Origin: Nitrospirota bacterium | Lineage (GTDB): Bacteria > Nitrospirota > Thermodesulfovibrionia > Thermodesulfovibrionales > UBA6898 | Assembly: GCA_021811105.1 (NCBI GenBank) | Contig: JAJZPM010000002.1 | Span: forward strand, 62,001 to 126,000 | DNA: 64,000 nt | Reading direction: 5' to 3' | In this document: in pieces, positions 1-64,000 of the stretch | Layout of the letters: each line of letters begins with the position of its first letter | Numbering within the stretch: the stretch's first letter is position 1 | Notes under the pieces: generated by a model | The model's input: only the letters and a program-made list of their open reading frames with translations | What the model was told of the DNA's origin: nothing | Database searches by the model: none | Translations under genes and position numbers: made by a program

Positions 1-300
1 CTCTTTTCCGCAAACATGAGGGGAATCGGCGCTTCGGACAGCTATGCCAAAGCCGTGATGACGGCGGAGTCCAAGATGCGGGAGGTCCTCGATGACGAGG
101 CGATACACGAAAAGACGTGGTCCGAAACAACGGATAACGGATATCGGATAGACGGCTCGATCGCCGGAACTGAAGAGAAGCGCACCGAAAACCTGCCGGT
201 GGAACTTCTGGATATAACCCTGACGGTCCACTGGACCGACGGGACCAAGGAGCGCGCGGTCAGCCTCAAGACGATGAAGCTGATCCCGAAAAAAGTATGA
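1..300 (+). CDS. gspI: Type II secretion minor pseudopilin GspI-like, C-terminal fragment
   Basis: The reading frame is open from the first base, so the N-terminus (with the prepilin peptidase site and hydrophobic helix) lies outside the window; the ATG at 16 is probably internal. About 99 residues are visible. The fragment has the soluble pseudopilin character of GspI/PilV proteins (a SYAKAVMTAESKMREVL helix, then beta-rich sequence with HWTDGTKERAVSLKTMKL near the end). Its stop codon overlaps the start of the next pseudopilin gene (ATGA at 297-300), indicating translational coupling. GspI belongs to the GspH-K tip complex of the T2SS pseudopilus. Assignment to GspI rather than another minor pseudopilin rests mainly on gene order before J and K. 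Confidence 0.6.
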   Translation, partial: LFSANMRGIGASDSYAKAVMTAESKMREVLDDEAIHEKTWSETTDNGYRIDGSIAGTEEKRTENLPVELLDITLTVHWTDGTKERAVSLKTMKLIPKKV

Positions 301-1064
301 CGCGCAACTGCCGGCAGAGGGGACCCGCATCCGGACGCGCGCTGCTCAGTGACAACGAGCGGGGCTTCACGCTTCTGGAACTCCTGATCTCCTTTGCGAT
401 CCTCGGCATCATCGTGGTGATCATCGCGGGCGCGATGAAGGTCAGTATCCAGGCGGTCGCCAGAGGCGAAAAGAAGCTCGCATCGATCGAGCGGTTCAGG
501 ACATCCCTGAATGCCGTCGAGGCCCAGATCCAGTCCCAGTCCGGCCTCACCTATGACGACAACGGCGAGAGGAAGCGCTACTTTAAAGGTGACCGCGAAT
601 CGATGCAGTTGTCCACGAATTATTCCCTATGGGGGGGTGACAAGGGATATGCGGTCGTGTCGTACGAGGTCGAGACCGACAGGGACGGGAAGCAGTCGCT
701 GAAGGCGACCGAAACCGTGATCGGCATGGACAACCCGAGGGAAACAACGCTCTTCAATCTCATGGACAAAATCTATTTCGAATATTTTTACAAGGGGCCG
801 ACGGACGAAAAGGGGACCTGGGTGGACTCATGGACCGACGACGTCACGGTCCCCGAGAAGGTGAAGCTCCACCTCATTGCGGGTGAGAGGGACTTCTCGA
901 TCATCATCCCGTTGAGGACGGCTTCTTCGCAAAACGCCACTTCAACTCCGCCTTCCTTTACAAATTCGCAGAATGGCCCCGTATCCATACCGGGGATCTT
1001 TTCAAAGCTGCAGAATATGCAGAACAGTGCCGCACCGGCACCCTTTTCGAGTCTGAACAGATAA
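297..1064 (+). CDS. gspJ: Type II secretion minor pseudopilin GspJ
   Basis: 255 residues. A type IV prepilin leader is visible: a basic N-terminus, then RGFTLLELL at about residues 22-30, with the processing Gly before Phe, the invariant Glu at +5, and a hydrophobic helix (ISFAILGIIVVIIAG). The soluble part is long, as in GspJ, and ends in a Ser/Pro/Asn-rich tail. GspJ pairs with GspI and GspK at the pseudopilus tip and is anchored in the inner membrane before assembly. The gene overlaps its upstream neighbour by 4 bases, and its stop overlaps the gspK start at 1064, so the pseudopilins are co-translated. Family is clear; the J assignment comes from size and position between I and K. Confidence 0.8.
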   Translation: MTRNCRQRGPASGRALLSDNERGFTLLELLISFAILGIIVVIIAGAMKVSIQAVARGEKKLASIERFRTSLNAVEAQIQSQSGLTYDDNGERKRYFKGDRESMQLSTNYSLWGGDKGYAVVSYEVETDRDGKQSLKATETVIGMDNPRETTLFNLMDKIYFEYFYKGPTDEKGTWVDSWTDDVTVPEKVKLHLIAGERDFSIIIPLRTASSQNATSTPPSFTNSQNGPVSIPGIFSKLQNMQNSAAPAPFSSLNR

Positions 1065-2062
1065 TGACAAAACACAGTGAAAACATAGGTCCCGCTCGCC
1101 AGCGCATTCCCGGCCTCACGGACGACAGCCGGGGGATCGCACTGATCATGGTCCTCTGGGTGCTGGCTGTCCTGATGGTGATCGTCCTCTCTTTCTCATA
1201 TCTGTCGCGGACGGAGTCCCTTGCCGCGGTTGCGTTCAGACAGGGCGTCGAGAAGAAGTTCCTCGCGGAGGCCGGCATAGAAAGAGCGGTGATGGAGATC
1301 ATTTACCGCAGGATGAACCCGAACGTGCAGACCGATGTCGAAGGCGTCACGACCTGGAGAGTCGACGGTGCCCCCTACACCGTGACAACCGGCGGCGACC
1401 ATTATACGGTCGCCATTACCGATGAATCGGGCAAGATAAACCTCAACACTCTCAACGACACATCTGTTATAATACTGAAAAACCTTCTGATTAATATGGG
1501 TGTTGAGGGGACGCAGGCCGACACGATCGCCGATTCCGTTCTGGACTGGAAAGACCCCGATGACCTTGTGAGGTTGAACGGCGCCGAAAGCGACTACTAT
1601 ATGGCCCTTCCAAACCCCTACAAGGCGAAAAACGCCAATTTCGATACGCTTGAAGAGCTCTTGCTCGTAAAGGGGATGACACCTGAGATACTATACGGCG
1701 ACGGGACAAAGAAGGGCATTATCGATTTCCTTACGGTGAATGCGAACAGCGCCCAAATCAACGTAGACACCGCGCCGAAGGAGGTCTTGATGGCGATCCC
1801 CGGCATGACCGCAGACGTCGTCGCTGCGATAATGGACGCCCGGGAGAACCCTGTCGATTATGCAACGGCGATGCAGGGCCTCACCGCGGTCGTCCAGGCC
1901 TCCTTTAACCAGTTCATCACCCATGGAATGACGGGCAACGTCTTCTCGATAGAGTCTTCCGGGTTCAAGGGCGACGCGAAAGGCGGTTATACGATCAAGG
2001 CAACAGTTACCATCGAAGGCGACAACACCTTCAAATATAAATACTACAAGAGTCCGGCATAG
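1064..2062 (+). CDS. gspK: Type II secretion minor pseudopilin GspK
   Basis: 332 residues, the typical large size of GspK. The N-terminus has the leader RGIALIMVLWVLAVLMVIV (residues about 23-41), followed by the AEAGIERAVMEI helix characteristic of GspK. The middle contains GKINLNTLN and, later, INVDTAPKEVLMAIPGM, a helix-hairpin-helix-like segment typical of the family, plus a DSVLDWKDPDDLVRLNGAE region. GspK caps the pseudopilus and controls its length. Unusually for a prepilin, the residue at +5 after processing is not Glu, which is known for GspK. The next gene begins 2 bases after the stop codon. Confidence 0.92.
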   Translation: MTKHSENIGPARQRIPGLTDDSRGIALIMVLWVLAVLMVIVLSFSYLSRTESLAAVAFRQGVEKKFLAEAGIERAVMEIIYRRMNPNVQTDVEGVTTWRVDGAPYTVTTGGDHYTVAITDESGKINLNTLNDTSVIILKNLLINMGVEGTQADTIADSVLDWKDPDDLVRLNGAESDYYMALPNPYKAKNANFDTLEELLLVKGMTPEILYGDGTKKGIIDFLTVNANSAQINVDTAPKEVLMAIPGMTADVVAAIMDARENPVDYATAMQGLTAVVQASFNQFITHGMTGNVFSIESSGFKGDAKGGYTIKATVTIEGDNTFKYKYYKSPA

Positions 2063-2064
2063 AG

Positions 2065-3651
2065 ATGGCTGAAACGATAGCGATAAGGAAACTGACGTCC
2101 CTCGCGGCAGGGTCGGGAGAAAGGCTCAGACGCGTAGGCAAGGCTTTGCTGAAGGTGCTCACCTTCAACGCTTCCGACGACCTGATCTTCCCGCAAAAGG
2201 TCGTCTCCGTATCGATTGAGAAAGGCGGCCTGTCGATCGCTTACGGGTCGAGGTTCCTGTCGGGGATCGCCGTCAGGAAGGCAAAAGAGGCCTTCTTTGA
2301 AGCGGAGCGATTTCCCAATCCGGACGAAGTTGCGGCATCCCTCGCCGTCGCGGTCAACGAATTCGGGGCACCAAGGAGCAACCTGACGCTGAGCATCCCG
2401 AAGGCCTGGACGATCATCAAGACCGCAGAATTCCCTTCCACCGTGAAGGAGAACCTCGCGGACGTTGTCTCATACGAACTCGACCGGCTTATCCCTTTCG
2501 CCGCAGAGGACGCCTTTTTCGATTTCAGGCTCCTCTCGGAAAATAACGGAAAGATCACCATCCTCATTATGGCGGCGAGAGCAGACATGGTGCGCCCCTA
2601 TCTCGCTAGCTTTGCCGAAAGCGGCTTCACCATCGGCAGGATTACGGTAAACCTTTTGGGATTCGGAACGCTCTGCAGGCAGATGAAGGGCGGCTCCGAC
2701 ACGATTTTCGTTAAGATAGACTCCAGGGATTATGAGGGGGCGTGGTTTGCCGGCGATTCCCTGTCGCATATCTTTTCGGGTCCCTTTGCCTCTGCAGAAA
2801 CGAATGCCAGGGCCGATGTAATAACGTCGGAGGTCAGGTCTCTTATAGAGACGGCGAAAGCCCAGGGCCGGTCCCCGAACGTGACGGTATGTATGAAGGA
2901 CAATAACCCGACGCTCGCGGAGATGCTGAAGATGCGGATAACGGTCCCGTTCACGTTCATGAGGCTTGCGGACGCGGGCGTGAGGTTCCAGGGCGAGATC
3001 CCGAAGGGAAGTCCGTTCGCCTCCGTGGGGGCGGTGGTGGAGTCCCTGCAAACAAGACCGCGGGGGGCGAATCTTCTCACAAAGGGAATTTACAGCGAGC
3101 AAAAGCCGCCTGTAACGGTCACTTTCATCCTTCTGGCGGCGATCATTGTTGCCTGGGCGGGTTATCTGATGGCCCCCCTCCGCGTCGAGGGAAAAAGACT
3201 CGCTGAGCTGACGCGGCAGGTCTCTTTGAAACGGGATGAAGTGAAAAAAGTCGAGGCGCTGAAAAAAGAGGTGGACGCGCTGAGCACCGAGGTCGCGACA
3301 GTGAAGGGTTTCAAAGAGGACAGGCCGCTCGATTTGAATCTCCTGAGGGAACTCACCACCGTCCTGCCGAAGACCACGTGGCTTACCCGGGTCAGGATCA
3401 CCGAAACGGGCGTAGATATCGAAGGGTACGCTGCAGCGGCTACCGAGTTGCTGCCGAAACTCGAGGCATCGAAGTACTTCAGGAAGGTCGAGTTCGCGTC
3501 CCCGACGTTCAGGGACGTTAGGATGAATGCAGACCGTTTCGTGATACGTATGGAAATCGAGGGGGCAAAGAAGATCGAGGAAACTCTTGTAAAGCCTGCG
3601 GCAGGTCAGAAAAAGACAGAGACTGAAGGGCCGAAGAGTGAAAAAAAATAA
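2065..3651 (+). CDS. gspL: GspL-like T2SS assembly protein (PilM-like plus PilN-like domains)
   Basis: 528 residues, longer than a usual GspL of about 400. Residues about 35-345 look like the cytoplasmic actin-like domain of PilM/GspL (IEKGGLSIAYGSRFLSGI near the start; the SYELDRLIPFAAEDAFFDF segment is typical of PilM family proteins). One transmembrane helix follows (FILLAAIIVAWAGYLMAPL, about 352-370), then a coiled coil rich in Lys/Glu, and a periplasmic PilN-like domain (LLRELTTVLPKTTWLTRVRI). GspL links the assembly ATPase GspE to the inner-membrane platform with GspM and GspC. The 3' end overlaps the following gene by 14 bases. It can be read as a PilM-PilN fusion doing the GspL job. 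Confidence 0.78.
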   Translation: MAETIAIRKLTSLAAGSGERLRRVGKALLKVLTFNASDDLIFPQKVVSVSIEKGGLSIAYGSRFLSGIAVRKAKEAFFEAERFPNPDEVAASLAVAVNEFGAPRSNLTLSIPKAWTIIKTAEFPSTVKENLADVVSYELDRLIPFAAEDAFFDFRLLSENNGKITILIMAARADMVRPYLASFAESGFTIGRITVNLLGFGTLCRQMKGGSDTIFVKIDSRDYEGAWFAGDSLSHIFSGPFASAETNARADVITSEVRSLIETAKAQGRSPNVTVCMKDNNPTLAEMLKMRITVPFTFMRLADAGVRFQGEIPKGSPFASVGAVVESLQTRPRGANLLTKGIYSEQKPPVTVTFILLAAIIVAWAGYLMAPLRVEGKRLAELTRQVSLKRDEVKKVEALKKEVDALSTEVATVKGFKEDRPLDLNLLRELTTVLPKTTWLTRVRITETGVDIEGYAAAATELLPKLEASKYFRKVEFASPTFRDVRMNADRFVIRMEIEGAKKIEETLVKPAAGQKKTETEGPKSEKK

Positions 3652-4189
3652 GACGCTCGCCATCACGCTTCCCCTTATGCTGGTCCTCCTGGTCGCCGGA
3701 GCATATCGTTACGGTTACGTGAAGATCAGGACGGACATCGACGCCCTCAAGGAAGAGCAGGCGGTGAAACTGAGATTACTCGAAAAGTCGGCCGCCCTGA
3801 TCGCCGAAAAGCCCGATATCGAGAAGCGTCTGGCGGCATTGAAGGGCGAGAGACAGGCGGACAGTACGAAGCTGATCGAAGGACAGACGCTGTCGCTTTC
3901 GGCAGCAACCCTTCAGGAGACGATAAAGGGCATCGTCACCGGCAGAGGAGGATCGATTTCGAGTGAGCGTGTCGGCAAACCCGAAGACTACGGCAATTTC
4001 AAGGTCATCACCGTCAGCATCGATACGGTGATTCCCGACGCAAGGGCGCTCAGCGATATCCTTTACTCGATAGAGACAAGGACCCCCTATCTTGTCGTAA
4101 AGGAGCTCGATACTCGAGTGAGAAATTTCAGGGACCCGAAAGAGTTGACGGTAAAACTCGATATCTCGGCCCTCACGGGAGGGAAATAA
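3638..4189 (+). CDS. gspM: GspM/PilO-like T2SS inner-membrane protein
   Basis: 183 residues. One N-terminal membrane helix (LAITLPLMLVLLVAGAYRYGYV, about residues 7-28), then a charged coiled-coil stretch and a small periplasmic ferredoxin-like domain ending KELTVKLDISALTGGK. This is the layout of GspM and PilO, which dimerise with GspL/PilN in the periplasm. The start lies inside the end of the GspL-like gene (14-base overlap) and the next gene starts 1 base after the stop. Sequence conservation in GspM is low, so the call depends on architecture and on its place between the L-like and C-like genes. Confidence 0.7.
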   Translation: MKKNKTLAITLPLMLVLLVAGAYRYGYVKIRTDIDALKEEQAVKLRLLEKSAALIAEKPDIEKRLAALKGERQADSTKLIEGQTLSLSAATLQETIKGIVTGRGGSISSERVGKPEDYGNFKVITVSIDTVIPDARALSDILYSIETRTPYLVVKELDTRVRNFRDPKELTVKLDISALTGGK

Positions 4190-4190
4190 T

Positions 4191-4952
4191 ATGCAGAAAG
4201 CGCGGCGCATACTGGGCAACCTCAGCGTGATCAACGTCATACTTGCCGTGGTGCTCGTTATGTTCCTCAGTTATGCCGTCTTTCCCATGTTCGGCGAGAC
4301 GGTGAGAATCCGCGTGCAAGTCCCCAAAAAGCAGCCGGCAGCCGCACCCGCCGCCCCGAAACCGGAAGAAGTCAAGACTCCCTCTCCGGCGGATTACGTC
4401 GTGATCGCCGAACAGAACCTTTTCCACCCGGAAAGAAAAATACCGGTCGAAAAAAAGGACGCGGCTGCCCCGTTACCCAAACCCGAGTTCGTCCTCTACG
4501 GGACCTTGCTTACAGACGACCTGCATATCGCATACATGGAGGACAGGAAGGCGCCCCAGAATTCGCCCTCAAGGGGAAAAAAGCAGATACCGGTGAAACT
4601 CGGAGAGTCCCTCAGCGGCTTTACCCTTAAGGAGATAGACACAAATAAGGTGGTAATGGTCAGAGGGGAAGAGAAGATTGATGTCTATCTGAACGATGCC
4701 ACGATGCCTAAAACCCGGGATATGGCTCCGGCTCCCGCCGCTGCAATGGCCCGGCCGACACCCGGAGCCCAGGCGCAGGCCTTTCCCCCGAACCGTGCGG
4801 CGGCAGCCCGCCAGCCGGCTGCGCCAGTGTCCCAAACGCCCGCTCCGCCAACGCAGCCTGCTGCAAGCCAGCCGCCTGCACCGGTCCCATCGGGCAATAA
4901 AGCCGTTCCATCAGCCAGAGACGCTTTCATGCGCCTCTTCAACCGCCGATAA
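4191..4952 (+). CDS. gspC: GspC-like T2SS protein with HR domain and Pro/Ala-rich tail
   Basis: 253 residues: short cytoplasmic N-terminus, one membrane helix (VINVILAVVLVMFLSYAVF, about 12-30), a Pro/Ala/Lys linker, then the homology-region domain that contacts the secretin (VIAEQNLFHPERK followed by FVLYGTLLTDDLHIAYME and VKLGESLSGFTLKEI). The last 80 residues are Pro/Ala/Gln-rich and end in a short amphipathic segment (RDAFMRLFNRR), with no PDZ domain of the kind found in classical GspC. A PilP-like label would fit almost as well. In most operons the secretin gene is adjacent to gspC; here the next gene is unrelated and gspD lies at 33.4 kb. Confidence 0.72.
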   Translation: MQKARRILGNLSVINVILAVVLVMFLSYAVFPMFGETVRIRVQVPKKQPAAAPAAPKPEEVKTPSPADYVVIAEQNLFHPERKIPVEKKDAAAPLPKPEFVLYGTLLTDDLHIAYMEDRKAPQNSPSRGKKQIPVKLGESLSGFTLKEIDTNKVVMVRGEEKIDVYLNDATMPKTRDMAPAPAAAMARPTPGAQAQAFPPNRAAAARQPAAPVSQTPAPPTQPAASQPPAPVPSGNKAVPSARDAFMRLFNRR

Positions 4953-5017
4953 TATTGGCGGGCTTTGGCGGAAGCACAACGCCTGGCAGAATCGATAGCA
5001 AAAAAAGGAAGTTGCTC

Positions 5018-6568
5018 GTGATCAAGGCCGCGGCCGTTGACATAGGGACTTTTGTCTCCAGCATTTTTCTTCTGCCGGCTGCGGTTTTTTTCGCGTTCTT
5101 TTCCCCCTATCTGGAAGGCAATGCAGGCGCTTTTTGGACAGAGATCCATCAGCTGGTTACGTCCGAAGCGACCAGAGTATCGACGGTGCCGCAGGAACTC
5201 TTCCTCTATGCCGGGAGTCCACGCGGCAGCAGTAGTTACAGGAGCACCCTCTCTGAAGGGGCTTACGACGAGGATGCTGATCGCGATCCGAGACTCGGGG
5301 GAGGGGTCTTCGCCTGGTGGGGCCTTTTAAACTGGGGGACTCACTTTTGGGACCCCGCGGGGGGGCCTGCGGGCGGCCTGCTGACAGACGTCGTCGGTTT
5401 TCCCGTAAACGTGGAATCAAAAAACGCGTACCAGCGTGCAATCGATCTCTACAGGGCGGCTGAGAACCTGTATGGGCAAGATCCAGGGGCAGCGTATTAC
5501 CTTCTTGGTAGGGTCTCCCATCTTCTGGCTGACATGGCAACTCCCGCGCACGTCCACCTCGATCCCCACATCTCCGACGCCTCGGCAACGGGGGACGATT
5601 CGTTTGAGGAGTACACGGGTATCAGGTACGGATACCCCGGGCCACTGTCATTCGAGGCGGCCTTCCCTGTCTTGGCGGTCAGCCCGCCTGATCCTGAGCT
5701 CCTTCCGGACGGCGGCTATCGTGACGAGCCGGTCCTTTTCAACATCTTCTATTCGATGGCATCCTTTTCGGCGACGTTTGATAGTGACGACGCCGACGGT
5801 ATCGTCGATCATGGCGCCCGAAGGGGACATAGCATTCCTGTTTCCCGCGGGGACTTAAAAAATGTCTATGCGATCCGGACAGGGTATCCGGACTTGCTGC
5901 TCACCGACGGGTACGATTTCTCGGCGGCAAGGCACAAAGTAGTGCTCCTCGATTCTCTTCTTCGTTCGCTTACTGCTCCGGGCGCGCCATTCGACGGAAT
6001 AAAGCTTGAATTCGAAGGCACCTCGGAATCCCATGCCTTATCCGAGTTCCTGGACACCGACATAGGCGATCACGACCTTGAGACAATGGCCGCTGAGCTG
6101 ATTCCTGATGCGATCGGACATGTAGCATCACTCTATCGAAGATTCTGGACCGATACCCATCCTTCCTTGTCAGGCGTTTTACCCCAGGTCATCTTCGACA
6201 AAGGAGAGAGAGGCAGAATCGTGACGAGGCCCGGCGCCCTCGAATTCGATATCGCCGTAGCTGCGCATGACTGGAACGGCATAAACGTTGACATCTATGT
6301 CTGGGCCGAACTCCTCTATCCTGACCATCAATACCGCCTGTATTATACGGGGGACTGGGTCACCTTCGAAAACATCTCAGAACTAAGACCGGTGATATCC
6401 AATCTCCTGCTCGCCGACGTTCAAGGGGTAAACTGGCAGGTGCTGGGCAGCACCGAACCGCTTCCGGCGGGAATGATCGTAATTCATTTATGCATTCAGA
6501 GGAGCACCGGCAACGTCTTCCGGCCTGCGGAAGCCGTCTGTGGGGGTAACACTGTCAGCGTTGAGTAA
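5018..6568 (+). CDS. Predicted exported zinc-dependent phospholipase C-like protein
   Basis: About 516 residues from a GTG at 5018, chosen because AGGAAG sits 6 bases upstream; a TTG at 4955 is possible but has no such site. The N-terminus has a long hydrophobic segment (FVSSIFLLPAAVFFAFF) that may be a signal peptide or anchor. The segment WGLLNWGTHFWDP and the later GRVSHLLADMATPAHVHLD resemble the His/Asp zinc ligands of the phospholipase C/P1 nuclease fold (Zn_dep_PLPC). The C-terminal 130 residues look like a separate beta-rich domain. It follows the T2SS operon by 65 bases on the same strand, so it may be a substrate. Enzyme activity and substrate are not established by sequence. Confidence 0.6.
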   Translation: MIKAAAVDIGTFVSSIFLLPAAVFFAFFSPYLEGNAGAFWTEIHQLVTSEATRVSTVPQELFLYAGSPRGSSSYRSTLSEGAYDEDADRDPRLGGGVFAWWGLLNWGTHFWDPAGGPAGGLLTDVVGFPVNVESKNAYQRAIDLYRAAENLYGQDPGAAYYLLGRVSHLLADMATPAHVHLDPHISDASATGDDSFEEYTGIRYGYPGPLSFEAAFPVLAVSPPDPELLPDGGYRDEPVLFNIFYSMASFSATFDSDDADGIVDHGARRGHSIPVSRGDLKNVYAIRTGYPDLLLTDGYDFSAARHKVVLLDSLLRSLTAPGAPFDGIKLEFEGTSESHALSEFLDTDIGDHDLETMAAELIPDAIGHVASLYRRFWTDTHPSLSGVLPQVIFDKGERGRIVTRPGALEFDIAVAAHDWNGINVDIYVWAELLYPDHQYRLYYTGDWVTFENISELRPVISNLLLADVQGVNWQVLGSTEPLPAGMIVIHLCIQRSTGNVFRPAEAVCGGNTVSVE

Positions 6569-6857
6569 AATCGAGCAGACGAACCGTAAATGTCTTTACA
6601 AGTCTCGCCTGCCATAGTAAGATAAGGTGTTTCTAAACCGCAAGGAAGTCACTCGCACGCGTTTTGGAAAATTGGACAGGCTGCTTTATGGTGAGGGTGC
6701 CGGGATAGTCGGCAGGAGCGGTCGCGGGCGCACTGTTTACAAGAAAGAAGAAAGGAGGTGAGTATCAGGAACTATTCGAGTCCTGGTTTCTTTGTGTTAA
6801 TACGGGGGTAATTGAGTGTCGCAAAAAAAAGGTCTGAAAAGAAGGAGGGAGAAGATT
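6569..6857 (+). other. Long non-coding leader before a small exported protein gene
   Basis: No convincing gene lies in these 289 bases. A compact hairpin TGCCG-7 nt-CGGCA occurs at about 6689-6705 and a CAGGA...TCCTG pair at about 6767-6784. The G-rich stretch AAGGAGGTGAG near 6754 resembles a ribosome binding site but precedes no persuasive open frame. The word CTAAAC followed within a few bases by GGAAGTCA occurs here and again in the leader of the exported protein gene at 32055. I could not match the leader to a known riboswitch class. It may be a structured 5' untranslated region. Confidence 0.35.
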
Positions 6858-7379
6858 ATGTTAAAAAAAACATTAGTAACGTTGAGTCTGATTCTATGTG
6901 TTATCGCATTTGGGACAACAGCTGCTTACAGCTCGGGGTATCCCGTTGCCGCATTGGGGTCGATCAGCGACAGCAGCCAACCCAGTACGCCTATCAGCAT
7001 TATTGTCCTGGGTAAATTCGATTCGGGCCCGGCCGGCTTTACGCAATCCGAGGCAGAGACCATTTCTCAGACGGTCATGTCGCTGCTAAGCGGGCTGCTG
7101 CCCACGAGCGGCTTCACGATCCTTACCCCCAATCAGCTTGCCTCAACCGCTTTTGCAGATGCCGATGCCGCTAAGTCATTCGTAGCCAACAACTATGCAG
7201 CAGCCGGGATAGACGTCTTCGCGTTTCTCGATATCAAGAAGGCGCCCGCCGTTTCCCAGGCAGCCGGGCAGAACATCAGGATCGACCTCTATGTGTCGGG
7301 CCTATTGGGACCCTCCGAAATGTATATCGCGAGCGTCGAGACGGCGCTTAGTTACGTGCAACTTCTAGGGGGCTTTTAA
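6858..7379 (+). CDS. Small exported protein of unknown function
   Basis: 173 residues from the ATG at 6858, preferred over upstream frames because GGAGGG lies 8 bases before it and because it begins directly with a signal peptide (LKKTLVTLSLILCVIAF, cleavage probably near AYSSG). The mature part is about 145 residues, rich in Ala, Ser and Thr, low in charge and without cysteines. Its composition and pattern (IDVFAFLDIKKAP, IRIDLYVSGLLGPSEMYIASVETALSYV) suggest a small alpha/beta domain. I recognise no family. A strong terminator follows, so the gene is probably a single transcription unit behind a long leader, near the T2SS operon. Confidence 0.75.
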   Translation: MLKKTLVTLSLILCVIAFGTTAAYSSGYPVAALGSISDSSQPSTPISIIVLGKFDSGPAGFTQSEAETISQTVMSLLSGLLPTSGFTILTPNQLASTAFADADAAKSFVANNYAAAGIDVFAFLDIKKAPAVSQAAGQNIRIDLYVSGLLGPSEMYIASVETALSYVQLLGGF

Positions 7380-7420
7380 GATTTCCTACGGTTCAGGGGG
7401 CTGTCGCTTCCCCGGAGAAA

Positions 7421-7458
7421 GGCGATAGGGCGCTGCAGCCGCCCTATCGCCTCTTTTA
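7421..7458 (+). terminator. Rho-independent terminator, probably bidirectional
   Basis: A perfect 12-bp stem GGCGATAGGGCG / CGCCCTATCGCC with a 7-base loop (7433-7439) is followed by TCTTTTA on the plus strand. On the minus strand the stem is followed by TTTCTCC, so it may also end transcription of the convergent gene that stops at 7500. Confidence 0.85.
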
Positions 7459-7499
7459 CCGCGGTCGCTTTCCGTCCGACGACCATACAAAAGGAGCAG

Positions 7500-7946
7500 T
7501 TAATACATGAACAGCGGCGGCCAGGCAGTCGCGATACTCCCATTTTCTACCAGCAGAACAGCAGCGCCAAACAACTGGTTGGACACACAGTAAACGTCAT
7601 ACAATGAGTCTCCGAACCCGGCCTCAGACAAGGTGATTATTTTCTTGCCGAAGAACGGGAGTGTGTAGGACTTCTGTGTCTGCTCGTTGGAAAAATCGGT
7701 AAACCAGCACGAAACGTTGATCGAGAAATTGTTAAAATTCGAGACGATCAGGATATTCGACCAGCTCATTGCGGACAGCTCAGGAACAACAGGGAACCAA
7801 ATCGCAAAGTTCGCCTTTGTCCCGGTTGCGCTGGTATAGGCATCCTGAAGGTTCTGCGGGATCTTGGAGCTATTGTCAACGGCGCCCGCTGTGCCGAACG
7901 AGAAAAGCAAAGCAACTATAGCAAGAACAAGCACTAACCCTTTCAT
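7500..7946 (-). CDS. Exported protein consisting of the subtilase C-terminal domain alone
   Basis: 148 residues with a clear signal peptide (KGLVLVLAIVALLFSFGTAGA). The mature part is almost entirely one domain (about residues 48-148) that aligns by eye with the last 100 residues of the neighbouring subtilisin-like protease: shared landmarks are FPxVP, VSN, a Lys-Ile-Ile strand (KKIITLSE versus KRIIDVTH), a Cys-Val/Glu-Ser step, FGAAxLV and PPL at the end. It has two cysteines. The family is unknown to me. A standalone domain next to a protease bearing it suggests a secretion, surface-attachment or partner-binding role. The gene is the last of a minus-strand group with the lipoprotein and protease and lies before the terminator at 7421. 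Confidence 0.75.
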   Translation of the reverse strand: MKGLVLVLAIVALLFSFGTAGAVDNSSKIPQNLQDAYTSATGTKANFAIWFPVVPELSAMSWSNILIVSNFNNFSINVSCWFTDFSNEQTQKSYTLPFFGKKIITLSEAGFGDSLYDVYCVSNQLFGAAVLLVENGSIATAWPPLFMY

Positions 7947-8046
7947 GTCATCCCCCTTTTTTGTCTTAGTTCATATGGTGCAATCATTTTGCTAATTTCA
8001 CTCCACTCCTTAAGACAAGAAATCCTGTTCTCACCCCCCTTCCTTT

Positions 8047-8541
8047 TTATCGCTTCTTTCCGTTTTGCATCTCCTGCCCTGTCACCTCCTTTCCGTCTTT
8101 CGAGAATTTTATGAGTACGTCAGCGAGGTCCGGTTTTATCAGCTCGACATACCACACCCCATCCTTTTTCACCCATCTGTTCCTGACCCGTTGCTCGATC
8201 ATATAAGGAGAACCGAGAAGCGCATGCAGGATCTTTACGGTAAGCTTTGTCTCCACCATGGCCTGCCCCTCTGCCTCCAGCACGATCTGCTCAACCTTGT
8301 AGGAAGCAATTCCGGACCCGTCAGGCCCCTGTTTGCGGGAATCCACATGGCGCATATATTCATCTCTCAGCGAGGGATCTATCGCGTCCCTCAGCGCAGT
8401 CCTGTCATTGTTCTGCCTGGCCTGCCAATAAATGCCCACCCTTTCGGCGAGCATTTCATCGTCGGACGCCTTCCTGACCGCTGCCTGCGGCGCACACGAA
8501 GACATGATACATATCACCAATGCAAAATAGATGGTTTTCAT
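8047..8541 (-). CDS. Lipoprotein of unknown function (paralogue of the one at 32.3 kb)
   Basis: 164 residues from ATG at 8541, which overlaps the protease stop codon as ATGA and has AGGAGG upstream. Signal sequence with a lipobox: FALVICIMSSCAP, giving Cys at about residue 17. After it comes KASDDEMLAERVGIYWQARQ and, near the end, WVKKDGVWYVELI, a beta-strand pattern like nuclear-transport-factor-2-fold or SnoaL-like proteins. The lipoprotein ending at 32289 shares the same blocks in the same order. Outer-membrane location is likely, as no Asp follows the lipid Cys. Function unknown; translational coupling to the protease suggests a linked role. Confidence 0.75.
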   Translation of the reverse strand: MKTIYFALVICIMSSCAPQAAVRKASDDEMLAERVGIYWQARQNNDRTALRDAIDPSLRDEYMRHVDSRKQGPDGSGIASYKVEQIVLEAEGQAMVETKLTVKILHALLGSPYMIEQRVRNRWVKKDGVWYVELIKPDLADVLIKFSKDGKEVTGQEMQNGKKR

Positions 8542-10355
8542 CGTGGGGTTATTCCTCCTACAAGATGCATCGGCCCTCCGATCAGGGGCGGGAGGGCCAA
8601 AACCCCTCCCCCGTCTTCCGGTACCAATATTGCCGCCGCCCCGAAAAATTCCAGGGATTCGCACTCTATGAAAAGGGAGTCTTCTGCGGGGCCGTAATGC
8701 GTCACATCAATAATCCGCTTCTCAAACTTATTCAGCACAACAGTCTTCAGGGTCCGCTCCCCTTCGTTCATTTCCACGACGTTCATGTATATCGTGACCG
8801 GCCGCTCCAACGGGTTTGAAACCACGAAAAGAGAATAATGCCCCTTCACAAGCGGCACGTGGGGAAATGACAGGCTCACATTAGTGGGATAAGGGGTAAC
8901 TTCAAAGTCGACCTCGTTGCTTTTCCCTTCAGACGTCACTACGTAAACATGTCCTGCTACTGCACCGTCAGGGACTTCAGCGACAACCTTTTCATTCGAC
9001 CACGAGACAATCGGCGCATTGAGGTTATTGGAAAAAACAACCGTGCCCGCAGCAGCCTTGAATCTCGACCCTCTGATTGTGACTTCCGCGCCGGCCGGAC
9101 CCCTTTCCGGTGAAATCGCGTAAATATATGGCCCCGTCACGCTCGTCGACAGCGCCCGATGGGCATTGATCCTCCCGCCGGTAAGAGACAATCCCTTGAG
9201 GCTTTGCAGCACGTCGGCGGTCCTGAGGAGCTGGTCCTTCAGCTGGGAAACGGTCAACCCAGGCTTTGCGGCGAGTACGAGCCCTGCCAGTCCGCTGACA
9301 AAGGCGACGGACATGGAGGTGCCGCTCATGCTCTCGTAGCCATTGCCGGGCACCGTGCTCAGGATATCGATCCCGGGTGCTGATACGCTCACCGTGTTCC
9401 TCCCGAAATTCGAAAAGAAGGCGGGTTGATCCGATTGGTCCGAAGCCGCTACGGATATGATATTCGGCAGATCATAGTTGGCGGGATAAATAGGGACCAT
9501 ATCGTTATTAACGGCTTCGTTTCCTGCCGCCGCCAAAAAAAGAATCTCCCCTGCGTTTTGTATGGCCTCCATCTCAAAAGTGGAAAAATCGTTGCTTCCG
9601 TAACTCATGTTAAAGATCATCGCCCCGTGGTCCTTCGCGTACCCGATAGCGTCGATCTCTTCCGCCACAGTCCCAGTTCCGTCCGGACCCACGAATTTCA
9701 GCGCCATGATGGAGGTCGTCCAGTTCACTCCCGCCACTCCGATGCCGTTGTTGCCCGCGGCCCCGATTATACCGGCAACATGCGTACCGTGCCCCTCGTC
9801 ATCCATCGGGTCATTCGTGCCCGTGATCGCGTTATAGCCCCTACCGCCCCAAATATTCGCCTGCAGATCACGATGTGTGTAATCAACACCGGAGTCCGCT
9901 ACCGCGATAACGACATCATGTCCTCCGGTCGAGATCTGCCAGGCATCAGGACTTTGAATGTTAAGATGGCCCCACTGGGCGCCAAACAACGGATCATTGG
10001 GTATTACGCCCAGGAGTTTTCTTTCATAATTTGGCTCGGCATACTCAACGTCCTGAAGCGTTTTCAACCTCTTGACAGCCTGGACCGCCGGTTCGACACT
10101 GCTCAGCCTGACGAGATAAGAATCAATGAGCGGTAACCGTCTCATTATCCTCATGCCCATCGCGCTCAGGGCTTCCTGCCTCCTCGTTGAAGCATCGCCG
10201 GCATACCCTCCTCTGAACTTCACAAGGACCACTCCTTCTCCGTAGCCCGGCCGCTCGCCCGCAAGCAACAAAGAAGGGAATATGAGAACTGTACAGAGAA
10301 CAAAACCCCAGAGGACCTTGCCCGCTGGCGAATTATTGCACGCTAATAAAGGCAT
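8538..10355 (-). CDS. Exported subtilisin-like serine protease with IPT/TIG and novel C-terminal domain
   Basis: 605 residues from ATG at 10355 (GAGGTG five bases upstream; a TTG 12 bases earlier is less likely). Order: signal peptide (VLWGFVLCTVLIFPSLLLA), an I9-like propeptide (YGEGVVLVKFRGG to VEYAEPNY, about 37-110), and a peptidase S8 domain with triad Asp154 (VADSGVD), His189 (DDEGHGTHVAG) and Ser347 (SGTSMSVAF), oxyanion Asn279 (AAAGNE). Then an IPT/TIG Ig-like domain (about 405-490) and a 100-residue C-terminal domain shared with the small exported protein at 7500. All catalytic residues are present, so it should be active outside the cytoplasm. It is a good candidate T2SS substrate. 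The downstream lipoprotein start overlaps its stop. Confidence 0.93.
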   Translation of the reverse strand: MPLLACNNSPAGKVLWGFVLCTVLIFPSLLLAGERPGYGEGVVLVKFRGGYAGDASTRRQEALSAMGMRIMRRLPLIDSYLVRLSSVEPAVQAVKRLKTLQDVEYAEPNYERKLLGVIPNDPLFGAQWGHLNIQSPDAWQISTGGHDVVIAVADSGVDYTHRDLQANIWGGRGYNAITGTNDPMDDEGHGTHVAGIIGAAGNNGIGVAGVNWTTSIMALKFVGPDGTGTVAEEIDAIGYAKDHGAMIFNMSYGSNDFSTFEMEAIQNAGEILFLAAAGNEAVNNDMVPIYPANYDLPNIISVAASDQSDQPAFFSNFGRNTVSVSAPGIDILSTVPGNGYESMSGTSMSVAFVSGLAGLVLAAKPGLTVSQLKDQLLRTADVLQSLKGLSLTGGRINAHRALSTSVTGPYIYAISPERGPAGAEVTIRGSRFKAAAGTVVFSNNLNAPIVSWSNEKVVAEVPDGAVAGHVYVVTSEGKSNEVDFEVTPYPTNVSLSFPHVPLVKGHYSLFVVSNPLERPVTIYMNVVEMNEGERTLKTVVLNKFEKRIIDVTHYGPAEDSLFIECESLEFFGAAAILVPEDGGGVLALPPLIGGPMHLVGGITPR

Positions 10356-10408
10356 ATGCCACCTCAACGCCGACAGTTACTGACGTTTATCTTAGAACTT
10401 CCTGATTC

Positions 10409-10437
10409 ATTATCCGCCCAAGAATCCGGAAATGCAA
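10409..10437 (-). promoter_or_regulatory. Candidate sigma-70-type promoter for the subtilase gene
   Basis: Reading the minus strand: TTGCAT (10432-10437), a 17-base spacer, then GATAAT (10409-10414, 5 of 6 to consensus). The -35 matches only in TTG. It lies about 55 bases before the protease start codon. Confidence 0.45.
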
Positions 10438-10455
10438 GAGAGAGAGGCAAAAAAT

Positions 10456-11115
10456 TCAAACCGCCAACCCATTATTTATTTCGACAATGTGAAACGCCTC
10501 ATAATAGCCTTCGTCCTGAACAAAAATGGACCTATGGGCATTCAGACCGAGAGATGCGCGTACATATTGTCCGGGCCTTCCGTAGAGGCTTGTCCGGTAA
10601 TTCAAAATTGCCTCTTTTTTATTTTCGACAACCTCCGAGATATCGACAAGGTGGGTAAACCTCACCGTCGAGTAGACCTCATAAAAGGCCAAACGGAACG
10701 TCCCCGATTCTTTCATCAGTCTCATAGCGATCTTCGCCGTTGCCAGATGGTCCTGATGATAATCAAGGGGAGACGGCGAAAAAACCAGATCCGGTTTCTT
10801 CAGCTCGATTACGGCAGACAGCCTGATGACGCCTTCGTCGATGTGGCTTCCCACCTCTCCGTCGGGAAGACCGATGAAGACCGGCTCCCTGCATCCGAGC
10901 ATCCCGGAGCATTTCCGTCCCTCCTCCCGTCGCACCTCCGCAATCTCCAGGGAAGGCGCCCCGTTCAGACTTTCACCGTCGGTGAGGAACGCGACCGTCG
11001 ACGAGACGCCTTTTTCCTTCAAAAGCGCGATCGTCCCGCCACACCCCAGTGCCTCGTCGTCGGGATGGGGGGCAAGGACAAGCGCCTCTTTGCACTCGGG
11101 AACACTAAGGATCAT
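10456..11115 (-). CDS. PIG-L/LmbE family deacetylase
   Basis: 219 residues, usual length for the family. The zinc-binding signature PHPDDEALGCGG is at residues 15-26, and the second metal-ligand motif DYHQDH occurs at about 117-122. PIG-L proteins remove acetyl groups from N-acetylglucosamine-linked substrates (GlcNAc-PI, mycothiol or bacillithiol precursors, sugar intermediates). The gene is the last of a minus-strand group with a methyltransferase, GT2 and a GT-C-like membrane protein, so a role in deacetylating a sugar in a surface glycan is likely. It lies 9 bases after the methyltransferase stop. No signal peptide, so it acts in the cytoplasm. Confidence 0.88.
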   Translation of the reverse strand: MILSVPECKEALVLAPHPDDEALGCGGTIALLKEKGVSSTVAFLTDGESLNGAPSLEIAEVRREEGRKCSGMLGCREPVFIGLPDGEVGSHIDEGVIRLSAVIELKKPDLVFSPSPLDYHQDHLATAKIAMRLMKESGTFRLAFYEVYSTVRFTHLVDISEVVENKKEAILNYRTSLYGRPGQYVRASLGLNAHRSIFVQDEGYYEAFHIVEINNGLAV

Positions 11116-11124
11116 ATAACTGTT

Positions 11125-11718
11125 TTACGCGTCCTTTCTCGCCTGCTGATCGTCAGGCTTTGCCCGGGGCGCCTGTCCTTTTTCAAACACGAACAGGTTG
11201 TTCAGACCCATCTGAAATTTCACTCGCTTTCTCAGCGTAAAGCCACGTTGCTCGAAAAACGTCACTGTCTCCGCACTGTCAAAATGCTCATGCTCCTCAA
11301 AAGACATGCCGTCGGCCAACTTCAGCGCCGTCAGCACCTTGAGAATATGGTCAACGGCGCTGCCCGGCACCGTCAGCAACGCGAGACCGCCGTCTCTCAG
11401 AACGCGGAAGATCTCCGACGTTATCTGCCCCTTTGAATTTCCCAGGTGTTCGTACACGGCAAGCATTGTGGCAACGTCGCACGAGCAATCCGGCAGAGGA
11501 AGTGTTTCGGTCACCCGACGCTTTATGAACTCGACCTTACCGTCTTTCCTTTCTTCGATCAACGGGTCGATGCAGACCCCGCGTTCTATTTTATCGTATA
11601 AGCGCATTATCAGGGAGCCGTCATATCCCCCGATGTCCACCAGGGCACATCCCCTTGGGACATGAGGTTCGACGACCTTGTACCTCCAGTTTCTCAGTAT
11701 ATAATCTACCCTCCGCAT
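11125..11718 (-). CDS. SAM-dependent methyltransferase (class I)
   Basis: 197 residues. The SAM-binding glycine loop is ALVDIGGYDGSL (about 26-37), and the acidic motif, DCSCDVATMLAVYEHL (about 77-92), has the Methyltransf_11-type pattern with the EHL that often follows strand 4. A long helix-rich C-terminus ends in a polar tail. The family acts on small molecules, sugars or lipids; the substrate cannot be read from sequence. It starts 4 bases after the GT2 stop at 11723 and is followed after 9 bases by the PIG-L gene, indicating one operon for glycan synthesis. Confidence 0.82.
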   Translation of the reverse strand: MRRVDYILRNWRYKVVEPHVPRGCALVDIGGYDGSLIMRLYDKIERGVCIDPLIEERKDGKVEFIKRRVTETLPLPDCSCDVATMLAVYEHLGNSKGQITSEIFRVLRDGGLALLTVPGSAVDHILKVLTALKLADGMSFEEHEHFDSAETVTFFEQRGFTLRKRVKFQMGLNNLFVFEKGQAPRAKPDDQQARKDA

Positions 11719-11722
11719 GCGG

Positions 11723-12874
11723 TCATGATGCCTTCGTTTTCAGGAATAATACGGACAGCATAAACCCGTTGAATATCCCCTGGACGGACAAGGCAATCAT
11801 CGTGAGCGAAGGGACAAGCAACCGCATGGCGACCTCGTAATTCAGAGGGGAAAAACCTGTACCATACCACTGCCAGAGCATATAGAACAGCCCCGAGATT
11901 CCCACGCAACCGAAGGCCAGCGATATTGCCAGCAATTTTTCAAGAGTAAGCCGTTTTATCGTCCTGTCAAATTTCTCGTCATGGGGCAAAATCCCTGAAA
12001 GGTGTGCGTATATTTTTGCAAACGTCCCGGTTAAGATGACCTGCACGCCCGCTATCAACAGAAACGCCATTACCAGAAGTGAGTGGACATCCAGGGTCGC
12101 AGGCCCGATCTGAAGAGGTCCTCGCGTTAAGATCACTTCACCTGCCAAGCCCACGGACATCAAGATAAAACCGGGAATGAAAAATAGCCATTTGGGGGAA
12201 TGTAACAGCATAAATCGGAGATGCCTCCACCCGTCGCGCCAGCGCCTCAGATGGGGCAGACGTTTCCTGCCGTCCTTGTAAAGGGTCGTGGGGACTTCGG
12301 TCATCTTCAACCCGCCCAGCCTCGCCTTTATGATCATCTCCGACGCCCACTCCATTCCACTCGTTACGAGATTCAGCCCGATAATTCTATCTCTTCTGAA
12401 CGCGCGCATACCACAGTGGAAGTCACTCGCCGTGATGTCAAAAAATATTCTTCCGAGGGCGGTCAAAACAGGATTGCCCAGATATCTGTTGAGCCGCGGC
12501 ATCGCGCCCGGCATAATCCTCCCCTTCATTCTTGTCCCCATGCAGACATCGTATCCGGCGCGGAGGCGCTCAACCATTGGCATGGCTTCATCGAAATGGT
12601 AACTGTCATCGCTGTCACCCATGAGTATAAACTCTCCCCCGGCATTCTCGATCCCGAACATAAGGGCGGCGCCATATCCTCTCGCCGGGCACTGCACGAC
12701 TCTTGCGCCAAGGGCAAGGGCGATTTCCCGGCTGCCGTCGGTCGAGCCGTTGTCAGAGACGAGAATTTCGCCGTCCACCCCGTTTTCCTCAAGCAGCTGT
12801 CTTGCCCTTTTTATGCACGAGCCTATCGTCTCCGCCTCATCTAAGCAGGGCATTAATATTGTCAGCTCCTTCAT
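11723..12874 (-). CDS. Family 2 glycosyltransferase with C-terminal membrane helices
   Basis: 383 residues. The N-terminal GT-A domain shows TILMPCLDEAETIGSCI, then SDNGSTDGS, RGYGAALMFGI and the metal-binding GDSDDSY (about 99-105), as in dolichyl-phosphate mannose or polyprenyl-phosphate sugar synthases (DPM1-like). Residues about 230-383 contain four hydrophobic helices (FFIPGFILMSVGLAGEVI, LLVMAFLLIAGVQVILTG and two more), a common layout in bacterial polyprenyl-phosphate GTs. It probably makes a lipid-linked sugar donor on the cytoplasmic face, which the nearby GT-C-like protein could use on the periplasmic side. Confidence 0.88.
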   Translation of the reverse strand: MKELTILMPCLDEAETIGSCIKRARQLLEENGVDGEILVSDNGSTDGSREIALALGARVVQCPARGYGAALMFGIENAGGEFILMGDSDDSYHFDEAMPMVERLRAGYDVCMGTRMKGRIMPGAMPRLNRYLGNPVLTALGRIFFDITASDFHCGMRAFRRDRIIGLNLVTSGMEWASEMIIKARLGGLKMTEVPTTLYKDGRKRLPHLRRWRDGWRHLRFMLLHSPKWLFFIPGFILMSVGLAGEVILTRGPLQIGPATLDVHSLLVMAFLLIAGVQVILTGTFAKIYAHLSGILPHDEKFDRTIKRLTLEKLLAISLAFGCVGISGLFYMLWQWYGTGFSPLNYEVAMRLLVPSLTMIALSVQGIFNGFMLSVLFLKTKAS

Positions 12875-12950
12875 CTTACCTCCCGGGGACTCCCCAAGCC
12901 TGAGTCTGCATTATATGGTCCGGTGGCAAAAAAAACAAGAGCGCCGTATT

Positions 12951-15077
12951 TCATAGGGCTTCTTTCACCTTCTTCGCGCGGAGGACCATCTCTCCAGGCT
13001 TCAGACAGGAGTCCGTCAAGACCAACGCAACAAACAGTATGAGAAGAGGGTACAAAGGCGCAAGATACTGAGGGATAATCGCGGGGAATGAAGTCACATG
13101 TATCACAGCCAGCATGCATAACCGTGCGATGATTGCAAGCGCAAGCGCAGTAGCGATTGTCGGGATCTCCCCCCCTCTCCTTCTTCTGCACGCCAATATG
13201 CCGACCACCGCATATCCGATCAATGAAAGGATGACCAAAATAGGCATGGAAGACTGATAGAGCCGGCCTATCCCGCTCAAGACACGGAGTTTCATACTGT
13301 CCTTTTTCGTTCCCAGAACTTCAAGATGAAAGTGCAAACCGTCGCTATCCAGGTATGTTACACTTCCGTCAAGAGGTATATTCCTTATCAGCTTCCCGCC
13401 GGATGAAAGGGAGAGGCAGCATGCCCCGCTGTAAAGCGCAAGCCGCATATCGAAACGACAGTTCCTCGCATTCGACACATCCGCCCCCTTTGAGAGAAAA
13501 TGCGCGTAAACGTCGGGACTGGGCAGGGGGACAGACTCCTTGACCGGCACACCGTTGTTCTTTACAACAGCAATGTCCAAGCGTCTGTCGGGACTAAAGA
13601 CCCATCCCTGCACCCGAAACTCAGAGGGGGAAAGATTCTCCAAGGTGACGTCCCGAAACAATTTAAATGATTTCTCATCTCCGATGCTCGGATCGGAGTG
13701 CACATTGGTCCCTTCGAACCGGATAGCGGAAAGGCCGCCCCAGACAAATGTCTTCAGCAATAGAGGAGCATACTCATTGCGCCAGGGCGGCAGGAGGGTA
13801 GACCTTTTTCCCAGGCAATCGAGTCTTCCTTCGGCGCAAGCGGCATTCACTTCAACCCCCAGTCGTCGATAGTAAGCAGCGGCGGCGGGACACGAGGAAT
13901 GATAACCGGCCGCCGCAACCGCATCCCGAAAGGCCCAGATAAACCACCCGCCCATAATTTCTCTTTTTTCGTCGAAAAATGCCCTCTTCCATATGCCGGA
14001 GGGATCTCCATCCAGGAACACTCTGGCCTTCCTCGCAAACTGAGGATCCTCCTCATAAAGCTTCCGCAGGTTTTTAACCACGTCAAGCCAATGTCTCCCG
14101 AGATCACCCTCCAAGAAGGGCCTTAACTCTGCAAAGGCGGGGCTCACCGCATAGATCCTGCTGCGGACTTCCCGAGGGACCGGTACTACAGGGTCCGATC
14201 CGACATGCTTCACTCTCAAAAGAGCGCCGTATGCGTCAAGGAAATCCGTTGACTTCAGTTCGTTCACCGTGAAAAGACCATACCTGGTCCTGTTCATTCC
14301 GGCAACACACCCCATGATGACAACTACGAGGGTCAAGGGGAGAACCACGACAGACAGGCTCCTCCATAAGCCGGAAGAGGTGCTCCATACCCTTAATGCA
14401 GCCGCACCAACAACGACGAAGAGAAACGGCGAGATCCATATCCCCTCTTCGCGGGTAAGCAGGAAGGCCGACAGCGACAGCCCAAGTCCTGCCGCCCAGG
14501 GGGTGAACGTCGTGGCGGGCCGGGTCGCCCTGACCAGCAAACCTACGGCGCAGGATACTACGAACAAAGTCAAGGCGGGATAAATCCCTTCGCGCAGCAC
14601 CTGAGTCATCATGGGCTGAGAGTAACTCATGGGATTGAAAATCAAGACGGTAAACACCAGAAACATTGAGAGAGGCGTACGCAGAAGCGGCCTGGCAGCT
14701 ATGACGAACAAAAAACAAGACGCGACATAAAGAAGATGTTGGGAAAGAAGGAGAGAAACACCCAGCTTCGACATAGCCGCGATCCAGAAAGGATAGAACG
14801 GGCCTTTTGCCAAAGTCAGGTCGCTGTAAGCTCCCAGCCAATTCCCCTTCTTCAACGAGTCGCCGAGATTCAGAAAAAGGCGATCGTCATAGATAGCCCA
14901 GCCAAGGGCGGTAAGACGCTGTGAACTTGTGAGCCATATCCTCATGACTGCCACAGCAACCAGAGAGAGCCATCCCAAGAAATGGATGGGAGTGGCCGAA
15001 GTCTTGCGAGGAATATACGGGGGAGAAGACGGGAACATTATCTTTGATACAGAGAACAGATCGGCCAACTCACACAT
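12951..15077 (-). CDS. Polytopic GT-C-like membrane protein
   Basis: About 708 residues; the start is uncertain because neither the ATG at 15077 nor the one at 15038 has a clear ribosome site. The first membrane helix (IHFLGWLSLVAVAVMRIWL) is followed by a periplasmic loop with GWAIYDDRLFLNLG, an acidic pair in the position of the GT-C catalytic loop. Several helices follow to about residue 275, then a large soluble region (about 275-600), and four helices near the C-terminus. This resembles polyprenyl-phosphate-dependent glycosyltransferases, though no PMT_2 core match is certain. Next to the DPM1-like GT2 it probably transfers sugars outside the inner membrane. Confidence 0.6.
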   Translation of the reverse strand: MCELADLFSVSKIMFPSSPPYIPRKTSATPIHFLGWLSLVAVAVMRIWLTSSQRLTALGWAIYDDRLFLNLGDSLKKGNWLGAYSDLTLAKGPFYPFWIAAMSKLGVSLLLSQHLLYVASCFLFVIAARPLLRTPLSMFLVFTVLIFNPMSYSQPMMTQVLREGIYPALTLFVVSCAVGLLVRATRPATTFTPWAAGLGLSLSAFLLTREEGIWISPFLFVVVGAAALRVWSTSSGLWRSLSVVVLPLTLVVVIMGCVAGMNRTRYGLFTVNELKSTDFLDAYGALLRVKHVGSDPVVPVPREVRSRIYAVSPAFAELRPFLEGDLGRHWLDVVKNLRKLYEEDPQFARKARVFLDGDPSGIWKRAFFDEKREIMGGWFIWAFRDAVAAAGYHSSCPAAAAYYRRLGVEVNAACAEGRLDCLGKRSTLLPPWRNEYAPLLLKTFVWGGLSAIRFEGTNVHSDPSIGDEKSFKLFRDVTLENLSPSEFRVQGWVFSPDRRLDIAVVKNNGVPVKESVPLPSPDVYAHFLSKGADVSNARNCRFDMRLALYSGACCLSLSSGGKLIRNIPLDGSVTYLDSDGLHFHLEVLGTKKDSMKLRVLSGIGRLYQSSMPILVILSLIGYAVVGILACRRRRGGEIPTIATALALAIIARLCMLAVIHVTSFPAIIPQYLAPLYPLLILFVALVLTDSCLKPGEMVLRAKKVKEAL

Positions 15078-15224
15078 GAAGTGGAAAAAGTCATGGCTTC
15101 AGGCTTCCTTTTCCGACAGCGTAAACCTTTCCTTATTCTTCCCTTTTCGCATTACGGATTATATATCACCGGATAATCTCTTCCGATTGCCCAAAAAAAT
15201 ACGGCGCAGAGGTCTTACGGATAA

Positions 15225-15254
15225 TAGTCACCAATTGCGACAAAATGGTACAAT
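15225..15254 (+). promoter_or_regulatory. Candidate extended -10 promoter for the glycan export operon
   Basis: TG-N-TACAAT at 15246-15254 (extended -10) with TAGTCA (4 of 6 to TTGACA) at 15225-15230 and an 18-base spacer. It lies about 90 bases before the permease start at 15344. The surrounding 15078-15343 region is AT-rich and holds no gene. Confidence 0.4.
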
Positions 15255-15343
15255 ATTTTCACAGGTGATTTATTATACCGATTTTGATTCGCTGAAGCAA
15301 ACCGGATATCTGAACATGCACAATCGTTTTAGATAAGATCTTA

Positions 15344-16171
15344 ATGACAGCCAAAAGGTTTTTGATAGAAGTTTCGACTGCCCCCGGCGATATAATAGGG
15401 AATCTCTTCCGGTATCGGCATATCCTTGCGCGCATGGTTGCAAACGAGATAAAAGGGCGTTTCGCAGGGTCTGTGGGCGGCCTTTTCTGGCACTTCCTGC
15501 ACCCCATCCTTATGCTTATCATTTATCTCTTCGTATTCGTGCACGTCTTCAAGATGAGGATCGGGGGAGGCGGCAGCGTCGCTTCGAGCATTTATCTAAT
15601 GGCAGGCCTTTTCCCGTGGATCATTATGTCCGAGGGGCTCCTGCGCGGCACTTCGGCCGTCATAGAGAACTCTAACCTCATCCAGAAGTCATCATTTCCT
15701 ACGGAGATCCTGACCGCCAAGGCTGTCCTGGCGCCTCTGCTGAGCTACGGGATAGCCCTCTTCCTGTTGATGCTCTACGTTTCGGTGGTCCATGTATCGG
15801 CCGATGCACTGCTGCTCGTGCCCCTGATCCTCATCGTGCAGACTTTCTTTTCTGCCGGGGTGGTCTTCCTGACTTCGACACTCTCGGTTTATTTCAGGGA
15901 CACCCTTCAACTGGTGCAGGTGATGGTCAACTTCTGGATGTACGTCACCCCAATCCTCTACCCTGTGGATATGCTTCCCGAATGGGCGAGGCGCGTCATG
16001 TACCTGAATCCCCTGTACCCTCTTGTGTCGGCATACCAGTCGGTCCTCGTGAATGGCAGCATGGGAAACTGGACAATGTTATTGTTCTCGGCTGCCTGGG
16101 CCTCGGTATTTTTTGTCAGCGGGGCCTTCGTCTTCAACAAACTGAAATACGAGTTTGCAGACTGGCTATGA
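15344..16171 (+). CDS. wzm: Polysaccharide ABC exporter permease (Wzm-like)
   Basis: 275 residues with six predicted membrane helices and the ABC-2 polysaccharide-export signature: RYRHILARMVANEIKGRF near the N-terminus, LGGLFWHFLHP-like text (SVGGLFWHFLHPILMLIIY), then FPWIIMSEGLLR and the C-terminal YVTPILYPVDMLPEWAR with LNPLYPLVSAYQ. The family moves undecaprenyl- or lipid-linked glycans (O-antigen, teichoic acid, capsule) across the inner membrane with Wzt. The ATPase gene is not adjacent but lies three genes on, with a ketosynthase and ACP in between. First gene of a run of ten plus-strand genes to 26098. Confidence 0.93.
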   Translation: MTAKRFLIEVSTAPGDIIGNLFRYRHILARMVANEIKGRFAGSVGGLFWHFLHPILMLIIYLFVFVHVFKMRIGGGGSVASSIYLMAGLFPWIIMSEGLLRGTSAVIENSNLIQKSSFPTEILTAKAVLAPLLSYGIALFLLMLYVSVVHVSADALLLVPLILIVQTFFSAGVVFLTSTLSVYFRDTLQLVQVMVNFWMYVTPILYPVDMLPEWARRVMYLNPLYPLVSAYQSVLVNGSMGNWTMLLFSAAWASVFFVSGAFVFNKLKYEFADWL

Positions 16172-16205
16172 TCAGGCAGAGATCGGCCCGAATCGAAAGC
16201 ATACT

Positions 16206-17168
16206 ATGAAGAATATCCGTCACAAGAGAAATCCTACGAAAAGGACAGCGATAGGTATACAGGAGATCGCCTCTTATATACCGGAAGGCAGAATAAGTAA
16301 TTACGAGAGGAAAGAACTCTTCAAAATCGATGACACCTTTATCGAAAAAAAAATCGGGGTAAAGAGGGTTTCATTAAGAGGGGCCGATGAAGATACTTCC
16401 GATCTCTGTCTGAAGGCTTATGAGAACCTGCTGAAGAAAACCTCTCTCAATCCCTCCGAAATAGAAGTTCTCACCGTGGTCACCCAAAACCCGGATACAA
16501 ATATTCCCCACACCTCTGCCATTGTTCATGGACGGCTCGACCTGCCCGTGCGGTGCGCCGCCTTCGATATCTCTCTCGGCTGTTCGGGCTACGTCTACGG
16601 ATTAGGCATCCTGCAGGCATTTATGAGGGACAACGGTTTTACAAAAGGCCTCCTTTTCACCGCGGACCCCTACTCGAAGATCATCGACCTAAACGACAAG
16701 AATACGTCGCTGCTCTTCGGCGATGCATCATCGGTCACCCTCGTTTCCGCCAGCCCCTTATACGTCTCCCGCGCGATGACGTTTGGCACGGTGGGGGCGG
16801 ATTACATGAAATTAATCTGCATCGATAATAAGTTGCGGATGCACGGCAAGGCGGTGCTCGATTTTGTAATAAGATATGTACCTGATGATTTACTTGCACT
16901 TCTTAAGCGGAGTAAAATAGATCTCTGCGATATCAATAAATTCGTTTTCCACCAAGGGAGCAGGTATATCATAGATATGCTGACAAAACGACTTAACCTC
17001 GCAAGGGAAAAGGTGGTTTTCGATATCTTCGATTACGGGAATACGGTATCCTCGAGCATCCCGATCGTCCTGGAAAAGGAAATTGCGGACAGGGGCAACA
17101 AAAAGATCCTGATAAGCGGCTTTGGCACGGGTTTTTCCTGGTCGAGCGGGGTACTCGAAAGGAGCTGA
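16206..17168 (+). CDS. FabH-like 3-oxoacyl-ACP synthase III
   Basis: 320 residues from the ATG at 16206; an in-frame start at 16155 would overlap the permease. The thiolase-fold triad is complete: Cys126 (SLGCSG), His249 (FHQGSR) and Asn279 (YGNTVSSSIP). The enzyme class condenses an acyl-CoA starter with malonyl-ACP. Here the partner is probably the ACP encoded 9 bases downstream. Its location between wzm and wzt implies a dedicated role in making an acyl group for the exported glycan or lipid, for example an acetoacetyl/3-hydroxybutyryl or longer chain, rather than bulk fatty acid synthesis. Chain length cannot be read from sequence. The KAS III fold call is sure; the role is inferred. Confidence 0.85.
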   Translation: MKNIRHKRNPTKRTAIGIQEIASYIPEGRISNYERKELFKIDDTFIEKKIGVKRVSLRGADEDTSDLCLKAYENLLKKTSLNPSEIEVLTVVTQNPDTNIPHTSAIVHGRLDLPVRCAAFDISLGCSGYVYGLGILQAFMRDNGFTKGLLFTADPYSKIIDLNDKNTSLLFGDASSVTLVSASPLYVSRAMTFGTVGADYMKLICIDNKLRMHGKAVLDFVIRYVPDDLLALLKRSKIDLCDINKFVFHQGSRYIIDMLTKRLNLAREKVVFDIFDYGNTVSSSIPIVLEKEIADRGNKKILISGFGTGFSWSSGVLERS

Positions 17169-17177
17169 ACAGGGCCG

Positions 17178-17408
17178 ATGGTGATCACGCTGAATCAGTT
17201 GCGGGAAAAGATGAAGGAAATCGACTGGGAGGTCGATAGTGACACCCTGGACGAGGCGTCGCCGCTGAGGGATCAGGGCCTGGATTCCCTGGACATGGTC
17301 ACGCTTTTTTTCTTTATTGAAGAAACATTTTCTGTAAAAATATCTGACAGTGACTCGACTCACTTAGCGTCGCTGCGAGACATCGCCGAGTATCTTAAAT
17401 CACGATGA
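17178..17408 (+). CDS. Acyl carrier protein
   Basis: 76 residues, acidic, with the phosphopantetheine site GLDSLDMV: Ser37 is the attachment residue. The length and four-helix pattern match a freestanding ACP. It is not an obvious copy of the housekeeping AcpP, since the region around the site is DQGLDSLDMVTLFFFIEE. It lies 9 bases after the ketosynthase III gene and overlaps the wzt start by 4 bases, so it is translated with both. It should carry the acyl chain built by the ketosynthase and hand it to an acyltransferase in the same operon. Needs a phosphopantetheinyl transferase from elsewhere. Confidence 0.92.
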   Translation: MVITLNQLREKMKEIDWEVDSDTLDEASPLRDQGLDSLDMVTLFFFIEETFSVKISDSDSTHLASLRDIAEYLKSR

Positions 17409-18658
17409 GTGGCGGAGTTCAATATCTCCCTGACGGTGACGGTAAAGCAATTGAGGCAAAGAATCTTTGCAAGATCTACCGCATTTATCAGTCGCCGGTA
17501 CAAAGGCTTAAGGAGATCGTCACCGGGAAGAAACTCCATACGGACTTTATTGCCCTCCAAGACATCAATTTCTCAGTCCGGAAAGGAGAATCCTTCGGCA
17601 TAATCGGCGAAAACGGGGCCGGGAAAAGCACACTCTTAAAGATGCTCTCCCGAACATTAAAGCCCACCTCGGGTGAACTTTCAGTTCATGGCAGACTTGC
17701 CGCCCTGCTGGAACTCGGGGCCGGTTTCAACCCGGAACTCACGGGAGAGGAAAATATTTATCTGAACGCCTACCTCATGGGACTCACTCAAAAGGAGGTG
17801 GATCGGAAGAAGGAAGAGATTATCGATTTCTCCGAACTGGGCGATTTTATAAAAAGACCGGTAAAGACCTATTCGTCCGGCATGCATGTGAGACTGGCAT
17901 TTTCCATTGCTACGAGCATTGATCCCGAAATACTGATCATCGATGAAGCACTATCCGTAGGCGATCAACATTTTCAGAAGAAATGCATCGATCGGATGAT
18001 GCAGTTTAGGAAAGAGGGAAAAACGATTTTTTTCTGCAGCCATTCGCTTTACCTTGTGCAAGAGTTATGCGGCAGGGCCGTCTGGCTGAAAAATGGGAAA
18101 TTGGAAAAAATCGGTAGCGCTCCCGAAACCATCAATGCATATAACGACTGGGTAAGGGCGAAAGATGCAGGATTTTCAGTTTCCGATATAAATGCCGGGG
18201 CTATTGACACGGCTGAGGACAAAAAGTGCTGGATTGCTTCAGCGAGAATCATCGATGAAGCCGGACATGATATTACAGTTATGAATACTGGCTGCGACAT
18301 CTGGCTGAAAGTGGTAATTAGGACGTCGGAGCCGCCTGGTCGCATCAAAGGACACATCGGCATCGGCCTCAACAGAAACGACGACGAGCCGGTATATGGC
18401 GTTACCTCGAAAATGGACGGGATTCCGCCGTTGTCATTTTATGACGGCCTGGAAGTAAGCCTGAAATTCCCGTCCCTTCCGCTGCTGTCGGCACAGTATT
18501 ATATGCTCGTTTACCTGGGCGATGACCATGCCCTTCTTCCTTACGATATCTACAGGTCAAAGATGTTCTCAGTAGAAAACTTCGGTGGAGATTTGGGCCT
18601 GGTAAGACTTAACCACGAATGGCGAATAGACAGTAAGTTTTCCGGCGGCGAACAATGA
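17405..18658 (+). CDS. wzt: Polysaccharide ABC exporter ATPase with Wzt C-terminal domain
   Basis: 417 residues. Walker A GENGAGKST (about 68-76), Q-loop region, signature YSSGMHVRLAFS and Walker B ILIIDEALSVGD, all typical of the TagH/RfbE/Wzt group. After about residue 265 there is a separate beta-sandwich of 150 residues matching the Wzt C-terminal carbohydrate-binding domain (VMNTGCDIWLKVVIRT, then GIGLNRNDDEPVYGVTSKMDG). In O9a-type systems that domain recognises a modified glycan end and couples modification to export. This suggests that some terminal modification made by the operon is the export signal. Overlaps the ACP gene by 4 bases and the next GT by 4. Confidence 0.93.
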   Translation: MSGGVQYLPDGDGKAIEAKNLCKIYRIYQSPVQRLKEIVTGKKLHTDFIALQDINFSVRKGESFGIIGENGAGKSTLLKMLSRTLKPTSGELSVHGRLAALLELGAGFNPELTGEENIYLNAYLMGLTQKEVDRKKEEIIDFSELGDFIKRPVKTYSSGMHVRLAFSIATSIDPEILIIDEALSVGDQHFQKKCIDRMMQFRKEGKTIFFCSHSLYLVQELCGRAVWLKNGKLEKIGSAPETINAYNDWVRAKDAGFSVSDINAGAIDTAEDKKCWIASARIIDEAGHDITVMNTGCDIWLKVVIRTSEPPGRIKGHIGIGLNRNDDEPVYGVTSKMDGIPPLSFYDGLEVSLKFPSLPLLSAQYYMLVYLGDDHALLPYDIYRSKMFSVENFGGDLGLVRLNHEWRIDSKFSGGEQ

Positions 18659-19701
18659 ACATATGTTATCTCCTCGAGTCTACCGAGCTGTGCGGTGGGG
18701 TCAGGGTAGTTTTTGATCAGGCTCGCGCCCTGGAGAAAAAGGGGCACCGGGTCCTCATCAGATCTTGCAGGGGTGACCACAGATGGTACCCCCACCCTGT
18801 CACTGTGGAGTATGTCTCCGATCTCGCATCGCCTGTTTCCCCGCAAAAAACCTCGCCGGATGTTGCGATCGCTACATTTTGGACGACTGTGCGCGCCGTT
18901 ATGCAATTAAACGCCTCTCTCAAGTTTCACCTTTGCCAGGGATATGAAGGCGACTTTCAAGAATACGCCCCTTTGCGCTCCGAAATCGAGGCCGTCTACA
19001 GGCTTCCAATCCCCAAAATTACTATAGGCCGGTGGTTGTCCGAACTGCTGCAGCAGCGGTTCGGAAAGGATAGCTTTAAAGTATTTTGTGTCGGACAAAT
19101 TGTTGATATCGACATATTTCGTCCCATCTCATTATGGCGAAGACGGTTAATTCGGTTGAAAGGCGGTGGGGAAATCAAGATCATAGTTGTGGGACTCTTT
19201 GAATGCTCTTTTAAGGGAATACCCTATGCATTGGAAGCAGTTTCGAACATTCGCCAGAGAGGCAGAGACATTTACTTGATCCGGGTTTCACCGGGTGCTC
19301 CTTCGGCAGGCGAGGCCGGCATTACGAGGATCGATGAATACCACACGCATATTTCACCCAGGGACTTGGTCAAGATATTCCACAAAAGTGATCTCTATCT
19401 CGCTCCCTCCCTAGCTCAGGAAGGCTTCGGCCTTCCGTTCGCGGAAGCCCTGGCGTGCGGAATACCCGCGGTCGCGACTGCAATCCCGTCATATCTCGGC
19501 TTTGACGAAAAGCATGATTACGCATGTTTCGTCCCGGAGAAAAATCCATTGGCGATGATGGAGGCCGCAATAAGTGTCATCGATGACAGGCGCTTGCGTG
19601 CAAGACTTGGACGGCGGGGGCCGGAGGTAGTCCATGGCAAATTCAGAGGGGAGGCGGTAGCCTTAAATCTGGAATCCGTTTTTTCGGGGCTTCTAAAATG
19701 A
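18655..19701 (+). CDS. Family 4-like glycosyltransferase
   Basis: 348 residues. GT-B fold: N-terminal GGVRVVFDQARALEKKGHRV and C-terminal donor domain with EGFGLPFAEALACGIPAVAT (about 256-275), the E-x7-E motif of family 4 transferases. The middle has FKGIPYALEAVSNI and HISPRDLVKIFHKSDLYLAPS. It transfers a sugar from a nucleotide or lipid donor to the growing glycan in the cytoplasm. Overlaps the ATPase gene (ATGA) and the following acyltransferase gene by 4 bases, so the four genes from ACP on are translationally coupled. Confidence 0.88.
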   Translation: MNICYLLESTELCGGVRVVFDQARALEKKGHRVLIRSCRGDHRWYPHPVTVEYVSDLASPVSPQKTSPDVAIATFWTTVRAVMQLNASLKFHLCQGYEGDFQEYAPLRSEIEAVYRLPIPKITIGRWLSELLQQRFGKDSFKVFCVGQIVDIDIFRPISLWRRRLIRLKGGGEIKIIVVGLFECSFKGIPYALEAVSNIRQRGRDIYLIRVSPGAPSAGEAGITRIDEYHTHISPRDLVKIFHKSDLYLAPSLAQEGFGLPFAEALACGIPAVATAIPSYLGFDEKHDYACFVPEKNPLAMMEAAISVIDDRRLRARLGRRGPEVVHGKFRGEAVALNLESVFSGLLK

Positions 19702-20633
19702 TCGACCGGACGGAACTGCGCAGATTCCGTTACTACTTCTGGCATTTGCCATTGTGGAGTTTGGGTATAAGAAATCTGCGCCACAAGAATAATATCTATG
19801 ATTACCTCGTCTCCGAAGTCCCATTAGCCCGCAGGGGATTTGCAATGCTGTCTGAATATCTGAATAAAAACTACGATGATCCCCTGATAGAAGACATGGT
19901 GAGAAAGACCCTGCAGGTCAGGATAATCAGGGAAAGTGACACATATCTCGCCCCTTTGATAAGGAAGGACAATTTGCAGAAGTATTTTGTGCTGGATGGC
20001 ATTGACAACCTTCTCATGGTGCGGGATCTGAAAAGGCCGGTTTTTCTTTTAACCGGCCACGTCGGCAGTTTTTATACATCATTTCAGGCTGTGGGATCGG
20101 CAATCGGAAAGGAAGTACATACCATAGCGCGAAGCGTAGACGATTCCCGATTAAACCCTGGCGTCAAGCGGTTGTATGAAAAAATTAACTATAAATTCAC
20201 CGGGAAAAAACGCGTGGCCTCCTACATCTTCACTAATTATGCCACTAAGATGGCTCGCTCCTTGGTCCCACTTTCTAAATCCGGGAGCATTTTCTTTGTT
20301 CTGCTGGATCTGCCGAGAAGTCTTTACCCCCACAAACGACTGCCGGTGAGATTTCTCAACTTAACGTCTTCTCTTCCATCGAACCTGGTCTCATGGGGGA
20401 TAAAGCAGAAAGGGCTTTTCTTGACAGTCTGGAATACCGTCTCATTTATAGACGAAGACAGTTACATCCGCCGTCTTACTATCAGCAGACCCTTCGGGGA
20501 AGGACACGGTGTATCCGAAGTCCTCCAGGAATATGCCGACAGCCTGTCGGCAATCATCGCGAAAGAACCCTGGCAGTGGATGGGGGTGCCCATTGTCAAT
20601 CAATTTGATGAAAGTGAGCATGACCATGAGTAA
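19698..20633 (+). CDS. LpxL/HtrB-like acyltransferase family protein, atypical motif
   Basis: 311 residues, the length of lipid A late acyltransferases. The family HX4(D/E) block appears as GHVGSFY: His121 is present but the acidic residue at +5 is Tyr126. Downstream blocks are recognisable (DDSRLNPGVKRLYEKI, then FFVLLDLPRSLYP, and VRFLNLTSSLP). Members move acyl chains from acyl-ACP to lipid A sugars or related glycolipids at the inner membrane. Loss of the acid could mean altered chemistry or loss of activity. With the ACP and ketosynthase in the same operon an acyl transfer role is still the best guess. Weak hydrophobic N-terminus. Confidence 0.68.
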   Translation: MIDRTELRRFRYYFWHLPLWSLGIRNLRHKNNIYDYLVSEVPLARRGFAMLSEYLNKNYDDPLIEDMVRKTLQVRIIRESDTYLAPLIRKDNLQKYFVLDGIDNLLMVRDLKRPVFLLTGHVGSFYTSFQAVGSAIGKEVHTIARSVDDSRLNPGVKRLYEKINYKFTGKKRVASYIFTNYATKMARSLVPLSKSGSIFFVLLDLPRSLYPHKRLPVRFLNLTSSLPSNLVSWGIKQKGLFLTVWNTVSFIDEDSYIRRLTISRPFGEGHGVSEVLQEYADSLSAIIAKEPWQWMGVPIVNQFDESEHDHE

Positions 20634-21801
20634 AGAGATAACGGTTTTTACCATGATCTCTCCCTCCTATGAATCTTCCTCGGAATTTATCCTGTGCCTC
20701 AAAATGTTTCGAGAGGCCCTGCCGAGTGACGCTCATCTCGTAATGACCGGAGAAACTCACCAGTCTTCCCTGCGGACCTTAATCGCAGACCATATCCCGG
20801 GCATTGTTACACCATATGTCCTGATAGTAAAGGAACCGGCACTTATAATGGAAAAAGGTACCATAGAGGCTATGTTGGACATCATGACCCTCAACCAGCA
20901 CACACAGTGCGTCCTTCCTTCAGACATCAGGGGATTTAGATCGGGGCGGGTGGCTGCCTACTCCACGCTGAGAGGGTTTGAACGGTTTGTCGCTTCCCTC
21001 TTCGATCAGGAGCGGAAAGTTATGCCATACGACAATCGAGAACCTTGGATGTTTTTGATAAGATCCGAGGTTCTGTCACAGATGGAGATTCCGGAGGACC
21101 CTTTCTGTATACCGCGATCTTTGCCGGAATCGCAAACCTGCATCGCACTCAATGCCTATGTTCATCCTTTTATTGATTATTATGAAGAAAAACGGTCTGA
21201 TGTCCTGCCGCTCATCCCCGGAGGCATTGCGACCCTGCTCGACATCGGTTGTTCCCGGGGAAATTTTGGCGCGGCAGTCCGGAAGGAATTGGGCTGCCGG
21301 GTCGTGGGGGTGGAAATAAATGCGCATGAGGCACAAAAAGCAAGATCGAAGCTCGACCTGGTAATTGAGGGAAATATTCTGACTGCTGACATTACCGAAA
21401 GATTCGATTGCGTCACCTGTCTGGATGTGCTTGAGCATGTGGAACATACCGAAATTTTCCTTAATAAAATAAGATCCTTGCTCAACAAAGATGGATATCT
21501 TTTACTGAGCATCCCCAATATAGGACACTGGAACATTGTTGAAGATCTTATCGCAGGACGGTGGGACTATGTTCCCGCCGGAATCCTGTGTATCACACAT
21601 CTGCGATTTTTTACGAAAAGGACGATTGAATCACTGTTAAGAGACGCGGGATTCTCCATAATCACCATAAAGGAGAACAATACTTCTCTGCCGGGGAATG
21701 CGAGTGGTTGGCTGAATCTGCTCGAACAGTCTGGTCTGGACGTGAACAGGAAAAGCTTGTCTTGTTTGGGTTATTATATAGTTGCGCAAAAGATTGTCTA
21801 G
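20626..21801 (+). CDS. Methyltransferase fused to an N-terminal GT-A-like domain of unknown role
   Basis: 391 residues from ATG at 20626 (or 20620), overlapping the acyltransferase stop. Residues about 195-360 are a class I methyltransferase: LLDIGCSRGNFGAA (SAM loop), GVEINAHEA, FDCVTCLDVLEHVEH, and the Methyltransf_23 feature LLLSIPNIGHW. The first 190 residues (TVFTMISPSYESSSEF..., VTPYVLIVKEPALIMEKG) have the rhythm of a GT-A donor domain but lack a clear DXD, so they may be a degenerate glycosyltransferase or an acceptor-binding domain. O-antigen methyltransferases that cap chains have related layouts. This one may make the terminal mark read by the Wzt C-terminal domain; that is inference. 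Confidence 0.72.
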   Translation: MSKEITVFTMISPSYESSSEFILCLKMFREALPSDAHLVMTGETHQSSLRTLIADHIPGIVTPYVLIVKEPALIMEKGTIEAMLDIMTLNQHTQCVLPSDIRGFRSGRVAAYSTLRGFERFVASLFDQERKVMPYDNREPWMFLIRSEVLSQMEIPEDPFCIPRSLPESQTCIALNAYVHPFIDYYEEKRSDVLPLIPGGIATLLDIGCSRGNFGAAVRKELGCRVVGVEINAHEAQKARSKLDLVIEGNILTADITERFDCVTCLDVLEHVEHTEIFLNKIRSLLNKDGYLLLSIPNIGHWNIVEDLIAGRWDYVPAGILCITHLRFFTKRTIESLLRDAGFSIITIKENNTSLPGNASGWLNLLEQSGLDVNRKSLSCLGYYIVAQKIV

Positions 21802-21819
21802 TTGCAGGAGAAGAAGTGA

Positions 21820-23190
21820 ATGACACAGAAAATCGTATTTTGCTTTCACACAAATGATCATGAATATAATATGGGGATAGGCTTTCTGTCGTCATTCCTC
21901 AAAAAAAATGGCGTTGATGTAGGTCTTGTCATTTACCGCGAGATCGAGGGAAAAGTTAAAGATTCACCGGAAGATGTCGTCAAGCGAATTTTGGAACAAT
22001 GCCCGACAATTGTCGCGTTCTCTGTTATGACCTTCAATTGGCACCTCATCAAGAAAGTAATAGACCTTCTCAGGGGATCTTATGGCGGCCTGGTTGCCGT
22101 GGGGGGATATCATGCGATCCTCGCTCCGAAAGAGGTTCTCGGCCATCCGGGGGTTGACGTCATTTGTATCGGAGAAGGGGAAGAACCCCTGCTGAAATTG
22201 GCGCAGTATTGTGCAACGTCAGGACAGAAAGACTTCCCCGACATTGCGGGATTGGTTTTCAGAGAACGTCCGTCTGCGACTGGTTGGAAGAGGTGGCTGG
22301 TCGAAAAATTAGAAGACTATCCTTATATGGATTTCGGCCTTTTCGATGACGAGGGCCCAAATAGACTTTCCGAAAAATTCCTGGGAACTTTGTCGCCGGC
22401 CGGGATATTTTCCCTGCCGGTTATTACCGGAAGGGGCTGCCCTTTCAAGTGTACCTACTGCAGCAACAGCGCTTTGATCGAGTCTTATGGCGGAATCAAA
22501 CGGTTCCTTCGGAGATATAATGTAGGAACTGCAGTCGAAAATATGAAGGAAGCGGCAGATCGATACAGACCTCAGTTTCTCGAATTTCTGGATGAGACCT
22601 TTACCCTGAATAAAGCGTGGATCAAGGAATTTTGCTCACGTTATAAACACGACGTGGGGCTTCCCTTTTCAGTCATGAGCAGAATAGATACCATGGATGA
22701 AGGCATCGTCTCGGTTATGGTAGAAAGCGGGCTCAAACTGGTCTTTTTTGGGCTTGAAAGCGGAGATGAAGAATATCGCATCAAGTATCTTAACAGGAAA
22801 ATGTTCAACGAGACCATTGTCGAGGGTGCTAAGATCCTTAAGAAATACGGTGTTATGATTGTGACCTTTAATATATTCGGAATGCCATTTGAGACAAAGG
22901 ACGCCGTTAAGAAAACCTTCGACCTGAATGCCTGCATAGAGCCCGACGCTGCCATCCCTTTTATTTATCAGGTTTTCCCCGCCACGGAGCTTGCAAGAAT
23001 CGCATATAAGAATAACATGGTCCCGCCGCGCCCGGAAGGAAGATGGGACTACTGTACGCCGTCGCTCGACACAGCCGAACTGCCCGCGGCCGATGTGATC
23101 GGGATTGTTGAAGATTTCAGGGAGAAATTCGGGAACCCGGATGTGGTGGAGCGTGTCTACTCCAGACTTAGAGAAATCATCGCTTCGTAG
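21820..23190 (+). CDS. B12-binding-domain radical SAM protein
   Basis: 456 residues. N-terminal Rossmann-like cobalamin-binding-type domain (about 1-135) with VAVGGYHAILAPKEVLGHPGVDVICIGEGEE split over residues 93-122. The radical SAM core follows with the cluster motif Cys207-x3-Cys211-x2-Cys214 (GRGCPFKCTYCS). Later text (VFFGLESGDEEYRIKYLNRK, FNIFGMPFET) is typical of the Elp3/MiaB-like fold used by this class. Such enzymes often methylate unreactive carbons or rearrange lipids, e.g. hopanoid C-methylation. Within this operon a carbon on a sugar or acyl chain is the likely target. No single known subfamily is evident. GGAGAAG precedes the start. Confidence 0.88.
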   Translation: MTQKIVFCFHTNDHEYNMGIGFLSSFLKKNGVDVGLVIYREIEGKVKDSPEDVVKRILEQCPTIVAFSVMTFNWHLIKKVIDLLRGSYGGLVAVGGYHAILAPKEVLGHPGVDVICIGEGEEPLLKLAQYCATSGQKDFPDIAGLVFRERPSATGWKRWLVEKLEDYPYMDFGLFDDEGPNRLSEKFLGTLSPAGIFSLPVITGRGCPFKCTYCSNSALIESYGGIKRFLRRYNVGTAVENMKEAADRYRPQFLEFLDETFTLNKAWIKEFCSRYKHDVGLPFSVMSRIDTMDEGIVSVMVESGLKLVFFGLESGDEEYRIKYLNRKMFNETIVEGAKILKKYGVMIVTFNIFGMPFETKDAVKKTFDLNACIEPDAAIPFIYQVFPATELARIAYKNNMVPPRPEGRWDYCTPSLDTAELPAADVIGIVEDFREKFGNPDVVERVYSRLREIIAS

Positions 23191-24261
23191 ATGATCTCGA
23201 CGATAATCGTCAATTATAACTCGGCTCACCTGACAGAAAAAGCCGTCGGCTCTGTATTGCAGGAGGATGAGGAGTCCGAGGTCTTCGTAGTGGACAACAC
23301 GGCCGAGCCGGAGGAAAAGGAACGCCTTCGGGCCATGTTTGAAGGACGGCCAGTTACCCTGCTTTTCAATGAGACAAACGAAGGATTTGGCCGGGCCTGC
23401 AACCGTGCTTACACCCTCTGCCGCGGAAAGTATATCTTTCTTCTGAATCCCGATGCATATATTGTCCCGCCCTGCCTCCGCACAATGAGGAAGTTCCTCG
23501 AAGACAGGCCTGATGTTGGTTCTGTGTCCCCCCTCCTTTTCTGGGACAGCTTCATGACATATTATTTCCCGCAGTCGCTTTTGCCGTCGCCAGGCAGAGA
23601 CCTGGCGGTCAAGCTCTCTTGCCTGTCGCCCGTCTTCGCTTCTCTCTATAGCCTCTCGGAAAGGAATAAGAACCTCGCGCTCTGGAGATCGTCATCGCCG
23701 ATAAGGGTAAAGAACATTTCAGGAGGCACCGCCTTCCTCAGGAGGACCGCGATCGAGGATTGCGGAGGCCTCTTTGATGAGCGCTTTTTCCTCTTCTATG
23801 AAGACAGCGATCTTTTTTTAAGGATGCAAAAGAAGGGATACCGGCTCTATGTCGTTCCCCTGGCCAGGGCGGTGCACCGTCATTCGCATTCAGTGGAGAA
23901 GCTCGACATAATGTCCCGTACCCGGGAGCTTTATTACGAAAAACATTTTAACGGTCATTTTATGCATCGCCTCGTCTCCCTGATTCCCGGCGCGTCGCAG
24001 AGTTCCACCTGCGTCGATTTCGGCAGTTGGAGCAGCCCGCCGCTTTTTCAGGTGCCTGCAAGGTTCAGGGGGCGGTATCTCTTCGAATTTAGTCCTTCGC
24101 CCCTGTTTCTTCCTTCAGTAGGCTATTTCGGCTCTGGAGAAAATCTTGCTTTCTCGCGGGAAATATGGGATTCTATCGACAAAGGGGAATATTACTGCAG
24201 ATTTACCGACGGGGGGAAGAAGCTGACCTCCCATACGGCGCTTTGTTGGAGGAAGACCTGA
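23191..24261 (+). CDS. Family 2 glycosyltransferase (rhamnosyltransferase-like)
   Basis: 356 residues. MISTIIVNYNSAHLTEKAV opens a GT-A fold of the WbbL/rhamnosyltransferase kind; VVDNTAEPEE, NEGFGRACNRA and the metal site LLNPDAY (about 88-94) follow, with the ISGGTAFLRR and GLFDERFFLFYEDSDLFLRM block that marks this subgroup. The last 80 residues (after AVHRHSHSVEK) include an extra segment of unclear role. It starts at the base after the previous stop codon. It probably adds a deoxyhexose or other sugar to the glycan on the cytoplasmic face. Confidence 0.9.
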   Translation: MISTIIVNYNSAHLTEKAVGSVLQEDEESEVFVVDNTAEPEEKERLRAMFEGRPVTLLFNETNEGFGRACNRAYTLCRGKYIFLLNPDAYIVPPCLRTMRKFLEDRPDVGSVSPLLFWDSFMTYYFPQSLLPSPGRDLAVKLSCLSPVFASLYSLSERNKNLALWRSSSPIRVKNISGGTAFLRRTAIEDCGGLFDERFFLFYEDSDLFLRMQKKGYRLYVVPLARAVHRHSHSVEKLDIMSRTRELYYEKHFNGHFMHRLVSLIPGASQSSTCVDFGSWSSPPLFQVPARFRGRYLFEFSPSPLFLPSVGYFGSGENLAFSREIWDSIDKGEYYCRFTDGGKKLTSHTALCWRKT

Positions 24262-24322
24262 CTGCATCCGGAAGAGAATGCGCTTTTTTTCTCCGTGGGG
24301 AATTCCCTGGAGGAATTGCTTC

Positions 24323-26098
24323 ATGAGTGAGGAGGCCACCCCGCTACTTCCCGAGCCGTTCTCTTTTTACAAGGCCGTCCTCAGGGGCGACCACCTTCAC
24401 TTCGGTCTCTGGCCGGAAGATCGCCCACAACTGACGATAGAAGAGGCGCAGGAGGAAATGTTCGGGCGGCTCCTCTCTTATTTTCCCCCGCCGCCTGCGA
24501 GGGTCCTCGATGTAGGTTGCGGGTTGGGATATTCCGCCCACCTCCTCTCACAAAAAGGATATGAAGTGACTGCGATAGCGCCCTCGCCCGAACTCATCTC
24601 ATACGCACAGCAGAAGTATGGAAAAGAGGGCGTGCTGTTCGTCGAGTCCGGGTTCTTCGATGATCAGCCGGTTTTTGCCGACGGCCTCTACGATGTCCTC
24701 TTTTTCCAGGAATCGATGCAGTATCTCTCTCCACTGTCTCTGGTAATGGGGCGGGCCAGGAGGCTCCTGAAGGAAAAGGGGACCCTGCTTATTGGCGATG
24801 AGGTCTGCTACAGCAGGGAGATCAAGCACCTCACCGCCGTCCATATGTCTTCGGAATTTACGACTGTGCTTTCTGAAAATGGATTCAAAATCACTGAGCG
24901 GGAGAAGGTGGGGAGGCAGGTCTCGCTTACGTGCGGGTTTATCATCAAGGAATTCACCCGGAACTTCGATGAGCTGGCCGCCTCCGGCGGAAAGGATGCA
25001 GTCGAACAGCTTAGGCATTATCTCGACGGCTGGAAGAGCCAGCAGCAGTGGTATGCGGACGGGCGGATGGGATATGAGATTATTGCGGCGAAGAAGGACT
25101 CTTTTTTTATAAGGCCATACGCCGACGGGGACGAACAGAGAATCCTGCCGATGTTCAACGAACTATTCTATACGAACAGGAGTATTGGGCACTGGCACTG
25201 GAAGTTCAGGGATAACCCCTACGGCTCGCACAAGGTCGCCCTCGCCTTCTCGGATACCGTGCCGCTTGCGGTCCACTACGCGGGATACCCTGTCCCTTTT
25301 TACTCTGCCGGTGATTCTCCGGCCGAGTTCATCTCGCTACAGATAGGGGATACTATGACCAGCCCCGCAGTGCGGAATATCGGCTTGGGGAAAACGGGTC
25401 TTCTCGCAAGGACTTCCCAATATTATTATGCCAGGTTCTGCGAGGAAGAAGTACCTTTCATCTACGGCTTCAACACGGGGCATATAAGAAAACTGGGGAT
25501 GAGGTATCTGGGATATACCTATATCAGCCCCGTACCCTATTGGGTAAAGGACCTCTCGAAAAGTCCACTGAAACCCACTCCTTTTTTCAGGAGGCTCCTT
25601 TCAGGCTTCGCAGTCGACGAAGTTACATCAGTCGGCAGCGAGTGGGACGACCTTTTCAGTCGCGCCGGCCTATCTTACGGTCTGCTTGTCCGGAGGGACG
25701 CCGCATACATCAGGTGGAGATATTTGGACTGTCCCGACAAGGTCCACAGAATATTCTCCGTCCGAAGGAGGGGGATGCTCGTAGGCTGGAGCGTCTTTGT
25801 CCGCCGTGGGAATAAGCTCATATGGGGTGATGCGCTCTTCGATAACCGGTATCGCGAATCCGTCACGCACCTGCTGGACACCGTTGTCAAGCGTTGTTTC
25901 CAGGGAGTCGAAACGATCGAGGGATGGTTCTCACGCCACCCTGGCTGGTGGAGCAAGCTTCTTGAAAATGCAGGTTTCTCAACCGTTCCCGAGCCGAACG
26001 ATCTCACCCCGTGCTTCGTAATCTTTGGAGACCGAATTACCGAAGAGAAACTGGAAGACCTTCTCTACTACAGCTGGGGCGACAGCGATCTCTTTTAG
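24323..26098 (+). CDS. Bifunctional methyltransferase-GNAT acyltransferase fusion
   Basis: 591 residues from ATG at 24323, chosen over 24278 because TGGAGGAA lies 8 bases before it. Residues about 40-250 form a class I methyltransferase (VLDVGCGLGYSAHLL; YDVLFFQESMQYLSP). From about 265 there is a GNAT-like domain (FIRPYADGDEQRILPMFNELF, NIGLGKTGLLARTS, YGFNTGHIRKLGMRYLGY) that continues into a second GNAT-type half, as in Eis-like or FemAB-like two-lobed enzymes. It would methylate and acylate, possibly N-acylate an amino sugar using the operon's acyl-ACP. The fusion is unusual. Ends the plus-strand operon. Confidence 0.75.
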   Translation: MSEEATPLLPEPFSFYKAVLRGDHLHFGLWPEDRPQLTIEEAQEEMFGRLLSYFPPPPARVLDVGCGLGYSAHLLSQKGYEVTAIAPSPELISYAQQKYGKEGVLFVESGFFDDQPVFADGLYDVLFFQESMQYLSPLSLVMGRARRLLKEKGTLLIGDEVCYSREIKHLTAVHMSSEFTTVLSENGFKITEREKVGRQVSLTCGFIIKEFTRNFDELAASGGKDAVEQLRHYLDGWKSQQQWYADGRMGYEIIAAKKDSFFIRPYADGDEQRILPMFNELFYTNRSIGHWHWKFRDNPYGSHKVALAFSDTVPLAVHYAGYPVPFYSAGDSPAEFISLQIGDTMTSPAVRNIGLGKTGLLARTSQYYYARFCEEEVPFIYGFNTGHIRKLGMRYLGYTYISPVPYWVKDLSKSPLKPTPFFRRLLSGFAVDEVTSVGSEWDDLFSRAGLSYGLLVRRDAAYIRWRYLDCPDKVHRIFSVRRRGMLVGWSVFVRRGNKLIWGDALFDNRYRESVTHLLDTVVKRCFQGVETIEGWFSRHPGWWSKLLENAGFSTVPEPNDLTPCFVIFGDRITEEKLEDLLYYSWGDSDLF

Positions 26099-26148
26099 CT
26101 CACGTGATTCGGGAGTTCTTCGATGCTTCCCCGGAGACCCATAAATAT

Positions 26149-27066
26149 CTACTTGACCGGTCCGCTTTTGTCCTGCTTTTTCGCGAAGAATAGGTCCGTA
26201 TTTATATCGACCCCTGCGTCCTTCATCGCCTTATCGACAAACTCCTCCAGGCGCGCCTTCTTGAAAGCAGCCAATGCCCTTTCCTTCACCATTTCCTTGA
26301 CCTTTTCATAGGGTTCGAGAACCGGCTCCTTCTTTTCTTCGACCTTGATGATATGATATCCGAGCTTTGTCTCTACAAGGCCGCTGACATCCCCCGGCTT
26401 AAGTGAGAAAGCGACCTTTTCGAATTCAGGCAGCGCCTTCCCCTTCTGAAAAAAACCGAGATCGCCGCCCTTTATTCTTGAGACTGCATCCTCAGACATC
26501 TGGGAGGCGAGCTTTCCAAAGTCCTCACCGGCCTTTATTCTTTTCAATATGCCCTCGATCTTCTCTTTTGCCTTGTCCTTTTCCTCCGCCGGGGCCGACC
26601 TGTCGACCCGGATAAGAATGTGGCTGGCCCTCACCATCTCCGGCGTCTTGAATTCATCCTGGTGGGTCTTATAATAGAGCTTCATGTCATCTTCCGTTAC
26701 CGACACCTTATCAAGGACTTCTTTCTTTACGTATTCCGCGGTCAGGTAATCATTGAGGAAGAGCTCCATCTGCTCTTTGATGTCGGGTCTCTTGTCGAAG
26801 CCCTTTTCTCTTGCCAACGCCGAAATCACCCGTCCCTCGACGGTCCTCTTCAGCATTGTCGCCTTCATCTGGGGATTTTGCTCCAGGGCCTTTCGTCTGT
26901 CAGGCTCCTGATAGCCGATAATCCTGTCAATGTCGGACATATGAATTTTCGCGCCGCCGATCTTTGCTACTACCTGGTCGTCCTGCGCAGGGGAACTGCC
27001 CGGCAAAAAAAGTAGGCTGAGCACTACCGGTCCCAAAAAACTCAATAACATCTTACGAGACATCAT
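26149..27066 (-). CDS. Periplasmic peptidyl-prolyl isomerase, SurA/PrsA-like (parvulin)
   Basis: 305 residues with a signal peptide (MLLSFLGPVVLSLLFLPGSSPA). A SurA_N-like helical chaperone region precedes the parvulin domain: VRASHILIRVDRS (about 144-156), EDFGKLASQMSEDAVS, KGGDLGFFQKGKALPEFEKVAFSLKPGDVSGLVETKLGYHIIKV in pieces over 190-245. A C-terminal helix returns to the chaperone domain. It assists folding of secreted and outer-membrane proteins in the periplasm, which fits its position beside secretin and secreted-protein genes. RBS GGAGGA precedes the ATG. A good promoter with an inverted repeat lies upstream. Confidence 0.92.
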   Translation of the reverse strand: MMSRKMLLSFLGPVVLSLLFLPGSSPAQDDQVVAKIGGAKIHMSDIDRIIGYQEPDRRKALEQNPQMKATMLKRTVEGRVISALAREKGFDKRPDIKEQMELFLNDYLTAEYVKKEVLDKVSVTEDDMKLYYKTHQDEFKTPEMVRASHILIRVDRSAPAEEKDKAKEKIEGILKRIKAGEDFGKLASQMSEDAVSRIKGGDLGFFQKGKALPEFEKVAFSLKPGDVSGLVETKLGYHIIKVEEKKEPVLEPYEKVKEMVKERALAAFKKARLEEFVDKAMKDAGVDINTDLFFAKKQDKSGPVK

Positions 27067-27095
27067 ACGGACAATATCCTCCTAAAACCGTTGTG

Positions 27096-27129
27096 TACCA
27101 GTATACAAAAAGCTGGTATGTTATTTCAA
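27096..27129 (-). promoter_or_regulatory. Promoter with overlapping inverted repeat, parvulin gene
   Basis: On the minus strand: TTGAAA (27124-27129), 18-base spacer, TATACT (27100-27105), about 34 bases before the ATG at 27066. An inverted repeat TACCAG-11 nt-CTGGTA (27096-27118) covers the -10 element and part of the spacer, a typical place for a repressor operator. A second short repeat TTTCAA-4 nt-TTGAAA covers the -35 region. Confidence 0.55.
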
Positions 27130-27165
27130 TTATTTGAAACTGACTAGGGCTGCGTCAAGGTGCGC

Positions 27166-27213
27166 GAAAAATGAACAGGCGAAGTCTCCCCTTCTTCGGG
27201 GAAATCCTCGCCC
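27166..27213 (-). terminator. Probable rho-independent terminator of the BACON-repeat gene
   Basis: On the minus strand a two-part hairpin, outer GGCGA/TCGCC and inner TCCCC-6 nt-GGGGA, is followed by TGTTCATTTTT. It lies 50-97 bases after the stop codon at 27263 and before the parvulin promoter. The internal loop between the two stems makes it weaker than the one at 30610. Confidence 0.5.
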
Positions 27214-27262
27214 GTTGACTCTTAATGCCGCCAGGCTCCATCCCTTTGGAACCAGCTATGGT

Positions 27263-30200
27263 TCATTTACAGTAGATAGATAACCTCCACTGAGTGTAAA
27301 CAGGATCATCATTGACCACGGCGAGATAGTAAGTCTTGTTGGGAACAGAGTTGCTAATTTCGAACATCTCTGACTCGCCGCTTGTTGAGAATGCATACCA
27401 GTAATGGGAGGATGAGCCCGCAGGATAGGCGAGATTAAACGCGCTCGTATTGGCATTGGCCCCATGCTGAAAAAGGGCATTGTAGACGGTCAAGGCGTAG
27501 TCTGTCGTTCCGAAATCAGTGTCGGTGCCCAGCATATTATTATTGCCTGCATAGGGAACCAGTCCCGCAAGCCATATTTGTACCGTATTGCCCGGACAAC
27601 CTGTGGCGGGAATTTGGAAGCTGAAGAACTTCGCAACAGTACCCGAAGGAGCCGCGGGATTTGAGTAGAAGTTGTTAGAACTGTTCAATACAAATTGGGT
27701 ATATACGATCTGAGAGGCGCCGCTCTGCGAAACGCCGAATGGCTGCGGGATGGATGAGTCGCCGACTGTGATGCTGCCGGTCCTTGAGGCCGTTTGTGTA
27801 TTGGCGGAAACACTGTAACTCGCAGTGGAAGGACCGTCGCCCGTACCGCTGCCGCCCGAGGTAATGGTTATCCATGTGGCGCTGGGCGTCACACTCCATG
27901 TCTTCTGATCACAGCCTGTCGTGACAAACTGGAACGTGCCGCTGCCGCCGACGGAGCCGAAGCTCTGGCTTGTCTGCGGAGCGATGTATGCAACGCACGG
28001 AGGTGCAGAAGTCGACGACGCGGCGGCCTGCACCACGATATAGGTCTTGTCAGCCACAGATATCGTTCCTCCTCTCGCACCGCCCGTATTTGCCGGGACC
28101 GTATAAGTCACAGTGCCGTTTCCGGTCCCGGTGCTTCCCGCGGTAATCGTGATCCAGCTTGCGCTGCTCGCAGCGCTCCAGGTGCAGCCGGTACCGGCTG
28201 TTACCGCGATCGTACCGGTGAAAGTACCATCGCCCGTGCCTGTCGAGTATGCGATGGGCTGACTATCGGTAGAAGAGAGAGAATACGTGCAGGCAGGCGT
28301 CTGCGCCCCGCTCTGCGTTATTGTAACCTTATGGGTTGCATCCAGGGTGATAACCCCTGTCCTCTGACTCGTCGATGTATTGGCGGAAACCGAAAACATC
28401 GCCGAGCCGCTTCCCGTCCCGGTGCTTCCGGACGTGAAGGTGAGCCAGGACGAATCGCTCGAAAGGCCCCAGCCGGCGCAGCCTGTGCCTGAGGCGGTTA
28501 CGGTAAAGGTGCCGGGGCCTCCCTGGGAGCTGAAGGAAAGCGGGACAGCAGAGACGGAATAGCTGCATGCCGGAGGAGCGCTGTTTGACTGCGTAACAAC
28601 CAGTTGCGTCCCCGGCGATTCATTAATGTAAATAGTCGCCGTATCGGATACGCTTGCTGCCGGAACGGTATAACTTACGGTGCCGCTGCCGCTGCCGCTC
28701 GCCGGTGAAAATGACGTCGGCCAGCTCTTGGTGCTCTTTATCGTCCAGGGGCAGCCCGATCCCGCCGTAACAGTGAAACTTCCATTGCCTCCGGAGGTGC
28801 CGAATGTAGTCGCCCCGTTCGCCGCTATGCTGTAAAAGCAGCTGGAGCCTGAGCTCGTACGGCTCACGGCAACCGTCTTACCCGCAACAGTAAGGCCCCC
28901 GCTCTTCGCTGTCGTGCCGGCGGCCACACTGAACCTAACGGTTTGGGTGCCGGTATACTGACGCCCTGAGGTGATGCTCAGCCATGTACTGTAAAAAAGT
29001 GAGACGTCGGCGGTCCATGTGCAGCCGGTGGGCGCCGTCACATTGATCGAGCCCGATCCACCCGAGGCCCCAAAAGTCGCGGGCTGCGCAGCTCCGACGG
29101 AGGGTTGGCAAGTACTGCCGGCCCCGTCCTGGGTAACGGTAAAGGTCTGGGAACCTATGGCGATATGGCCTGTACGCAGGCTCGTTCCAGCGTTGGCCGC
29201 AACAGAGTAGGAAACCAGGCCGTTTCCTGTGCCGCTCCCCCCCGAGCTAACGGTGATCCAGGCGGCATCGGACTGAGCAGTCCAGTTGCAGCCTGCCCCC
29301 GCCGTCACTGTGATAGAATCCTGTCCGCCGGACGAGGCGAACTGTTTGGCTGAAGGGTTGATCTGGGGCGGCTGACTGCATGCCTGCTGCAATCCGGTTA
29401 CCATTATCGGCAGTTGGAAGGAGTCCGGCAAACCGGCTGAGGAGTGCCCGGCCGACGAGGCGACCCTGCTGACCGCAATCAGGATGTTCCCCTCGCTGAC
29501 CTGGCCGGCCGCTGCCGGGGCAAATACGATATTAAAGTTGCAGCCCTCGCCGGCTGCGAACGGTGCATGACCGCTGCATGTGTCGTCGATAATCTGATAA
29601 TCGCCTGTGGACGAAGCGATACCATCGATCGTCAGCATATCCTGCGCCGCGTCGCCCGGGTTCGTTATCGTCACCTGTTGCGTCGCTCCAGAACTGGCCT
29701 GGCCGAAGTTGACGCAAGAGTTAGATATAGAGAAATACGGAGGTGTTACGAGGAAAGAGGTTTCCCAAATGTAGAAATTGTCGGCGGCCGTGTCGCCGGC
29801 TGGGGTCACCCCCAGATATAAGTAGTAGACACCGGGCGTAACGGCAGCCGTGGATATGTCCCCGAATATCGGTTGCCACACAAGCGGCACGTTCAGCATC
29901 CAGGGCACAAGCTGGGTATACGGGGCAAGAGCGCCGGAGGAATCAAGGAGATAAACGTCAGGGCTTATGGAAGGCGCATAGATTCCCATATAGACATCAA
30001 CGTTGCCTGCAAATTGGGGAAAACCCGCAAGAAGGCTGATAAGGTTGCCGCCGTTAGCCACTGACCCTGCGCCGAGAGGCCTTATCTGCTGAATGTCGGT
30101 CCCATCCCCAAGCGCCGGCTGATCCGACACACAATAATAAGGGAAGACCTGTTGCCCCGCGGGCAGCGGCAGGTACTGCTGTGTCGCAGCCTCCAAAAGG

Positions 30201-30295
30201 GCCGGCCGGAGCACCAGAAGACCGGACAAAAGACACGCCCCAATAAGGAATATTTTACCGATCTTAGTCATTGTGTTCGTCAGAACTACCTTCAT
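27263..30295 (-). CDS. Exported protein with six BACON-type Ig-like repeats
   Basis: 1010 residues from ATG at 30295 (GGAGGT eight bases upstream). Signal peptide KIFLIGACLLSGLLVLRPALLEA. An N-terminal region (about 35-195) is followed by an ASPM/HYDIN-like sandwich (about 195-300, VNFGQASSGATQQVTITNPG). Then six tandem 85-95-residue BACON repeats, each with an SGGxGSxxVTA start, CxWTA, WITITSGxxGTGxG and a final VTQ-type strand, separated by a Cys-containing linker. The last 140 residues form another beta domain (FFSFQIPATGCPGNTVQIW...). BACON domains bind carbohydrates, mucin or proteins. No catalytic domain is seen. Probably a surface or secreted adhesin. Preceded by a candidate sigma-54 promoter. 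Confidence 0.88.
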   Translation of the reverse strand: MKVVLTNTMTKIGKIFLIGACLLSGLLVLRPALLEAATQQYLPLPAGQQVFPYYCVSDQPALGDGTDIQQIRPLGAGSVANGGNLISLLAGFPQFAGNVDVYMGIYAPSISPDVYLLDSSGALAPYTQLVPWMLNVPLVWQPIFGDISTAAVTPGVYYLYLGVTPAGDTAADNFYIWETSFLVTPPYFSISNSCVNFGQASSGATQQVTITNPGDAAQDMLTIDGIASSTGDYQIIDDTCSGHAPFAAGEGCNFNIVFAPAAAGQVSEGNILIAVSRVASSAGHSSAGLPDSFQLPIMVTGLQQACSQPPQINPSAKQFASSGGQDSITVTAGAGCNWTAQSDAAWITVSSGGSGTGNGLVSYSVAANAGTSLRTGHIAIGSQTFTVTQDGAGSTCQPSVGAAQPATFGASGGSGSINVTAPTGCTWTADVSLFYSTWLSITSGRQYTGTQTVRFSVAAGTTAKSGGLTVAGKTVAVSRTSSGSSCFYSIAANGATTFGTSGGNGSFTVTAGSGCPWTIKSTKSWPTSFSPASGSGSGTVSYTVPAASVSDTATIYINESPGTQLVVTQSNSAPPACSYSVSAVPLSFSSQGGPGTFTVTASGTGCAGWGLSSDSSWLTFTSGSTGTGSGSAMFSVSANTSTSQRTGVITLDATHKVTITQSGAQTPACTYSLSSTDSQPIAYSTGTGDGTFTGTIAVTAGTGCTWSAASSASWITITAGSTGTGNGTVTYTVPANTGGARGGTISVADKTYIVVQAAASSTSAPPCVAYIAPQTSQSFGSVGGSGTFQFVTTGCDQKTWSVTPSATWITITSGGSGTGDGPSTASYSVSANTQTASRTGSITVGDSSIPQPFGVSQSGASQIVYTQFVLNSSNNFYSNPAAPSGTVAKFFSFQIPATGCPGNTVQIWLAGLVPYAGNNNMLGTDTDFGTTDYALTVYNALFQHGANANTSAFNLAYPAGSSSHYWYAFSTSGESEMFEISNSVPNKTYYLAVVNDDPVYTQWRLSIYCK

Positions 30296-30340
30296 GAGTA
30301 TTACCTCCGCAAACTGCAAATCATATTCGTAAATACACTA

Positions 30341-30355
30341 GCAGAAATGATGCCA
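30341..30355 (-). promoter_or_regulatory. Candidate sigma-54 (-24/-12) promoter
   Basis: On the minus strand the sequence TGGCATCATTTCTGC has GG and GC with the 10-base spacing of RpoN promoters (consensus TGGCAC-N5-TTGC), with one mismatch in each half. The predicted start is about 35 bases before the ATG of the BACON-repeat gene, a sensible leader length. Activator binding sites were not identified, although an inverted repeat TCATGG-7 nt-CCATGA lies about 100 bases upstream (30450-30468). Confidence 0.45.
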
Positions 30356-30609
30356 GTTGCTTACAATGCCTCAAGCTTTGACTATACTAATATTTTTCTT
30401 AGATTTAGTCAAATTAACTATTCTTAATGTAAAGTTACTGGTTTGACTGTCATGGAAAGCTGCCATGAATTGTCAGCGTTGGACAACATTTGTCTTTCAA
30501 TCCGTAAAACATGCTATTTGGCGCCGTTGCGGGAATCGCCGCTACACACCGTTATTGTGACGCCGGGCGATGCGCTTGAAGGGATGATTAAAAGTGGCGG
30601 TCACTCAAT
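30356..30609 (-). other. AT-rich regulatory region without a gene
   Basis: Together with the flanking promoter and terminator this fills the 392 bases between 30295 and 30688. It contains an inverted repeat TCATGG-7 nt-CCATGA (30450-30468) and a 22-base AT-rich element at 30408-30429, GTCAAATTAA-N3-TTCTTAATG, which recurs with 2 mismatches at 33169-33190. No persuasive open frame is present. Confidence 0.4.
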
Positions 30610-30639
30610 AAAAAAAAAGGAGGGGCGTAAGCCCCTCCC
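30610..30639 (-). terminator. Rho-independent terminator
   Basis: On the minus strand: GGAGGGGC-TTAC-GCCCCTCC (8-bp perfect stem, 4-base loop) followed by nine T residues. It lies 49 bases after the stop of the exported protein gene at 30688. Confidence 0.93.
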
Positions 30640-30687
30640 TTATCAGCAAGAAATTATGCAACCACTACGGGGTAGCATTAACCGCAT

Positions 30688-32055
30688 CTACCGTGGGGTA
30701 GCATCAACCGTGTTGGAATACACGAGCGGCAGCATCCAGTTCCATCCGCTTGAAGATATGTCGGTTGCAACATAACCGATCGCCGGCAGACCGTAAGAGT
30801 ATAAGCCGCCTGCTGTGCTCTGATGTGCAAGCGGTCCGGCCGGTGTCCCTACCAAAGCGTTCACCAGGTCGATGCTAAGCCATCCGAACGGATAATCGAT
30901 CGTGATCGGAACTTCTACGACCGAATCGAAGATGGCGGACGTGTTAATAGAGATTACGTTGACCTCATTCGGCAACTGGGTGCTCTGCGAAGGCGGGCAG
31001 GGCGACAGCTGGCAGACGGTCGTCTTCGAATTCTCAGCAGTGTCATAAGCCGTGATAACCACTCTGGAGTCGTCGAAGATATCATCCGCGACGCCCGGTC
31101 CCACCGTAAGCCTCTTCGTCGGGAAGTTGACGATCACCTCTGTGCCTGCGCCGAGATCATAGTAGCTTCCCGAAACCGTACTCTTAGTGAGCGCAAAATT
31201 GAGGGGAACAACAGTATTATTGTCGCCTCCATTTGCGAGGTTCGGAGTAGCAGCTATAGGGTCATCGAAGAAAACAGTGTTCGTAAAATCGCCGATCGCC
31301 GTTGCATTGTATGCATAGGTCTTTCCATCGGTAAAGCTTATGCTGTAATCGTTTCCGAAGAGAACATTGTCAACGGATCCGCCCGCCCTGTCCATATCCC
31401 AAAGGGTCTTTACTGCGCCGTTAGTACCTTTAACGCCGCATGTGGTACTACCAGTGGTAGTCTCACTTAACTTATCTTCGGCGATAACAATGAAATACCC
31501 TTCAAGGGTGTCGTCGGCAGTTAGCGTCACTGACTTACCGCCTGCGTCAGTACACTGGACTGCAGAGCCGTACCTGAAGTCGACTCCATCCGGGAACAGG
31601 GTAGGCAGAAGCCCGGCGATGGAACCGCGAGGCGCAGCGGTGTCGATAGAAGTGTCGGCATCGATTACATTGAGGTTCGCAACGCCGCCGTTATCCAGAA
31701 TGTAGGCGGTCCAGACGTCTTTCGCGCTCAGGCATACGTCAAAGTCGATGACTTCACAGCTGTGCTTTGCCTCGAGGAACCGTATCCTCGCCCTCACGCC
31801 ATAGCTTGCCGTGTTTGTCAGCGAGAACAGGTTGCCCATGTTGCCTCTGGCGTTGTAGTAGCCGTAGATGAGGGCGTCTCCAGTTCCCTGGGGATTGACG
31901 AAAACATTGGTCGCGGCACCGTTAGTCGTGCCCGTAACCATTCCGTCAACGTAACCGTTGCCATACCCGCCGTAGGGTGCGGCAGCGAAGGACAATCCTG
32001 CGCACAGTGCGACAAGCAGAACTGCCATAAAAATAATGCTCATTTTTTTCTGCAT
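30688..32055 (-). CDS. Large exported protein of unknown function
   Basis: 455 residues; start supported by AAAGGAGGAG just upstream and an immediate signal peptide (KKMSIIFMAVLLVALCAGLSFAAA). The mature protein begins with Gly/Tyr/Asn-rich sequence, then NLFSLTNTASYGVRARIRFLE and CEVIDFDVCLSAKDVWTAYI, a beta-rich domain that recalls extracellular matrix-type domains with a conserved N-T stretch. Six cysteines, many Asp/Asn/Thr, low Lys: typical of secreted or surface-layer proteins. It ends near a conserved GWNWMLPLVYS tail. I know no named family for it. It is transcribed alone, between a 230-base leader and a strong terminator, beside gspD-linked genes. Confidence 0.78.
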   Translation of the reverse strand: MQKKMSIIFMAVLLVALCAGLSFAAAPYGGYGNGYVDGMVTGTTNGAATNVFVNPQGTGDALIYGYYNARGNMGNLFSLTNTASYGVRARIRFLEAKHSCEVIDFDVCLSAKDVWTAYILDNGGVANLNVIDADTSIDTAAPRGSIAGLLPTLFPDGVDFRYGSAVQCTDAGGKSVTLTADDTLEGYFIVIAEDKLSETTTGSTTCGVKGTNGAVKTLWDMDRAGGSVDNVLFGNDYSISFTDGKTYAYNATAIGDFTNTVFFDDPIAATPNLANGGDNNTVVPLNFALTKSTVSGSYYDLGAGTEVIVNFPTKRLTVGPGVADDIFDDSRVVITAYDTAENSKTTVCQLSPCPPSQSTQLPNEVNVISINTSAIFDSVVEVPITIDYPFGWLSIDLVNALVGTPAGPLAHQSTAGGLYSYGLPAIGYVATDISSSGWNWMLPLVYSNTVDATPR

Positions 32056-32288
32056 CTGATCTCCTCCTTTACTTAATTATGATCTAAAATTCCTCTGACA
32101 CCGTCAGATTTAAAGACTGATCTTATTTGGCTATCTTCCCCTGATGACTTCCGTTTAGCTTCGCCACCACCTCCTTCTAGTTTTGGCTGTCCCCAAAATC
32201 CATCCGGCTTATCCCGGGCTTCTTTTGCGGGTAAATCATTTTCTGTTGAACAGCCTATTATTCCATAAATATTAAAGCTACCTACGAC

Positions 32289-32753
32289 TTATCTTTGACC
32301 TCGTCTCGAAGGTTGATGGTACCAGACCCCATCGACCTTTATCCATTTGTCCGACACCGGAAAATTCCGTTCGATTCTGCGGGCTTGCTCACCCTCGGGT
32401 AGCATTATCTCCACCCGTAAAGACAAGTCTACATCGGCCATGTCCCCGGCCACTCTCTTTATATCTCTTATCTCGGCGTGCCTCCATTTGACAGCCGACG
32501 TATTAACACCCTTTACATATTTCACCACACTCACCGTCTTCCTGTAAAAGGGGTCCTCGTATTCATAGCTCTTGTCGAACTCTCCGTTGATCTTGAGATT
32601 CCAGTATGACATTACCCTCGCCTTCAGTTCCTCTTCGTCAGATGCGTTCTTCAGTGCTTCTTTTGTAGCACATCCGGTCGAAATAAGCAAGAAAAAAATT
32701 ACAAAAAATCTAATATACTCATGCAGTCCGCCACGTCTTTTCGGACCTCTCAA
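32289..32753 (-). CDS. Lipoprotein of unknown function (paralogue of the one at 8.0 kb)
   Basis: 154 residues. No ATG fits; TTG at 32753 is chosen because GGAGG sits five bases before it and a sigma-70-like promoter lies just upstream. Signal sequence YIRFFVIFFLLISTGCA with the lipid Cys after STG. It shares with the lipoprotein at 8047 the blocks NASDEEELKARVMSYWN and KWIKVDGVWY in the same order and spacing, so the two are paralogues. The fold may be NTF2-like. Function unknown. It is placed between the secretin gene and the exported-protein genes. Confidence 0.75.
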   Translation of the reverse strand: MRGPKRRGGLHEYIRFFVIFFLLISTGCATKEALKNASDEEELKARVMSYWNLKINGEFDKSYEYEDPFYRKTVSVVKYVKGVNTSAVKWRHAEIRDIKRVAGDMADVDLSLRVEIMLPEGEQARRIERNFPVSDKWIKVDGVWYHQPSRRGQR

Positions 32754-32776
32754 AGAAGCCTCCAATTGTCCCCAAA

Positions 32777-32805
32777 AATATACAAAATGATATTAGATAT
32801 GTCAA
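32777..32805 (-). promoter_or_regulatory. Sigma-70-type promoter of the lipoprotein gene
   Basis: On the minus strand: TTGACA (32800-32805, perfect), 17-base spacer, TATATT (32777-32782, 5 of 6). The expected start is about 17 bases before the TTG start codon at 32753, which supports that start choice. Confidence 0.75.
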
Positions 32806-33437
32806 CATCTTTTTGACGTTTGAAATTGATATAGTAGAATTAAGCAAAAAGCAGGCCAAATCTTCCGTCAATTTCTTATCCGCATAACTACCCCAAAATA
32901 CTCTATTTTTCATTCTCCAGTGCCTTTGCTTTTTCTCTTACTGTATCCAACTTTATACATTGTGTTGATTATTTAACACATGTTTATCGTGAAATGAGCG
33001 GCACATTCCACAGTCGCCCTCAAAGGTAAACTTCCAGCCGTTGTCCGCACCTGCACCTCACCGGAAATTTTCACGCCCTTCCTCATATGAATCACAGCCC
33101 TTTCTTCTCAGTCCTTATAAAAATAACAGACTGCTTAATTTACAATTATTCCAGCAGACGCATGATAGGTCAAATTAAGTTTTCTTAATGATTCTCAAGA
33201 ATTAAAAATAGCTTCTCACTAAAGGCTCGCCCATGGGCAGACTAACCCACCCTCTGCAATTATTTCCGTCATGGGCAACAGTTGATATCATCGAGTCAGT
33301 GTCGAGAGGTCGTGCAGATTCGGCGGCATTTTATCTTGCACTACTACTTTGGCATCGGCGCAGCTTTGCCGAATTCTGCAAGAAGCAGATGCCCGAAGGA
33401 AGAGAAGCGATCCCGTGGGCAGTGGTGCCCTGCATCC
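32806..33437. other. AT-rich intergenic region, no gene seen
   Basis: About 630 bases between the lipoprotein promoter and the end of gspD. An inverted repeat TGTGTT-8 nt-AACACA lies at 32961-32980 and the second copy of the 22-base AT-rich element at 33169-33190. Open frames around 33233-33517 run antisense to the gspD 3' end and have no coding support. A clear terminator for gspD was not found here. Confidence 0.4.
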
Positions 33438-35570
33438 TCAGTGTTGTCCCTCCGGAGGAACGCCGCCGCCTGCATCGTTTTTACCGTTCCCATCTTTCGG
33501 CGTTCCCTCTTTTATGAATTTATCTATCTCTGTGTCCTTTGTGGCCCCTTTATAGCGTTTTATATAGTTCGATGTGATTTCGCCGGCCTCTTTCTCGTTT
33601 CTTATGACATGGGGCGTAAGGAGGATGATCGTCTCTTTTCTCGTGACTTTGTCCTCCTTGTTGCCGAAGAGGGCGCCGAGAATCGGGATCCTGCTGAGAA
33701 AGGGTAGCCCCGTCGTTCCATGAGTATTGTCTTCCCGTATGAGCCCGCCGATGATGATCGTCTCACCGTCCCGGGCAACGAGGTTCGAGGTCGCCTCTGT
33801 CTTGTCGATCGCGACCTCACCCAGCCCACCAACCGTTACTGTGCTGGAACTGACCGCAGAAATCTCCTGTGAAAGCTCGAGGGAGATCAGCCCGCTGTCG
33901 TTCACCTGCGGCTTTACCTTGAGGATTATTCCTATATCTTTATACTGTATTGTGGAAGTAAGAACCGGGGTAACGGTCGTAGTTGAAGCAATCTGAGAGT
34001 TAGTCGAAGTTGCGATAGGGATCTGCTGCCCTATTTGTATTCTCGCCTCGCGGTTGTCCGATACCAGGATATGCGGCGCAGCAACCACCTTTGCCCTCGA
34101 CCGGTCTTCAAGCGCGGTAAGCACCGCACGTAAATTCCCTGACGGGTCCTTACCTATGAAAGTAAATCCTTTGTCCTGCGGAGTTGATGAAAGACCTGCC
34201 GCATTATTAAATGCATCACCACTGAGGTTCACGCCATTCTTGAAAGGTTTTATGCCAGAAAACCTGACATCGGTATTCAGCGACCATGAAAGCCCGTAAC
34301 TCAAATTATCATTCAGGGTAATATCGACGATCAGGCCCTCTATCATCACCTGTCTCGGCGGGATATCGATTTTCTTGATGGTATCGTATATGAGTGCATA
34401 ATCTTCGGGCGTGGCCAATATAACGATCGAATTCGTCACTTCATCGGGGATGATCCGCGTGACCTCCGAAACAAGCGCCTCTCCTGCCTGCGGCCCCATC
34501 GAAATCTGCGGCTGAGCAAGCGCAGGCTGAGGCGGCTGCCCCGGCAAAGTCGTCCGGGCGGGTGCAGCGGTTTTGGAAGCGGGGGGCTTCTGCCCCTGGA
34601 ATATCTGCTGCAGAAGAGAGGCAACGTCTTTCGCCTTGCTGTTCTGGACAGAATATACGAATACCTGCGGCGTCACCTCTTTCAACTCTTCGCTGTCGAA
34701 TATTCTGACAAGTTCGAGAAGCCTCTTTACGTTTGTGTCGGTATCGACGATGATCACGTAGTTGCTCTTCGGCACATCTACGATCACTGCGTTCTTGGAA
34801 AGAAAAGGCGTGAGGACCCGCACCATTTCCGACGACTGTATATATTTGACCTGGACAACCTGCACCAGGGCCTTCCCGGTTATTTTTACCTTTTCGGGGT
34901 CCCGGCCGAGACCCACCGGCGCCGGCTCCTTCGATATATCTGAGATCGGGATTATCCTGTAAAGCCCGCCTTCCTCCACAATACCGATGCCGTTTAGCTT
35001 AAGGATCACTTCCATCAGCGGGAGAACGTCTTCTTTCGCGATAGGCTCGACCGACCTGAAGGTCACCCTTCCTTTGACGCTCGGGTCGACTATATAGTTC
35101 ACCTTGAGCACATCGCCGAATATCGTCTGTATGACTGAATAGACATCGGCGTCGTCGAAGTTGAAGCTAACCTCGCCCCTCCTCACGACGGGCGGCAGTT
35201 GTGCCGGGGTGGGCGCTGCAGGATGAGCTACCGGAGGTACGGCAGGCTGCGTCGCGCGTGGGACTGCGGGCTGAGCAACGGGAGGTGCAGCAGGCCCGGT
35301 TGTGGGAGGTACAACAGGCTGGACAGGCGCAGGAGGCGCCGGATGAGCAGTTGAAGTCGCAGTTGGCACAAACGGGATAGGGGGCCGTGAGGCTGCCGGC
35401 AGCGCAGGAAAAGCAGGAGGAGTTGCCGGACCGTCAGCAGCGGCTAAAGACCTGCCCGCAGGTTGAACCATGTTGTAAGATTTCGTCCCTGCAGACGAAT
35501 ATCCCGCGAACACTAAAAAAAAGCAACACGACAGAAGAAATATTAAGACAGCAGTTCCTTTTGTATGCAT
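33438..35570 (-). CDS. gspD: Type II secretion secretin GspD
   Basis: 710 residues from ATG at 35570 (GAGGT upstream; the GTG at 35576 overlaps that site). Signal peptide (AVLIFLLSCCFFLVFAGYSSA), then an 85-residue Pro/Ala/Val-rich linker (about 45-130) with tandem PPVAxPAVP-like units. N0 domain starts at about 134 (VSFNFDDADVYSVIQTIF), followed by N1-N2 ring-building domains and a second Pro/Ala/Gln insert near residue 335-355. The secretin core ends with LPFLSRIPILGALFG and ETIILLTPHVIRNEKEA. It forms the outer-membrane channel. Separated by 28 kb from the other gsp genes in the window. Its promoter overlaps an inverted repeat. Confidence 0.95.
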   Translation of the reverse strand: MHTKGTAVLIFLLSCCFFLVFAGYSSAGTKSYNMVQPAGRSLAAADGPATPPAFPALPAASRPPIPFVPTATSTAHPAPPAPVQPVVPPTTGPAAPPVAQPAVPRATQPAVPPVAHPAAPTPAQLPPVVRRGEVSFNFDDADVYSVIQTIFGDVLKVNYIVDPSVKGRVTFRSVEPIAKEDVLPLMEVILKLNGIGIVEEGGLYRIIPISDISKEPAPVGLGRDPEKVKITGKALVQVVQVKYIQSSEMVRVLTPFLSKNAVIVDVPKSNYVIIVDTDTNVKRLLELVRIFDSEELKEVTPQVFVYSVQNSKAKDVASLLQQIFQGQKPPASKTAAPARTTLPGQPPQPALAQPQISMGPQAGEALVSEVTRIIPDEVTNSIVILATPEDYALIYDTIKKIDIPPRQVMIEGLIVDITLNDNLSYGLSWSLNTDVRFSGIKPFKNGVNLSGDAFNNAAGLSSTPQDKGFTFIGKDPSGNLRAVLTALEDRSRAKVVAAPHILVSDNREARIQIGQQIPIATSTNSQIASTTTVTPVLTSTIQYKDIGIILKVKPQVNDSGLISLELSQEISAVSSSTVTVGGLGEVAIDKTEATSNLVARDGETIIIGGLIREDNTHGTTGLPFLSRIPILGALFGNKEDKVTRKETIILLTPHVIRNEKEAGEITSNYIKRYKGATKDTEIDKFIKEGTPKDGNGKNDAGGGVPPEGQH

Positions 35571-35587
35571 CAGCACCTCAATATAAT

Positions 35588-35624
35588 AGTAATAAGATTA
35601 CTAGCATTTACCGCCCCTTGTCAA
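35588..35624 (-). promoter_or_regulatory. Promoter of gspD with inverted repeat over the -10
   Basis: On the minus strand: TTGACA (35619-35624, perfect), 18-base spacer, TAATCT (35595-35600). The inverted repeat AGTAAT-AAG-ATTACT (35588-35602) covers the -10 element and could be an operator. Confidence 0.5.
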
Positions 35625-35783
35625 GGAACGTCGCCTCCATCAAGAGATGAACACCCATCGCCTCCGCTGCGGTGCCGTTGATGATTTCGGAGTGCCTGTC
35701 AGTCCTCCCCCACTTTGACTTTATCCAACTTCAAGACCGCCGGATAAAGAAGCGGGCCGTGGGATGCGCCGGAGCCGTGAGTC

Positions 35784-35813
35784 TTGCTAACCCGGGCGGC
35801 TCTTCAGTATAAT
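35784..35813 (+). promoter_or_regulatory. Sigma-70-type promoter of the GT2/DUF2304 pair
   Basis: TTGCTA (35784-35789), 18-base spacer, perfect TATAAT (35808-35813). A palindrome TTCGTAT-ATTC-ATACGAA (35826-35843) follows in the predicted leader, before the ATG at 35866. Confidence 0.55.
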
Positions 35814-35865
35814 TACCAAAATGACTTCGTATATTCATACGAATCAGTTGCACCGTGGCAGCCCC

Positions 35866-36567
35866 ATGAAAAATCTCGTCATCGTCCCTGCCCTGAATGA
35901 GGAGACGACCATCGGCCGGGTGATCGCAGAAATTAAACACAACATTCCTTTTTCCGACATACTCGTCATCAACGACGGCTCGACCGACCGGACGAGGGCC
36001 ATCGCCCTTCAGGAAGGCGCGCTCGTGGTCAACCACCCTTTCAATCTCGGCTATGGAGCAGCTCTTCAAACAGGCTTCCGTTTCGCGACGAAAAAAGGCT
36101 ATGATTATGCGATCACAATGGATGCGGACGGACAGCACATCTCCTCCTCGGCGGCAAGCCTCATGGAAACGTTGAAGCAATATGATGCCGACGTAGTCAT
36201 CGGTTCGAGATTCGTCGGCGGCGGATACAGGATGGGAGTGATAAGAAAAATAGGTGTCGCACTCTTTTCATTGGTCGCCAAGGCCTACACAGGCATCAAT
36301 ATCACCGACCCGACTTCGGGCTTTCAGCTTATCAACAGAAATGCGTTCTCCTACCTTGCCGAAGGAGACAATTACCCGCTCGATTACCCTGATGTCAATA
36401 TCATTATGGCCCTTCATAAGAGGAAGTTCAAGATCGTCGAGGCGCCCGTCGTAATGAAAGAAGACGTGTCCGGCAAATCAATGCACAGCGGTTTCAGACC
36501 GCTTCTGTATGTCCTGAAAATGTTCCTTGCCATTGTTATGGTACTGCTAAGGGGGAAGGGAAGATAA
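35866..36567 (+). CDS. Family 2 glycosyltransferase (DPM1/DPG-synthase-like)
   Basis: 233 residues from the ATG at 35866, where the family sequence begins (KNLVIVPALNEETTIGRVI); an earlier ATG at 35821 would place coding sequence over the leader palindrome. Motifs: INDGSTDRT, LGYGAALQTGF, and the metal-binding MDADGQH (about 85-91), then SRFVGGGYRMG and SGFQLINR. No C-terminal membrane helices. It is directly followed by a DUF2304 membrane protein (stop and start overlap), a pairing common in bacteria that may anchor the transferase. It probably transfers a sugar to a polyprenyl phosphate. Confidence 0.9.
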   Translation: MKNLVIVPALNEETTIGRVIAEIKHNIPFSDILVINDGSTDRTRAIALQEGALVVNHPFNLGYGAALQTGFRFATKKGYDYAITMDADGQHISSSAASLMETLKQYDADVVIGSRFVGGGYRMGVIRKIGVALFSLVAKAYTGINITDPTSGFQLINRNAFSYLAEGDNYPLDYPDVNIIMALHKRKFKIVEAPVVMKEDVSGKSMHSGFRPLLYVLKMFLAIVMVLLRGKGR

Positions 36568-36938
36568 TGTCTGCCGGAATGCGCTTGTTCCTGTTCGGGC
36601 TGGGAGTGGTCCTATTTTTCGTCATCTTCGAACTCGTAAGGCGCAGGCGGTTCAGGGAGGAGCTATCTATTGCATGGTTTGCAGTCGCGATCGTGCTCAT
36701 GGCCAGCACCTTCGCGGACAGAATCGTAGATCCCCTGGCCAGAATGCTCGGGATAGGGTACCCGCCCGCCCTCGTCTTTGCCTGGATCATTTTCTGTCTC
36801 ATCCTGGCCCTGCTCTACTTTTCTTCCGTCATTTCCGACCTCAAAGGGAAAATCAAGGAATTGAGTCAGAAGATAGCCCTGATGGAACTCGATATAGAAA
36901 GGAAAGACCGCGATACCGACAACGACGGCGCACGATAA
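36567..36938 (+). CDS. DUF2304 small membrane protein
   Basis: 123 residues with three hydrophobic helices (LFLFGLGVVLFFVIFELV; AWFAVAIVLMASTF; ALVFAWIIFCLILALLYFSSV) and a charged coiled-coil C-terminus (LKGKIKELSQKIALMELDIERK). The segment RRRRFREELSIAWF-like (RRRFREELSIAWFAV) is the family mark. DUF2304 proteins are regularly encoded after DPM1-like GT2 genes; the biochemical role is not known, but the coiled coil suggests it docks the transferase to the membrane. Its ATG overlaps the GT2 stop codon. Confidence 0.85.
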   Translation: MSAGMRLFLFGLGVVLFFVIFELVRRRRFREELSIAWFAVAIVLMASTFADRIVDPLARMLGIGYPPALVFAWIIFCLILALLYFSSVISDLKGKIKELSQKIALMELDIERKDRDTDNDGAR

Positions 36939-36980
36939 CGACAAGGCGCGCACGAGTATCGGCGACCTGCTTTCGCTGTA

Positions 36981-39230
36981 TTACATCTCCTCCAGAGTTC
37001 CGCTGACCGATCTCTTCAGCTCCTCCGGCGTGTCTTTCATAGATATGACCTCTCTCAGAAAGATCTTCACTTTTTCCTTTTCCCCCTTGAGAAGATATGC
37101 GCGCGCCTTACTGAAAGGTATCAGGTAATCCTTGGCGCCATGTTCCGCGGCCTTCCGGAAATAATCCTCCGCAGCGTCTTCTTTCCCCATTACGATAAGT
37201 ACGCTTCCCATCGTAAGGTAGGGTGTGGGGAAAACCGGTGAGTCCGAGACGGCCAGCAGCGCGTACTCTTCCGCCTTCTCGGCAGGCGCTTTTTTGATCA
37301 GCAGTATATCGGCCATGTCCGCCAGCGCAAGAACGTTGCGGGGATCTAAGGACAGCGTTTTCTCGATATAGTAACCGGCCTTCTTCAGGTCTTTCCTGCC
37401 CAGATAGACGGTCCCCATCCCATAGTACGCAGCTGAAAAAGACGGATCAAGATCAATCGCCTTCCCGTAACTCGCGAGCGCCGCTTCAGCCGAGCCTTTT
37501 TGGGAGTAGGCTTCGCCGAGAAGCGTATATATGATAACCTGGTCCAGGCCGTAAACGGAGGGCAAGATGCTTTTATATTGTGATATCGCACCATCGAGGT
37601 CTCCGTCCAAAGATCGGTAATACCCTTTGACGATCGATGTTCTGACAGAACCCTCGATATTCGCATCCATGACAGAGATGACCTTTTTCGCCTGGGCGAG
37701 GTCTCCCATAAAAAGTGACACCATCCCGAGACTATATGCTGCATCCTCGAAGAAATGCGGCCTTTTCTCCTCAGCGCTGATCTTCATCGCATCCTGATAG
37801 CATGTCTTTGAGGCGGTAAGGTCGGATATCTTGAGATATGAGTTCCCGAGAGCGATCTCTGCCCTCAGATTCCCTGTGGTCTTGCCGACCGTATCTTTCC
37901 AGAGCGTGATCGAGTCCTTCCAGACGAGGTTCCGCTGAAATGTCAGCCCGCCGAGCAACAACGCTACTGCACATGCCACCGCCCATACCGTCTTCCTATG
38001 TGCCGCAGAAGCCTTCAGAAAGACCACCGCCTGCGCTGTGATCCCGAAAACCAGTCCTGCCGCAGGGAGGTAATTCCGGTGTTCGAAATAGAGGTCTGAT
38101 CCGAGCGCCACGAAACTTTCGAGGGACAAGGCGATAAAATACCACAAAATGCCGAAAGAAAGAAACGGCAATTTCCTTAATTTGATCACGGCAAAAGAGA
38201 TAAGGGAAATAATTACAAGCAGCGAAATCAAAGTAGTGATCGGTGAAAAAATACCGGTCGAAATAGGGAAATTCCACCAGTCGAACACGAGGAACCTCGG
38301 AAGCGGGAAGAAGAGTAGAAACAGATATCTTCCGATGACCCTGAACTCTGTCAACACATGTTCGACCGGGGTCCAGTAAACGTCCGTGGCGGTCCAGCCG
38401 AGATCAGGAATCTGCCGGTGCGGGTGGAGCAAGATAGCCCCGATATCGAGGAGTGCCTTGTCAAAATGCAGAAATAGCGAAGATGCTGCCAACGCGAGCA
38501 GCCCCAGCACCAGACCGACCCCCATATTCACGAAATACTTCTTTTTTTGCAAGCCGAAGAAGAAAACCGCATCGTACAGCCCTATCAGGGGGACAGCCAT
38601 GACGGCGTTCTCCTTTGAGAATATCCCGCAGATGACGAAGAGGAGAGACGTTCCGTAAAGTATGAAAGCGCGATATCCGCCTGTAGAGGTCCTCGCAATG
38701 ATGTAACTGAGGAGTGAGAGGAGGACGAACATCGTCGAAAGTGACGCCATCCTCTGCACAATATATGAGACCGCATTGATATTGATCGGATGGAGGGCGA
38801 AGATCGTCGCGCTCAGAAGTGCCGAGCTGAAAGCATATTCGCCGTATTTCTCCTTCCACGCAGGCAGTTTCAAGGTCTTCAGCACAAGGGCATACACAAG
38901 GAGCACGTTGCAGATATGAATAAAGATATTTGTCAGCCTGTAGTTGACAGGGCTCACCGGGTCAATCAACCGGTTCACCAGAAAAGAGAGATATGCGATC
39001 TTCCGGTAACCGAGATGAAGGGTGAGGGCATTTTTGATGCTGGCATACTGTCCGATTGCGGTATCGTCGAAAGCCCAAGTCCCCTTCAGCGCTGCGGCAT
39101 AGGCCAGAAAAGTGGTACACACAAGAAATACTACGGGCAGGAGATGCCGGAAACCGCGTTCCACTCCGGCAGCGCCCCCTGTCACCTCCGGCTTTTCCCG
39201 GGGTATTTTTTCCCTTTTACTCTTCTTCAT
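36981..39230 (-). CDS. Polytopic TMTC/PMT-like membrane protein with C-terminal TPR repeats
   Basis: 749 residues. Residues about 28-480 hold ten or more membrane helices; after the first is AFDDTAIGQYAS, the Asp pair expected for GT-C glycosyltransferases, then VNYRLTNIFIHICNVLLVYALV and FALHPININAVSYIVQRMASLSTMF, which are hallmarks of the TMTC/YfhO-like TPR family. From about 485 to the end come TPR units (e.g. AEAALASYGKAIDLDPSFSA, KAGYYIEKTLSLDPRNVLALADMA). Likely a periplasmic-facing O-glycosyltransferase or a scaffold; substrate unknown. Its start overlaps the upstream GT4 gene end by 14 bases. Confidence 0.8.
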   Translation of the reverse strand: MKKSKREKIPREKPEVTGGAAGVERGFRHLLPVVFLVCTTFLAYAAALKGTWAFDDTAIGQYASIKNALTLHLGYRKIAYLSFLVNRLIDPVSPVNYRLTNIFIHICNVLLVYALVLKTLKLPAWKEKYGEYAFSSALLSATIFALHPININAVSYIVQRMASLSTMFVLLSLLSYIIARTSTGGYRAFILYGTSLLFVICGIFSKENAVMAVPLIGLYDAVFFFGLQKKKYFVNMGVGLVLGLLALAASSLFLHFDKALLDIGAILLHPHRQIPDLGWTATDVYWTPVEHVLTEFRVIGRYLFLLFFPLPRFLVFDWWNFPISTGIFSPITTLISLLVIISLISFAVIKLRKLPFLSFGILWYFIALSLESFVALGSDLYFEHRNYLPAAGLVFGITAQAVVFLKASAAHRKTVWAVACAVALLLGGLTFQRNLVWKDSITLWKDTVGKTTGNLRAEIALGNSYLKISDLTASKTCYQDAMKISAEEKRPHFFEDAAYSLGMVSLFMGDLAQAKKVISVMDANIEGSVRTSIVKGYYRSLDGDLDGAISQYKSILPSVYGLDQVIIYTLLGEAYSQKGSAEAALASYGKAIDLDPSFSAAYYGMGTVYLGRKDLKKAGYYIEKTLSLDPRNVLALADMADILLIKKAPAEKAEEYALLAVSDSPVFPTPYLTMGSVLIVMGKEDAAEDYFRKAAEHGAKDYLIPFSKARAYLLKGEKEKVKIFLREVISMKDTPEELKRSVSGTLEEM

Positions 39231-40335
39231 GCACGATTGATACTAAAGTATTTTCAAATTCATTCGCAATGCTGTCCCACAGGAAATGCCGCGAAAACTC
39301 GCGGCCTTTCCTCCCTAATTCCGTCCTCAGCACGCGGTCGGTCAGCAGGGACTCCATCTTTTCCTCCAGGCCGGCGGTCGAGCCTGAAGGGAAGGACAGG
39401 CCGAAACCGTTTTCCCCGACAAAACTCAGTTCCCTGATGTCGCTGACGATGAGCGCTTTGCCGCATGCAGCGGCTTCCACAATGCTTACGGGTAGAGATT
39501 CGTGCCGGGAAGGGAGCGCGACCATCTTCGCGCCCGACAGCAAGGCAGTTTTGTCGGGCCCCGTCAGAAACCCTGCATAGGTCACCCGTTCCTTTATATC
39601 CGCCGGAAGGTCAGCTGCAAGTCTCGAAAAACGGTCGGCTTCATGCCCCGCCAGGACGAGCCTGAGGCCGGGAAACCGCGGTGCAACCGCGCAAAACGCG
39701 GACAGAAGGATATCGAGCCCTTTCGTATAAGCGTCTATCCTGCTGAAGAACAAGATGTAATCGCCCTCCGCCGGCGTCAGTTCGAGAAGTTCCCCGTTGA
39801 TCCCGTTCGGAATCACCCGACAGAGTTTCACCGCTCTTTTCACCCCGCGCATCACCCTCTCCCTCGTTACGTCCGAGACGAAGATGAACTTGTCATGAAG
39901 CGGCGGGTACCATTTTTCAACGGCATAGAGGGGGAACGAAAAGAGCGGCCCGAACTTCCTGAAGACATGTCCGTACATGACGCCCTGGACCTGCAGGACC
40001 ACGGGAGTCTTAGAAAGGAAACGCGAGAAAAAAGGGGTCGACGGCAGAAAATTTTCGATGATAACATCGAAGGAGTCCCCGTGTTTCCTGACGAACCGGG
40101 CCGCTTCGATCGTATATGCAAGCACGCTCTTCGTAAGCCGTTGGCTTTCGGCGCCGACGAAGATGTGCCTCAATCCATTGGACTCGCCGTCACGTGCGCC
40201 GGGATACTTCATACAGAGGAACGTAATCTCATGCCTTTCCTTCAGCCTATCGTATATTTCATAAGCGCGCACCCCTGCGCCGCCCATGCCGAAGGGATTC
40301 CCGCGACTTTCATAGATGACCTGAAGGATCTTCAT
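39217..40335 (-). CDS. Family 4 glycosyltransferase
   Basis: 372 residues. GT-B fold: YESRGNPFGMGGAGVRAYEI at the N-terminus (acceptor side) and SRHESLPVSIVEAAACGKALIVSD (about 276-299) with the E-x7-E-like donor motif. The segment YILFFSRIDAYTKGLDILLSAF marks the linker into the donor domain. It uses a nucleotide sugar in the cytoplasm. The downstream TPR membrane protein gene overlaps its end, so the two are one operon and probably act on the same glycan or glycoprotein. Confidence 0.88.
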   Translation of the reverse strand: MKILQVIYESRGNPFGMGGAGVRAYEIYDRLKERHEITFLCMKYPGARDGESNGLRHIFVGAESQRLTKSVLAYTIEAARFVRKHGDSFDVIIENFLPSTPFFSRFLSKTPVVLQVQGVMYGHVFRKFGPLFSFPLYAVEKWYPPLHDKFIFVSDVTRERVMRGVKRAVKLCRVIPNGINGELLELTPAEGDYILFFSRIDAYTKGLDILLSAFCAVAPRFPGLRLVLAGHEADRFSRLAADLPADIKERVTYAGFLTGPDKTALLSGAKMVALPSRHESLPVSIVEAAACGKALIVSDIRELSFVGENGFGLSFPSGSTAGLEEKMESLLTDRVLRTELGRKGREFSRHFLWDSIANEFENTLVSIVHEEE

Positions 40336-40419
40336 ACCGGGTACAGTAAAGCTTGCGGTTGCATAAAAAACATTTCCAAACGAGGGCAGACGTGCCGAAG
40401 AGAGGCCTTCCCCTGAGGC

Positions 40420-41028
40420 TCAGTCCTTCTTTTCTTTGTTTTCGTCGATATTCTTTTCTTCCCGGTTTAACCGGTCCACCTCTTCAGTATACTTTCTGAT
40501 CTTCACGTTAAGTTCGGCGTTGCGTCTCTGGAGGTCCTGATATCGGTTGACGGGCAACCAGTCAGGCGCCTTTTTCAGGTCTTCCTGCAGCTGCTCCCTT
40601 TCTTTCATAAGCGCTTCGTATTCCGCAGAAAGTTCTGCGCGACGCCTTCTCCTGTCAGCAGCCCTGCTATCCGCATTCGGTGCTCCTCCTCCGGCCGGGA
40701 CCTCCTTCATTTGGTCTCCGTCATCCTTTTTCCCCCCGTCCTTCTTTTCCTGATCCGCTTGCTGCAGAGTATCCGTCCCGTCGGGCACGGCATCGTAGTC
40801 CTCGCTGCCGCCCGTTATCTCACTGATCTTCACAATGTCCTTCTTTTCGATATCGAATGTGCCGCCCATCCTGGAGCACATGAAAACCCCGCCGGCATCC
40901 TCACAGGAATCGGCGGTGATCGTCCTGCCGTTTTTCAGCTCTATCTTCACCCCTGCAAAGGTCAGCGACGGCAAAAGGACGAAAGAAAAAATGAAAAAAA
41001 CGGCTATATGCTTGGCGGAGGACTTCAC
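40420..41028 (-). CDS. Exported coiled-coil protein of unknown function
   Basis: 202 residues. Signal peptide (IAVFFIFSFVLLPSLTFAG). A small N-terminal beta motif follows, VKIELKNGRTITADSCEDAGGVFMCSRMGGTFDIEKKDIVKI (in pieces), with two cysteines, resembling short SH3-like or DUF-type periplasmic domains. From about residue 75 it is highly charged: an Asp/Gly/Lys linker and a long coiled coil (RAELSAEYEALMKEREQLQEDLKK to the end). The gene begins 3 bases after the DsbC-like stop, so both are co-transcribed. The two cysteines could be a substrate of that enzyme. No family recognised. Confidence 0.72.
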   Translation of the reverse strand: MKSSAKHIAVFFIFSFVLLPSLTFAGVKIELKNGRTITADSCEDAGGVFMCSRMGGTFDIEKKDIVKISEITGGSEDYDAVPDGTDTLQQADQEKKDGGKKDDGDQMKEVPAGGGAPNADSRAADRRRRRAELSAEYEALMKEREQLQEDLKKAPDWLPVNRYQDLQRRNAELNVKIRKYTEEVDRLNREEKNIDENKEKKD

Positions 41029-41031
41029 GGC

Positions 41032-41841
41032 CTACCCTTTTTTCCTTGAGGCCGAAGCAAGACTTTCGATCGTCTTGGCGTCACGCGCCCCCACTACCAC
41101 AAGCCCGTCCGGCATGATCAGCGTGGGCGTTCCGGTGATCCCGAGTTCCTGCCCGACCTTTATCGTCTCATCCACCACTTTGGTCTTACAGTCAGGCTTC
41201 GGGATCGGCTTCTTTTCGAAATTCTCCTCGAGCCTCTCGATCGATTTTGCGCACAGTATGCTCTCGGCCTTCCAATGCGCGTCGGGATGGAATTTCAGCG
41301 GCATCAGCTTCAGGTAAAAGACGATGTCCTTCCTTTCAGCAATCACCTTCTTCAACTCGCCGTGCAGCTTCCCGCAGAAGGGGCAGTCGGGATCCGTAAA
41401 CACGATCACCTTTATTGGGGCGTTCTTGTCGCCCATCACCAGGGCGTCGTCGAGTGGGACCTTCGACACGTCGACAAAGCGGTCGGCGGGCTCGTTCACC
41501 GCGCCGAGGCTCTCCTGTGTCTTGTTCGCCGAGGTGGCGACCTCGAATATGGGGCCGGGCATCACATACTTCTTCGAAAAACCGACATAGAGCACCCCCT
41601 TTTTGCCCTTGTCGTCGATCGTAACCTCCCAGAGTCCCCGCACCGGGCTCATTTTTATGTCCAGGACGTTCACGGCCGGCGCGTTGAGTTTTGCGAGTAT
41701 CTGTTTGACCTCCTTGTTCTCGAGCGTGTGGCACTTCTGACAATTCTCCTCGCAGCCACCGAAGGCATCGACTTTCGCACTGAACAACAGGACGGAAATC
41801 AGTACCGCCAAAAGGCTTGACAAGATCGTATATTTCCTCAT
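41032..41841 (-). CDS. DsbC-like thiol:disulfide isomerase with an N-terminal CXXCH motif
   Basis: 269 residues from ATG at 41841 (GAGGGAGA upstream). Signal peptide TILSSLLAVLISVLLFSAKVDA, then GGCEENCQKCH, a heme c attachment-type CXXCH at residues 34-38 with a further Cys at 30, followed by a DsbC-like dimerisation region (about 45-110). The thioredoxin-fold catalytic domain has FTDPDCPFCGKLH (Cys153, Cys156) and the cis-Pro loop GTPTLIMPDG. Related proteins with a Cys-rich N-terminal step occur in Geobacter-like and Nitrospirota genomes. It would act on periplasmic disulfides. Whether a heme is bound needs a test; the Cys pair might instead be redox-active. Operon with rel and the coiled-coil gene. 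Confidence 0.85.
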   Translation of the reverse strand: MRKYTILSSLLAVLISVLLFSAKVDAFGGCEENCQKCHTLENKEVKQILAKLNAPAVNVLDIKMSPVRGLWEVTIDDKGKKGVLYVGFSKKYVMPGPIFEVATSANKTQESLGAVNEPADRFVDVSKVPLDDALVMGDKNAPIKVIVFTDPDCPFCGKLHGELKKVIAERKDIVFYLKLMPLKFHPDAHWKAESILCAKSIERLEENFEKKPIPKPDCKTKVVDETIKVGQELGITGTPTLIMPDGLVVVGARDAKTIESLASASRKKG

Positions 41842-41920
41842 GCGTCGTTTCTCCCTCTCATGCAAATATGTACCATTATATACCACAAAAAGTATTTATT
41901 TCACCCCGGAGCGCGGCGCG

Positions 41921-44050
41921 CTATCTCCTGACCCTCAGTATGCCCTCCATCTGACTTATCTTCTGGATAAGCGCCCTCAGCTGCGAAAGGTCCCTCACCT
42001 CGATAATGAATGTGATATGCCCCTTTTTGTCCTGGGTCGATGACGCCTCGAGGTGGCTGATATTGATGTCGACTGAAGAGATGAGGGCGGATAGGTTCGC
42101 CAGGATTCCCGGTTTATCTATGGTCTCGACGAAAAGGCGTGCGTTCGCAGTCGAGTCGTCGGCAGGCTGCCATTCGACGTCGACAAGCCGTGCGTCCTCG
42201 AACACAAGCCGTTCGAGGTTCCCGCAGTCCCTCCTGTGGATCGTCACCCCCTTGCCGATCGTGACGAAGCCGACAAGGTTGTCGCCCGGAACAGGGTAAC
42301 AGCATTTCGCAGTATGGTAGAGGATATTGTCGATCCCCCTGATGCTGACGCCCTTATGCTCCTTCGCCGGCTTTCGTATCTTCACCGCTTCGGGCTCTTC
42401 GACCTCTTTTTCCGGCTTTAGCCTGTTGACCACCTGGTGGGGGGAGACCTTGCCGAACCCGACAGATACGAAGAGGTCCTCAAGGGAGTTCATGCCGAGA
42501 GCCTTTGCCACCGCAAGGATTTCGTCCGACTTCATCAGCGCATTGCTCATATTGTGTTTTCGCAATTCCGACTCGAGGAGCTTTATCCCGAGTTCGACGC
42601 TCTGATGCCTCTCTTCGGACTTGATCCACTGCTTTATCCGGGTCTTTGCCCTCTGGGTCACCACGAACTTCAGCCAGTCCCTGCTCGGCCCGTGCGTCTG
42701 GGAGGTGATGATCTCGATCGTATCGCCGTTCTTCAGCTTATACCTCAGCGGGACGATCTTGCCGTTGATCTTCGCGCCTACGCACCGGTGGCCGACCTGG
42801 GTATGCACGCTGTAGGCAAAATCCACCGGGGTCGAGCCTATCGGCATCTCCTTGATCTCGCCCTTCGGGGTAAAGACGTATACGACCTCGGGGACCACCT
42901 CGCCCTTTACCGCCTCGAGGAAGTCCATCGCGTCCGGCACCTCTTTCTGCACCTGCACTAGGTCCCTCAGCCAGGAGATATACTTGCTGCTCTTTTCGTC
43001 GAATTCGCCTTTCTCCTTGTACTTCCAGTGCGAGGCGATCCCCTCCTCCGCGATCCGGTGCATCTCGTCGGTCCTTATCTGAAATTCCACCCGCTCGCCC
43101 TTCGGCCCGATGACCGTCGTATGGAGCGACTGGTACATGTTCGACTTCGGCACGCCGATGTAGTCTTTGAACCGACCGGGGATGGGGGTCCAGAGTGAAT
43201 GGATCAGCCCGAGTATGGCGTAGCAGTTCGCCTTGGTATCGGTCAGGATCCGCAGCCCTATCACGTCATGGACCTGCTCGAAGGTGATCCTCTGTTTCTG
43301 CATTTTCTGGTAGATCCCGTAGTGGTGCTTCACCCTCCCCGTGACCCTGCCCGGCAGGCCCTCCTCCTGCAGCTTCTTCGTGATAAGTTCGATGAGGTCT
43401 TTAATATAGCCTTCCTGCTCCTCTTTTCTCTTGGCGACCTTTCGGACGAGCTCTTCGTAGAGATCGGGCATCAGGAACTTGAAACTCAGGTCTTCGAACT
43501 CGGTGCGCAGCCAGCCCATCCCGAGCCTGTTCGCAAGCGGAGCATAAATCTCGAGCGTTTCGGTCGCGATCCTCTGGCGCTTGCCCTCCGGCAGGTGCTG
43601 CAGCGTACGCATATTATGGAGCCTGTCGGCGAACTTGATCAGGATCACCCTCACGTCTTCCGACATAGCAAGCAGCATCTTGCGGAAATTTTCGGCCTGC
43701 GCCTCTTTCTTGGTCCTGAATTCGACTTTCGACAGCTTCGTGAGGGACTCGACGATGAAGGCGACCTCCTTCCCGAAGAGTCTTCCGATGTCTTCAATCG
43801 TGGTGTCCGTGTCCTCGATGGTGTCGTGCAGGAGGCCGGCCGCGATCGAGGGAAGGTCCATCTTGATGTCCGCGAGTATGGAGGCCACTGAAAGAGGGTG
43901 TTTGATGTACGGGGACCCCTCACTCCGCTTCTGGCTGCAGTGGGCCTCCCTCGAAAAGTGGTACGCGTTTTCGAGGATGCGAAGGTCTTTGCCGTGGCTG
44001 TAAGGCCGGACTTTTTCGATCAGCTCTTTCAGTGACGGAGTATCGCGCAT
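41921..44050 (-). CDS. rel: Bifunctional (p)ppGpp synthetase/hydrolase Rel
   Basis: 709 residues, standard. The HD hydrolase domain is intact (His51; His75-Asp76 in LLHDTIEDTDTT). The synthetase domain has the RFKD motif (RXKD class typical of bifunctional enzymes), VHDVIGLRILTD and YQSLHTTVIGPKGERVEFQIRT. TGS (VYVFTPKGEIKEMP), a helical/zinc-finger-like region and a C-terminal ACT domain (TIDKPGILANLSALISSVDINI) follow. It makes and degrades the alarmone at the ribosome and in response to starvation. The gene is 49 bases after recJ, within the yajC-secDF-recJ-rel block. Confidence 0.97.
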   Translation of the reverse strand: MRDTPSLKELIEKVRPYSHGKDLRILENAYHFSREAHCSQKRSEGSPYIKHPLSVASILADIKMDLPSIAAGLLHDTIEDTDTTIEDIGRLFGKEVAFIVESLTKLSKVEFRTKKEAQAENFRKMLLAMSEDVRVILIKFADRLHNMRTLQHLPEGKRQRIATETLEIYAPLANRLGMGWLRTEFEDLSFKFLMPDLYEELVRKVAKRKEEQEGYIKDLIELITKKLQEEGLPGRVTGRVKHHYGIYQKMQKQRITFEQVHDVIGLRILTDTKANCYAILGLIHSLWTPIPGRFKDYIGVPKSNMYQSLHTTVIGPKGERVEFQIRTDEMHRIAEEGIASHWKYKEKGEFDEKSSKYISWLRDLVQVQKEVPDAMDFLEAVKGEVVPEVVYVFTPKGEIKEMPIGSTPVDFAYSVHTQVGHRCVGAKINGKIVPLRYKLKNGDTIEIITSQTHGPSRDWLKFVVTQRAKTRIKQWIKSEERHQSVELGIKLLESELRKHNMSNALMKSDEILAVAKALGMNSLEDLFVSVGFGKVSPHQVVNRLKPEKEVEEPEAVKIRKPAKEHKGVSIRGIDNILYHTAKCCYPVPGDNLVGFVTIGKGVTIHRRDCGNLERLVFEDARLVDVEWQPADDSTANARLFVETIDKPGILANLSALISSVDINISHLEASSTQDKKGHITFIIEVRDLSQLRALIQKISQMEGILRVRR

Positions 44051-44099
44051 GCTCTATTATATACTCTCAGGGGGGGACGAGATTCAAGGAATATCCTCT

Positions 44100-45887
44100 T
44101 TACGCGCTCGGCCGGAATGCCTTGAGGACAAGCTGGAGGTATCTTGCGCCGTTCCACTCGTTGACGGAAGGACTGAAGGCCGCGTCTATCGTCCCGTAGA
44201 GATCGAAGTCGTCGATATGACCGCCCATACCAAATCCTATGGCGTCCATGCGGCATGACCGCTCGCAGAGTTTCATCCTCAGATGGTTGTTCCCTACGAC
44301 CTTAGGAGAATGGACCTTGAGCATCCTCGCACCAAAGAGAGGCTCGGGGTTCCCGAGCCCGAGTGGTTCGAGCATGCTGAGTTCCTTCATCAGCCCGAAA
44401 TTCATCTCCGAGAGCCCCACATCGGCGTCTATCACGATGCCGGCATCCGCCGCCCCTGCGTCCGTCGCGGATGCGGCCAGTTCGCACATCCTCCGGGTAA
44501 AGATACCGAGCTTCGCCGCTTCGAGTTTGATGCCCGCAGCCTGCTTGTGTCCGCCGTAGCTGATGAGCATCTCCCGGCAGTCAGAGAGGGCCTTGCAGAT
44601 ATCGAAGGCAGGGACGCTCCGCGCGGAGCCTTTCGCGATCCCGTTTTTCACCGAGAAAATTATTGCCGGCCGGGAACACCGGTCCGAAATCCTGGAGGCG
44701 ACGATGCCGATTACGCCCTCGTGCCAGCCGGCGCCCGAAAGGACAATCGCAGGGGACGCGTCGTCTTCCCCGAGTTTTGCAACGGCCTCCTGGAAGATCT
44801 CCTCCTCAATGCGCTGCCGCTCCGCATTCAGCTTGTCGAGAGCGGCGGCGATCTCGGCCGCATCATCCTTTGAATCCGTCGTCAGGAGCCTCACCACCTC
44901 CATCGATGATGCGAGCCGCCCGGCAGCGTTGATCCTGGGGATGATCGAAAACGCGAGCCTGCCTGCCTTCAGATCTTTTCCCTCCAACCCCGAGACCTTC
45001 AGCAGGGCACTCACCCCCACGCGGCCGGAGTTATTCATCAATGACAGGCCGGTACGCGCGATGATTCTGTTCTCCCCGGTCATCGGCACAACATCGGCGA
45101 TCGTGCCGATCGCCCCGAGGTCGAAAAACGGCAGCAGGTCGTCCGGACGCTCCCGGTAGAGGGCCTGCACCAGCTTGAGCGCAACCCCGGCGCCGGACAG
45201 ATGCTCTACGGCGCTCCCTGCGTTCGTAACCTTGGGGTTGACGACCGCAACGGCATCGGGCAATAAGGCGTCGGACGCTGAAAGTTGACCGTTCTGAGAC
45301 TTCGAGCTTTCATTTTCGAGCTTCATTCCCCTCGCCGGCTCGTGGTGGTCGGTGATAATCACGTCGATCCCTCCCCTGCGTGCCGCATCGACAGCGTCGA
45401 AGGAGGTAATCCCGCAATCGACCGTGATGATCAGCGACGCGGCCGCGGCCTTCGCCTTCTCGACCCCGCAGAGCTGGAACCCGTAGCCATGTGCAAACCT
45501 GTCAGGGATAAAATAGAGACAGTCGGCCCCGAGCGACCGTAGCGCGAGACAGAGGATCGCCGTCGCCGAAACGCCGTCCGCGTCATAGTCACCGTGGACC
45601 AATATGCGCTCTCCCCGGTTGACGGCCTTTCCGATCCTGAATGCCGCAGAGGAAATGCCCGGAATATCGAAAGGGTCCGTCAAAGAGGAGATACTCGGAC
45701 TAAGAAAATCAGAGATCGCCGAGGCTGTCCGGAAGCCCCTGTTTACAAGGACCTGGGCAAAGAGAGGGGAGACCGATGCGTTCTTCGACAGGTACTGCAG
45801 AAATTCGGGGTTTGTCCTGTTTATCAGCCATCGGTTATACATAAGACTCGTAAAACGCGGGTCCACTTTTACGCACGGCGTTTCCAT
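44100..45887 (-). CDS. recJ: Single-stranded-DNA-specific exonuclease RecJ
   Basis: 595 residues (or about 580 if the ATG at 45842, matching the family start NRWLINRTNPEF, is used; neither has a clear ribosome site). DHH motifs: VHGDYDADGVSATAIL, ITVDCGITSFDAVDAA, DVIITDHHEPA; then GAIGTIADVVPMTGENR and the DHHA1 part SYGGHKQAAGIKLE, all needed for Mn-dependent 5'-3' single-strand exonuclease activity in mismatch and recombination repair. Located after secF and before rel, as in several deltaproteobacterial-type genomes where recJ follows secDF. Confidence 0.95.
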   Translation of the reverse strand: METPCVKVDPRFTSLMYNRWLINRTNPEFLQYLSKNASVSPLFAQVLVNRGFRTASAISDFLSPSISSLTDPFDIPGISSAAFRIGKAVNRGERILVHGDYDADGVSATAILCLALRSLGADCLYFIPDRFAHGYGFQLCGVEKAKAAAASLIITVDCGITSFDAVDAARRGGIDVIITDHHEPARGMKLENESSKSQNGQLSASDALLPDAVAVVNPKVTNAGSAVEHLSGAGVALKLVQALYRERPDDLLPFFDLGAIGTIADVVPMTGENRIIARTGLSLMNNSGRVGVSALLKVSGLEGKDLKAGRLAFSIIPRINAAGRLASSMEVVRLLTTDSKDDAAEIAAALDKLNAERQRIEEEIFQEAVAKLGEDDASPAIVLSGAGWHEGVIGIVASRISDRCSRPAIIFSVKNGIAKGSARSVPAFDICKALSDCREMLISYGGHKQAAGIKLEAAKLGIFTRRMCELAASATDAGAADAGIVIDADVGLSEMNFGLMKELSMLEPLGLGNPEPLFGARMLKVHSPKVVGNNHLRMKLCERSCRMDAIGFGMGGHIDDFDLYGTIDAAFSPSVNEWNGARYLQLVLKAFRPSA

Positions 45888-45960
45888 CGTGGGGCAGGCT
45901 TCTCTGCCTCTCCCGCCGTTTCGTATTCGTCAGGCGGAGGCCTGCATCCCGCGTCAGCTA

Positions 45961-46875
45961 TTATTTTTTCCCAAGGGGCTTCTTCTTGCCGCTCCAGAGC
46001 AGTACGATCGGGCTGGCGACAAAGACCGATGAATATGTCCCGACGATCACGCCCATGATCATCGCGAGGGCGAATTCATGGATAACCTCGCCTCCGAAAA
46101 AGAAGAGCGCAAGTGACGTAAGAAGCACGGTAAAGGAGGTGACGATCGTCCTCGACAGCACCTCGTTGATGCTCAGGTTCATCACCGCCTCGACCGGGTC
46201 TTTCGTCCTGGCCTTGAGGTTCTCCCTTATCCTGTCGAAGACGACGACCGTGTCGGTGAGCGAGTATCCGGCGATGGTGAGCAGTGCAGTCACCACAATG
46301 AGGTTTATCTCCAGGCCAAGCAGGTAGAATACGCCGAGGACAGCGAGCACATCGTGAAATGTCGCGATCGTTGCGCCGACCGCGAAATCGAACCTGAACC
46401 TGATCGCGATATAGACAAGGATGCCGATGACCGACATCGCGATCGCCTTCGCAGCGTCGGTCCTGAGCCTGCTCCCCACCTTGGGCCCTATCTCGGTGGT
46501 CGAGTCCACCACGTAAGGATTGTCAGGCAGCTTCTGAGTAATGACACCAGTGATGGCGTCGGCTGACTTCCCGAGTTGCTGCTCCGATTTTTTCACACGG
46601 ATGAGGACCTTGTTCGATGCGGGAATGTCCTGCAGTTCGAAGTCCTTCACCCCACCGCTTTCAAGTGCCCCTCTGACCGCGGCAAGGCTGAACGGTTTCG
46701 TGAACTTCAGCTGGATCGCGGTGCCCCCCGCGAAATCGATCCCGAGGTTTGCGCGCCCGTTCGCTACCTGAATTATGGCGATGATGCCGATGATCGCGAG
46801 GATGCCCGAAAAGACGAAGGCGAATTTCCTCTTCCCCATGAAATCTATATTCGTGTTTTTGATTATCTCTAACAT
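45961..46875 (-). CDS. secF: Protein translocase subunit SecF
   Basis: 304 residues with six membrane helices. Landmarks: NLGIDFAGGTAIQLKF in the first periplasmic domain, IGPKVGSRLRTDAAKA, LTIAGYSLTDTVVVFDRIREN and TIVTSFTVLLTSLALFFFGGE. With SecD it uses the proton or ion gradient to help release proteins from the SecYEG exit side. The gene lies 24 bases after secD. Length and motif spacing are normal. Confidence 0.97.
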   Translation of the reverse strand: MLEIIKNTNIDFMGKRKFAFVFSGILAIIGIIAIIQVANGRANLGIDFAGGTAIQLKFTKPFSLAAVRGALESGGVKDFELQDIPASNKVLIRVKKSEQQLGKSADAITGVITQKLPDNPYVVDSTTEIGPKVGSRLRTDAAKAIAMSVIGILVYIAIRFRFDFAVGATIATFHDVLAVLGVFYLLGLEINLIVVTALLTIAGYSLTDTVVVFDRIRENLKARTKDPVEAVMNLSINEVLSRTIVTSFTVLLTSLALFFFGGEVIHEFALAMIMGVIVGTYSSVFVASPIVLLWSGKKKPLGKK

Positions 46876-46899
46876 CCTGCCTCCTCTACGAGTTGTAAA

Positions 46900-48525
46900 C
46901 TATATGCTCAGTTTCTTGACGTCACGACGCGAGTTGATAAGATCGAAGACCGTCTTCGTCCCGATAAGCGCCGTATAAAGGTTGATGATCACGCCAAGGC
47001 TCAGGGTCACGGCAAAGCCCTTGATCGGGCCGGTGCCGAACTGGAAAAGGACCGCGGCCGTGATCAGCGTCGTCACGTGCGAGTCGAAGATCGTCCAGAA
47101 GGCCTTATGATACCCGGAATCCACCGCCGACCTCGGCGTCTTGCCCGTCCTGATCTCATCCCGTATCCGCTCGAACATGAGCACGTTGGAGTCGACGGCC
47201 ATGCCGATCGCGAGGATGATGCCCGCGATGCCCGGCAGGGTGAGCGTCGCATTCAGCGAGGCCATCGCGCCGAAGAGGAGGACGATGTTCAGGATCAGGG
47301 CGAAATCGGCGACCACGCCGGAAAGCTTGTAATAGACGATCATGAAGAGGATGACCATCGCCGTGCCGATGAGTCCGGCGATCATGCCGGCCCGGATCGA
47401 GTCTTCCCCGAGCGAGGGGCCGACGGTGACGTTCTGCAGCATCTTCAGCGGCGCCGGGAGCGCGCCGGCCTTCAGCACGATGCTCAGGTCTTTTGCCTCA
47501 TCCATGCTGAAATTCCCGGTGATCTGCGCATTGCCGCCGGATATCCGCTCCTGGATCACCGGGGCCGAATAGACGGTATTGTCGAGGATGATCGCGAGCC
47601 GTTTTTTGACGTTCGCGGCGGTCACCTCGTCGAAGAGTTTCGCGCCCTCGGTGTTGAATGATATCGAAACATAGGGCTCGCCCCCCATCCTGGTATCGAG
47701 GCTCACCCTTGCGTCGCTCAGAAGGTTTCCGGTAAGCGCCGCCTGCTTTTTCAGAAGAAGCGGCGTCCTGACCACCGCTCCGGTCTCGCGGTTCACCTTC
47801 TTTTCGAAGAGTATCTCGTCATCAGGAGGGATCTTGTCCGCAAACTCCTTCAGTATCCTCTCCTCGTCTCCCGGCTGGACCGCAGAGGGAAGCTGGGCCG
47901 CGACCGGCGATTCGTCGTCCACGATCTTGAATTCGAGCTGGGCCGTCCTGCCGACAAGTTCGATCGCGCGCCTCGGGTCCTTGACGCCGGGCAACTCCAC
48001 CACGATCTCGTTTTCTCCCTGCCTCTGGATCGTCGGCTCGGAGACGCCGAACTGGTCGATCCTGTTCCTGATCGTCTCGAGGGCCTGGTCGACTGCGCTG
48101 TTTTTGATCTTGGCCGCCTCCTTGTCCGCGATCTTCAGGACAAGGGTCTGGCCGGTCGAGACGGTGTCGAGGACCGGGTAGTTGTCTTTTATCAAATTGG
48201 CGATCTCCTGACTGGAAGGGGAAATCTCGATATTGAGACCGCTTCTCTTCACATCGGCCTGGATCTTCTTCTTGGCGAGCGCATCGCTGATAAGATGCAC
48301 GTAACGGTCGACGGAGGTTTCGACCGCCTTGTCTCCCTCGACTTCGTAGACGAGATGGAGACCGCCCTGCAGGTCGAGTCCGAGAATAATGCCCTTGCTG
48401 GGCATGCTCTTCTGCCACCACTCGGGCATATACTTAAAAAGAGGAGTGTTCGGAAGGAAAAAGACCGCCGCGATAAGTATCGTAAACCCTATAAAGAGGA
48501 TCCTCCAGAGAATATTCTTTTTCAT
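46900..48525 (-). CDS. secD: Protein translocase subunit SecD
   Basis: 541 residues. One N-terminal helix, then the large periplasmic P1 region ([44 protein letters not shown]) and P1 base, followed by five helices at the C-terminus ([39 protein letters not shown]). The D-x-G-G and the conserved FERIRDE signature support the call. Acts with SecF and YajC. The yajC gene precedes it by 101 bases on the same strand. Confidence 0.97.
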
Positions 48526-48626
48526 TTGACCTCCGCAAAAATATCTTCAAAATGCTCTGCTTTCGCCATTATGTTCAATTCGGTCACGGGAAGCGGGAGT
48601 CAGGTCCGCGGCGGGAGTTGCGGCGC

Positions 48627-48953
48627 CTATTCGTCGTCCGCCTGCCTCAGCGCAGCGATGTACGCCTTGCCGTACTTCACCTTCACGTTCTCGGCGATCT
48701 TCAGCAGGACCGTATTGCCCTTCACCTCTTCCACAACCCCGTATTCCCCTCCGGAGGTGATCACCTTGTCGCCCTTCTTGAGGTTGTCGAGCATGGTCTT
48801 ATGTTCCTTGGCCCTCTTCTGCTGAGGCCTGATGAGCAGGAAGTAGAAGATCACGAAGATCAGGATCAGAGGAAGGAAGCCCATGAGTCCGCCGCCAGCG
48901 CCCTGCCCGCCTTGAGGGGCAGGCCCCATTGCATAAGCAAGTCCTGTAAACAT
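48627..48953 (-). CDS. yajC: Preprotein translocase subunit YajC
   Basis: 108 residues: short N-terminus with Gly/Ala/Pro, one membrane helix (GFLPLILIFVIFYFLLIRP), then RPQQKRAKEHKTMLDNLKKGDKVITSGGEYGVVEEV, the family mark (split over residues 47-82). It joins SecDF-YidC at the translocon. GGAGGTG precedes the start and a good promoter lies about 30-60 bases upstream. It is the first gene of the secretion, repair and stringent-response block on the minus strand. Confidence 0.96.
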   Translation of the reverse strand: MFTGLAYAMGPAPQGGQGAGGGLMGFLPLILIFVIFYFLLIRPQQKRAKEHKTMLDNLKKGDKVITSGGEYGVVEEVKGNTVLLKIAENVKVKYGKAYIAALRQADDE

Positions 48954-48981
48954 CCGACACCTCCGGAAAATTTAATTTGAT

Positions 48982-49011
48982 ACTATACCCTGTTGAGGGG
49001 TTTTTAATCAA
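48982..49011 (-). promoter_or_regulatory. Sigma-70-type promoter of the yajC-secDF block
   Basis: On the minus strand: TTGATT (49006-49011), 18-base spacer, TATAGT (48982-48987, 5 of 6), 29 bases from the yajC start codon. Confidence 0.65.
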
Positions 49012-49316
49012 GATTTTGAGGGAAATGCCGCGGTTCGGTGTCGAAGTGGCAGCTTTTTGGCATTAGGACAATTTCTGCAGACCGGCAGAGAAAAGTTCTA
49101 AAAAGGGGAAATGGTGGTCGAGGCACAAAAAAAGTGGTGCTTGCTTTCTTTTATATCCCAGCGGTTTTGTATATCACCGGCATACAGTGTACTTCCTCTT
49201 CGCCTTCACCCTATGCCCGGATGACTCTACACCCGTCTGCTGAGTATAAGAGCAGCAAGACCACCACTATCGGTCTTGGCTTCTTAATTTTCTTTTACCC
49301 TTTATGAAAAGCGCTG
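49012..49316. other. Intergenic region with two adjacent hairpins
   Basis: No gene is supported in these 305 bases. Two hairpins lie close together: CTGCT-9 nt-AGCAG at about 49239-49257 and CAAGACC-9 nt-GGTCTTG at about 49258-49280, the second followed by a T-rich stretch (GCTTCTTAATTTTC). They could be a terminator for plus-strand transcription entering from the left or part of a small RNA; no transcript is implied by neighbouring genes. Confidence 0.3.
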
Positions 49317-49766
49317 TCAAGCTTTTTCTTCACCCTTGTCGGGCTGCCGGGGCCTGCCTTTCCTGAGCGGCCGTTCTTCGCCGGTCTGCCCGGGCCTGGC
49401 CCAGAACGACGCCGGCGGGGCGCTCTTCCCTGTCAGGGCCATGAACCTGCGGGTCGACGGCATCTCCTGCACCCTTTTGTAAGCGCTCTGCACCGCATAT
49501 TGCACCTGATACCTGTAGAGCGAGGGCTTCCTGTAACGGGGATACCGCTCCCTGAAATCCGGGACCGCAGTCCGCAACCTCTCGCTCCAGGCGATGATAA
49601 AATCCGTTGCGCGCTCGACCGGGATGCCGGTCTCGCGGGATATGAGTCCGAAGGAATGGGCGATATGGTAAATCTCCTTTTCGGACTTCGGCAACACGCT
49701 AAGGAGAATCTCGATCGCTTCCCGCGCGGCTTTGCCGTCCTTCCTGCCTCTGCTTTCGTCTGCCAC
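49317..49766 (-). CDS. Cytoplasmic protein of unknown function
   Basis: 149 residues, no signal peptide or membrane segment. A helical N-terminal two-thirds (EAIEILLSVLPKSEKEIYHIAHSFGLISRETGIPVERATDFIIAW, in pieces) is followed by Arg/Tyr-rich text (FRERYPRYRKPSLYRYQVQYAVQSAYKRVQ) and a basic, disordered tail of Pro, Arg, Lys and Glu. The composition would suit nucleic-acid binding, but I recognise no family. It stands alone, divergent from the helicase gene at 49925; the 158 bases between them must hold both promoters. Confidence 0.6.
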   Translation of the reverse strand: MADESRGRKDGKAAREAIEILLSVLPKSEKEIYHIAHSFGLISRETGIPVERATDFIIAWSERLRTAVPDFRERYPRYRKPSLYRYQVQYAVQSAYKRVQEMPSTRRFMALTGKSAPPASFWARPGQTGEERPLRKGRPRQPDKGEEKA

Positions 49767-49924
49767 CGGATCAGCCCTTTTTCCTTACCGCATGAGCTAC
49801 GTGTCTTTTCATGAAGATATTATAAATGCTGGACACCGGATGAGGAAAGGGGGGCCGGAACTGACAGCATCCCCGGCGCGCTCCATTCTCTTAAAACCCC
49901 ACCGTCTCTGCTACAATAGCATCT

Positions 49925-51883
49925 ATGAAGAAGTACTATCTCCACAGGGAACCGCCCGTTTTCAGGGTCGATTACGAAAAGGACCTCAACCCGGAGCAGT
50001 TTGCGGCGGTGATGCATGAAAAAGGCCCGGCCCTCGTGCTCGCCGGCGCCGGGACCGGGAAGACCAGGGTCGTCACCTACCGGGTGGCGCGACTCATAGA
50101 AGGGGGCGCAAGACCTGAAAACATCCTCCTCCTCACCTTCACGAACAAGGCCGCCAGCGAGATGATGCGGAGGGCGGAGCAGCTCGTCGGCAGGAACACC
50201 ATGGGTCTCTTCGGGGGGACCTTCCACCACGTCGCCAACCTCATCCTGAGACAGCACTATCTCCTCGCCGGATACAGGCAGGGCTTTTCGATCATCGACA
50301 GGGAAGACTCCCGCGAACTTTTTGAGTCCTGCGTCTCCGAGATCTTCAGGAAGGAGATCGTGCTCCCGAAGGGTGCGGTCTTCGCCGAGATCTGCAGCCT
50401 CTCGAAAAATACCGGCTCGGCGACGCCGGAGGTCGTGACGCTGAGGTTTCCCCATTTCGTGAACGCAATCGAGGAGATCGAAAAGGTGATCGCGCTTTAT
50501 GAAAAGAAGAAATTTACGCTGAACCTCATGGACTTCGACGACCTCCTCGTCTCATGGAAGAAGATATTCGAAGGCCAGGAGAAGATCCGCGAATATTATT
50601 CTCTCAAGTTCAGGCATATCCTTGTCGACGAATACCAGGACACAAACAAGCTGCAGTCCGACATCATCGACCTCACCGTCGGGGGCGACCGGAACCTGAT
50701 GGTAGTAGGCGACGACGCCCAGTCGATCTATTCCTTCAGGGGGGCTAATTTCGAAAACATCCTGCGGTTTCCCGAACGGTATCCCGATGCGGTCATCTTC
50801 AAACTGACTACCAACTACCGGTCCACCCCCGAGATACTATATCTCGCAAACAGGATCATCGCGAACAACAGGAAGCAGTTCTCGAAGGAACTGCATGCGG
50901 TCCGGCAGACCGGCGAGTCGCCGAACGTGGTGCCGCTCAAAGACGTCTTCGAAGAGGCGGAATTCGTCGCCTCGGTGATCATCGACATGAATGCCGACGG
51001 AAGGTCTTTTGACGATATCGCGGTGCTCTACCGCTCTCATTACCAGTCTATGCAGCTGCAGATGGAGTTGCAGAGGAGGGGGGTCCCCTTCGAAGTCCGG
51101 TCCGGCCTCAAGTTCTTCGAGCAGGCCCATGTCAAGGACATCGTCTCCTACCTGAGGATCATCGTAAACCCCTTCGACGAGATCAGCTGGAAGAGGGTCC
51201 TCAAGCTGGTCAGGGGTATAGGCAACATCACCGCTGGCAAGATATGGGAATTCATCGCCAAGTCCGACAGCCCGGCAGACGCACTGCCGGAGGCATACCG
51301 GACCGTGCTGAAGAAATCCGCCGAGGGGTTCAACCGTCTTGTCGGCGTCCTGGCGGAACTGAGGGCCGAAAAATATTTTTCCTCTCCGTCTTCCGCGATT
51401 GAGCACGTCCTGAACAACGGATACGAGGACTACCTCTATACCACTTACCCCAATGCGGAAATGCGGATAGAGGACATCCAGCAGATGTCGCGGTTTGCCC
51501 TCCGCTATGATTCTCTCGACACGTTCCTTAGCGAACTCGCGCTCCAGGGCGTGGCCGAGACCGAGGCCGGGGATGCCGACCGCGCCGAAGGGAAAGTGGT
51601 CCTCTCGACGGTGCACCAGGCAAAGGGACTCGAATGGGAAGCGGTCTTCCTCATAGGGATGAACGACGGGAAGTTCCCCTCCGCAAAATCGCTCAAGAGC
51701 GACGACGAGGAGGAGGAACGGCGTCTCTTTTACGTGGGCGTCACGAGGGCAAAAGAGGACCTCCGCCTGTGTTACCCGATTTCGTCCGAGGACTGGAACG
51801 CACTCGGATTTCTGAGGCCGTCCCGCTTCCTCAGGGAACTCCCGAAAGATTCCTTTGAGGAGATGACGGTAGAGGATGTATAA
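49925..51883 (+). CDS. UvrD/Rep/PcrA-family DNA helicase (superfamily 1)
   Basis: 652 residues, a little shorter than PcrA or UvrD (about 720). Motifs: Q-motif region LNPEQFAAV, Walker A GAGTGKT (41-47), TFTNKAASEMMRRA (Ia), Walker B ILVDEYQDTN, GDDAQSIYSFRGA (III), TNYRS (IV), and TVHQAKGLEWEAVFLIGMNDGKFPS (V, in pieces) with LFYVGVTRAKEDLRL (VI). It unwinds DNA 3' to 5' in repair and replication. The C-terminal tail after motif VI is short, so UvrD-type protein contacts may be missing. Clear family, exact orthologue (UvrD, PcrA or Rep) not decided. Confidence 0.95.
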   Translation: MKKYYLHREPPVFRVDYEKDLNPEQFAAVMHEKGPALVLAGAGTGKTRVVTYRVARLIEGGARPENILLLTFTNKAASEMMRRAEQLVGRNTMGLFGGTFHHVANLILRQHYLLAGYRQGFSIIDREDSRELFESCVSEIFRKEIVLPKGAVFAEICSLSKNTGSATPEVVTLRFPHFVNAIEEIEKVIALYEKKKFTLNLMDFDDLLVSWKKIFEGQEKIREYYSLKFRHILVDEYQDTNKLQSDIIDLTVGGDRNLMVVGDDAQSIYSFRGANFENILRFPERYPDAVIFKLTTNYRSTPEILYLANRIIANNRKQFSKELHAVRQTGESPNVVPLKDVFEEAEFVASVIIDMNADGRSFDDIAVLYRSHYQSMQLQMELQRRGVPFEVRSGLKFFEQAHVKDIVSYLRIIVNPFDEISWKRVLKLVRGIGNITAGKIWEFIAKSDSPADALPEAYRTVLKKSAEGFNRLVGVLAELRAEKYFSSPSSAIEHVLNNGYEDYLYTTYPNAEMRIEDIQQMSRFALRYDSLDTFLSELALQGVAETEAGDADRAEGKVVLSTVHQAKGLEWEAVFLIGMNDGKFPSAKSLKSDDEEEERRLFYVGVTRAKEDLRLCYPISSEDWNALGFLRPSRFLRELPKDSFEEMTVEDV

Positions 51884-51926
51884 TAGCGGTCTGTTTGTGG
51901 TAACGTTAAGATAAGGATGAAATAAG

Positions 51927-52973
51927 ATGACCTATTCGCAGGCGATCAGGAGCGGATTGAGGCTCGTAAACAGCAGGTGGCAGCTCGTGGCGATCCAGGC
52001 AGGGCTGATGCTGTTCAACTGCATCGCGTTTTTCATCATGGTCGGGATTCCCCTGGGCATCGCCTTCATCATCTTCGGGCTCGACCTTACCGGGCTCGCC
52101 CAGATGAAGGACATTTTCGGCATGCTTCGAAACCCGGCCGAACTGTTGTCCAAATACTTCGGCCTCGTGCTGATCGTCCTGTCGAGTCTCCTCGTGTATA
52201 TCCTCCTGGTCACAACGCTCGGACTGTACGTGTTCGGCGGGGCAGTCGGTTTCATCGGTAGAAGCATTCTCGATCCGGACCTGAAGTTCAGCATGCGGGG
52301 CTTTTTTGCAGAGGCGAAGAAGCTCTTTTTCCCGATCATGTGGTTTTCTCTCGTCGCAGGCATCGTCTTCATCTTCATCGCGTTCATCCTCGGCCTGTTC
52401 GGCGGCGGCGTGGCGGCGATCGTGTCGGCCGCGAAAAGCCAGGACTCCACCCTCGCGTTGTTTCTCGGCATCTTTTTTTCGCTCCTGGTTATACTGGTCG
52501 GCGTGAGCTTCGTGCTCGTTGGGATCGCGGTCACGGTCTACGGCATCGCCGCGCTTTTTTTCAAGGGCAAGGGGGCGACAAAGTCCTTCATGGAAGGGTT
52601 GAGATTCGTCTGGGACCATCAGAACGCCTTCTGGCTCTATGTCATCCTGCTGATCGCATACGTCATCGTAAGTTTTTTCGTGATGCTGGTCGTCTATCCG
52701 TTCAACCTGATACCGATCATAGGGACGATCATCTCGATCCCCTTCCAACTGCTCTCCTATGTGATACAGGGTTATCTCGGCCTGGTGATCATCGCCATCG
52801 TATTCACCTACTATTACGAGCTCGAAATAAAAAAGACGGGTCCCGCGGCAACCGAACCGCCTCCTGCGGAGGCTACCGCCGGAAGTTCCAGTGGTCCTGA
52901 AGATATTTCTCTTCCTCAAGCCCCCGGGCAAGAGACAGTTCTTCCGGAGAAGGACGGTCCTGAAGAAACCTGA
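51927..52973 (+). CDS. Polytopic membrane protein of unknown function
   Basis: 348 residues with six strong membrane helices (QAGLMLFNCIAFFIMVGIPLGIAFIIF, FGLVLIVLSSLLVYILLVTTLGLYV, two Gly-rich helices around IAFILGLFGGGVAAIV, and two near the C-terminus, VILLIAYVIVSFFVMLVVY and SYVIQGYLGLVIIAIVFTYYY; each given in part). The layout resembles DUF-type membrane domains seen beside glycerophosphodiester phosphodiesterases, but I do not assign it. The last 45 residues are Pro/Ala/Ser/Glu-rich, and this segment is antisense to the end of the lipoyl-transferase gene, which suggests late addition by loss of an earlier stop codon. Confidence 0.8.
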   Translation: MTYSQAIRSGLRLVNSRWQLVAIQAGLMLFNCIAFFIMVGIPLGIAFIIFGLDLTGLAQMKDIFGMLRNPAELLSKYFGLVLIVLSSLLVYILLVTTLGLYVFGGAVGFIGRSILDPDLKFSMRGFFAEAKKLFFPIMWFSLVAGIVFIFIAFILGLFGGGVAAIVSAAKSQDSTLALFLGIFFSLLVILVGVSFVLVGIAVTVYGIAALFFKGKGATKSFMEGLRFVWDHQNAFWLYVILLIAYVIVSFFVMLVVYPFNLIPIIGTIISIPFQLLSYVIQGYLGLVIIAIVFTYYYELEIKKTGPAATEPPPAEATAGSSSGPEDISLPQAPGQETVLPEKDGPEET

Positions 52974-53667
52974 TACCGAAGACCTCCCCGAAGGATGAGA
53001 CGATCGTCTCTCTGAGCCTCTCTTCCCCGATGCCCGGCAGGGCCTCCCGTAGCCCTACGGTACAGTCTTTCAGCGCAGTGTACTGCCCGGCGCCGAAGAT
53101 CCTGCGAATTTCATCCTCGCGAAAGACGTAGGGAACAGATCCCTGTTGGAGCATGCCGTCTTCCCATCGTTTCTGGGCAGAGCCGACCACTTTTTTGTCT
53201 TCTATCAGGATCTCACCATAGGAACTCGACTGAAAGCAGAGGGGACTGCCGGCGAGCACCCTCCCCTTTTCCCTGCGGTCTTTTGCCTCAACGCGCACCC
53301 CCAATTTCTGAAATGCAAGATGAAAGGCGACCGCCACCTTCCGGTAACTGTCGAGAAGGCCCTGCGAAAAAGGGCCTGAACCGGTTGTCGCCGCAAAGCT
53401 GTAGGTAAGTTCCTCATCATGAAGTACCGCCCTTCCGCCGGTCGGCCTCCGTACAATAGGGATGTCCCGGGACCTGCAGTATCCGGCATCCACCTCCGAA
53501 GCCTTCTGGAAGCATCCGAGACTCAGCGACGGCCTGTCCCATCCGTAGAGCCTCAGCACGGGCGAAAGACAGTCTCTTCTGACGAGCGTTGCGATCGCCT
53601 CGTCGAGGGCCATATTAAAGGCAGCGCCGCAGCGCCCCGAGTCTATCAGCCTCCAAGTCTCTCCCAT
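52873..53667 (-). CDS. LplA/LipM-family lipoyl/octanoyl transferase
   Basis: 264 residues. Motifs: NMALDEAIATL, PSLSLGCFQ, VRRPTGGRAVLHD (about 72-84), then PLCFQSSSYGEI with Cys144, KKVVGSAQKR (Lys159) and GMLQQGSVPYVF. The Cys at this site and the Lys-x2-GSAQ block are typical of LipM octanoyl-[carrier protein]:GcvH transferases rather than E. coli-type LplA lipoate ligases. It would move octanoate from ACP to lipoyl domains. The last 101 bases overlap the convergent membrane protein gene. It starts 2 bases after the stop of the following DUF922 gene on the same strand. Confidence 0.85.
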   Translation of the reverse strand: MGETWRLIDSGRCGAAFNMALDEAIATLVRRDCLSPVLRLYGWDRPSLSLGCFQKASEVDAGYCRSRDIPIVRRPTGGRAVLHDEELTYSFAATTGSGPFSQGLLDSYRKVAVAFHLAFQKLGVRVEAKDRREKGRVLAGSPLCFQSSSYGEILIEDKKVVGSAQKRWEDGMLQQGSVPYVFREDEIRRIFGAGQYTALKDCTVGLREALPGIGEERLRETIVSSFGEVFGIRFLQDRPSPEELSLARGLEEEKYLQDHWNFRR

Positions 53668-53668
53668 G

Positions 53669-54475
53669 CTACCGGAAGAAAACCTGCCTCATCTCCGGCT
53701 TAAGCCCATGCTCGGTGAGCCTGTCGTATTCGTCGTTTCTGGCCTTTATCTCCCTGATCAGGTCATGGCCGATCTTTGCGGTCTGCGCCTCGACCGCGCC
53801 CCGAATCGCATCTTCAACGACCGCGGCAGGGTCATACTCGAGCGTCATCTCCCTTAATGCGGACATCTTTCGCATCGCCTCTTGCCTGAAGGAGGCGTCT
53901 TTTATCAGTGCAATGTGGTCATGTTCGTGGGCGAGGAGTCCCTGCACAAACTTCTCCCAGAGCATACGGTCGTGGGCGCTGAGAGAAGAATCTTCGGCGA
54001 GCACCGGCAGGAGGACGGTAATATCGGACCTGAACTGGACGTCGTAGATCTCCGGCGTGACGTAGACATACGGGCGTTCTATCGCGTAAGTCGACCTCAG
54101 CTTATAGGACCATCCCATCTTCCACCTCGTCTGCGCGGCATATCGTTTGTTCTCCCGGGCCTCGAAAGGACCATTCATGCTCGTCCCCATCACGGCTTCC
54201 TGGAACGTATGCGCCGTTATGGGATAAAAGTCATAATACACGTCGTCGATAAAGTCGAGCTTGATGCCGGGGTACTGCTTTTCGGGTGTCTGCCCGGTTT
54301 CCTGCTCATGCGTTTCGACGGGAGCAGGGACCGGCCGTTTTGCACCGGGGGGGATATTGGTGACGATGAGCGTGCCTTCGTCGTCGAAGTACTGGTAGAC
54401 TATGGCAGCGGACGTGCCGGTCAGGGAAAAGAAGATGAAGAAAACAGACAGGAATCCGAAAAGCCTCATGGTCAT
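53669..54475 (-). CDS. Exported DUF4124/DUF922 protein, predicted zinc protease-like
   Basis: 268 residues. Signal peptide LFGFLSVFFIFFSLTGTSAA, then the DUF4124 start IVYQYFDDEGTLIVTN. The main domain (about 70-235) is DUF922-like: FYPITAHTFQEAVM, GWSYKLRSTYAIERPYVYVTP, and GLLAHEHDHIAL, whose HEHDH is an HExxH-type zinc motif (about residues 179-183). A helical C-terminus follows. DUF922 members are called predicted Zn-dependent proteases; the function is not proven. Located 2 bases upstream of the lipoyl-transferase gene and possibly co-transcribed with it. Confidence 0.75.
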   Translation of the reverse strand: MTMRLFGFLSVFFIFFSLTGTSAAIVYQYFDDEGTLIVTNIPPGAKRPVPAPVETHEQETGQTPEKQYPGIKLDFIDDVYYDFYPITAHTFQEAVMGTSMNGPFEARENKRYAAQTRWKMGWSYKLRSTYAIERPYVYVTPEIYDVQFRSDITVLLPVLAEDSSLSAHDRMLWEKFVQGLLAHEHDHIALIKDASFRQEAMRKMSALREMTLEYDPAAVVEDAIRGAVEAQTAKIGHDLIREIKARNDEYDRLTEHGLKPEMRQVFFR

Positions 54476-54509
54476 CTCACTTCACCCCGGCAGAAACTTT
54501 TGCAGACCA

Positions 54510-54923
54510 TCAGGGTTTTTCGCAGGAGGCCTTTACGAGCGCCTTCAGCCAGTCGAGCAGCACGGCCCTGCCCTTTGCATAATCTCGGAGCAGAGCGAGT
54601 TCCCTGATCGTCTCTATGCCCCCGTTTGCATACACGCCGATATAGGCGCAGAGCATGTCGCCTTTCAGCAGTGTGTAGAGACAATATGTCCTTCCGGAGA
54701 GTAGTTTGTTATCGCGGACAATCACGAACCCGACATTCTTTACTTCGTCAGTGCTGCCGTCTATCGCCACGGGAGGAGAGGCAACCGGACTCACCCCGAA
54801 TTCGAACGTTTTGTCGAAATTCGCAACCTCGCTATGCACTCGCGCGAGGAACTTGATCAGTCCGCTTTCTTCTTCCTTTGTAGGCGGAGCGACCGCCTTT
54901 ATGATCGTATCGGCCGTCTTCAT
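54510..54923 (-). CDS. Small cytoplasmic protein of unknown function
   Basis: 137 residues, no signal peptide or membrane helix. Starts TADTIIKAVAPPTKEEESGL; the middle FEFGVSPVASPPVAIDGS leads to a beta segment VGFVIVRDNKLLSGRTYCLYTLL and a helical end LRDYAKGRAVLLDWLKALV. Two or three cysteines, no clear motif. It may be a small alpha/beta ligand- or protein-binding domain. Same strand as, and 34 bases before, the DUF922 gene. No family recognised. Confidence 0.6.
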   Translation of the reverse strand: MKTADTIIKAVAPPTKEEESGLIKFLARVHSEVANFDKTFEFGVSPVASPPVAIDGSTDEVKNVGFVIVRDNKLLSGRTYCLYTLLKGDMLCAYIGVYANGGIETIRELALLRDYAKGRAVLLDWLKALVKASCEKP

Positions 54924-55100
54924 AAATAACCTCCTTGAGGCGGTTACCTCTTTTCGCGCTGCCTCGTCTAATCATAGTACGTTACCCGGGGGAGATGCAA
55001 GAAGAACAACCGGGGGATGGAATCCTAAATATCCGTAACGAAATTTATATGGCTTAAGCGACGTGTACTATTCTGTGATACAATTGAATCAGCTATCACT

Positions 55101-56252
55101 ATGCCGAACGTTCATGTCCCATACGATAAGCTTCATACGTTCAAACAGTGGCTCGGTCTTGCCGCGCCCGAAATCAGAGAACTCCTTGCCCTTCAGGACC
55201 TCTTCGTCGGCAGGAAGGAGCGCTTCGCCTCCTATTTTTACGATTTCTTCGCTAATATTCCCGAGGCAAAACTCATCATCGAGCATGAAAAAAGGCCGGG
55301 CCATCTTCTTGAGGCATGGGCGCACTGGTTCGAGTCCCTGTTTTCCAGGGGGCTCGATGAAGAGTTCATGGGCTATCTCTGGAAGGTCGGCGTGAAGCAT
55401 GTCGAGATCAAACTCGACAAGCGGTTCTCCAACATGGGATTTTCGGTGGTCCGCCAGTTCTGTCAGGAGGTCATACTCTCGGAACTGCCGCCGGGAAAAG
55501 CGACAGAGGCCATACGCCTGGTGGACAAGCTCGTCGACTTCTGCCTCCTCGTCGAGACGGACGCCTACATAGAGACGACCACCCGGTGCGACGCCGAAAT
55601 CATCAGAGGCATCGCCGACAGGATCAGGAACCCTGTCACCGTGATCGGCGGCAACATTCACCGGCTCATGAAGAATGCCGATGTAAAAGATCCCGCATAT
55701 CCCGTGTATGAGTTCATATTCTCCCAGAGCACGAAATGCGAGCACATGGTCCGCGATATCAAGACCTATATGGAAGTCTTTGAGAGGGAGCCGTCGCGTG
55801 AGAAGGTTTCGCTCCGGGACCTGTTCGATGAAGTGCTGGAAGGCCTTTTCACGCGGGGGAAATTTTCACGGCCCCGCATGGAGATTGAAATCGCCGAGGG
55901 AGCGTCGCATGTCCTGGCCGACCGCAAAGACATGAAAGCGCTTTTCTGGCACCTACTCGAAAACAGTCTGGAAGCAGTCGATCGCAAAAATCCTTTCGTG
56001 AGGATATCCTCCCATATTTCGGGAGCGCCGCCCCATAGCGTCATCATCGAGATCTTCAACTCCGGCCCTCCGCTGGAAGCGGAAGACATGGAAAAATTCT
56101 ATTCGCCGTTCTACTCGACGAAACCGGAAGGCACCGGGTTCGGTCTGGCCATCGCGAGACAGGCGGTCAGGAACAACATGGGAGGGATCAGGATCGAGCC
56201 GGTGAAAGAGGAGGGGACCAGGGTGGTGCTTTTGCTGCCGGTCTTCGAATAG
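55101..56252 (+). CDS. Globin-coupled histidine-kinase-like protein without phosphoacceptor His
   Basis: 383 residues. An N-terminal sensor globin (about 1-160): LHTFKQWLGLAAPEIRELLALQDLF and VGVKHVEIKLDKRF with proximal His100, the heme ligand pattern of protoglobin/globin-coupled sensors. A short helix leads to a HisKA-like region where the usual H-E-x-R-N-P block reads ADRIRNPVTVI: Asp173 stands where the phosphoacceptor His is expected. The HATPase domain has an N box FWHLLENSLEAV (Asn288), a G1-like box FNSGPP with Asn320 for Asp, then FYSPFYSTKPEGTGFGLAIA. It should bind heme gas ligands (O2, NO or CO), but phosphoryl transfer is doubtful. It could regulate a partner by binding. No response regulator is adjacent. 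Confidence 0.85.
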   Translation: MPNVHVPYDKLHTFKQWLGLAAPEIRELLALQDLFVGRKERFASYFYDFFANIPEAKLIIEHEKRPGHLLEAWAHWFESLFSRGLDEEFMGYLWKVGVKHVEIKLDKRFSNMGFSVVRQFCQEVILSELPPGKATEAIRLVDKLVDFCLLVETDAYIETTTRCDAEIIRGIADRIRNPVTVIGGNIHRLMKNADVKDPAYPVYEFIFSQSTKCEHMVRDIKTYMEVFEREPSREKVSLRDLFDEVLEGLFTRGKFSRPRMEIEIAEGASHVLADRKDMKALFWHLLENSLEAVDRKNPFVRISSHISGAPPHSVIIEIFNSGPPLEAEDMEKFYSPFYSTKPEGTGFGLAIARQAVRNNMGGIRIEPVKEEGTRVVLLLPVFE

Positions 56253-56291
56253 TTATCTTCCCGGGAGAAAGTTCGTTCTCAGCCACCCTCT

Positions 56292-57140
56292 TTACTCCGG
56301 ACCCTTCCTGATTTCCACGGGAAAGATGATATCCATGACAAAAAAGAGTTTAAGGAGATTGACCCAGGTGCCGGGCCGCCTGCCGCTCACTGTCCCTTGA
56401 TATCCGCCCGGGCTTTCGTGCCCCTTCTGCAGTCTTCTCCCAACCTTGTCGATTATCGCGTGCACGAGGAGCATCTGGACCGCAACAACCGAAGCCCATG
56501 CGAGACATCCTGCGATCATCACAACCCACGAAATCCCGGAACTGTGCGCAACAAAAAAGTATAGAATACAGAAAAGTGCCAGTAAATCGGCCAGTGTCAG
56601 CGCAACGCGCAGGGGCGCATATACGGCCCTTTTCCCATAGCGCCCCCCGGCAAAAAGGTCCTCTTCCCACCGCTCCCTTTGTTCTTCCCAGAGCGGAATT
56701 TTCGGCAGATTGGCTGCCTCGTTCTGCTCCGAAGTCCAGCGGTGTTGCATAAAGTATGTTTCCAGTTGAGCACAATAGTCGCCCGCCCTCTTGCTCCTGA
56801 TTTCTCCTTCGAGAAGCAGATACATCAGCCCGCACGCAACAAACCCGAACCCCAGGAGCACGAGAATACCGGGAAGGATCTGCACATTGAGCACATACGC
56901 GGCAAACGCCAGTACGACTGCCAGGACGACCATACCGAACTTTGTCGCGTCATGCTGAAGCTTGATGCCGTACATCCTTTCTTTGCGCGGATGTTCACAG
57001 GCCTTCAGATAGAGAGAGAACTCGCTTTCAAAGGCCTTGCTCTTGTTGGCATCGATTGCAGCGTGGGAATAGATCTGACTCAGACGTTCCTTGAGCTCGA
57101 CGATCTTATTTTTTAAAGTGAGATTTTCTTCTTCAAGCAT
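56292..57140 (-). CDS. Membrane protein with N-terminal coiled coil, function unknown
   Basis: 282 residues. Residues 1-45 form a coiled coil (LEEENLTLKNKIVELKERLSQI), followed by a charged segment and two membrane helices (GMVVLAVVLAFAAYVLNV; LPGILVLLGFGFVACGLMYLLL), a cytoplasmic loop of 60 residues, and two more helices (DLLALFCILYFFVA; VVMIAGCLAWASVVAVQMLLV). Ends in a basic Gly/Arg-rich tail and a final hydrophobic segment. No family recognised. The gene converges with the globin-kinase gene, and no operon partner is evident. Confidence 0.65.
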   Translation of the reverse strand: MLEEENLTLKNKIVELKERLSQIYSHAAIDANKSKAFESEFSLYLKACEHPRKERMYGIKLQHDATKFGMVVLAVVLAFAAYVLNVQILPGILVLLGFGFVACGLMYLLLEGEIRSKRAGDYCAQLETYFMQHRWTSEQNEAANLPKIPLWEEQRERWEEDLFAGGRYGKRAVYAPLRVALTLADLLALFCILYFFVAHSSGISWVVMIAGCLAWASVVAVQMLLVHAIIDKVGRRLQKGHESPGGYQGTVSGRRPGTWVNLLKLFFVMDIIFPVEIRKGPE

Positions 57141-57306
57141 TTATTTTTTCCTTTCTCCCGGACCGCTCTCCGTAGCACCTTCTTTGAAGTCCGAATGAAT
57201 CCACCGGGAATGCGGCGTCAGACAACTGGGGACCGCACGGCATCCCGGATGCGAATATTTCCCCCATCGTACAATATGCCGGACAAGACACCGCAACGCC
57301 CCGGGC

Positions 57307-58065
57307 TTATAAAGTAATCCGCTCTTTCCCCGAATATACGTTCATCCGGTCGCCGCGGACAAAGCCGATGACGGTGATGCCTGCCGCTTCGGCAATATCG
57401 ACAGCGAGACTCGTCGGCGCGGCGCGACTGGCGAGCACCGGCACCTTGCTGACCGCACACTTGTTGACGATCTCGGAGGAAAGCCTTCCGCTTGCGAGCA
57501 TGATCTTCCCCCCGAAAGAGATGTTTTCGAGGAGGCAGTAACCGATCACCTTATCGACGGCGTTGTGTCTCCCGATATCTTCGGCAAAGGCGAGTATCTT
57601 TCCGCAGTCGGTGAGAGCGGCGCTGTGCGCCCCTCCTGTGAGCTTATAGGCATCGGACCGGTGCTGGAACTCCCTGAATATGCCCCTGATCGCGCCGGCG
57701 CTGAAGAAGGAGTTGTCCGTCACACGCCCGACATCCCCCCGGCTGAAACTCACCCCTCCTCCGCAGCCCGACGTGACGACCCGCTCCCCTTCCCTGACTG
57801 TTCCGGAAGAAGGGATATCGACACGTATCTCGTTGCCGTATTCTATCGTCATCCTCTCGGCGCACCACTCTCCGGATATCAGCCCCTCGTTATGGACGAG
57901 GCCGACCACGAATTCCCTCACCATCGTAGGGCTGCAATAGAGGCTGAGGACGCTCTCTCCATTGACCGAAATCCTGATCTTCTTTTCGACCGCCACCAGG
58001 TCGTCGGCGGCCTGCAGGGAATCGCCGGTGATCTTCAAAATCGGTATCTTGCGGTAGGGTTCCAT
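57307..58065 (-). CDS. fdhD: Formate dehydrogenase accessory sulfurtransferase FdhD
   Basis: 252 residues from ATG at 58065; the frame is open further upstream but that part overlaps the tRNA gene and is not family-like. Landmarks: VEKKIRISVNGESVLSLYCSP, MVREFVVGLVHNEGLIS, VVTSGCGGGVSFSRG, GGAHSAALTD, AEDIGRHNAVDKVIGY and GRLSSEIVNKCAVSKVPVLASRAAPTSLAVDIAEA (in part). FdhD carries sulfur from IscS to the Mo-bis-MGD cofactor of formate dehydrogenase. Only one Cys (Cys101) is present in the motif where E. coli FdhD has CXXC. Lies near the fdh operon it should serve. Confidence 0.93.
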   Translation of the reverse strand: MEPYRKIPILKITGDSLQAADDLVAVEKKIRISVNGESVLSLYCSPTMVREFVVGLVHNEGLISGEWCAERMTIEYGNEIRVDIPSSGTVREGERVVTSGCGGGVSFSRGDVGRVTDNSFFSAGAIRGIFREFQHRSDAYKLTGGAHSAALTDCGKILAFAEDIGRHNAVDKVIGYCLLENISFGGKIMLASGRLSSEIVNKCAVSKVPVLASRAAPTSLAVDIAEAAGITVIGFVRGDRMNVYSGKERITL

Positions 58066-58101
58066 ATGACAGTTTAGCAGAGAAGCTCCGCGGTAATCGA
58101 C

Positions 58102-58131
58102 TTGACTTTCTCCCGCAAAGACACTTAATAT
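58102..58131 (+). promoter_or_regulatory. Promoter of the tRNA-Pro gene
   Basis: TTGACT (58102-58107), 18-base spacer, TAATAT (58126-58131). The predicted start is about 15 bases before the mature tRNA. A run of T at 58231-58235 follows the tRNA. Confidence 0.5.
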
Positions 58132-58153
58132 TTCAGGTACCGGTCTTTTAGTT

Positions 58154-58230
<77 letters not shown>

Positions 58231-58283
58231 TTTTTCCCGCTTTTCCCCCGCTTGTTTCACTTCTTGAGACTGAATGGTTCAGA

Positions 58284-59150
58284 CTAAAACGCGCCGGACT
58301 TCTTCAATTCGGGATACTCAAATACCGGTCCGTCCGTGCAGATGTACTTCCCGTCCATATAGCAGTGCCCGCACTTGCCCACTCCGCATTTCATATGGGC
58401 CTCCAGGGTCGTAACGATGTGGGTCGTCGGCATACCCATGAGGGAGAGGTCCCTCATCACGTTCTTTATCATGATGTGCGGCCCGCAAATGAAGGCATAT
58501 CCTTCCTTGATCGGAATTTTCTGCTTGCCCAGAAATTCTGTGACAAGGCCGACGTTCTGCCTCCACCCCTCCGCTTTTCTGTCAATCGTCACAGTGATGT
58601 CCATCCCTTTTGCCGCCCATCCCTTCAGGTCGTCTCTGAAGAGCACCTCGGAGGGGCCCCGCGAACCGTATATCATTGCCGCCCTGCCGAAATCGCCCTT
58701 TCTCACAAGAACAAAGTTCACCAGCGCCCGCAAAGGCGCTAGTCCGATGCCTCCCGCGACAAAGAGGATATCCTTACCCAGGGCCATCTCAACGGGGAAC
58801 CTGTTGCCCAGAGGGCCGCGGACGCCCATCAGACCGCCCGGCTTAAGGTTGTGCAGCGCGGACGTGACGAGGCCGACTTTTCTTATACAGAGCTCTATCT
58901 CGTTGTGGACGCCTTCGGTGGACGTGATCGAAATAGGGGCCTCCCCCGCGCCCCAGACGGAGACCATGAGAAACTGGCCGGGACTATAGGAAAAACCTTT
59001 CGGTTTTTCGACCTTGATAAGCTTGACGTCCGGGGTCATCTCGACCACGTCAAGGACCCTCACCATCACCGGCGCGTAGAGTTCTCCGCGCTTGCCGTTT
59101 TTCTTTCTTGTCACATCCTTACATGTCCAATGCACCTTCGTATTTTTCAC
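58284..59150 (-). CDS. FAD/NAD(P)-binding flavoprotein with 2Fe-2S site (HydG/AsrB-like)
   Basis: 288 residues; GTG start at 59150. Ferredoxin-reductase fold: FAD domain (YSPGQFLMVSVWGAGEAPISITS, about 52-74) and NAD domain (DILFVAGGIGLAPLRALVNFVL, AAMIYGSRGPSEVLF, YAFICGPHIMIKNVM). The C-terminal CGVGKCGHCYMDGKYIC has the four Cys of the 2Fe-2S cluster found in dihydroorotate dehydrogenase electron-transfer subunit, sulfhydrogenase gamma (HydG) and sulfite reductase AsrB. It should exchange electrons between NAD(P)H and the Fe-S subunit encoded just upstream (23-base gap). In this operon the partner is formate dehydrogenase. Confidence 0.9.
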   Translation of the reverse strand: MKNTKVHWTCKDVTRKKNGKRGELYAPVMVRVLDVVEMTPDVKLIKVEKPKGFSYSPGQFLMVSVWGAGEAPISITSTEGVHNEIELCIRKVGLVTSALHNLKPGGLMGVRGPLGNRFPVEMALGKDILFVAGGIGLAPLRALVNFVLVRKGDFGRAAMIYGSRGPSEVLFRDDLKGWAAKGMDITVTIDRKAEGWRQNVGLVTEFLGKQKIPIKEGYAFICGPHIMIKNVMRDLSLMGMPTTHIVTTLEAHMKCGVGKCGHCYMDGKYICTDGPVFEYPELKKSGAF

Positions 59151-59172
59151 GGTCCTGCAATACCCCTCTTAA

Positions 59173-60198
59173 TTAATCCTTCTTCTCCAGCCGGTTCGCC
59201 ACAGTCGCCATGTCGATTTTCCCCGGGCAGGTGATAGTGCACCTGCCGCACCCCACACATCCGAATTTGCCGGACTGCTCGGGCCAGTACAGGAGCTTAT
59301 GAAAATACCAGCGCTTCGTCCGCGCCGCAATCTGCTCCGCAGGCCATACGTTCCCGGCCATCTTCGTGAACCCCTTGAACATGCAGCCGTCCCATATCCG
59401 CATCCGGATGCCCTTTTCCGCGCCCCCGTCCTTCCAGTCGACGACATTGAAACAGGTGCAGACGGGACACTGATATACGCACCCGCCGCACTGGAAACAC
59501 CTCGAAGCGACCCCCTCCCAGAAGGAATCAGGGACCTTACCTGCGAGAATCTTCCGGCGCACGTTGTCGAGGGTTATCCTCTTTTCGAACTTCGACTGGC
59601 TGCTGAGGTTCGCCTCGTACTGGTCATCATAGTCCGCCTTTTTCGGCCTCCTGAAGATATGGTCGAAGCCCTTGATCATCTGCCGGCCCTTTGCAGAGCC
59701 GACCTGGACCATATGCCTGTCTCCAAGGTCCGTCAGCTGTATGTCGAACCCCTCCTTCAGGAAAGGGCCGGTGCCGAGGCCGATACAGAAACAACTCGAA
59801 TCCGGCCTGTTGCAAGCGATGGATATGAAAAAAGTATTCTTCCTTCTCTCCATATAAAAATCGTCCTCGTACTGCCCGCCGTAGAACGTGTCCATGAGCC
59901 CGACCGCGGACACATCACAGGACCTGATCCCGAAAATGACCCTTTTTTTGTGATTCCCGGGGCGTTCGGTCCCTTTCGGCGAGAATTTATACATCTCTTC
60001 CTTTTGGGGGAATAAGAACTCCTTCTGGCAAGGCAGGTTCGCCGGGCAGTCAGCGACGATATCGTGGATATTTTCGACCGAACTAAAGACGATGTCGCCG
60101 TCTGTCGACCGCAGAGGGCCTATCAGGTCCGCCTCCTTCCTGAGCTGCCTCAGCCAGTAGGAGAGGTGGGCCTTGCTTAATACGAGGTCGCTCTTCAC
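59173..60198 (-). CDS. Iron-sulfur electron-transfer subunit (HydB/AsrA-like)
   Basis: 341 residues; GTG start at 60198 overlapping the FdhA stop (GTGA), so translation is coupled. N-terminal half matches the AsrA/HydB family (VIFGIRSCDVSAVGLMDTFYG; ERRKNTFFISIACNRPDSSCFCIGLGTGPF in part). Two ferredoxin-type cluster motifs near the C-terminus: CFQCGGCVYQCPVC and CVGCGRCTITCPGKIDM. It carries electrons between the catalytic subunit and the flavoprotein. In sulfhydrogenases and sulfite reductases the same pair serves a different catalytic subunit; here it accompanies formate dehydrogenase. Confidence 0.9.
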   Translation of the reverse strand: MKSDLVLSKAHLSYWLRQLRKEADLIGPLRSTDGDIVFSSVENIHDIVADCPANLPCQKEFLFPQKEEMYKFSPKGTERPGNHKKRVIFGIRSCDVSAVGLMDTFYGGQYEDDFYMERRKNTFFISIACNRPDSSCFCIGLGTGPFLKEGFDIQLTDLGDRHMVQVGSAKGRQMIKGFDHIFRRPKKADYDDQYEANLSSQSKFEKRITLDNVRRKILAGKVPDSFWEGVASRCFQCGGCVYQCPVCTCFNVVDWKDGGAEKGIRMRIWDGCMFKGFTKMAGNVWPAEQIAARTKRWYFHKLLYWPEQSGKFGCVGCGRCTITCPGKIDMATVANRLEKKD

Positions 60199-62318
60199 GA
60201 CGGGACCTCCGGCTCTTCGTAAAGTTCGTTCAGGATCTTCAGATCTTCTTTGCGGTTGTAATGGTTCTTCGGCCTCTCGCCCGGTTTCGGAATTACCGGC
60301 ACGAGATTTATGGCGCAGACCTTAAACTCCGGTATCTTTGCGACCGGGTCAACTGCAGGGCTGGTGATAAGATTGACCGCCGCCTCCCTGAAGTGGAAAG
60401 GGATGAACACAATCCCCTCGGGCGTCCTGTCGGTCACAAACGCCTTGACGACGATCTCTCCCCTCCGCGAGACCGCCTTCACGGAATTTCCGCTCCTTAT
60501 GCCGATCCTGCCGGCGTCTTTCGGATTTATCTCCACAAAACATTCCGGCTCCTCCCTTTCGAGCGTCGCCGTCCGCCCGCACATCGTGGCAGTGTGGTAA
60601 CGAAAGTACAGCCTGCCTGTCGTAAGGATGAACGGATACGCCATGTCCGTCGTCTCCTCGGGCGGAGTAAATTCTATAGGGTTGAACGTGCCGAGACCCT
60701 TCGCAAATTTCTTCCGGTGCATGAAAGAGGTACCCGGATGGTCCGCATCAGGGCAGGGCCACTGGAGCCCGAAGGCATCGAGCCGGTGGTGGAGTATCCC
60801 GCCGTACACAGGCGTAAGGAGCGCCGCCTCCTCCATAATCTCGTGGGCGGCCCGGTAACCCATTTCGTACCCCATCTTCTTCGAAAGCTCGGATATTATC
60901 TTCCAGTCCGGCATCGCGCCGTACATCGGCCGGACCGCCCTCCTCACCTTCTGGACCCTGCGCTCGGTGTTGGTAAAGGTCCCGTCCTTCTCGGCAAAGG
61001 TGACCGCCGGGAGTATGACATCGGCAAGTTCCGCCGTCTCGGACATAAAGATATCCTGCACCACGAGAAAATCCAGTTTCCTGATCGCCTCGACAACATG
61101 CGAGGTGTCCGGGTCCGACATGACGGGGTTTTCACCCACGATATACATCGCCTTCAGCTTGCCCTCACGCGCAGAGTCGAACATATCTATCATCGTCATC
61201 CCCGGTGCTGAAGGCAATTTCCTCCTCCAGGCGGACTCGAACTTCTTCCGCGCCCCGGCATCCGCCACCTTTTGATATCCCGAATAGACGTCCGGCAGCG
61301 CCCCCATATCGCAGGCCCCCTGGACGTTGTTCTGGCCGCGCAGAGGATTGAGGCCGGTCATCGGCTGGCCTATGTGTGCGGTCAGCATGACGAGGTTCGC
61401 ACAGGAGCGGACGTTGTCCACGCCCGTCACATGCTGGGTTATCCCCATCGAATAAAAAAGCATCGACCGTTTCTCTGTCGCGTAGATCCTCGCCACCCTT
61501 TGGATATCAGAGGCGGCCACTCCGGTTATCTTTTCCGCAACTTCAGGGGTGCATCTCTTCACCACCTTTTCGAATTCGTCGAAGTTCTCCGTCCTCCGCC
61601 TGACGAAATTAATATCGACGAGTCCTTCGCCGATGATCACGTTCATAATACCATTCAGAAGGGCGACGTCAGTGCCGCTTCTCTGTCTCAGATGTGTATG
61701 GGCGAACGCGGCGATCTGGGTCTTCCGGGGATCGGCGACGATAAGTGTCGCACCCCTGTCGACCGCTTCGAGCATATGCATCGCAATCATCGGGTGCTGT
61801 TCGGTCGTATTCGAACCGACCACAAAGATCACCCTCGCATCGGCGATCTCGCTGATCGAATTGGTCATCGCACCTGAACCGAACGCGGAGGCCAGACCGG
61901 CCACGGTGGTGCTGTGTCAGAGACGTGCGCAGTGGTCTATATTGTTCGTCCCGATGACAGCCCGCGCGAACTTCATCATCACGAAGTTCTCTTCGTTTGT
62001 GCACTTCGCGGAGCTGAGTATGCCGATGGCATCCGGTCCGTACTTCTCCCGTGTCCCGGACAGTCTTGAAGCGATCAGATCGAGGGCGTCCTCCCAGGAA
62101 GACTTCTGGAGTATGCCGTCCTTCCTAACAAGCGGGTATTTCAGCCTGTCCGGATGCTGGACAAACTCATGGGAATTCCACCCCTTCACGCAGAGGCTGC
62201 CGTGGTTCACAGGGTGATGGGCGCTCGGGGAAACCCCGGTGATGAGGCCGTTTTCCACGTGCAGGTAAAGTCCGCAGCCGCAGCCGCAATAGGGACAGAT
62301 GGTAGAAACCTTTTCCAT
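60195..62318 (-). CDS. fdhA: Formate dehydrogenase catalytic subunit, selenocysteine-containing
   Basis: 707 residues read through an in-frame TGA at 61917-61919. Start ATG 62318 is taken as the family N-terminus (EKVSTICPYCGCGCGLY); an in-frame ATG at 62333 is possible. The 4Fe-4S ligands are Cys8, Cys11, Cys15 and Cys43, with Lys45 near the cluster. At residue 134 the text is NNIDHCARL-Sec-HSTTVAGL, aligning with the Sec site of E. coli FdhF (CCARV-Sec-H). A SECIS hairpin follows the TGA. Molybdopterin-binding domains run to the end (YPFILTTGRLYFRYHTATM; CFVEINPKDAGRIGI). Oxidises formate to CO2, or the reverse. Without Sec decoding it would be split into two frames. No signal peptide: cytoplasmic. 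Confidence 0.95.
61878..61907 (-). promoter_or_regulatory. Bacterial SECIS element for Sec insertion
   Basis: In the mRNA, 19-23 bases after the UGA, the loop GGUCU is flanked by GGCC on both sides (a 4-bp stem), with a lower stem ACCG/CGGU and a bulged U. The loop sequence and its distance from UGA are identical to those of the E. coli fdhF SECIS. It would be bound by SelB, encoded elsewhere. Confidence 0.85.
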
Positions 62319-62440
62319 ACTTAAATGTAACATAAAAAAGGCGGCCGGAGGTATCATGGAACGCTGAGGGCGGCGGCCCGGTAGCGTGGCCGCCTGACTT
62401 ATCGGATGCGCAGGGCTCCCGCGGGGGTCGCCCGGGACCG

Positions 62441-62887
62441 CTACGCGGTATACCCGCCGGTGATAAAGTCTTTTAGATAATGGATCTCGGAGTGGAGCTT
62501 GCCCACCTGAGTCTGAATGATGTCCCGGACCGAAAGCATCCCTATCACGTTCCCGGCGTCGACCACAGGGAGGTGACGGATATTCTTTTCGACCATGACC
62601 GCCATCACGTCGTTCAGGTCGTCTTCCATCTGCGCGACGATAAGGTTCGTCGTCATCACGTCTTTCACGGGGATCTCCTTGAAACTTTTTCCGTCGAAGG
62701 TGAGATAACCCCGGACCACGTCCCTTTCCGTAAAAATCCCGACGTTATTACAATGGTCGGTGACCAGAAGGGCGCTGATCTTCCTGCCGTTCATCACCCT
62801 GATGGCGTCCTCGATCGAACTGCCCGCATCGATCGAAACAACGTCCTTGCCCTTGGCCTCGAGAAGATTTTTTACTTTCATGATCAC
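62441..62887 (-). CDS. CBS-domain pair protein
   Basis: 148 residues consisting of two CBS motifs: VVSIDAGSSIEDAIRVMNGRKISALLVTD and its partner VKDVMTTNLIVAQMEDDLNDVMAVMVEKNIRHLPVVD (both given in part over residues 15-115). The pattern GIFTERDVVRGYL and GMLSVRDIIQTQV closes each half. Such stand-alone pairs bind adenosine nucleotides and regulate partner proteins. No enzyme domain is fused. It lies 122 bases after the fdhA start region on the same strand and 160 bases from the DUF1646 transporter; a functional link to either is unproven. A GC-rich hairpin lies downstream around 62370-62395. Confidence 0.9.
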   Translation of the reverse strand: MIMKVKNLLEAKGKDVVSIDAGSSIEDAIRVMNGRKISALLVTDHCNNVGIFTERDVVRGYLTFDGKSFKEIPVKDVMTTNLIVAQMEDDLNDVMAVMVEKNIRHLPVVDAGNVIGMLSVRDIIQTQVGKLHSEIHYLKDFITGGYTA

Positions 62888-63046
62888 ACCCCCGAAAAAA
62901 GGTTGCTGTGGTTTATACTCACAGGGCTGGAAACTGCCCCCTTTGACAAAAGGTATTATTTCACATCTTAGAGCAAAAAAGGGGAAATGTCTCTATTGTT
63001 TTTTCTTATCGTTTTATCGAGGGGAAAGCGTGAGTGATTTGGGGGT

Positions 63047-64000
63047 TCAAGCGACAAAAAGGATGACATAATAGGCCCCCATCAACACAAGCCCGAGGGG
63101 TATGCCTATCACTGCCCATGACCTGCTCGAAATCCCAAGCTTCGAAGCGGATATGATATTCGGTATGTTGCCCGGGATAAGCATGCCGCCCGCGATGACC
63201 ACACCCATGAGGATTCCTGTTATCTGAGGGACACTCATCTGCGGCCCGATCTCGGCAGCTGCGAGCGTTGCATTGTCGAGGACGGCGGATGACATATTGA
63301 TCCAGTACAAAAGGCCGGGGTGCAACGGGGCGATATAGGCGTCGATAAAGGGTTTGAATCCCGTTCCCAAAAGGATAAGGGATACGACGAACACATAGAC
63401 CCTCCCTGCCCTCGTGAAAATGTCGCGGACTGATTCAGGATGGTCCTCCGTGACACTTTCCCGCAAAGGGACCTCGCTGCCCCTCAGCAAAGCGCCGAAT
63501 CCTGCCAGAAGAAGCACACCCGGGATGATGTAGGCGCCGACAAGCCTCAGCAGGAAGAAAAAGTCGACTTCGTGTGCGCCTCCGCGCAGCTTTGCCAGCA
63601 CTACGGTTGACAGGGGCTCGCCGATGGGGGTGAGTGCGGCCCCAAGCCCGATGGAAAAGCAGGCCAGCACGGTAAGGGTCGTCTCGTACTTTTTGTCGAG
63701 ACTGAGGGCGCTGATTATTTCACAGAGAATGAGGGCGGCGATGATGGCCGTTATGATGCTCGACAGAAGGCCGAGTGTAAATATGGTCATGGCAGCGAAT
63801 AGACGTGGGCCTACGGCAGACTCCCAGGCTACTATTTTTTTCTTCAGGGCAGGCCGAAATGCCCTGAAGAGACCGCCGAATATCAGCGTCGCCAGTGTAA
63901 GTTTTATCGGCTCGGCAAGGGCGGATTCGACCAGGTCCGGCGTCCAGACTGCTTTGGGCCCCATTGCGTGCGCCGCAGTGACGGCGATGACAGCCATTGC
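63047..64000 (-). CDS. DUF1646 membrane transporter, N-terminus outside the window
   Basis: At least 317 residues; the frame is open to the window edge (the ATG at 63997 is probably internal), and DUF1646 proteins usually have further helices upstream. Eight to nine membrane helices are visible (LATLIFGGLFRAF, AAMTIFTLGLLSSIITAIIAALIL, LVGAYIIPGVLLLAGFGALL and others). The paired segments FSIGLGAALTPIGEPLSTVV and SSAVLDNATLAAAEIGPQMS look like the inverted-repeat core of ArsB/NhaD-type ion transporters. Function in this family is unproven; a cation or organic-acid transporter is likely. Confidence 0.8.
   Translation of the reverse strand, partial: AMAVIAVTAAHAMGPKAVWTPDLVESALAEPIKLTLATLIFGGLFRAFRPALKKKIVAWESAVGPRLFAAMTIFTLGLLSSIITAIIAALILCEIISALSLDKKYETTLTVLACFSIGLGAALTPIGEPLSTVVLAKLRGGAHEVDFFFLLRLVGAYIIPGVLLLAGFGALLRGSEVPLRESVTEDHPESVRDIFTRAGRVYVFVVSLILLGTGFKPFIDAYIAPLHPGLLYWINMSSAVLDNATLAAAEIGPQMSVPQITGILMGVVIAGGMLIPGNIPNIISASKLGISSRSWAVIGIPLGLVLMGAYYVILFVA

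Follow-up and report, generated by a model that had tools for sequence, protein, structure and literature searches.

A C-terminal domain of a Nitrospirota subtilase is also encoded as a free exported protein in a conserved three-gene cassette

The window analysed here is a 64,000-nucleotide stretch of a Nitrospirota genome in which an exported subtilase (P) and a small exported protein (S) are encoded near genes of a type II secretion system (T2SS). Why should the tail of a secreted protease be encoded twice, once attached to the enzyme and once on its own? A sequence-only reading of the locus had offered two answers for the shared domain, here called X: a secretion or surface-targeting module for the T2SS, or a binding domain.

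The similarity that had been seen by eye between the last 100 residues of the protease and its 148-residue neighbour was confirmed by BLASTP (33% identity over 104 amino acids, E 4e-9). Identity is about 32-34% over ~100 residues, and the region comprises the last ~105 residues of P and nearly all of mature S. In a Smith-Waterman comparison the P tail and S scored 93, whereas 5000 shuffles of S reached 53 at most (Gumbel p about 7e-10), and comparison of S with whole P gave p 1e-7. The C-terminal X of P and S are thus homologous. Each of the landmarks first picked out, FPxVP, VSN, K-x-I-I, FGAA and PPL, falls within the alignment. The small protein had been described as little more than a signal peptide plus this domain, and it does consist of a signal peptide (judged by eye, from a hydrophobic run that ends in AGA), a linker of about 20 residues and domain X. 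The boundaries of P and S had been drawn correctly, but a third gene between them, encoding the predicted lipoprotein L, had been overlooked (Table 1).

Table 1. Features of the P-L-S cassette, in window coordinates
Feature	Position	Strand	Basis
P, exported S8 subtilase, 605 aa	8538..10355	-	Pfam matches above cut-off; invariant catalytic residues
Domain X in P, aa about 492-597	8565..8882	-	BLASTP/Smith-Waterman alignment with S; predicted beta-sandwich
L, 164-aa predicted lipoprotein, MSSC near N-terminus	8047..8541	-	Sequence; syntenic orthologues in two genomes
S, 148-aa exported protein, signal peptide plus domain X	7500..7946	-	Alignment; orthologues in two genomes
Domain X in S, aa about 46-148	7503..7811	-	Alignment; predicted eight-stranded beta-sandwich
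Perfect 13-nt inverted repeat with 7-nt loop	7420..7452	.	Repeat search; between convergent S and + strand gene 6816-7379

P belongs to the Peptidase_S8 family (PF00082, E 4.9e-54) and also matches PF01833 and PF22148 above cut-off. Its domains run from an N-terminal signal region through a Fervidolysin-like prodomain (residues 39-113), Peptidase_S8 (149-387) and IPT/TIG (about 409-488) to X (about 492-593). The catalytic triad D154, H192 and S347 and the oxyanion residue N279 are invariant in all three orthologues, and the best PDB relative of the catalytic region is deseasin MCP-01 (3vv3, 1.4e-68). The start of P is best placed at the ATG at 10355, with a TTG also present upstream at 10367. 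P, L and S form a small operon-like cassette, likely an operon, in which the P stop and L start codons overlap as ATGA and 100 nt separate L from S. L bears a weak NTF2-like resemblance, with SnoaL_2, DUF4440 and TcaA_5th matches all below threshold. No Pfam or NCBIfam model matched X above cut-off, nor did any in Pfam match L. The inverted repeat beyond S is a possible bidirectional terminator, at which a terminator scan made no call because of its short T run.

The order P, L, S on one strand is kept in two genomes from another genus of the same Nitrospirota family, G005 and G006 (Nitrospirae MAGs JAKAHR010000008.1 and JAKAGF010000197.1), with gaps of 2 nt between P and L and about 55 nt between L and S. 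The P-L coupling, an overlap or a 2-nt gap, is tight in all three genomes. The window proteins share about 49% (P), 38-39% (S) and 27-28% (L) of their residues with the orthologues. Among P orthologues identity is 60% in the S8 domain but 28-31% in the C-terminal domain, so X evolves fast. L-like lipoproteins spread more widely than X, being present in 27 of the 230 class genomes, and a paralogue of L at 32289-32765 on the minus strand of the window adjoins the GspD secretin gene, a neighbourhood also seen in G016.

AlphaFold2 models, built on six sequences only, predicted X to be all-beta in both contexts with matching strand order: an eight-stranded beta-sandwich in S (pLDDT 70-85 in strands, mean 62) and a beta-sandwich in the P tail (pTM 0.49). 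The beta-sandwich fold of X is thus supported by prediction, with moderate confidence. When the S model, with its mean pLDDT of 62, was compared to the PDB using Foldseek, the top match was 1nc7 (TM1070; E 2.3e-4, TMt 0.63), followed almost entirely by Anabaena sensory rhodopsin transducer (ASRT) structures 2ii7, 2ii8 and 2ii9, with carbohydrate-binding modules (CBMs) further down. The P tail matched generic Ig-like, TIG-containing proteins, largely driven by its TIG domain. ASRT (PF07100) and TM1070/1nc7 belong to the ASRAH superfamily (De Souza et al. 2009), which are proposed to bind sugars and to work, often, as dyads or tetrads with a cleft at the dimer interface, and which conserve an Asn after strand 2 and a Trp at strand 1 (PMC2739507). 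On the S model X would resemble ASRAH domains, of which extracellular forms are known, in its predicted eight-stranded beta-sandwich and its best structural matches. X also has the strand-2 Asn, which lies in an SN pair invariant in all six X sequences; in S this pair closes the predicted strand 61-69. Unlike them, X has the Trp near strand 1 in all three S copies and none of the three P copies, and lacks SHE..C, the His/Cys signature of the ASRT ligand pocket. ASRT was dropped as a direct sequence relative because its profile comparison with X (hhalign score 9.9) was equalled or beaten by 150 of 200 column shuffles.

DUF5719 (PF18986) gave sub-threshold matches in two of the six X members (E 1.2e-4 to 7e-4). 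The likeness is local, to strands 2-3 in the P copies; it covers 37 of 319 model positions in a family of different protein architecture, and whole G005 P reaches 19.2 bits, below the curated gathering cut-off of 26.2 bits. The X profile also matched extracellular repeats of a protein from G048 (score 26.1, with shuffles reaching no more than 16.8), and this protein itself has a sub-threshold DUF5719 match. Together these matches suggest a weak sequence link between X and DUF5719. We suspect that DUF5719 is the actinobacterial ASRAH family that De Souza et al. described; the literature searched makes no mention of DUF5719. On these models X would be ASRAH/DUF5719-like in fold, not a proven member. 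We know of no report of an ASRAH domain on a subtilase.

The predicted fold and the sub-threshold DUF5719 match agree with, and lean slightly towards, the binding domain proposed in the sequence-only reading; X probably serves in binding and not as a tag for secretion. The explanation we prefer, at a probability of roughly 0.42, is that X is a lineage-specific ligand- or surface-binding tether of the protease, and that S is a free copy that pairs with X or shares its ligand. It is supported by the 1nc7, ASRT and CBM structural matches together with the invariant strand-2 Asn and the DUF5719 match, and by a cassette whose order and strand are kept in a second genus although it sits elsewhere, and in another orientation, with respect to the T2SS genes. 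The homology of the P tail and S, the tight P-L coupling, the tree of the six X domains and the within-genome S-P similarity (both given below) also favour it. The lack of a profile link to ASRT, the modest model confidence, the absent SHE..C signature and the Trp missing from the P copies speak against it. P would be made as a Sec precursor that carries an N-terminal prodomain, and its catalytic triad is intact. The TIG and X tail of P would form an accessory region in which X, as an ASRAH/DUF5719-like beta-sandwich, attaches to a ligand, with a glycan or other surface partner the most plausible candidate, and this contact would hold the protease at its site of action. S would be X exported without a protease, most likely pairing with the X of P or occupying the same ligand, thereby adjusting anchoring or occupancy, and L would be a partner lipoprotein with a possible part in docking the complex at a membrane. 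We infer the extracellular location, as well as the ligand binding, the P-S pairing and the role of L.

C-terminal beta-sandwich domains of S8 proteases can bind substrate, as does the PKD domain of MCP-01 (PMC11294657). Like P, MCP-01 and S8 proteases with PKD, PPC or beta-jelly-roll tails carry C-terminal accessory domains, which can bind insoluble substrate (PMC11294657); P differs in that its tail is TIG plus X, and in that X is also encoded alone in the cassette.

Rather unlikely, in our estimate, is that S serves as a dedicated regulator or inhibitor of P, or as a decoy, through X-X contact or competition for the X ligand. Beta-sandwich tails commonly pair homotypically, and the conserved co-location of S with P would suit such a role. 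So would an excess of similarity between S and P of the same genome: S-P similarity is 34% within the window genome compared to 17-25% across genomes. The within-genome excess exceeded a simulated no-coevolution null on a fixed tree at P about 0.01, in a single post-hoc test on about 108 columns, which hints, as a weak signal, at coevolution or gene conversion. Among three topologies for the six X domains, the one joining S with S and P with P was best, grouping within genomes was marginal (p-AU 0.06) and cross grouping was rejected (p-AU 0.008). Based on this best topology, the P/S duplication is probably older than the divergence of the two genera, and S and P have probably been maintained as separate copies. 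Against a regulator, S is like the tail and unlike the prodomain or any protease-inhibitor family; a prodomain-type inhibitor was dropped because S resembles the tail only.

It is quite unlikely that X serves as a generic Ig-like spacer or stabilising domain extending the protease from the surface, with S a structural or adhesive part unrelated to P activity. A TIG plus beta-sandwich tail and the generic Ig-like matches of the P tail fit this explanation, as does a Kelch domain in place of X in a TIG-bearing subtilase of G026 (845 aa, L110 398-2935), where TIG is followed by a Kelch-like tail without X, so that the post-TIG tail is swapped. A spacer leaves the conserved free exported copy in the same cassette unexplained.

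Under the T2SS proposal, X would act as C-terminal sorting domains do, being recognised by the T2SS for secretion or surface sorting, and S would be a minimal substrate or adaptor. P and S both have signal peptides, and gspJ-gspM lie within about 10 kb of the cassette in the window and in G005. T2SS secretion signals are structural and poorly defined (PMC5449463), so a folded module is compatible with the sequence. The distribution of X argues against it. Of the 27 family genomes, three have X (that of the window, G005 and G006), whereas 22 have a GspM relative, 18 of them strong (E 7e-52 or better). X is absent from the other four genomes searched of the window's own genus, and within its own genome it is found on P and S only, with four other subtilases lacking it. 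A profile search, set beforehand as the check on this proposal, used a profile of six X sequences, three from P and three from S (A2). Across 396 genomes of the phylum and 230 of the class it found clear X members only in P and S of the same three genomes, and no C-terminal enrichment on other exported proteins, the outcome that the sequence-only reading had named as refuting. A widened profile (A10) added no clear member among the 230 class genomes. Full-length P matches were likewise limited to the three genomes, though related subtilases occur in 111 of the 230. These searches covered one phylum by profile and sequences elsewhere by short patterns; scans of genome contigs returned just the two MAG loci already known, and plasmids and viral contigs none.

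Several other matches were set aside. Weak A2 hits in five genomes of the same order (E 2e-4 to 0.009) were chance matches to FabG-like short-chain dehydrogenases (SDRs) followed by a ketosynthase, and SDR and LDH matches in the PDB were of the same chance kind. Downstream in G005, two adjacent and closely similar exported proteins of about 600 aa, not assigned to a family (L012 10687-13960, minus strand), were rejected as relatives of X (hhalign P 0.18).

The T2SS neighbourhood itself was compared across the family. Window positions 297-4952 encode an N-methylated pseudopilin, GspK, a GspL-like protein with PilM/PilN domains, GspM and a likely GspC without a Pfam match, and the secretin gene (33438-35576) lies past a polysaccharide island with a Wzm/Wzt-type ABC exporter. 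A 1018-aa protein with four to five BACON-type domains is encoded between the T2SS gene blocks (27263-30319, minus strand). P and S occur at none of 15 T2SS loci besides those of the window, G005 and G006, two of the 15 being short contig ends. PIG-L directly follows gspC in several of these other loci, so the window order of gspC, extra genes, S-L-P and PIG-L looks like an insertion at the gspC/PIG-L junction. The extra genes (4955-7379, plus strand) are two exported-looking genes, one encoding 537 aa that match Zn-dependent phospholipase C below threshold, the other 173-187 aa; among the T2SS loci compared they follow gspC only in the window genome, and they may represent additional cargo specific to this strain. 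The G005 cassette is turned the other way with respect to gspC and sits 3.6 kb farther along, and in G006 a separate, short contig carries it. Where the cassette lies and how it is oriented with respect to the T2SS genes differ between the two genera. The site is a T2SS/polysaccharide junction common to most of the family, which keeps T2SS genes beside a similar variable polysaccharide island. Since proximity to the T2SS is a property of this shared variable region, adjacency is no evidence here of T2SS targeting. These findings make a T2SS-read module improbable; of the surface-targeting suggestion, the T2SS-linked part is not supported, and a T2SS-independent surface tether is possible.

GlyGly-CTERM and JDVT-CTERM sorting tails of secreted serine proteases resemble X as C-terminal regions that possibly decide surface fate, but the combination of Gly-rich tail, membrane helix and basic end is lacking in P and S. 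No NCBIfam model for GlyGly-CTERM, JDVT-CTERM or T9SS sorting domains matched P or S at E up to 1, and these tags and a T9SS CTD-like module were dropped. Elsewhere in the same genome, contig C52 carries two nearby paralogous subtilases (L001 1003-2814 and L002 991-2937) whose tails are Gly-rich, with CSV, a membrane helix and a basic end, and resemble JDVT-CTERM below cut-off. Subtilase surface fate in this genome may be encoded by different C-termini.

That S is a remnant of partial protease-gene duplication without selected function would suit the patchy distribution and the absence of S from the other four same-genus genomes searched, but is highly improbable, as an intact frame, a signal peptide and synteny in two genera at 38-39% identity indicate long persistence and the duplication is probably older than the genus split.

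A more elaborate form of the tether, to which we give a small chance, is a hetero-oligomeric, glycan-binding surface complex of the protease and its separately exported tail copy, in which the free copy sets the amount anchored. In that case a secreted subtilase would be regulated by two components, with a lipoprotein as its membrane dock. The arrangement is uncommon but not revolutionary, and X is a rare domain missed by domain libraries. If the tether explanation is true, X would be an uncatalogued beta-sandwich family possibly connecting subtilases with ASRAH/DUF5719-like folds. The cassette would then offer a compact, testable case in which the tail domain of a secreted protease is additionally provided in trans.
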